Below are positions 1 through 21,147 of a stretch of 21,147 bases of DNA, piece by piece. Both the position numbers and the translations under genes were made by a program. The number at the start of each line of letters is the position of its first letter. Position 1 is the first letter of the stretch. Source of the DNA: a virus. Location of the stretch: positions 1 to 21,147 of the IMG/VR virus record IMGVR_UViG_3300029268_000158. The stretch is one strand, 5' to 3'. The notes beneath the pieces are model-generated. The model saw only the letters and a program-made list of their open reading frames with translations, made no database searches and was not told the DNA's origin.

Positions 1-146
1 TAATTATCTAAAATTCTTTTCTCACATTCACTATTAAAATGTATTTTTCTTTCGAATAGATGGTAGCATTTTTCCTTTTTCAACCAATTTTTCACTTTAG
101 TTTTACTCAAACCATTTTCTATTAGAAATGTCTTTAAATCTTTCAT
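1..146 (-). CDS. Hypothetical protein, 3' part beyond window
   Basis: A minus-strand reading frame starts at the ATG whose complement lies at 144-146 and stays open to the window edge, giving the first 48 residues (begins MKDLKTFLIENGLSK). The visible part is lysine-rich and probably helical, with a TKVKNWLKKEK stretch that could be part of a small DNA-binding helix, but no family is recognised. The start is supported by an AAAAATT leader immediately before the ATG, the same context used by other genes here, and by a TATAAATA box 11 bases upstream. It is divergent from the primase gene. The C-terminus is outside the window, so its size and function are unknown. Confidence 0.6.
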   Translation of the reverse strand, partial: MKDLKTFLIENGLSKTKVKNWLKKEKCYHLFERKIHFNSECEKRILDN

Positions 147-157
147 AATTTTTACTA

Positions 158-165
158 TATTTATA
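158..165 (-). promoter_or_regulatory. TATAAATA box, possible phage late-type promoter
   Basis: On the minus strand the sequence reads TATAAATA followed by TAGTAAAAATTATG, placing the box 11 bases before the start of the minus-strand gene. The octamer equals the T4 late-promoter consensus. Almost the same layout (TATAAATA, 10 bases, ATG) precedes the gp47-like gene at 9684. In this AT-rich genome the octamer will also occur by chance, and the short distance to the ATG would give a nearly leaderless transcript, so this is only a candidate. Confidence 0.3.
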
Positions 166-188
166 CAGGGTTAATCATTGTTATTATT

Positions 189-1133
189 ATGGATTTATTA
201 ATAAATATCTTAACAGATATATTAGGGCAAAAAAAAGATAGAAATTTAAATAAAGGTCAACATGCTTTTAACTGCCCAGTGTGTTCGGCTGAAAAAGGTG
301 TTGAATACGATAATAAATTTAATTTAGAAGTTAACATACAAAAAAACGTGTGTCATTGTTGGTCTTGCCAATTCAGTGGTTCCATAGGTAAATTGATCAC
401 CAAGTTCGGCCGTAAAGAACACAAGAAAAAAATAAAACAATTAGGTATTGTTTTAAGTGAAACCAAAGGTAAGAAAAAAGAAATCCAAGAAATCAGGGAA
501 ATCCATTTACCAGATGAATATATTTCTTTTGAAAGTAGTAATCAAAACGATTTAATTTATAAAGAAGCTTGGAATTATTTAACGAAAGAAAGAGGTTTAT
601 TACCTGAAACTATTTATAAACATAAAATGGGTTTCACTAAAACGGGTGAATATAGTCATAGAATTATTTTACCTTCTTACGATAAAGATGATAAGTTAAA
701 TTATTTTACAGCAAGAACCTGGTTAAAATATAGAAAACCAAAATATAAAAACCCAGATTTACCAAGAGAAGAAGTTATTTTTGGTCAGAATTTAATTAAT
801 TGGGATTCAACAGTTTATATTGTTGAGGGTCCTTTTGACCATATAGTAGTTTATAACTCAATACCGATGTTAGGTAAAGAACTCCACCCAAAATTATACG
901 ACAATTTAATGAAAAAAGCAAACGCATGGGTTGTTGTTCTATTGGATGATGATGCATGGGATAGAGCTAAACAAATATATAGTCAGTTAAATACTGGTCG
1001 ATTACATGGTAAAGTTAAAATTATAAAAATGGCGACAGGATTTGATATATCACAAGTTAATGAAGACTTTGGGAGAGAGGGTGTTGTTGACGTTTTATCC
1101 TCAGCAATTAAACTTAAAGAAAGTGCAATATAA
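189..1133 (+). CDS. DNA primase, zinc-finger plus TOPRIM (DnaG/T4 gp61-like)
   Basis: Probable primase that makes RNA primers for lagging-strand synthesis with a replicative helicase (not in this window). The N-terminus has a zinc-binding motif: CPVC at residues 29-32 and CHCWSC at 55-60, typical of DnaG-type primases. A TOPRIM catalytic domain follows: VEGPFD at 212-217 supplies the conserved glutamate (E213), and VVVLLDDD ending at 255 supplies the metal-binding aspartates. The region around 120-200 (ERGLLPETIYKHKMGF, then an RIILPSYD strand) matches the DnaG catalytic core. At 314 residues it is near the size of short phage primases and lacks a DnaB-type helicase domain. It starts the first plus-strand run of genes, 2 bases before the next ORF. 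No Shine-Dalgarno is seen, as for most genes here. Confidence 0.88.
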   Translation: MDLLINILTDILGQKKDRNLNKGQHAFNCPVCSAEKGVEYDNKFNLEVNIQKNVCHCWSCQFSGSIGKLITKFGRKEHKKKIKQLGIVLSETKGKKKEIQEIREIHLPDEYISFESSNQNDLIYKEAWNYLTKERGLLPETIYKHKMGFTKTGEYSHRIILPSYDKDDKLNYFTARTWLKYRKPKYKNPDLPREEVIFGQNLINWDSTVYIVEGPFDHIVVYNSIPMLGKELHPKLYDNLMKKANAWVVVLLDDDAWDRAKQIYSQLNTGRLHGKVKIIKMATGFDISQVNEDFGREGVVDVLSSAIKLKESAI

Positions 1134-1134
1134 T

Positions 1135-1341
1135 ATGGGACTCAACAAAAGATACATCAACCAAGAAAATTTAAAAAGGTTAATCCAAAACAAGGGTGAA
1201 ATCACCCAAATAATTGAATACATTAAAAACCCAGATATCTTAATTATTGAGGATGATTTCTCAAAAAAAGTTTGTGATGCGGTTTTAAATAATGAAATAG
1301 GTAATTTAATAGAAATTATAAATGGCGAAAAAAAGAGATAG
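1135..1341 (+). CDS. Small hypothetical protein
   Basis: Unrecognised 68-residue protein beginning MGLNKRYINQENLKRL and rich in isoleucine and lysine, probably helical. A longer frame is open from an ATG at 1042, but that would overlap the primase gene by about 90 bases; the ATG at 1135, one base after the primase stop codon (TAATATG), fits the tight spacing of this operon and is preferred. Its 3' end overlaps the exonuclease gene by 20 bases, suggesting co-transcription and perhaps coupled translation between primase and nuclease. No domain, membrane segment or metal site is visible. Confidence 0.65.
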   Translation: MGLNKRYINQENLKRLIQNKGEITQIIEYIKNPDILIIEDDFSKKVCDAVLNNEIGNLIEIINGEKKR

Positions 1342-2077
1342 TTTAGTTTATTTAGAACCGATAGAACATAAATACCATCACAAAGAAAGTGGTGAGGTTT
1401 TTAAAAGTGTAACAACAGTATTGGGAATGTTGGAACCACCTTTTAATGCTGAAGAAGTTGCTCTTGCTATACAAAATCAAGACCCGTCCAAGAAAAAAGA
1501 ACAATATCAAAATATGTCCCAAGAAGAAATTCTTGCTGAATGGAAACGTATTAACGATGAGGCAAATATTTATGGAACCGAAGTCCATGAAATACTGGAA
1601 CGGTATCTTTTAGCTGACAAGGTGTACATTCCACAAAATGATTATGAAAGAAAAATTATTTCCAAGTTTCAAGAAATTGACCCCATGACAACTGGTACTA
1701 TTTATCCTGAAACCATATTGTTTTCGGAAAAATATAAATTGGCAGGAACTTCTGATATTATTGAGGACTGCGGTGACTACTTTAATGTTTGGGATTTTAA
1801 AACGAACAAAAAATTACGTTATATTTCTGAATATAACCATTGGTTAAATAAACCAGTTTCACATCTGTCAGATTGTCAATACAGTATTTACTCTTTACAA
1901 TTATCAATATACGCTTATATGTACCAACAAGAAACAAAAAAGAAAGTTGGTAGAATGGGTCTTTTTTATCTTAACCCAGAAACCGATAAGTTTGAGTTAA
2001 TACCTGTTAGTTATCTTGGTTTAGAAGCAAAAGCAGTACTTGACCATTGGTTAGAAATAAATAAAAAAAATAAATAA
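1322..2077 (+). CDS. PD-(D/E)XK nuclease, RecB/Cas4-like exonuclease
   Basis: Likely DNA exonuclease of the PD-(D/E)XK superfamily used in phage recombination or replication. Visible motifs: an N-terminal region with SVTTVLGML (about 29-37) as in phage RecB-like nucleases; H89 in YGTEVHEIL; LAGTSDII with D145; VWDFKTNK with D158-x-K160, the core D-x-K active site; and the QLSIYAYM motif with Q193 and Y197 that follows the active site in this family. No helicase domain and no iron-sulfur cysteine cluster of Cas4 type is seen. The length (251 residues) fits phage stand-alone members. It lies between primase and other early genes. Whether it acts on single- or double-stranded DNA cannot be told from sequence. 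Confidence 0.85.
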   Translation: MAKKRDSLVYLEPIEHKYHHKESGEVFKSVTTVLGMLEPPFNAEEVALAIQNQDPSKKKEQYQNMSQEEILAEWKRINDEANIYGTEVHEILERYLLADKVYIPQNDYERKIISKFQEIDPMTTGTIYPETILFSEKYKLAGTSDIIEDCGDYFNVWDFKTNKKLRYISEYNHWLNKPVSHLSDCQYSIYSLQLSIYAYMYQQETKKKVGRMGLFYLNPETDKFELIPVSYLGLEAKAVLDHWLEINKKNK

Positions 2078-2084
2078 AAAAATT

Positions 2085-2483
2085 ATGGGAGAATTATTAA
2101 AAACATTAAAAGAACAAAACTCAAATGAATTAATCACAAAATGGGAAAACATTGGGTTTCTGTATAACGTTAAGAATAAAAGAAATTTAGCTTTGGCTTG
2201 CGAATTTTCTGCGTTATATTTATTAGATAATGTAGAAAAATATAATGGCGATATAACAACATTAACAGTTCCAGTTATTATTAGGATATTCAGAGAAATC
2301 GAAGAAGATTTACCTGCCGAATTAATTTTTGGTAAGGTTATTGAAATTATAACAGAGTTTTATATTAAAGTTAATGAATTTCAAAAAAGTGAAGAATGGC
2401 TTAATAGAGGAAATACAATTGAAAAGGATGTAGAAGCTGAATTTGTGGCCGAATTTTCTGATAATTATAACATAAATAAATAA
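2085..2483 (+). CDS. Hypothetical protein
   Basis: Unrecognised acidic 132-residue protein, mostly predicted helical (for example KNKRNLALACEFSALYLLD and a run rich in Ile/Glu from about 60 to 110), soluble, without signal peptide or cysteine motif. The start is favoured by the A-rich leader: the 17 bases 2071-2087, spanning the upstream stop codon and this ATG, are identical to those at 2477-2493 before the thioredoxin gene. It sits in the plus-strand run between exonuclease and thioredoxin, and is probably co-transcribed with both. Confidence 0.7.
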   Translation: MGELLKTLKEQNSNELITKWENIGFLYNVKNKRNLALACEFSALYLLDNVEKYNGDITTLTVPVIIRIFREIEEDLPAELIFGKVIEIITEFYIKVNEFQKSEEWLNRGNTIEKDVEAEFVAEFSDNYNINK

Positions 2484-2490
2484 AAAAATT

Positions 2491-2799
2491 ATGCAACAAT
2501 TAAATGAAACCAGTTACAATGATTTAATTACATCAGATAAACTTAGTGTTATTAAATTTGCTGCAGAATGGTGTGGGCCCTGTCGCGTATTAAAGCCAAT
2601 AATTGAAAGTATTGTCTCCAAATATCCAGATGTTAATTTTGGTGAAGTCGATATTGACCAAGAAAGAAATATTGCTATAAGTGAAGGTATAAGAGGTGTA
2701 CCTGCAGTTATTTTCTATAAAAATGGTGTCGCAGTAGATAGAATGGTTGGTGTAAGACCAGCTAATGAATACGTACAAAAAATAGATAGTTTAAAATAA
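2491..2799 (+). CDS. Thioredoxin
   Basis: A complete thioredoxin of 102 residues. The active site WCGPC is at residues 27-31, in the context KFAAEWCGPCRVLKP, and the cis-proline is P71 in RGVPAVIFYKNG. The order of strands and helices matches E. coli thioredoxin. Thioredoxins reduce disulfides using electrons from thioredoxin reductase; in T4-like phages such proteins commonly feed ribonucleotide reductase, and in T7 thioredoxin is a polymerase processivity factor. No reductase is present in the window, so the partner is unknown. No signal peptide: cytoplasmic. The stop codon overlaps the next start (TAATG). A glutaredoxin is encoded at 19736. Confidence 0.95.
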   Translation: MQQLNETSYNDLITSDKLSVIKFAAEWCGPCRVLKPIIESIVSKYPDVNFGEVDIDQERNIAISEGIRGVPAVIFYKNGVAVDRMVGVRPANEYVQKIDSLK

Positions 2800-3476
2800 T
2801 GGGTCAAATAAAAAGAATTATAAAAGAAACTTTAATTTTAGAATCATTTGATTCACCATTAAAAAATTTTCATAAAGAAGATGACTTTAATTACATAGTA
2901 TATGAAGATGATATAAAAGCCTATGTCACATTTACATTAAAGTTTAATAACAATAGGTTGATTGATTTCCCTAGTATAAAAAATGGTGAAATAGACACTT
3001 ATTACGAAGTTTCATGGATTTTTGACGAACACACAGAAAGAAGTGGTTATAATTGGAAAAGGGTTACTGCTAGTATATTTAATGTATTAGATGACTTTAT
3101 TAGAGTGAACAACCCTAAACTTATATCATTTTCATCACAATATGAAACAGGAAAAGTCTATTTTAATCAATACTTTTTAGATGTATTGAAAAAGTTATTC
3201 AATCAAAATTTCATAATAATGGCTTATAGTGAGGATATCTCTGATGTTGTGTTTTTAATAAAAAAAGAATATTCTACATTATTGGAGGATAATATAAAAA
3301 AACATATGGAACGATGTGGAACCAATACTAAAGAAACCACAGACATTTATTTTTACCCACATAAACTAAAAAAAACGAGTAAAGGTATTAGTAAAAATAA
3401 TATCATAAAAGAACAGAAAGAAAGAGTTTTTTATAAACAAAAATTCTTAAAAGGTATTAAAAAAATTAATCTTTAA
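2799..3476 (+). CDS. Hypothetical phage protein with IKRIIKE N-terminal leader
   Basis: Unrecognised 225-residue protein starting in a TAATG overlap with the thioredoxin gene. It opens with MGQIKRIIKETLILE, an amphipathic stretch resembling the openings of the proteins at 11559 (minus) and 20279; such hydrophobic-Lys-Glu openings are widespread in phage proteins of unknown role. The middle (about 60-160) looks like an alpha/beta domain, with WKRVTASIFNVLDDFIRVN and FSSQYETGKVYFNQYF, the layout (a helix then a strand with a residue cluster SSQYETG) being loosely reminiscent of GNAT-type folds, but not enough to assign. The C-terminal 40 residues are very basic. It ends 11 bases inside the convergent gene on the other strand. 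Confidence 0.75.
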   Translation: MGQIKRIIKETLILESFDSPLKNFHKEDDFNYIVYEDDIKAYVTFTLKFNNNRLIDFPSIKNGEIDTYYEVSWIFDEHTERSGYNWKRVTASIFNVLDDFIRVNNPKLISFSSQYETGKVYFNQYFLDVLKKLFNQNFIIMAYSEDISDVVFLIKKEYSTLLEDNIKKHMERCGTNTKETTDIYFYPHKLKKTSKGISKNNIIKEQKERVFYKQKFLKGIKKINL

Positions 3477-4023
3477 TACGAAACTCAATAGTAAGACGGT
3501 CATAACCCGCCCAGCCTTCTTTAATTACCCAACGGTATTCTAGTTCAGATTGTAAAACAAATTTATCTTTTAATTGAATACCAATATTTGAATTGGTTAT
3601 TTTTTCTAAAATATCAATACTTACAATCGGTTCTAGTTTTGAAATAAATTGATTGTATCTTTCTCTGCCCAAATGAACATCACCATTACCTAAATATTTG
3701 GTTACATTGTCGATATCTCTCTGACAAGTTACCTTAATTATTGGTTCCGAATATAAAACCCAATCTTTTAAATATTTGGAATCGTATTTTTTAATTTCCA
3801 CTTTTTCACCTGTTTCAGTAATTGCATCGTATTTTTCAAAAAAAGATTTACTTGTTGGTATAAACTTAGTTGGGTCTAAATTTAATGAAGCAACTTTTTG
3901 GGTATTGTTACGACCAATGCCATCCCATTTAATTTTGGGTGACTTTGATACATGTTTCCAGCCCTTCTCTTCACAGATTACTTTTTCAAACTGAACACCA
4001 CTTTTATTTCTGGCCTGACCCAT
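3466..4023 (-). CDS. Candidate PD-(D/E)XK-type endonuclease, otherwise unknown
   Basis: A 185-residue minus-strand protein not matched to a named family. It has the spacing of a restriction-type nuclease core: E13 in GVQFEKVICEEKGW at the N-terminus, D66 in FFEKYDAITETGEKVEIKKY, and E76-x-K78, i.e. D-x9-E-x-K with hydrophobic strands on either side. This is the usual PD-(D/E)XK hairpin, so a DNA endonuclease role (host DNA degradation, homing, or restriction-like) is inferred, not shown. The N-terminal MGQARNKSGVQFE opening is also seen in small phage nucleases. It is the only gene of this minus-strand patch, convergent with and overlapping its left neighbour by 11 bases, which would fit insertion as a single mobile gene. 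No HNH or GIY-YIG motif is seen. Confidence 0.55.
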   Translation of the reverse strand: MGQARNKSGVQFEKVICEEKGWKHVSKSPKIKWDGIGRNNTQKVASLNLDPTKFIPTSKSFFEKYDAITETGEKVEIKKYDSKYLKDWVLYSEPIIKVTCQRDIDNVTKYLGNGDVHLGRERYNQFISKLEPIVSIDILEKITNSNIGIQLKDKFVLQSELEYRWVIKEGWAGYDRLTIEFRIKD

Positions 4024-4094
4024 TTACTGATTCGATTATTTAACTTATACTTACAACAGTAAGATAAAATTATTAATAAGTAAAATATTTAAAT

Positions 4095-5255
4095 ATGTCC
4101 ACTAAAAAAAGTGTTGTTTTTGAAACAAAATTAACCCCAGAAGAAACATTAGGAATTATAAACACGTTGATGGGTTTTTATGATAATTTAGAAACCATTC
4201 AAGATTATTTTTTGGAAAGAAAAAAAGAAAAGGTAGAAAACATCGACCATGAGAAGTATGCTGCAATGATGTTCGATAAGTTTGATATGGAACCAAAAGA
4301 TATGAATATCAGCATTGAAGTTATTGACGGTAAACTTTTTAATCCCGCAGTCCAAATTATAACATCATTACCGTTAGAATCTCAAATTGGTCGTCAGGTT
4401 ACGCTGGGTGTTAAAGAAACAACCACCAACAAATGGATTGGTTTTATTCGATTGGCATCACCAGTACTTTCGATTAGACCAAGAAATGAACTTTTTGAAG
4501 GTATGAAAGTTACGGCGAATGAAGTCAATAAGTTTATGATTAACGGTGCAATCATAGTACCCGTACAACCTTTTGGGTATAATTATTTAGGTGGTAAGCT
4601 TTTAAGTTTAATTTGTTGTTCTCATGAAGTCAGAGAGCTATTAAAAGAAAAGTATGGTGAAAAAATTGATACCGTCTTTATGGAAACCACTTCATTATAT
4701 GGGGATATTAAAGGAATGAGTCAATATGATGGTTTAAAACCTTTTATTAGATATGGTAGTATGACAGAATCAGACATCTTTTTATTCCCTGGTGATGTGG
4801 TTTACGATTCAATCAGAACCTTCATGAGAGGTCACTACGGAAACCCTGAATGGGGTGGTTCTATTGTTGACCCAGGACCGTCTGGCCCAAAAATGAGGGA
4901 GTTTAATAAAATTCTTTCTATTTTGAAAAACCATTTAAAAGTACAAGACCCATTAAAGTTTAAAGAGTTTTCCGATTTCACACAAACACATATGAAATCA
5001 AAAACTAAGAAAAGGTATTATTACTGTACTTATGGTTATGAAAATGTTTTTCAATATATCGCAAGTAATGGTGAGATTGAATTAATTAAAAAAGATAATT
5101 ACGATAGATACCATTTAACTAATTTGATTGAATGGTGGAAAAATAAAGCACAAAATAGATTTCAAAAACTAAAAGATGAATCAAGAGTTAGAACTGAAAT
5201 TGAAATTTATACACCTGAAACTATTAAATCGGGTAAAATCGATATGATAAGATAA
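4095..5255 (+). CDS. DUF4338/DruA-like protein
   Basis: A 386-residue protein whose centre (about residues 98-225) resembles DUF4338, the family that includes DruA of the Druantia anti-phage system and many phage homologues. Matching features in order: IGRQVTLGV, WIGFIRLASPVL (115-125), a variable loop, then PFGYNYLGGKLLSLICCSHEV (about 159-179), a lysine-rich YGEK, and VFMETTSLYGD with SQYDGLKPFIRYGS (about 194-222). The layout of a strand with a G-x-I/V motif, a long helix, a strand ending in a polar cluster and a Y-x(n)-Y-G motif is shared with the two Mom-like proteins here and with GNAT-like acyltransferases. The biochemical activity of DUF4338 is not known to me. The C-terminal third is extra and unrecognised. 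It heads the plus-strand run to 7116. Confidence 0.6.
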   Translation: MSTKKSVVFETKLTPEETLGIINTLMGFYDNLETIQDYFLERKKEKVENIDHEKYAAMMFDKFDMEPKDMNISIEVIDGKLFNPAVQIITSLPLESQIGRQVTLGVKETTTNKWIGFIRLASPVLSIRPRNELFEGMKVTANEVNKFMINGAIIVPVQPFGYNYLGGKLLSLICCSHEVRELLKEKYGEKIDTVFMETTSLYGDIKGMSQYDGLKPFIRYGSMTESDIFLFPGDVVYDSIRTFMRGHYGNPEWGGSIVDPGPSGPKMREFNKILSILKNHLKVQDPLKFKEFSDFTQTHMKSKTKKRYYYCTYGYENVFQYIASNGEIELIKKDNYDRYHLTNLIEWWKNKAQNRFQKLKDESRVRTEIEIYTPETIKSGKIDMIR

Positions 5256-5270
5256 TTAAAAAAATTAAAT

Positions 5271-5696
5271 ATGGAAACAAAAGAAACTAAAACCTGGCCA
5301 ACACTTGAACCCAAAAAAGAAAATCGTTTTGTAGTTAATTTTCCGGAACCTTTTAAGATTCCGCAGTATGTTATACACAAAACTAGTAGACCTTCTTTTT
5401 ATATCACAGAATCAGGTATGATTAAATGGAATAATATTGCTTTTATATTGTACGACCCAATATCACCGTCGACTTCTGTTGCAATAATGGAAGGCGTTAA
5501 AGAATTAAGAAAAAAAGATTCACAAAATTTAGTAATTGGTATTGAAATACTTTCACCAGTTGGGGATGTTGTTGAGTCTTGGGATATACACGGTAAAATA
5601 AACTCGATAGATTTTGGTGTTTTAGATTGGAAAAATGGAAACCATTTAAACATAACAATTGATTTTAATGTTGATTACGCAAAATTAAATTTTTAA
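5271..5696 (+). CDS. Tail-tube-like structural protein (T4 gp19/gp54-like fold)
   Basis: A 141-residue protein resembling myovirus tail-tube or tail-tube-initiator proteins. It starts with a strand after a short polar leader (RFVVNFPEPFKIPQYVI), has a central segment IKWNNIAFILYDPISPSTS, and ends in alternating strands with VVESWDIHGKINSIDFG then LDW and HLNITIDFNVDYAKLNF. T4 gp19 has the same order: a target-strand opening, an ExxG/I-x-G segment (EIKGLWPTNVGELQLDW), and a final strand closing with LDY. The hexameric tube would line the DNA channel of a contractile tail. Similarity is by pattern, not by close identity, so a baseplate or other beta-barrel structural protein is possible. Its neighbours are not clear tail genes, which weakens the call. 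Confidence 0.5.
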   Translation: METKETKTWPTLEPKKENRFVVNFPEPFKIPQYVIHKTSRPSFYITESGMIKWNNIAFILYDPISPSTSVAIMEGVKELRKKDSQNLVIGIEILSPVGDVVESWDIHGKINSIDFGVLDWKNGNHLNITIDFNVDYAKLNF

Positions 5697-5697
5697 A

Positions 5698-6315
5698 ATG
5701 TACGTTGAGATATCTCCCAGACAATCAGGTAAAACAACAAGGTTAATAGAGACTGTCATAAATCATTTACGTCAAGATGATTACGCTAGAATTGTTATCG
5801 TTGCCTCATCAATAGGGCAACTTCGCTTGATTAAAGAAAAAATTAAAATAAAAATACGTGAAATAACAACACCTAATTGGGGTGGAAGTGTTGAGAACCT
5901 TGAATTATTGATCGATGAATTTTATTTAAGAAGGGTGGAAACAGTATTTGACGTTAATTTGTTAAGAAGTTTAAGGGTTGATTATTATTTTTTCGATGAT
6001 TTTTCTTTTCTCGAACCAAGAAGAATTATGCTTAACAATAGTATTATAGAAAACGGTTATTATTATACAACCCCCACGGATAGACGCTCAACAATCGATA
6101 TGATTACTAATTATTGTTTAATAAACGATATTAATATAAATTATTTTAATACTTGGACCGAATCTAGACTCAGAGAACAAGAAGCGTTAAGTCCTTATCT
6201 TAGAGAACATGTTCTTGAATATTGGAGTAATTATATGGAATCAATAGGTATTACCACTAATAATTTAAAAGAAAATTGGCTAACAAAAATAATTAAAAAA
6301 CATAGATTTGTTTAA
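5698..6315 (+). CDS. Small P-loop ATPase, terminase-like N-terminal motifs
   Basis: A 205-residue P-loop NTPase. The extreme N-terminus carries SPRQSGKTTRLIE (residues 6-18), a Walker A motif of the form seen in phage terminase large subunits, where an Arg/Gln precedes the loop. A hydrophobic strand follows (RIVIVASS, about 31-38) and then YYFFDDFSFLEP (about 97-108), a Walker B. YYYTTPTDRRS (about 122-132) resembles a coupling motif after Walker B. The protein is about half the length of a terminase large subunit and lacks a nuclease domain, so it is not a complete terminase; it could be a helicase-like or packaging-related ATPase. It starts 1 base after the tail-tube-like gene and abuts the Mom-like gene with no gap. 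Confidence 0.6.
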   Translation: MYVEISPRQSGKTTRLIETVINHLRQDDYARIVIVASSIGQLRLIKEKIKIKIREITTPNWGGSVENLELLIDEFYLRRVETVFDVNLLRSLRVDYYFFDDFSFLEPRRIMLNNSIIENGYYYTTPTDRRSTIDMITNYCLINDININYFNTWTESRLREQEALSPYLREHVLEYWSNYMESIGITTNNLKENWLTKIIKKHRFV

Positions 6316-7116
6316 ATGAAATACCAGTTCCAAATAAAAGAAGTTAATCGAATAATCGCAACAGATTTTGTTCAAGAAAGACATTACTCAAAAGTAATGC
6401 CAAAATTAACCAAACATTGGTTAGGTTGTTTTTTAGAAGAAGAATTGGTTGGTATTGTGACTTTAGGTTGGGGTACACAACCACTACAAACAATTAAAAA
6501 GTTATTCCCTGATTTAAAATCGGGTGATTATTATGAGATTGGAAAAATGTGTATGGATGAAAAAATGCCAAAAAATTCCGAATCCCAAATGTTATCTGCT
6601 GTCGTTAAATGGATGAAAAAAAATCTACCAGAAAAAAAGTTTTTATTTACTTGGGCTGATGGCATTGTTGGTAAAGTTGGTTATGTTTACCAGGGTTCTA
6701 ATTTTAATTATGGTGGCTTTATTTGGACTGATATCTATATATCGCCAACAGGTGAAAAGATTCACCCTAGAAGTTCAAAAAGTTTGTTAAAAGAAAACGC
6801 TGAGTTTTTGGGTAAAGATAAATTATTTTGGATGACACCTGATTTTATGGCAATTAAAGGTATCAGACGGATTAGAGGTAAACAATTTAGGTATATCTAT
6901 CCTTTAAATAAAGAGGCAAAAAAAATTCTAACAAATAGTTCAACGGTTAGTTGGCAACAAAAATACCCAAAAGAAGTGGATTTATTATGGAAAGAACAAA
7001 TGGGAAAAGGTTTATATGTTAATCTTGTCGGTAAACCCGAAATGGATTTAAGCATTGTTGAGTATAACGAAAAGAATGTTAATGCTCACAAAAAACAAAC
7101 GGTTAACGATAAATAG
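6316..7116 (+). CDS. Mom-like DNA-modification / GNAT-fold protein (first copy)
   Basis: A 266-residue protein with the pattern of the phage Mu Mom family. Mom converts adenine in DNA to N6-carbamoylmethyl-type adenine, protecting phage DNA from restriction, and has a GNAT-like acyltransferase fold. Visible features in order: ERHYSK (21-26), the conserved HY; EELVGIVTLG (42-51); YEIGKMCMDEKMP (73-85); a long helix SESQMLSAVVKWMKKN (88-103); LFTWADG (110-116), the strand with a polar aspartate; YVYQGSNFNYGG (123-134), the GNAT-like Y-x(n)-N-F-x-Y-G motif; and RGKQFRYIYPL near 190, like the Mom KHRY ending. The C-terminal 70 residues are extra. It abuts the ATPase gene. Other GNAT-like transferases are possible. 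A second copy is at 10477. Confidence 0.7.
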   Translation: MKYQFQIKEVNRIIATDFVQERHYSKVMPKLTKHWLGCFLEEELVGIVTLGWGTQPLQTIKKLFPDLKSGDYYEIGKMCMDEKMPKNSESQMLSAVVKWMKKNLPEKKFLFTWADGIVGKVGYVYQGSNFNYGGFIWTDIYISPTGEKIHPRSSKSLLKENAEFLGKDKLFWMTPDFMAIKGIRRIRGKQFRYIYPLNKEAKKILTNSSTVSWQQKYPKEVDLLWKEQMGKGLYVNLVGKPEMDLSIVEYNEKNVNAHKKQTVNDK

Positions 7117-7678
7117 TTAAAGAACCGACTTTGTAATCGTAAACACCTTTAATGGTAACAAACTCAACAAAATAAATATAGACACCAGTTGTGATATCCA
7201 AACCACCTACGGTACCATCCCAAACAAAACCCATATCATCAGTTTTATAAACCAAACCACCCCAGTTATTATAAACCGAAATAACCATGCTTTCGATATA
7301 ATAACCTACAGGTCGCCAAGTATCGTTTAAACCATCACTATTAGGTGTAAAACTATTTGGTATGTAGACTACTGGTATACGACAAGGTATTACTTTAATA
7401 ACATACTCTTGTGTTTCAGACTCACAAAGTTCGTTTTCTGAAAAAACAGTTATTTCATAATTACCTTCTTTTTCAAAAGTGTAAGTTATTTTTTCTGTTT
7501 TAAAAGTTCTAATTAAACGATTATTCAATTTAATCACCCAACTATAATCACAGTTTGGTGTACCTAACGAATAATAGGTGAATGTTTTATTACTATCTTC
7601 ACATAATTCTACAATTTGATTCTGTGAGTACAGATTTAAAGTGATTAATAAAAATAATAGTGTTAATAATTTTTTCAT
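7103..7678 (-). CDS. Secreted protein with T9SS type B (CHU_C) sorting domain
   Basis: A 191-residue exported protein. It begins with a signal peptide (MKKLLTLLFLLITLNLYSQ, residues 1-19). Residues about 25-96 look like a PKD/Ig-like beta domain (YSWVIKLNNR, then YTFEKEGNYEITVFSENELC). Residues about 104-191 are a gliding-motility-associated C-terminal domain (CHU_C, TIGR04131): YIPNSFTPNSDGLNDTWRP, VYNNWGGLVYKTDD, VWDGT, GVYIYFVEF, and the final VGSLTIYR. In Bacteroidota this domain sends a protein through the type IX secretion system to the outside of the outer membrane. In a phage it suggests either host-surface delivery during infection or capture of a host fragment. It overlaps the convergent Mom-like gene by 14 bases and follows the upstream PKD-like gene by 1 base. 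Confidence 0.88.
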   Translation of the reverse strand: MKKLLTLLFLLITLNLYSQNQIVELCEDSNKTFTYYSLGTPNCDYSWVIKLNNRLIRTFKTEKITYTFEKEGNYEITVFSENELCESETQEYVIKVIPCRIPVVYIPNSFTPNSDGLNDTWRPVGYYIESMVISVYNNWGGLVYKTDDMGFVWDGTVGGLDITTGVYIYFVEFVTIKGVYDYKVGSLTIYR

Positions 7679-7679
7679 T

Positions 7680-8144
7680 TTAGTTGTGTTCTATAGGTAA
7701 TAACATTGGTTGAGGAAATACATTTACTGACATTACACTTACAAAAGTACATCCTGCATTATTATAAGTATAAGTTAAATTAAAGGAACTAGAACCACTT
7801 GTGGTGGGACAAAATTCATTCCCTAAAACACCGATACCAGACCAAACACCCCCTGTTGGGTTACCATTTAAAGTAACACAGTTACCACCTTCACACATAT
7901 TAGGTAAAAGGGTTAATACGGGGTTGACGTTGTATATAAAAACATTCAGTGTAACAACAGGACTTAAACAACCTATATTGTTAGAGGCTTGAACCTGTAC
8001 GGCATTTGGTATTAAACCAGGGTTAGCCCCCGACCAATCCACTTCGATCTGATTCGTGCCTTGACCACTAGTAATAACACCTGGAACTAATACATCCCAA
8101 ATGTAAGTTAACCCTGCCGTTGGTGTTACGTTATAAATCGACAT
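7680..8144 (-). CDS. PKD/Ig-like secreted protein, 5' end broken by frameshift
   Basis: The intact frame from the ATG at 8144 encodes 154 residues of extracellular beta-domain type: PTAGLTYIWDV, then AVQVQASNNIGC, then GNPTGGVWSGIG and YTYNNAGC, matching the PKD-like and SprB-type repeats of Bacteroidota surface proteins, with paired cysteines. The 8144 ATG gives no signal peptide and is probably not the true start. The same frame is open upstream and reads AQFTTVNPDTVCYQTG just before this ATG; a typical signal peptide (MKKLLLLLTLLPSLV) lies directly upstream in another frame. One extra T near 8192-8197 would join them into a 187-residue precursor. The domain lacks a sorting domain of its own and may be anchored via its downstream neighbour. 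Confidence 0.65.
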   Translation of the reverse strand: MSIYNVTPTAGLTYIWDVLVPGVITSGQGTNQIEVDWSGANPGLIPNAVQVQASNNIGCLSPVVTLNVFIYNVNPVLTLLPNMCEGGNCVTLNGNPTGGVWSGIGVLGNEFCPTTSGSSSFNLTYTYNNAGCTFVSVMSVNVFPQPMLLPIEHN

Positions 8145-8191
8145 GCCTGTTTGATAACATACCGTATCGGGATTTACTGTAGTAAATTGTG

Positions 8192-8239
8192 CTAAACCAA
8201 ACTTGGTAGTAGTGTTAAAAGTAGTAGTAATTTTTTCAT
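8192..8239 (-). pseudogene. Signal-peptide exon-like start displaced by a one-base deletion
   Basis: From the ATG at 8237-8239 (minus) the frame encodes MKKLLLLLTLLPSLV and then meets TAG at 8192-8194. The downstream -1 frame continues as GLAQFTTVNPDTVC and into the PKD-like protein. Adding one T to the TTT before AGC turns GTTTAGCA into GTTTTAGCA, giving SLVLAQ, an ideal signal-peptidase site that matches the neighbours' endings (LYSQ). So either this gene is inactivated, or the deletion is a sequencing/assembly error, or there is programmed frameshifting; no classical slippery heptamer is obvious. Confidence 0.65.
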
Positions 8240-8241
8240 AA

Positions 8242-8355
8242 TTAAAATTGTTTGTTCCAGTATTTTGGTGGTATTTGTTTTATTTGATCACGGAATATTT
8301 TTAGAAACTTTAAAAATTGTTTTTTTAATTTTTTGCTCTTCTTCTTTTTACTCAT
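8242..8355 (-). CDS. Small lysine-rich ORF, 37 residues
   Basis: Minus-strand ATG at 8353-8355 opens a 37-residue frame, starting MSKKKKSKKLKKQFLKFL and ending PPKYWNKQF, which stops 2 bases before the displaced signal-peptide start. It lies between two secreted-protein genes and 1 base after the stop of the upstream one. It is strongly basic with a probable amphipathic helix. No family is recognised; it could be a real small protein (membrane-active or nucleic-acid binding) or simply an open spacer. It does contain lysine-heavy, A-rich codons, unlike the flanking secreted genes. Confidence 0.4.
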   Translation of the reverse strand: MSKKKKSKKLKKQFLKFLKIFRDQIKQIPPKYWNKQF

Positions 8356-8356
8356 A

Positions 8357-8950
8357 TTAATTATGGTTTATGTTTGTTATATTAGGCAAGGCCGTGTTTA
8401 TTACTCCGTTATAAATTGTAAATGGAGTCGTTGGGCAAGAGTTATTAATCCAGTTACCCCAATCACCATCTGCTCCCGCTGTTACTTGTATTGATAGATT
8501 TTGTGGTGTACATACGTTAGCAACGGTTACCGTAAAACAGAACGACCAAGTACATGAACCTGAGTCACCCCAATCATCTGCTGGGTTATTATTTAATGGG
8601 CCACTTATACCAGAATCAAAAAACCAACCTGGTCCTACTAATCCTGATGGCGTAAAATTATTTAACATCCAAACCCAATTACCACCACCTCCTTGACAAT
8701 TTATTGGTGGTGCTGCCTGTTGTAAACCAACCCATCCTGGTCCTAAGTTAATATCAAAACCCTCCAACCAGTTGGATCCCACATTTAATCCAGGCCACCC
8801 TGTCATTGTATAACAAACAGTTACAACAGTTCCTGGTGTATATCCAACCACCGGAGGTACCGGATTAAGTGTAAATGTTTGAACACCAACGCACTGACTA
8901 TATAGTGTGTTACTTATTAAAAACAATATATATAATAAAATTTTTTTCAT
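8357..8950 (-). CDS. Secreted Gly/Trp/Asn-rich surface protein of Bacteroidota type
   Basis: A 197-residue exported protein. A signal peptide (MKKILLYILFLISNTLYSQ, residues 1-19) precedes a mature part starting CVGVQTFTLNPVPP. The body is rich in Gly, Trp, Pro and Asn and shows VVTVCYTMTGW, GSNWLEGFDINLGPGW, DDWGDSGSCTWSFCFTVTV and VTAGADGDWGNW, with several cysteines likely paired outside the cell. This pattern is familiar to me as an N-terminal beta domain of Flavobacteriia gliding-motility-associated (CHU_C-bearing) surface proteins, but I cannot name the domain. Here it stands alone without a sorting domain. The start overlaps the stop of the upstream gene by 4 bases (ATGA). Local G+C is visibly higher than in the replication genes. 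Confidence 0.75.
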   Translation of the reverse strand: MKKILLYILFLISNTLYSQCVGVQTFTLNPVPPVVGYTPGTVVTVCYTMTGWPGLNVGSNWLEGFDINLGPGWVGLQQAAPPINCQGGGGNWVWMLNNFTPSGLVGPGWFFDSGISGPLNNNPADDWGDSGSCTWSFCFTVTVANVCTPQNLSIQVTAGADGDWGNWINNSCPTTPFTIYNGVINTALPNITNINHN

Positions 8951-9624
8951 ATTTTAGATATTAAATCATAACCATCTATAACTTCAACATTGTGATCATA
9001 CACAATAGATAACTTTCTTTCTTTATCTCTTTCATTTTCAAGATTTTTATAACTTGAAATTAAAAGTAATTTTTTGTCTCTTTGGTCAGCGTCCATACTA
9101 CTATATCTTGTGTCAGAGGTATTCCAATTTAAACATTCAATGGTAAAAATCGAATCAACTTCTCTAGTTGTTAATCTCACCCCGTTTTTTTTGTGATACC
9201 ACTTAAAACCTAATTCAAACAGTTTTTTTTGTAAAGAATAAGTTTGCTCAATACCAATACCGTTTTCAAAAAGAATAATAAAACCAGTTTTTAAAATTGG
9301 TTGACCCATTTCATTAAGTCCTACTTTTTTAATTTTAAGATCATCTTTCCAAGAAAAATCTTCTTTAAAAACTTTAACAAGACCTTTAGATGCTAAATCT
9401 TCTAAATAAGACTTACCAAGAGCCGCATGACCATGACCATTTACATCTGTAAACACATAAGCCTCATAAGACCCCCTACTACCATAATCCGTTGTATATT
9501 CAGGGTCAAACTTTAAAAAAATAAGGGTTTCCCAATTATTACCTGATTTAATTAAATACTTTTTACCTGGAACAAAAATTAATTTATCCATTTCGGGTAA
9601 CCAACTGTAATCGTCTTCAAACAT
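8947..9624 (-). CDS. Hypothetical protein heading the secreted-protein cassette
   Basis: Unrecognised 225-residue protein, acidic and apparently cytoplasmic: no signal peptide. The N-terminal half (about 15-85) has a strand-rich section, KKYLIKSGNNWETLIFLKF then SYEAYVFTDVNGHGHAALG, which could be a small beta domain. The C-terminal half has LFELGFKWYHKKNGVRLTTREV and a helix-rich end. It is the first gene of the minus-strand run and overlaps the start of the exported Gly/Trp-rich protein by 4 bases, so they are probably co-transcribed and translationally coupled. Codon composition looks like the other phage genes rather than the secreted ones. A plain AAAATG-type leader is seen; no promoter of TTG-N19-TAnnTTTG type is visible upstream. 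Confidence 0.7.
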   Translation of the reverse strand: MFEDDYSWLPEMDKLIFVPGKKYLIKSGNNWETLIFLKFDPEYTTDYGSRGSYEAYVFTDVNGHGHAALGKSYLEDLASKGLVKVFKEDFSWKDDLKIKKVGLNEMGQPILKTGFIILFENGIGIEQTYSLQKKLFELGFKWYHKKNGVRLTTREVDSIFTIECLNWNTSDTRYSSMDADQRDKKLLLISSYKNLENERDKERKLSIVYDHNVEVIDGYDLISKI

Positions 9625-9665
9625 TTTTAAGGTATTTACTATTAATTTTTAAAATCTTATTTTTA

Positions 9666-9673
9666 TATAAATA
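9666..9673 (+). promoter_or_regulatory. TATAAATA box upstream of gp47-like gene
   Basis: The octamer TATAAATA, identical to the T4 late consensus, lies 10 bases before the ATG at 9684, in the sequence TATAAATATACAAAAATTATG-type layout that nearly repeats that upstream of the minus-strand gene at 146. The reverse complement on the minus strand also lies 42 bases upstream of the divergent gene at 9624. Recombination nucleases are early in T4, so a late role would be odd; it may instead be a different phage-specific or AT-rich promoter. Confidence 0.3.
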
Positions 9674-9683
9674 TACAAAAATT

Positions 9684-10484
9684 ATGAATAAAATCCAAAA
9701 AATAATTCACGTAGCCGACCTTCATATTCGTTTATTTAAAAGACATGAAGAATATAAGGAACAATTCCAAAAATTCTTTGATGAATGTCGAAAACAACAA
9801 CCTGAACGTATTGTTATATGTGGGGACGTTTGCCATTCTAAAAATACGGTAACGCCAGAATTAATTAGTATGGTGACTTCTTTTTTTAATGAATGTACTA
9901 AAATAGCAAAAACAGTTGTTATTTTGGGTAATCATGATTTTTTGGTTAACAACTTAGATAGAATGGATACCTTAACACCAATTTTTGAAAGTATGCAAAA
10001 CCCAGATATTATTTTTTTAAAACACACAGGTTGTTATGAGGATGAAAACATTGTTTGGTGCGTCTATGGACATATGGAAGGTTCTCAAAGACCAGATATT
10101 GAGAAAGCAAAAACAGAGTTTGGTGATGATAAAACTTATGTTGGTTTATATCACGACCCATTGGTTGGTTTAAAAACGGCAATAGGGTTTGAGTTTGAAG
10201 ATGGAAATGATATTTCTATCTTTGAAGGTTGTGATGCGGTAATGTGCGGGGATATACATTTATACGATGTTATGTATCATAGAGAAACACCTATTGTAAT
10301 GCCAGGTAGCATGATTGCCCAAGATTTTGGTGAAAAGGTTAAAGGTCATGGTTATGTTTTATGGAATGTTAAAGATAGAACACATAAACAAATAGATATC
10401 CCATCAGATTATGGTTTTTACACTTTTAAAATAAAATCTATTGAAGATATCGAAAACGAATCTGAAAAGTTAGTAAATGCCTAA
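9684..10484 (+). CDS. gp47: Recombination endonuclease subunit, T4 gp47/SbcD/Mre11-like
   Basis: A 266-residue calcineurin-like metallophosphoesterase, the nuclease subunit that pairs with the gp46-like ATPase to process DNA ends for recombination-dependent replication. All metal-site motifs are present in order: DLH at D12-x-H14 (HVADLHIR), GDVCHS with D48, GNHD at 82-85, H157 in YHDPLVG, and GDIH at 189-192, followed by MPGSM around 206-210. Order and spacing match T4 gp47 and SbcD; it is somewhat shorter than T4 gp47 (339 residues), mainly at the C-terminus. The gene overlaps the second Mom-like gene by 8 bases (ATGCCTAA), so the two are likely translated together. The gp46-like partner is not adjacent but about 1.5 kb downstream. 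Confidence 0.92.
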   Translation: MNKIQKIIHVADLHIRLFKRHEEYKEQFQKFFDECRKQQPERIVICGDVCHSKNTVTPELISMVTSFFNECTKIAKTVVILGNHDFLVNNLDRMDTLTPIFESMQNPDIIFLKHTGCYEDENIVWCVYGHMEGSQRPDIEKAKTEFGDDKTYVGLYHDPLVGLKTAIGFEFEDGNDISIFEGCDAVMCGDIHLYDVMYHRETPIVMPGSMIAQDFGEKVKGHGYVLWNVKDRTHKQIDIPSDYGFYTFKIKSIEDIENESEKLVNA

Positions 10485-11070
10485 AGGTGATTTTAACATA
10501 CAAAAAATAACCAAAAAAGAGGCCGCAACCATCTTATTACAGTACCATTATTTAAAAGATAAATCTAAAACTTTTAAAAGTGGTTACAACTATGGTTTAT
10601 TTAAAAACGGTGAACTATTAGGTGCTATTGTTTTTACGGGTTTACCAGTACCTGAGCTGAGTAAAGGGATGTTGGGTTTAGAGAGAAACCAACAGGAAGG
10701 TTTATTTGAATTAAGCAGGTTATGCGTTCATCCAAAAATTCAAGGCCAAGAACATAACATCACAAGTTGGTTTGTTAGTCGAAGTATTAGAAGTTTACGT
10801 AAAGAAACTGAGGTTAGATTAATATTAAGTTATGCTGACGCAGAATACCATGAAGGCGTTATTTATAAAGCGTGTAATTTCACTTATTATGGTTTAACCG
10901 ATGCTAAAAAAGATTTTTGGATTTACCAAGAAGATGGTTCTTATGTTAAACATTCCAGGGGTTCGGTTAAAAATTTAAAAGGTGAATGGCGACCTAGGAG
11001 TAGAAAACATCGGTACATACTATTATTTGATAAAAATTTAAATATTAAATGGAAATCCCCTACGAATTAA
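10477..11070 (+). CDS. Mom-like DNA-modification / GNAT-fold protein (second copy)
   Basis: A 197-residue protein closer to the Mom pattern than the copy at 6316. Features in order: LLQYHYLKD (20-28) with the HY motif; NGELLGAIVFTGLP (44-57); LFELSRLCVHP (76-86), the substrate/cofactor-binding strand; SWFVSRSIRSLRK (97-109); LILSYADAEYHEGVIYKACNFTYYG (positions 115-139), with the S-Y-A-D strand and the H-x-G-x-I-Y and N-F-x-Y-x-G motifs; and RPRSRKHRYILLF near the end, the typical R-K-H-R-Y closing. In phage Mu, Mom makes a carbamoylmethyl adenine that blocks restriction. Its placement overlapping the gp47-like nuclease gene by 8 bases and its downstream overlap of 22 bases indicate a tightly coupled unit. 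The modified base and cofactor here are unknown. Confidence 0.75.
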   Translation: MPKGDFNIQKITKKEAATILLQYHYLKDKSKTFKSGYNYGLFKNGELLGAIVFTGLPVPELSKGMLGLERNQQEGLFELSRLCVHPKIQGQEHNITSWFVSRSIRSLRKETEVRLILSYADAEYHEGVIYKACNFTYYGLTDAKKDFWIYQEDGSYVKHSRGSVKNLKGEWRPRSRKHRYILLFDKNLNIKWKSPTN

Positions 11071-11573
11071 AAGAAGAAATAACCGAATATTGTCGTTTAA
11101 ATAGTATCGACGATACTCAAAAATTTATGGTTAAAATGATTCGTCAAGGATATACTGTTGAAAAATATGGAACATCACCGATAGTACCACAAGTTATTGA
11201 AAAAGAAGTGGAAAAGATTGTTGAAAAAATAGTTGAGGTACCTGTTGAAATTGTTGTTGAAAAAGAAGTTATTAAAGAGGTGGAAAAGATCGTTGAAAAA
11301 ATAATTACCGACGATTCTCAAGTACGAGAGCTTCTAACTAAAATAGATTCATTAACTTTAGAGTTATCAAAAGAAAAAGAAAAAGTTTCTAACAGTGAGA
11401 TAGATAGGTTACATCAAAAAATAAGTAATTTAGAATCGTTATTAGAATTGGAAAAAAATCGGAACACTACACAAAAAAAAGAAGTTAATCCTTTTGGTGA
11501 TAAAGCTAAAACTACAATAAATTGGGTTACAAAAGAAGACAGGGACGGGAAAACAGACTTATACGGTGAATAA
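11049..11573 (+). CDS. Coiled-coil protein with Val/Glu/Lys repeat
   Basis: A 174-residue protein with a short globular N-terminus (MEIPYELKEEITEYCRLN, then MVKMIRQGYTVEKYG), a repetitive V-E-K-I-V-E-K region around residues 48-86, a coiled coil (about 95-140: ELLTKIDSLTLELSKEKEKV and following heptads), and a polar tail ending NPFGDKAKTTINWVTKEDRD. The V-E-K repeats are due to a 24-base near-exact direct repeat (see repeat feature). No domain name is recognised. It overlaps the Mom-like gene by 22 bases and the convergent gene at 11559 by 15 bases. The repeat resembles low-complexity linkers in Bacteroidota and phage structural or scaffold proteins; its role is unknown. Confidence 0.75.
   Translation: MEIPYELKEEITEYCRLNSIDDTQKFMVKMIRQGYTVEKYGTSPIVPQVIEKEVEKIVEKIVEVPVEIVVEKEVIKEVEKIVEKIITDDSQVRELLTKIDSLTLELSKEKEKVSNSEIDRLHQKISNLESLLELEKNRNTTQKKEVNPFGDKAKTTINWVTKEDRDGKTDLYGE
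11208..11303 (+). repeat. In-frame 24-base direct repeat, two copies
   Basis: GTGGAAAAGAT-T/C-GTTGAAAAAATA occurs at 11208-11231 and at 11280-11303, with one T/C difference, 72 bases apart and in the same reading frame of the coiled-coil gene. It encodes VEKIVEKI twice, so it forms a short protein repeat and could expand or contract by slippage or recombination. Confidence 0.85.
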
Positions 11574-11951
11574 TGGCATTAAATCGTCATATAGTTTTTT
11601 ATATTCTAATCCAGAAGTGTAAGTACTGTTAGCCGAATTACCGATCTCCGCCTCTAAATCACTTAAATTAAAATCTTCTTTTTCTTTATAAATAAAAAAA
11701 CTTAACTCACCGTTTGTATTCTTTTCAGCAATATAATAACGGGGTCTATTACGAGAAACTTTCTCCATATCTACAATATAATCTCTATTTAAATAACTTT
11801 TTTTACCTCTTAACTGGTTTCTTATCTGTAACAGCAATATATCTTCACTAGACATTTTATTTTTTTCTGGGTTAAGACCATAGTCATCGATCCAATCAAA
11901 ATTATCTAATTCTTCTTTTAATATTTGTTTTACAATTCCCTTAATTTTCAT
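11559..11951 (-). CDS. Hypothetical protein with IVKQILKEEL leader
   Basis: A 130-residue minus-strand protein beginning MKIKGIVKQILKEELDNFDW, an amphipathic opening like those at 2799 and 20279. The remainder has LQIRNQLRGKKSYLNRDYIVD and RPRYYIAEKNTNGELSFFIYKE, suggesting a small alpha/beta domain, and ends in LMPLFTV. No known family is recognised. Its leader region (ATTATTATG) and the divergent gp46-like gene share a 25-base gap. The 3' end overlaps the coiled-coil gene by 15 bases. It sits alone as a minus-strand gene, interrupting the plus-strand run between gp47 and gp46. Confidence 0.65.
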   Translation of the reverse strand: MKIKGIVKQILKEELDNFDWIDDYGLNPEKNKMSSEDILLLQIRNQLRGKKSYLNRDYIVDMEKVSRNRPRYYIAEKNTNGELSFFIYKEKEDFNLSDLEAEIGNSANSTYTSGLEYKKLYDDLMPLFTV

Positions 11952-11976
11952 TATTATTGTTCTATACTATATAAAT

Positions 11977-14349
11977 ATGTCTGTAAAAGAAAAAACCAAA
12001 ATTACAATCCCATCAAAGGCAACCGTTAGGGTTCAATGGGAAGATGAACCACAAAACTATACCAAAGATAAGGTTAAAATAATTGAACGTTATTTTGTTG
12101 AAAAATATGGTATTGAAAAAGTTCAGGTTATTTTTAAACCTAAAAAAATAGATTCAAATTCTGATACGGTAGATATGTCGATAACTGATAATGTTATGGA
12201 TAGTAATTACCAAAGACGTTTATTTAAAGAATGGTTGGATAACAACCAAATAAATGTTGATTGGGAACGTCTTTTACGCCTTGACGATAAGGTAAAGGAT
12301 AAATTAAAACAAATTAGAGATGTTGAATATCGTTATCGTAATTGGTATATTAAAGAATTAGAATGGGATAATTTTCTATCCTATGGTGACGGCAATAAAT
12401 TAACCTTTGATAACCTAAAAGGCATTACCGTTGTCACTTCTAATCCAGCAAATGCTGGTGGCAAAACTATTTTAAGTGTCGATCTTCTACTTTTTCTATT
12501 GTTTAACGAAACTACGAGAACTAAGGTTGCTGCCCAAATTTTTAACAAATTTAGAGATGTAAACCAAGTTAGGGTTAAGGGCGTTATTACTATCGATGGT
12601 GGTGATTATATTATTGAAAGAACTTTAAATCGTTCTAAAAAAAGAAATGAAGAAGGTTATAATGTTAAAACCGACCTTAATTTTCAGAAAATAATGGCAG
12701 ATGGTTCCATCCAAAATTTAGAAGGTGAACAACGTCGAGAAACTGATGATTTTATTAAAAAATCTGTCGGTGATGTGGATGACTTTTTATTAACCATAAT
12801 TGCAACTTCTGACAACCTGGAAGAATTGATACATACCCTACCAACACAAAAAGGCAAGTTGTTATCAAAATTTATTGGTTTAGAAGTTATTGAACAAAAA
12901 GAAGAAATCGTTAAAGAATTAAAATCTGCTTGGGCTAAAAATTTAAAGTCCGACCAATATAATACAGCTGATTTAACTGTTGAAATTGAAACTTTAAAAG
13001 AGAAAATAACTTCTTTAATAAATAACACTAAAGAATGTGAAACTAAAAAAGAATCAACCCAAAATGAAATTAAAGAAACTATTGAAATCAAAGAACTTTT
13101 AATTTCACAAAAAATTATTATTGATAACGAAATTCTTAAATTAAGGATTTTAGATATTAATAGGGATATTAACGATATCACTGAAAAGGGTAAGAAATCA
13201 AAAGAAAGGTATGACGTTTTAACGGAAGAATTTCAAAAATTAAGTGAAATAGAGTACGACGCAAAAACACATAAAGAATGGCAACAACAATTAAACGATT
13301 TAAATATTACAAAATCGAATAAAATTGTTAAAAGAGATGGTACTATTAGTTTAATTAAAAACCTGGAGGAAGGTGAGTTTTGTTCGCTTTGTAAACAACC
13401 TTTAAAGGATGTTGACCACTCTGAAGAAATTGCTCAAAATAAATTATTTCTAGAAACCTTAATAACTGAGATCACAGGGTTTGATACTGAAATTGCTGAA
13501 GCAAAGGCAGAAATATTAAAACTGGATGTTATTAAAACACAAGTAGAAGAGTACGATAAAAAATCTTTGATGTTGGATAAACTTAATTTAGAGGTAGATA
13601 ATCTTAGGTTACAATTAAAAGAAAAAAAAGAACTAAAAAAGAAGTACGAAGATAATATTGAAAATATTGAAAAAAACAAAGATTTGGATACTAAAATATT
13701 AGGGTATTCTTCTAAGTTGGAAAGATTAAATAGAGAAAGAGATGAGTTTTTAACCAAAATACAAAGAAATGATTCTGATAAATTAAGGGCAGAAGATATG
13801 ATTCTTAAAAACAGTGAGACTATTAAAGTTATTCAAACAGAAGAAGAAGTTAAAATTATTTTTGAAATCTACTCTAGAATGGTTGGTAAAAATGGTATCA
13901 CAAAGTTAATTATGAAAAATGTTATACCTCTATTAAATTCAGAACTAGAAAGATTACTGGTTGACTCTGCAGACTTTAAACTTTTGGTTGATCTTAATGC
14001 AAAACAAGAGGTTGATTTTATTCTTCAAAGAGAAGATGAAAACGGTCAGGAGACATCTTATTTATTAACAGAAGGTTCTGGTTTTGAAAAAACAATTGGT
14101 TCTTTAGCATTAAGAATGGTTTTATCGAGGGTTAGTTTATTACCGAAACCAAATATTGTGGTACTGGATGAGGTTTTAGGAAAGGTATCAAACGATAATT
14201 TAGAATTGGTTGGTAATTTTTTCCAAAAATGTTCTGAAATGTTTGAAAACATATTTTTAATCACCCATAACCCACTGGTACAATCATGGGCAAATCATAT
14301 TATAACAATTAAAAAAGTTAATAACGTTAGTTCTTTATCACAAAGATAG
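11977..14349 (+). CDS. gp46: Recombination endonuclease ATPase subunit, T4 gp46/SbcC/Rad50-like
   Basis: A 790-residue SMC-like ATPase, partner of the gp47-like nuclease. The ABC domain begins near residue 122 (WYIKELEWDNFLSYG), Walker A is SNPANAGGKT (155-164), two long coiled coils flank a zinc hook CSLC at 469-472 (middle of the protein), and Walker B is VVLDE with D731-E732; a signature-like TEGSGFEKT precedes it near 700. The Walker A is atypical: the first glycine of GxxxxGK(T/S) is P157 and N-A-G-G-K-T replaces N-G-G-G-K-S. About 120 residues precede the ABC domain, absent in T4 gp46 (560 residues). The assigned ATG lies inside a TATAAATATG string; internal methionines exist at 67 and 74, but an acidic-basic ordered N-terminus argues that the extension is translated. 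Confidence 0.88.
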   Translation: MSVKEKTKITIPSKATVRVQWEDEPQNYTKDKVKIIERYFVEKYGIEKVQVIFKPKKIDSNSDTVDMSITDNVMDSNYQRRLFKEWLDNNQINVDWERLLRLDDKVKDKLKQIRDVEYRYRNWYIKELEWDNFLSYGDGNKLTFDNLKGITVVTSNPANAGGKTILSVDLLLFLLFNETTRTKVAAQIFNKFRDVNQVRVKGVITIDGGDYIIERTLNRSKKRNEEGYNVKTDLNFQKIMADGSIQNLEGEQRRETDDFIKKSVGDVDDFLLTIIATSDNLEELIHTLPTQKGKLLSKFIGLEVIEQKEEIVKELKSAWAKNLKSDQYNTADLTVEIETLKEKITSLINNTKECETKKESTQNEIKETIEIKELLISQKIIIDNEILKLRILDINRDINDITEKGKKSKERYDVLTEEFQKLSEIEYDAKTHKEWQQQLNDLNITKSNKIVKRDGTISLIKNLEEGEFCSLCKQPLKDVDHSEEIAQNKLFLETLITEITGFDTEIAEAKAEILKLDVIKTQVEEYDKKSLMLDKLNLEVDNLRLQLKEKKELKKKYEDNIENIEKNKDLDTKILGYSSKLERLNRERDEFLTKIQRNDSDKLRAEDMILKNSETIKVIQTEEEVKIIFEIYSRMVGKNGITKLIMKNVIPLLNSELERLLVDSADFKLLVDLNAKQEVDFILQREDENGQETSYLLTEGSGFEKTIGSLALRMVLSRVSLLPKPNIVVLDEVLGKVSNDNLELVGNFFQKCSEMFENIFLITHNPLVQSWANHIITIKKVNNVSSLSQR

Positions 14350-14367
14350 ATTAATAAGATTTCTGTT

Positions 14368-14397
14368 TTGAAAATTAAAAAATAGTTCTTATATTTG
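14368..14397 (+). promoter_or_regulatory. Bacteroidota-type sigma-A promoter (TTG-N19-TATATTTG)
   Basis: TTG at 14368-14370, a 19-base spacer, and TATATTTG at 14390-14397 match the Flavobacteriia/Bacteroides consensus TTG-N17-21-TAnnTTTG. A start about 5-7 bases downstream would leave a leader of about 20 bases to the ATG at 14426. The gap after the gp46-like gene and the matching promoter at 15394 support this. The leader contains ATATTTATA (14404-14412), a repeated string in several intergenic gaps. Confidence 0.7.
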
Positions 14398-14425
14398 TCG
14401 GAGATATTTATAAAAAAAAACAATT

Positions 14426-14893
14426 ATGGACAGAAGATTTCTTTTAACAATTATCGGTGGTTCTGAAAACATCGAAAAAGATTTGAATTTTATTGCCAAC
14501 GGTGATACAGGTGTTAATTTTGTAGATGGAAGGGGTATGTTTATTTGTACGTTTTACAGTCCGTATACCACATCGGAAATCCATGGAAAATTATCACATA
14601 GGTCAGCAATGATGCTGTTCGACATCACGGATAATGAAACATATGGCGTTAATCTACCAACTAAGTATTATTTAGGAATATTCCCTGAAAACCAAAAAAT
14701 ATTAGACCTAAGTCAGAATACTTTTAAAACTAAAACAAAAAAAGAAACCACTAAAAACACAAAAAAAGTGGAACCACAAATTGTTACTGAAGAGTTTGAA
14801 ACAGTAAATGAAATTTTAGACAAAATTTCTCGTAACAACTACGATAGGTCTTGTTTAACCGAAAAAGAGTTAGAAATCTTAAATAAAGGATAA
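14426..14893 (+). CDS. Hypothetical protein with C-terminal DUF6576-like segment
   Basis: A 155-residue protein. Residues about 1-95 form an unrecognised alpha/beta domain (RRFLLTIIGGSENIEKDL, then GRGMFICTFYSPYTT). A lysine/threonine-rich linker (about 100-122) leads to EILDKISRNNYDRSCLTEKE (from about residue 129), which resembles the short C-terminal helical segment of Bacteroidota rhomboid-family and similar proteins (pattern ILDKIsxxGyxSLTxxEkexL, DUF6576-type). The role of that segment is unknown to me. First gene downstream of the 14368 promoter, 2 bases before the SLOG gene, so both are likely one transcript. Confidence 0.65.
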   Translation: MDRRFLLTIIGGSENIEKDLNFIANGDTGVNFVDGRGMFICTFYSPYTTSEIHGKLSHRSAMMLFDITDNETYGVNLPTKYYLGIFPENQKILDLSQNTFKTKTKKETTKNTKKVEPQIVTEEFETVNEILDKISRNNYDRSCLTEKELEILNKG

Positions 14894-14895
14894 CG

Positions 14896-15378
14896 ATGAA
14901 ATATTATGCAGGTATTGGTTCTAGAGAAACACCGGTAGAGTTAAAAGAAAAAATAAAAACCGTTGTTGAACATTTAAACCAAAAAAACTATACGTTACGT
15001 TCAGGTGGTGCACAAGGTGCCGACTCTTTTTTTGAAGAGTTTGCACGTAAAAAAGAAATATATCTACCTTGGATGGGTTTTAACAATAACACTTCTTTGC
15101 TCTTTAACCCAACAACTGAAGCTTTTTTAGTTGCCGAAAGATACCACCCAAGATTTAAATCCCTTAGTAACGGTGCAAAAAAATTAATGGCAAGAAACTG
15201 TCACCAAGTTTTAGGCTTGGATTTAAAAACACCAGTTGATTTTATTGTTTGTTGGACTAAAGACGGTACCATAAATGGTGGTACAGGACAAGCTTTAAGA
15301 ATTGCTGAAGCATATAACATACCCGTTTACAATTTGTTTTTTGAAGAAAGCTTCGAAAACGTATTAAAAAACACATAG
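14896..15378 (+). CDS. SLOG/DprA-like Rossmann-fold nucleotide-binding protein
   Basis: A 160-residue protein of the SLOG superfamily (the fold of DprA/Smf, LOG and TIR-associated sensor proteins). GIGSRETP at 6-13 is the N-terminal glycine motif, TLRSGGAQGADSFFE (33-47) is the hallmark S-G-G-x-x-G-x-D, LFNPTTEAFL and a run FIVCWTKDGTINGGTGQALRIA (from about 118) provides the second nucleotide-binding loop GGTGQA. DprA binds single-stranded DNA in transformation; other SLOG proteins are hydrolases or sense NAD-derived or cyclic nucleotides in defence. Here the protein is a bare domain without a DNA-binding or nuclease extension. It could be a nucleotide-metabolism enzyme or a counter-defence sponge. 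An SD-like AAGGA sits before the ATG. Confidence 0.8.
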   Translation: MKYYAGIGSRETPVELKEKIKTVVEHLNQKNYTLRSGGAQGADSFFEEFARKKEIYLPWMGFNNNTSLLFNPTTEAFLVAERYHPRFKSLSNGAKKLMARNCHQVLGLDLKTPVDFIVCWTKDGTINGGTGQALRIAEAYNIPVYNLFFEESFENVLKNT

Positions 15379-15393
15379 TACAGATATTTATAT

Positions 15394-15423
15394 TTGTAGA
15401 AACCAAAAAGTTTCATACCTTTG
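15394..15423 (+). promoter_or_regulatory. Bacteroidota-type sigma-A promoter (TTG-N19-TACCTTTG)
   Basis: TTG at 15394-15396, exactly 19 bases, then TACCTTTG at 15416-15423. This again fits TTG-N17-21-TAnnTTTG with the same spacer as at 14368. Transcription would begin near 15429 and read the small ORF at 15446 and the sigma factor. A second TATATTTG string overlaps it at 15389-15396 but has no TTG at the right distance. Confidence 0.75.
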
Positions 15424-15445
15424 TGATTGTAAAACATCGTTATTA

Positions 15446-15625
15446 ATGGCAACAAAACCCTTAAAAAGTTCCGAACCCCTAAAAAAATGGGAAAGGATTT
15501 ATGAGTCTGAAGAAACTATTAGTATTTGGAAATACGATAGTGAAATAAGTATGATTAATCCGTATGAAGTGGAAATTAAGTATAAAAAAGAATCTGAAAT
15601 CAAAACCAAAAAAACAAAAAAATAA
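15446..15625 (+). CDS. Small basic/acidic hypothetical protein before sigma factor
   Basis: A 59-residue ORF from the ATG at 15446 to TAA at 15623-15625, 1 base before the sigma-factor start. It reads MATKPLKSSEPLKKWERIYE at the start, has an ISIWKYD strand in the middle and ends in a KTKKTKK tail. It is the first gene after the 15394 promoter, in an otherwise empty 67-base gap, which supports that it is real. Size, position and charge would suit a small transcription regulator such as an anti-sigma or sigma-interacting peptide, but no motif shows this. Confidence 0.6.
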   Translation: MATKPLKSSEPLKKWERIYESEETISIWKYDSEISMINPYEVEIKYKKESEIKTKKTKK

Positions 15626-15626
15626 T

Positions 15627-16451
15627 ATGAAAGTTACTAACACAAAAAGATTTATCGATAATTCCGAAGAAAGTGTTTCAAAATATCTTAAAGATGTTAG
15701 AAAACTTACAATGTTAAAAGCGGAAGAAGAAGTTGAACTAGCAAAAAAGATTCAAGAAGGGGATGCTAAAGCCTTGGAAGTTTTGGTTAATTCTAACTTG
15801 AGATTTGTTATTTCAGTCGCAAAACAATATCAAAATCAAGGACTACCGTTATCAGATTTAATTGCTGAAGGTAATTTAGGGTTGATTAAGGCCGCTCAAA
15901 GATTTGATCACACTAAAGGTTTCAGATTTATATCATATGCAGTCTGGTGGGTCAAACAATCGATAATCCAATCTTTAAACGACCATTCAAGAACTGTTCG
16001 TCTACCCGTAAATATCACTAATACTGTTTCAAAACTTAAAAAAGAAATGGCATCTTTTGAACAAGAGTTTGGTCGTAAACCAGATTCAAATGAAATGGAT
16101 TTAACCGTATTAAATCAACCTTATTGTATGTCTTTAAACGAAACCATTAATGAGGATGGTGATGAAATGTTAGATATCATTGAAGATAATACATTTATTA
16201 GCCCAGACCAATCGTTTCAAAAAAGTTCTGATTTATTAAAAAATGAGTTAAATAATATTCTTTCTAACCTTCCACCGCGTGAGCGAAAAATTATTGAACT
16301 TTATTTCGGATTAAACGGTACGGCTTTAACCTTGGAAGAAATTGGTGATGAATTTGGTTTAACGAAAGAGCGTATTCGCCAGGTAAAAGCAAAGGCTTTA
16401 AGAAAAATAAGATACAAATCTTTAGGTTTATTTAAATATATGAACGAATAA
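15627..16451 (+). CDS. RNA polymerase sigma-70 factor, primary-type (RpoD/SigA-like)
   Basis: A 274-residue sigma factor. Starting at the ATG of MKVTNTKRFIDNSEESVSKY is preferred: the longer frame from 15564 would overlap the small ORF at 15446. Regions 1.2-2.1 (SVSKYLKDVRKLTMLKAEEE), 2.2-2.4 (LIAEGNLGLIKAAQRFDHTKG and FISYAVWWVKQSIIQSLND), 3 (RTVRLPVN..., FGRKPDSNEM) and 4 (LPPRERKIIELYFGLNG, LTLEEIGDEFGLTKERIRQVKAKALRKIR) are all present with full helix-turn-helix. It resembles Bacteroidota RpoD, lacking a long region 1.1, far more than T4 gp55, so it would use host RNA polymerase. It follows a Bacteroidota-type promoter, suggesting expression at host-directed early times, and could then shift transcription to phage genes. 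Confidence 0.93.
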   Translation: MKVTNTKRFIDNSEESVSKYLKDVRKLTMLKAEEEVELAKKIQEGDAKALEVLVNSNLRFVISVAKQYQNQGLPLSDLIAEGNLGLIKAAQRFDHTKGFRFISYAVWWVKQSIIQSLNDHSRTVRLPVNITNTVSKLKKEMASFEQEFGRKPDSNEMDLTVLNQPYCMSLNETINEDGDEMLDIIEDNTFISPDQSFQKSSDLLKNELNNILSNLPPRERKIIELYFGLNGTALTLEEIGDEFGLTKERIRQVKAKALRKIRYKSLGLFKYMNE

Positions 16452-16452
16452 A

Positions 16453-16602
16453 ATGGAACTATTAAAAGCTGTGGAGGTAATCCAAAAAAAATTTAATAAA
16501 AAACTGTCTATGATTGAGTTTGAAGATGGCAGTGGTTATAAATTCAATTACCAATTTTTTGGCGAACGAGATAAAAAATTTATTGACCTAAAAAGTAAAT
16601 AG
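16453..16602 (+). CDS. Small hypothetical protein, 49 residues
   Basis: A short ORF starting 1 base after the sigma-factor stop and ending just before a strong terminator, which supports that it is real. It reads MELLKAVEVIQKKFNKKLSM and has a strand pattern FEDGSGYKFNYQFFGE. No family is recognised. It is probably the last gene of the sigma-factor transcript. Confidence 0.6.
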   Translation: MELLKAVEVIQKKFNKKLSMIEFEDGSGYKFNYQFFGERDKKFIDLKSK

Positions 16603-16608
16603 TTTAGT

Positions 16609-16640
16609 AACCCCAGGAACCTACCTGGGGTTTTTTATTT
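16609..16640 (+). terminator. Rho-independent terminator after sigma operon
   Basis: AACCCCAGG (16609-16617), 6-base loop AACCTA, and CCTGGGGTT (16624-16632) form a perfect 9-bp stem, followed by a T-rich run. It ends the sigma-factor transcript. The stem is the most G+C-rich short feature in the area. Confidence 0.93.
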
Positions 16641-16678
16641 TACTTTATTTATTTTTAAGTTATATTTATTGTAAAAAA

Positions 16679-16984
16679 ATGAGTATGAAAAATTTTATCA
16701 CAGATTTTACGGACAAATGGGCGAATAGAATAATGTTCCCTTTAGTTTTTATTATTTTTTTAAAAACTTGTTCCACTAATAGTAAGATTGAAAAAACAAA
16801 CGAAGGTTTAAATCAAAAAATAAATAAAATAGACAGTATTGTCACACAAAGTGTAACAAAAACCGATGTTAAAATAGAAGGTTTAAAATCAGAAAAAAGA
16901 ATGATTCAGTCGACCGACAGAACAATTTTAGATGTCAACAGACAGACTGAGATTGATAAAGAAATTCAAGAATTAGAAAAATAA
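16679..16984 (+). CDS. Small membrane/coiled-coil protein
   Basis: A 101-residue protein with a single hydrophobic segment (about residues 18-31: RIMFPLVFIIFLK, followed by TC), preceded by a polar stretch with DFTDKWANR, and then a helical, coiled-coil-like acidic/basic tail (GLNQKINKIDSIV and DVNRQTEIDKEIQELE). Probably anchored in the inner membrane with its tail on one side. First gene after the 16609 terminator, preceded by TTATATTTATTG and an A-run. It is 3 bases before the polytopic protein gene. A spanin- or lysis-related role is possible only by position. Confidence 0.6.
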   Translation: MSMKNFITDFTDKWANRIMFPLVFIIFLKTCSTNSKIEKTNEGLNQKINKIDSIVTQSVTKTDVKIEGLKSEKRMIQSTDRTILDVNRQTEIDKEIQELEK

Positions 16985-16987
16985 AAA

Positions 16988-17596
16988 ATGATCAACTGGT
17001 TTAAAAAAAATAAAAAAGGCATAATAAGAAGTACTTTTTTAGTACCAATCATATTAACCATGATAGTTTCAATGGCACATGTTATTAAATGGTATGATAT
17101 GTCTAACCCATTAAGTTGGGCTATTTTTATGTCTATATCAGTAGAAGTTGGTGCTATGACATCTATAATAGCAAGAAATAACAGGATAAATAGTGGTATT
17201 TGGTTTATGTTTGGGTTAGTGACATTTATACAATTAATGGGTAACATATTTTATTCCTATAATGAGATAGATAAAAATAGTATTTTATTTAGAGATTGGG
17301 TAGAATTAAGTTCACCCCTTTTTGAGATGCTTGGTTCTAATGTTTCAGACCTTGTTGCACAAAGAAGATGGTTGGCACTTTTACAAGGTGGATTACTACC
17401 GATGATTTCTTTAGCTTCTTTACATTTTTTCATTAAATACGGTGGTATGGATGATGAACCGGTGGTAAAAACAAAAGAAAAGTTACCAGAAGAATCAAAA
17501 GAGGAAGTTCTAGAACCTATCGTTGAAGAATTACCGAAACCACCTTTACAGGCTAAAATTGAAACAGACAATAACGGTAATTTTAGATTTTATTAA
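16988..17596 (+). CDS. Polytopic membrane protein, unknown function
   Basis: A 202-residue protein with about four hydrophobic segments: residues 13-31 (IRSTFLVPIILTMIVSMAH), about 43-62 (WAIFMSISVEVGAMTSIIA), 71-89 (IWFMFGLVTFIQLMGNIFY) and about 133-150 (LLQGGLLPMISLASLHFFI). A charged tail follows (about 156-202: acidic, with KTKEKLPEESKEEVLEP and a proline-rich section). No transporter or holin family is recognised. It lies 3 bases downstream of the small membrane protein and directly upstream of the amidase-like gene, so a lysis/envelope link is likely; a holin would normally be shorter. Confidence 0.6.
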   Translation: MINWFKKNKKGIIRSTFLVPIILTMIVSMAHVIKWYDMSNPLSWAIFMSISVEVGAMTSIIARNNRINSGIWFMFGLVTFIQLMGNIFYSYNEIDKNSILFRDWVELSSPLFEMLGSNVSDLVAQRRWLALLQGGLLPMISLASLHFFIKYGGMDDEPVVKTKEKLPEESKEEVLEPIVEELPKPPLQAKIETDNNGNFRFY

Positions 17597-18193
17597 TTGA
17601 TTGATTTTAAAACATATCAGTTAACAGAAAACAATTACCATACTGAGGTTTATGGTAAAAAACAAATAGTCATTGGCAATACAAACCAACGTGGCATGTT
17701 ACATTACGCTTCTTGGATTTATCGTTTAAATGGTAAAAATAAAAAAACTGCTGCTTTTACCGTAACCAAAGAAGGGGTGATATACCAACATTACAACCCA
17801 GAGTATTATTCCGATTTTTTAAGGCAAGAATCCGATAAAATAACAATACCAATTGTTTTAGAAAATCTTGGTTGGTTTCGTAAAGATAGTGTTAATAATA
17901 AATACGTTGATTGGTTAGGTAATTATCATGTAAAACAAGATGAAGAAGTTTTAATGAAACGTTGGCGAAATCATCTTTATTGGGATATTTATACAGAAGA
18001 ACAGTTAACTTCTTTGAAAGGGTTAGTTACACTACTATGTGATACTTATAGTATAGATAAAAAGTCTATTGGTTGTAACGTATTTAACGAGGATGTTGAT
18101 TTGTTTAACGGCATAACTTTTAGAAGTAACTATTATCAAGAGCTAACCGATGTTAACCCATCTTTTACTTTTGAAGCATTAAACAATTTATAA
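17597..18193 (+). CDS. Amidase_2-like protein with altered zinc-site residues
   Basis: A 198-residue protein with the layout of N-acetylmuramoyl-L-alanine amidases (Amidase_2): IVIGNTNQRGMLHYASWIY (25-42), AAFTVTKEGVIYQHYN (52-67), ITIPIVLENLGWF (82-94), YTEEQLTSLKGLVTLLCDTY (132-151) and IGCNVFNEDVDLF (158-170) then VNPSFTFEAL. In active family members the first strand ends in an H-H/H-x ligand (IVIHH-type), and the later strand reads iiGHxd with a His. Here these positions are GN and C160, so zinc binding looks lost. The protein may be structural, a peptidoglycan or carbohydrate binder, or use other ligands. The start is TTG, directly after the upstream stop codon; no ATG lies nearby. It is followed closely by the next gene. 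Confidence 0.6.
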   Translation: MIDFKTYQLTENNYHTEVYGKKQIVIGNTNQRGMLHYASWIYRLNGKNKKTAAFTVTKEGVIYQHYNPEYYSDFLRQESDKITIPIVLENLGWFRKDSVNNKYVDWLGNYHVKQDEEVLMKRWRNHLYWDIYTEEQLTSLKGLVTLLCDTYSIDKKSIGCNVFNEDVDLFNGITFRSNYYQELTDVNPSFTFEALNNL

Positions 18194-18202
18194 AAAATAA
18201 AA

Positions 18203-18769
18203 ATGAAAAAACAAGACGATATTAGAAATCTTTTAGGTAAGATACGTAAACTACAAAAAGAAAATCACCAAATAGAGGTTACTGGTACTGAAGAGGTAAA
18301 AATCTTTTTAGAGGGTAAAAAAAGAGAAACCCTTTTCGAAAATTCTTTTGGCAGAAGATTATTAAAAGAAGAAGATGCTCAAGTGGTAACAGCCGAAGAA
18401 CAAAGAGACGAAGAAAATAAATTTAAAGAAGTTGTTTCCAAGTTGGTAAAATTTGAAAAAATTAAAGTTTTTCGTCAAAATGTTGAATGGTCTGGAGAAC
18501 TTGTTCGTGAAAAAATTAAATGGGTTTTTTCATTAAACGAAAATAACGGTTGTTATATTTCTATTGAAACCGAAGATATGTTACAATTAACTGACCAGGT
18601 TATTGAAACCCTTAAAAAATTAAAAGGTTATTACGATATCTGGGGGGATGATTGGGGTGGTCGTCTCGTCGGTGATAAACCAACAGAAGATGGTGGCCAA
18701 GCCGGTACTGCGATACCAGAGACAGGGGGAGAAGGTGCAACACCAGAAGCCGGTGGTTTTGGTTTTTAA
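18203..18769 (+). CDS. Hypothetical protein with acidic Gly-rich tail
   Basis: Unrecognised 188-residue protein. An N-terminal helical segment (KKQDDIRNLLGKIRKLQKEN) is followed by a strongly charged section, an alpha/beta section (FKEVVSKLVKFEKIKVFRQN, then WVFSLNENNGCYISIETED), and a Gly/Glu/Thr-rich, probably disordered tail (from about 158, GDKPTEDGGQAGT and ending GGFGF). Such tails occur in phage structural and scaffold proteins. It sits after the amidase-like gene in the same run, about 9 bases away, with an A-rich leader. No domain supports a function. Confidence 0.65.
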   Translation: MKKQDDIRNLLGKIRKLQKENHQIEVTGTEEVKIFLEGKKRETLFENSFGRRLLKEEDAQVVTAEEQRDEENKFKEVVSKLVKFEKIKVFRQNVEWSGELVREKIKWVFSLNENNGCYISIETEDMLQLTDQVIETLKKLKGYYDIWGDDWGGRLVGDKPTEDGGQAGTAIPETGGEGATPEAGGFGF

Positions 18770-18792
18770 TAAAAAATTAAATAAAATAAAAA

Positions 18793-19221
18793 ATGATTAA
18801 AAAGTTTTTCACAGAATTAGATTTTAAAAGTTGGGCAATTGTTATCTTAGGTGGTATTGTTATTGTTTTATTTCTACAGTTTATGTTATCACCATCAGGT
18901 TGGCGAAAAAAAATTAGAGAATATGAAAAAATTAATAAGGAATTACAAGCTAAAAGAGATTCCTTAAACACTGCCAATATAGAATTAAAAAAACTTGCAA
19001 CACAAGATTCTTTAAATATTGTTATGTATCAAAACAGAGTTGATTCTGTGGCAAAAATTATTAAAGTTAAAAATATTGAAATTGCTAGATTAAAAAAAGA
19101 CGCAAAAGATGCTGAAGAAATAATGAAAAAAACAAAAGAACAAATCGAAAAATTAACTAACGAACCTATAAAAAGAACAGGTGATGAGTTACTACAATCT
19201 ATAAAACAAAAAACCAAATAA
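18793..19221 (+). CDS. Inner-membrane-anchored coiled-coil protein, spanin-like
   Basis: A 142-residue protein with one transmembrane helix near the N-terminus (about 14-32: SWAIVILGGIVIVLFLQFM) then a basic loop and a long coiled coil (about 40-130: YEKINKELQAKRDSLNTANI and following heptads). This is the topology of inner-membrane spanins (Rz) and of some tail or chaperone proteins. In gram-negative hosts an i-spanin pairs with an outer-membrane lipoprotein to fuse envelopes during lysis; no lipobox protein is seen next to it, but the next gene encodes an exported coiled-coil protein. The gene follows the previous one by an A/T-rich gap and the next start is 1 base after its stop. Confidence 0.55.
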   Translation: MIKKFFTELDFKSWAIVILGGIVIVLFLQFMLSPSGWRKKIREYEKINKELQAKRDSLNTANIELKKLATQDSLNIVMYQNRVDSVAKIIKVKNIEIARLKKDAKDAEEIMKKTKEQIEKLTNEPIKRTGDELLQSIKQKTK

Positions 19222-19222
19222 T

Positions 19223-19723
19223 ATGAAAAAGTTTTTATTTACTCTTATACTGTTTTTATTTATTTTTAATTTAAAGGCACAAGTTTCTAACTTACCCAAA
19301 TACTATGTCGTAGACAAAGATACTGTAGGTATTATTCTAACCGTAGAACAGGTACAAAAACTTGATAACGATGTTGAATTGTTAGAACTTTTTAAAAAAT
19401 TACAACTAGATTGTGAAAATGTAACAACACATTATATTAAGATAATAAATGGTTTAGAAGAAAAAGTTGTTCTTATGGAAGTTTCCATTAAAGACTTAAA
19501 TAATAAAAGTAAAGAACAAGATGATTTAATAAATAATCTTAAAAAACAAGTGAGTAACAACGAGAAAGATAAGGCTTTGTGTGACAGTATTTTAAAAAAT
19601 AAAGATGAAGAGGTTAAAACTTTGAGAACTGAAATCGTTAAACAAAATATTAAAAAAGGGGCTAGCTTAATCGGTAATGTTGTTTTATTCATTACTTTAA
19701 TTGTTCTTATTATAAAAATGTAA
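19223..19723 (+). CDS. Exported coiled-coil protein with C-terminal membrane anchor
   Basis: A 166-residue protein with a signal peptide (about 1-20: MKKFLFTLILFLFIFNLKAQ, cleavage after AQ as in Bacteroidota), a mature region VSNLPKYYVVDKDTVG, a long acidic/basic coiled coil (about 50-140), and a hydrophobic C-terminal helix (about 147-165: SLIGNVVLFITLIVLIIK). This topology of an exported coiled coil held at its C-terminus, next to an N-terminally anchored coiled coil, would suit a two-protein envelope-spanning or lysis device. It is not an Rz1-type lipoprotein (no lipobox cysteine). The gene begins 1 base after the upstream stop. Confidence 0.65.
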   Translation: MKKFLFTLILFLFIFNLKAQVSNLPKYYVVDKDTVGIILTVEQVQKLDNDVELLELFKKLQLDCENVTTHYIKIINGLEEKVVLMEVSIKDLNNKSKEQDDLINNLKKQVSNNEKDKALCDSILKNKDEEVKTLRTEIVKQNIKKGASLIGNVVLFITLIVLIIKM

Positions 19724-19735
19724 AATTAAATAAAA

Positions 19736-20050
19736 ATGAGCCATCAAATTCAAAGATTATTAGAAGACGTTAAAAACAATGGTGATAAAAAAGTTATTCT
19801 TTATACAATGACCCATTGTCCGGCGTGCAAAGAATTAAAAAATAAGTTAGAACATCTAAAAATAACATATGAAAATGTTGATATGGAAGGCAATGATGAT
19901 ATGTGGATGGAATTAAAAGAAGAAGGTGGTAAAGATTATGTACCACAGGTTAGGGTTGAAAAGAAATTAATTCACGAATTCGACCAGATAAATGATTTGG
20001 TCGGTATGGTAATATCAGAAATGATTGGTAGAAAAATAGTTATAAAATAA
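19736..20050 (+). CDS. Glutaredoxin-like protein
   Basis: A 104-residue glutaredoxin/NrdH-type redox protein. The active site CPAC is at 28-31 in VILYTMTHCPACKELKNKL, and the cis-proline is P70 in DYVPQVRV. The strand-helix order matches glutaredoxins. Such phage proteins reduce ribonucleotide reductase or other disulfides; the cognate enzyme is not in the window. A 16-residue helical N-terminal extension precedes the fold. It is the last gene before the 20068 terminator and the second thioredoxin-fold protein in the window. No signal peptide. Confidence 0.9.
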   Translation: MSHQIQRLLEDVKNNGDKKVILYTMTHCPACKELKNKLEHLKITYENVDMEGNDDMWMELKEEGGKDYVPQVRVEKKLIHEFDQINDLVGMVISEMIGRKIVIK

Positions 20051-20067
20051 TACCTCTAAAAAATATT

Positions 20068-20098
20068 AAACCGTTTTCCGTGTGAAGACGGTTTTTTT
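20068..20098 (+). terminator. Rho-independent terminator after glutaredoxin gene
   Basis: AAACCGTTTTC (20068-20078), 5-base loop CGTGT, and GAAGACGGTTT (20084-20094) form an 11-bp stem with one G-U pair, followed by a T run. It closes the 16.7-20 kb block. Confidence 0.9.
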
Positions 20099-20150
20099 GT
20101 GCTTTCATGATATTTATATAAAAAATAACAAACCTATAAAATAAATAAAA

Positions 20151-20279
20151 ATGGCAAAAAAAGTATTACGCTACACAGAAGAACAATTTGTAACTCTTTT
20201 AGAGAATATCGTTAAAAAAGTTAAAAAACAAGAATCAATGATCGGTGAATCTAAAAATAGAAATAGAAGATTACGTTAA
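20151..20279 (+). CDS. Small basic hypothetical protein
   Basis: A 42-residue ORF beginning MAKKVLRYTEEQFVTLLENI and ending in NRNRRLR. Strongly basic and mostly helical, with a coiled-coil-like middle. It starts after an A-rich leader and its stop overlaps the next start (TAATG), supporting that it is translated. The pattern YTEEQFVTLLE followed by a basic tail is common among small phage ORFs of unknown role. The upstream gap holds TATTTATA at 20111-20118. Confidence 0.65.
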   Translation: MAKKVLRYTEEQFVTLLENIVKKVKKQESMIGESKNRNRRLR

Positions 20280-20563
20280 TGTCAAATATTACCATAAAAC
20301 AAGTCATAAAGGAAGAACTTAACAAATCTGACGAAACCAGAATTAAAAAACTGGCTCGTGATGAGTTTGATAAGTCGATTAAGAAACACCTTAATAGTGA
20401 TGCACTAGAAAAGGTTGTTTCCGACTTGGTTATTAAAAATCTTAAAAAAGATAAGCCAACCAAAAAAGAGGTTGCTAAAATCACCAAGGAAGTTTTAACA
20501 AAACTTTATAAAGTACTTTGGACTAAAAATAATTTTTGGAGTAACGGTTTAGAAAATATTTAA
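20279..20563 (+). CDS. Hypothetical protein with IKQVIKEEL leader
   Basis: A 94-residue highly charged helical protein opening MSNITIKQVIKEELNKSDET, the third protein in the window with a hydrophobic-Lys-Glu-Glu-Leu opening. The rest alternates acidic and basic helices (SDALEKVVSDLVIKNLKKDK) and ends WTKNNFWSNGLENI. This family of short phage proteins is seen widely next to structural genes, and may act as a scaffold or prohead-associated protein; that is inference. Both ends overlap neighbours by 1 base in TAATG junctions. Confidence 0.65.
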   Translation: MSNITIKQVIKEELNKSDETRIKKLARDEFDKSIKKHLNSDALEKVVSDLVIKNLKKDKPTKKEVAKITKEVLTKLYKVLWTKNNFWSNGLENI

Positions 20564-21147
20564 TGAAAACAGAAAAAGATTCAAGAGCTAAAGAAGGCAT
20601 GAGAATTAAAATGATCTCAATGACCGATGACCCTAACCCTATACTTATGGGAACAGAAGGTACTATTAAACTTGTTGATGACATGGGTATCATACATGTA
20701 AAATGGGATGATGGTCGTGTGTTAGGTGTTATACCTGGAGTTGATAAGTATAGACTTTTGGAATCTGCTAACATGAATATCCCAAAACCAGCCAAAGTAC
20801 CTAATGTTAAAATAACTGGACCTGGTGGTAAAAAAACTAGAACACCTGAAATTAAAGTTAAAGAAGGTGAAAAAGAGGTAACCAAAAAATCTAAAAAAGA
20901 TAAAAAGGTTAAAACTGAAACAGTTATGGCCGATGGTGGAGCTTCTACTGGTGCCTATGTCGGGTCTTTAGAAGGTGTCAAAGAAACCACAATAGCTAGA
21001 GATAGTAAAATAGATGATACTTCCTTTGAAGCTTGGGCCGATAAAAACAATGATGGTTGGAGATGGAACGATACACCTATTTTTGAAGAGGGTGAAATTG
21101 TAGATCCTTTAACTAAAATAAAAACATCTTGGGATGATGATGATTTA
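20563..21147 (+). CDS. DUF4314-like protein, 3' end cut by window
   Basis: Starts in a TAATG overlap and stays open for 195 codons to the window edge. Residues about 10-60 match the DUF4314 pattern: GMRIKMISMTDDPNP, MGTEGTIKLVDDMGIIHVKW and DDGRVLGVIPGVDKYRLL, a small beta domain found in phage and plasmid proteins whose role is unknown to me. A basic, lysine/proline-rich linker follows (about 68-120), then a gly/ser-rich stretch and FEAWADKNNDGWRWNDTPIF near 165-182. D-K-N-N-D-G has the spacing of an EF-hand/dockerin-like calcium loop, but no paired loop is visible. The end is missing. Confidence 0.7.
   Translation, partial: MKTEKDSRAKEGMRIKMISMTDDPNPILMGTEGTIKLVDDMGIIHVKWDDGRVLGVIPGVDKYRLLESANMNIPKPAKVPNVKITGPGGKKTRTPEIKVKEGEKEVTKKSKKDKKVKTETVMADGGASTGAYVGSLEGVKETTIARDSKIDDTSFEAWADKNNDGWRWNDTPIFEEGEIVDPLTKIKTSWDDDDL

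Follow-up and report, generated by a model that had tools for sequence, protein, structure and literature searches.

The minus-strand run at positions 7103-9624 of virus record IMGVR_UViG_3300029268_000158 contains a three-gene cassette, A-B-C with C last, the products of which probably form a three-subunit complex displayed on the surface of the infected Bacteroidota cell, in which A would sit on B and B on C, with the C-terminal sorting domain (CTD) of C exporting the assembly by type IX secretion (T9SS). Positions are those of the window, by which we mean the whole 21,147-nucleotide stretch of DNA analysed. Four open reading frames lie in this run, of which only three (A, B and C) are secretory. 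The features of the run are as follows:

8947..9624, minus strand: upstream open reading frame of the same run as A, 225 amino acids, without a signal peptide
8357..8950, minus strand: gene A (tip), 197 amino acids, with a signal peptide, one Ig-like beta-sandwich and the tail ..TNINHN-COOH (AF2, fold search)
8360..8374, minus strand: codons of the C-terminal tag NINHN of A (sequence)
8242..8355, minus strand: lysine-rich short open reading frame, 37 amino acids, between A and B (open reading frame list)
7680..8239, minus strand: gene B (adaptor), with two Ig-like domains and the tail ..LLPIEHN-COOH; start ATG at 8239
7947..8177, minus strand: first Ig-like (PKD_6) domain of B, proposed acceptor for the tail of A (Pfam, hhalign)
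7683..7697, minus strand: codons of the C-terminal tag PIEHN of B (sequence)
7103..7678, minus strand: gene C (anchor), 191 amino acids, with a signal peptide, an Ig/PKD-like domain and a type B T9SS sorting domain (Pfam, NCBIfam)
7385..7621, minus strand: first (Ig-like) domain of C, proposed acceptor for the tail of B (hhalign homology with domain 1 of B)
7118..7363, minus strand: CHU_C/type B CTD, residues 106-187 of C (Pfam)

The T9SS signal of C is real. Residues 106-187 matched Pfam CHU_C (PF13585) at 55.6 bits (cut-off 27, E 5.7e-15), and C matched NCBIfam TIGR04131 at 47.4 bits (cut-off 35, E 1.6e-12), so that the full CHU_C sorting domain that a sequence-only reading had assigned to the last protein was borne out above the curated cut-offs of both families. 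An N-terminal Sec signal peptide is also present in C (MKKLLTLLFLLITLNLYSQ...), and the aligned relatives have a similar N terminus as judged by eye. Signal peptides were called by eye from a charged start, a hydrophobic run and an S/A-Q cleavage site. The sequence-only reading had counted three exported proteins, which holds for A and C, the signal peptides of which are intact, but that of B is interrupted in the window by a frame change near 8195-8202. That break, the three-subunit logic and the wide spread of the cassette were all lacking from the earlier reading.

Gene B is longer than the listed open reading frame at 7680-8144, its true start being the ATG at 8239, and its product matched Pfam PKD_6 with an E value of 1e-8. 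The signal peptide of B is intact in all other relatives for which the gene start is covered. Judging from the identity of records from two further metagenomes (L002 and L003) to the window across 12.5 kb, the frame break belongs to that population or is systematic. A canonical slippery site was not recognised there by eye, which makes a programmed frameshift a less likely cause than a natural interruption or a systematic error in sequencing. Because its signal peptide is out of frame, the phage represented by the window may make no working B. The AF2 model of the B homologue from L009 had a mean pLDDT of 88.5, and the tail of B itself was modelled confidently as coil (pLDDT about 89), which is neutral as to docking.

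No family was found for A in searches of Pfam, PHROG and NCBIfam. The AF2 model of A had a mean pLDDT of 82, with the tail block poorly ordered at a pLDDT of 52, and a fold search with A returned only general Ig-like pilin, adhesin and integrin folds, with Z up to 9.5. A likeness of A to carbonic anhydrase in a search of solved structures was weak (E 0.007) and is not believed. Searches with CHU_C, TIGR04131 and Por_Secre_tail gave no match to A or B, neither of which thus revealed a type A or type B sorting domain of its own, and the two proteins are therefore not classed as T9SS substrates by themselves. Upstream of A, the stop of the open reading frame at 8947-9624, for which no Pfam family was found, overlaps the start of A as ATGA, suggesting that the two share one transcript in the lineage of the window. 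A 70% identical homologue of this open reading frame occupies the same place in L009, and a matching open reading frame does so in L015. Longer genes stand between A and B in L009, L010 and L015, at the position of the 37-amino acid open reading frame of the window.

Stand-alone A and B proteins end in P-I-x-H-N-COOH (consensus L-[S/G]-P-I-x-H-N-COOH), a tail that is to our knowledge previously undescribed. It was present in 58 of 59 A proteins and 71 of 73 B proteins but in none of 74 C proteins or nine fused single chains; these counts come from 1190 distinct open reading frames, including those of a C-only scan in which upstream genes played no part in the choice of loci. Among the 975 open reading frames matching no profile, the tail was found in 10, comprising nine secreted cassette proteins and one unrelated open reading frame, the latter being the single occurrence in 966 open reading frames outside the cassette. 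Unrelated secreted proteins in the position of A also bear the tail. Two exceptions have variant tails that are alike within each phage, namely ..LYSDQN and ..LNSDN in L125 and ..SPIFH and ..SPIYKQ in L128. The codons of the tail are variable, with 44 distinct 15-mers in 60 tailed proteins. The last residue of the tail showed a suggestive covariation between A and B (HN/HN, HD/HD and HY/HY), with exceptions in L011 and L068.

Natural fusions carry the three parts in A-B-C order in one chain (L027, L028/L032 and L030). At the A/B joint, L027 reads ..TSPISH-VM-DTVC.., where the split proteins have ..SPISHN-stop and then a mature part starting ..DTVC... In L017, A continues straight into other repeats and a CTD, B being absent. 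The fused form is also matched, mostly in the CTD, by 13 Bacteroidota plasmid records; the tail is absent from the five plasmid stretches read, on which one unrelated 66-amino acid open reading frame ends in HY. By hhalign comparison, domain 1 of B is homologous to domain 1 of C (probability 96.8%, E 2.2e-10) and the other domain pairs are not, all seven tested having a probability of ≤3.3%.

The A-B-C order recurs in many contigs of unrelated Bacteroidota phages, and relatives of C were found at no fewer than 571 IMG/VR loci. Such type IX substrates had been called unusual in a phage of lytic type, which is correct for annotated phage records, where a relative of C was found in 3 of 50,697, but they are common in IMG/VR. 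The location of the cassette varies, examples being near Mom/SbcD genes, beside an M23 peptidase gene and beside thymidylate synthase-like genes. Between L006 and L007 the flanks have a median identity of 42%, whereas A reaches 92% and B 97%, and on this comparison the cassette moves between phages as an accessory gene, in the manner of a moron. Ratios of dN/dS between 0.05 and 0.38 over 21 pairs indicate purifying selection on the cassette proteins, A included. Since a tyrosine recombinase was found in 3 of 18 large records by integrase search, most of the cassette phages look lytic, though not all.

From these features we infer docking, export of the complex, use of a host shuttle, surface display and a benefit to the phage. 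The Sec signal peptides would take A, B and C each to the periplasm, the first Ig domain of B would receive the C-terminal tail of A, and B in turn would dock by the same tail on the homologous first domain of C. As the sole bearer of a type B T9SS sorting domain, C would carry the whole assembly through the host T9SS, to be fixed to the outer membrane by a PorP/SprF-like shuttle of the host. What stands at the A position is exchangeable, being in other phages a secreted protein that is unrelated to A but bears the same tail. The phage may benefit because adsorption, whether by other phages or onto debris of cells, is blocked, or because infected cells adhere, the two being about equally likely. 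There is an even chance, in our estimate, that the cassette is more generally a modular platform, in which C and B present exchangeable tips via a five-residue tag and one CTD exports a non-covalent complex that remodels the surface.

The proposed docking has a competitor in which the tail is an export or processing signal and A and B cross the outer membrane independently, with no need of binding. Like a sorting signal, the tail is C-terminal, short and portable among secreted proteins that are unrelated. However, the fused forms lose the terminal tail, L027 keeping a recognisable relic of it at the joint; the tail occurs beside C-type proteins, which own a CTD; and B and C have an extra homologous domain that is absent from A, as docking predicts. 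An independent export signal is thus unlikely. If the docked complex is accepted, its purpose, in place of phage exclusion, could still be to attach infected cells to particles, surfaces or new hosts, or to alter gliding. In fold, the proteins are similar to the grappling hook GhpA and to the Ig domains of pilins and adhesins, type B CTDs are used by SprB-type adhesins (PMC12618676), and the tips at the A position in other phages include PKD, gly-rich and galactose-binding-like domains. Set against this are the good conservation of A between phages and the purifying selection on it, whereas C varies most, and adhesion or altered gliding is a serious possibility that falls somewhat short of even.

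The sequence-only reading had also offered virion parts with host-type Ig domains, such as decoration proteins or fibre tips. Ig-like domains are frequent in virions, and in L021 the cassette comes immediately after tail sheath and tube-like genes, with which it shares a strand. Tailed-phage virions, however, assemble in the cytoplasm, whereas signal peptides are found on every part of the cassette and the CTD signals secretion, which makes this reading improbable; the variable genomic location and the absence of any match, and hence of a structural PHROG, in a PHROG search of A, B and C also count against it. From domains typical of Bacteroidota cell-surface proteins, one might suspect a chimeric assembly or host DNA that was binned as viral. 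A search of related phages found the cassette in the corresponding position of L009 and L015, which come from other metagenomes, and this synteny of three independent contigs effectively eliminates both; hundreds of viral loci have a relative of C, and two pattern-limited scans of 84,980 bacterial and archaeal species genomes, which distant relatives could escape, found none of A. Delivery to the host surface by type IX secretion, as originally proposed, consequently stands as the best-supported reading, given the Sec signal, the type B CTD, the Bacteroidota-type domains, the conserved site and the spread across lineages.

If the proposed complex is correct, hundreds of Bacteroidota phages, including some with the largest known genomes, would rebuild the surface of the living host by means of interchangeable modules and the secretion machinery that the host itself provides. 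Recognition of a C-terminal tag by an Ig domain would be a new assembly route for surface proteins, the T9SS would be able to export assembled complexes, and surface remodelling by lytic phages would become directly testable. The tag could double as a tool for displaying proteins on Bacteroidota.

Phage-encoded T9SS cargo is, as a general idea, already published for Cryophage, the T9SS-sorting-domain proteins of which were proposed to use the host system (Bellas et al. 2020, PMC7468147). In the portion of that paper available to us, the likeness extends to variable, island-like genes for T9SS-sorted proteins, whereas the Cryophage proteins are single, with type A sorting domains and enzyme or PA14 domains, and a split A-B-C cassette, a type B CTD and a shared C-terminal tail are not reported there. 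CrAss-like phages similarly encode proteins with sorting domains, near BACON proteins, but these lie around head genes, and the available portion of the source describes no cassette or tail (PMC6949934).

Type B CTDs need PorP/SprF-like shuttles, one of which can be shared by orphan type B substrates (PMC12618676). The type B substrates of Flavobacterium johnsoniae (SprB, Fjoh_3952 and others) resemble C in combining a Sec signal with a TIGR04131 CTD, and orphans without a neighbouring shuttle gene exist among them, but they are single chains, mostly with an adjacent PorP/SprF-like gene (PMC12618676, PMC9143113). In the cassette, by contrast, the chain is split over three proteins, and a search of 26 phage records for the shuttle family (PF11751), run without a positive control, gave no match. 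The type B CTD of C finds a match (E 3e-14) in the C terminus of GhpA, the grappling-hook protein of Aureispira (PDB 9flp and related entries), the Ig domains of which resemble B; GhpA, however, is one bacterial chain of 5,898 amino acids, and the match reflects shared domain types only.

Two further systems are comparable by analogy. The superinfection exclusion lipoprotein Llp, which the lytic phage T5 encodes and exports to the host envelope, stops further adsorption to infected cells and debris; Llp is a periplasmic lipoprotein without T9SS, Ig domains or multi-part assembly, and the analogy is functional only (PMC9586334). Donor-strand pili of the chaperone-usher type have chaperone and usher genes of their own with the subunits, neither of which was noticed next to A, B and C, and such pili share with the proposed complex a single idea, that of a tail completing a neighbour.

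The 21,147-base IMG/VR contig carries genes of phage type, encoding a primase-like protein, a PD-(D/E)XK nuclease, thioredoxin, a sigma-70 factor, SbcC/SbcD-like proteins and two Mom-like DNA modification proteins. Between a Mom-like and an SbcD-like gene lies a minus-strand run consisting, 5' to 3', of a 225-aa ORF and genes A, B and C.

Genes of the minus-strand run and its neighbours
6316-7116, plus strand: Mom-like gene (Pfam Mom), on one side of the run
7103-7678, minus strand: gene C; signal peptide, Ig/PKD-like domain and type B T9SS sorting domain
8239 (start) to 7680 (end), minus strand: gene B; two Ig-like domains
8357-8950, minus strand: gene A
8947-9624, minus strand: 225-aa ORF, first in the run, without signal peptide
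9684-10484, plus strand: SbcD-like gene, on the other side of the run

The two distinct Mom-like proteins that flank the cassette region (6316-7116, Pfam Mom E 2e-53; 10477-11070, E 3e-29) suggest DNA modification of an unusual kind in this phage. A 386-aa protein (4095-5255) is similar to DruA, part of the Druantia system of defence against phages (Pfam E 7e-15), and to an unknown PHROG (E 2e-90); it is 93% identical in the related locus L009, and its carriage and conservation are odd for a phage. A 205-aa protein (5698-6315) resembles only the N-terminal ATPase part of the T4-type large terminase and is conserved, position included, in L009 and L015.

The type B sorting domain of C scored over the curated cut-offs of both Pfam and NCBIfam, bearing out the sequence-only reading that C carries a T9SS sorting domain. 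A gave no family match in Pfam, PHROGs or NCBIfam. AlphaFold2 modelled it as an Ig-like beta-sandwich whose C-terminal tail is poorly ordered (pLDDT 52); fold comparison revealed a likeness to pilin and adhesin domains. The AlphaFold2 model of B was a well-ordered pair of Ig-like domains with its tail as a confident coil, resembling tandem Ig proteins, the GhpA grappling hook among them. Purifying selection acts on A, B and C (dN/dS 0.05-0.38), C being more variable than A and B in most phage pairs. The middle ORF, originally listed as 7680-8144, proved to be only the remainder of the longer gene B, the signal peptide of which is interrupted in the window by a frame change near 8195-8202. B is intact in the other phages. 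Since two other metagenome records hold an identical 12.5-kb stretch, the break, as judged from these assembled records, is not a random assembly slip of this contig.

An initial IMG/VR scan with the single protein A as query returned 8 loci; profile scans yielded 27 loci for A, 43 for B and at least 571 for C. The cassette, which the earlier reading had proposed to seek in related phage genomes, is thus genuine and widespread in IMG/VR, on contigs of up to 436 kb. Single-chain relatives were present in two deposited huge phages, which encode four (L048; LR745206, 634 kb) and three (L049/L050; LR756502, 642 kb) CHU_C proteins; the single chains among these measure about 730 to 1,670 aa. Two scans covering 84,980 genomes of bacteria and archaea found no relative of A. 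An assembly chimera is excluded because the cassette occupies a common genomic place in the window, L009 and L015. It follows tail sheath and tube-like genes in L021, and lies near an M23 peptidase in L018 and, by eye, a thymidylate synthase-like gene in L022. The identities between L006 and L007 (A 92%, B 97%, C 49%; median of 42% for other common genes) indicate that the cassette is transferred between phages, and a long DNA match between these loci spans it.

In the window, A ends ..NINHN and B ends ..PIEHN. In the first locus set, 41 of 417 distinct ORFs ended in H[N/D/Y], all 41 at the A or B position; in the enlarged set, 60 of 576 did so. Because these loci had been found with window A, B or C, the count was redone on loci from the C profile only. 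When all loci were pooled (1190 distinct ORFs), the tail was present in A (58/59) and B (71/73) and absent from C (0/74) and single-chain fusions (0/9). Ten of 975 other ORFs also had it: nine secreted cassette proteins not homologous to A (L040, L042 and L149, all gly-rich; L044; L074; L076; L098-L100) and one unrelated 160-aa ORF in L127. The L076 cassette (6001-12155) is rearranged: it opens with a short B/C hybrid, followed by a tailed 451-aa protein and by a further two secreted proteins (589 and 762 aa) whose C termini are similar.

The class is defined by the -2 and -1 residues, which are not independent evidence. What does not depend on that definition is that A and B are covered almost completely, that C and the fusions lack the tail, and that position -4 is isoleucine in 59/60. 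Tail codons were diverse (44 distinct 15-mers among 60), so the tail is maintained by selection on the protein. The three A/B proteins lacking it came from two phages, in each of which the variant tails were alike: in L125 (3022-5573), B ends LNSDN and the secreted protein upstream LYSDQN; in L128 (3847-5564), A ends SPIFH and B SPIYKQ. These cassettes offer natural material for studying tail specificity.

In L027, L028 and L030, the proteins form one chain in the order A-B-C. The A/B joint of L027 reads ..TSPISH-VM-DTVC.., whereas in its split relatives one protein ends ..SPISHN-stop and the mature part of the next begins ..PDTVC.., so the tail is the remnant or precursor of a linker joining neighbouring domains. 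If the tail of A docks on B and that of B on C, a common acceptor would be needed in B and C, not in A. Profile comparison bears out this pattern: the first domains of B and C were homologous (probability 96.8%, E 2.2e-10), and seven other domain pairings, including A versus B and A versus C, reached at most 3.3%.

Probably, then, Sec takes A, B and C out, the tails link A to B and B to C, and the host T9SS recognises the C-terminal sorting domain of C. Type B substrates require PorP/SprF-like shuttles, one of which can serve several orphan substrates (PMC12618676), and PorP-like proteins anchor type B proteins at the outer membrane (PMC9143113). Given that 26 phage records yielded no PorP/SprF-like gene, in a search run without a positive control, the shuttle is presumably supplied by the host; the greater variability of C would fit adaptation to host shuttles. 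The A position is taken in other phages by galactose-binding-like, gly-rich or PKD proteins, and in L009, L010, L015 and L040 the run also encodes a type A T9SS protein.

Additional genes between A and B in other phages
L009:1868-3088, L010:6604-7812, L015:6601-7842: secreted protein with PKD domain and type A T9SS sorting domain, not in the window
L011:6612-7454: Omp28-family lipoprotein

The cassette might benefit the phage by hindering further phage adsorption, for which T5 Llp, a lytic-phage protein that alters the host envelope against further adsorption, is a precedent (PMC9586334); adhesion is an equally plausible benefit. Neither a split type B cassette nor the C-terminal tail turned up in the open-access literature, subscription papers and preprints lying mostly outside this search. 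Phage-encoded T9SS cargo is already known, and the coupling principle itself has a substantial chance of being new. Such cargo is noted for crAss-like phages (PMC6949934) and described for Cryophage (PMC7468147), where it carries type A domains, in contrast to the split, type B cassette described here.
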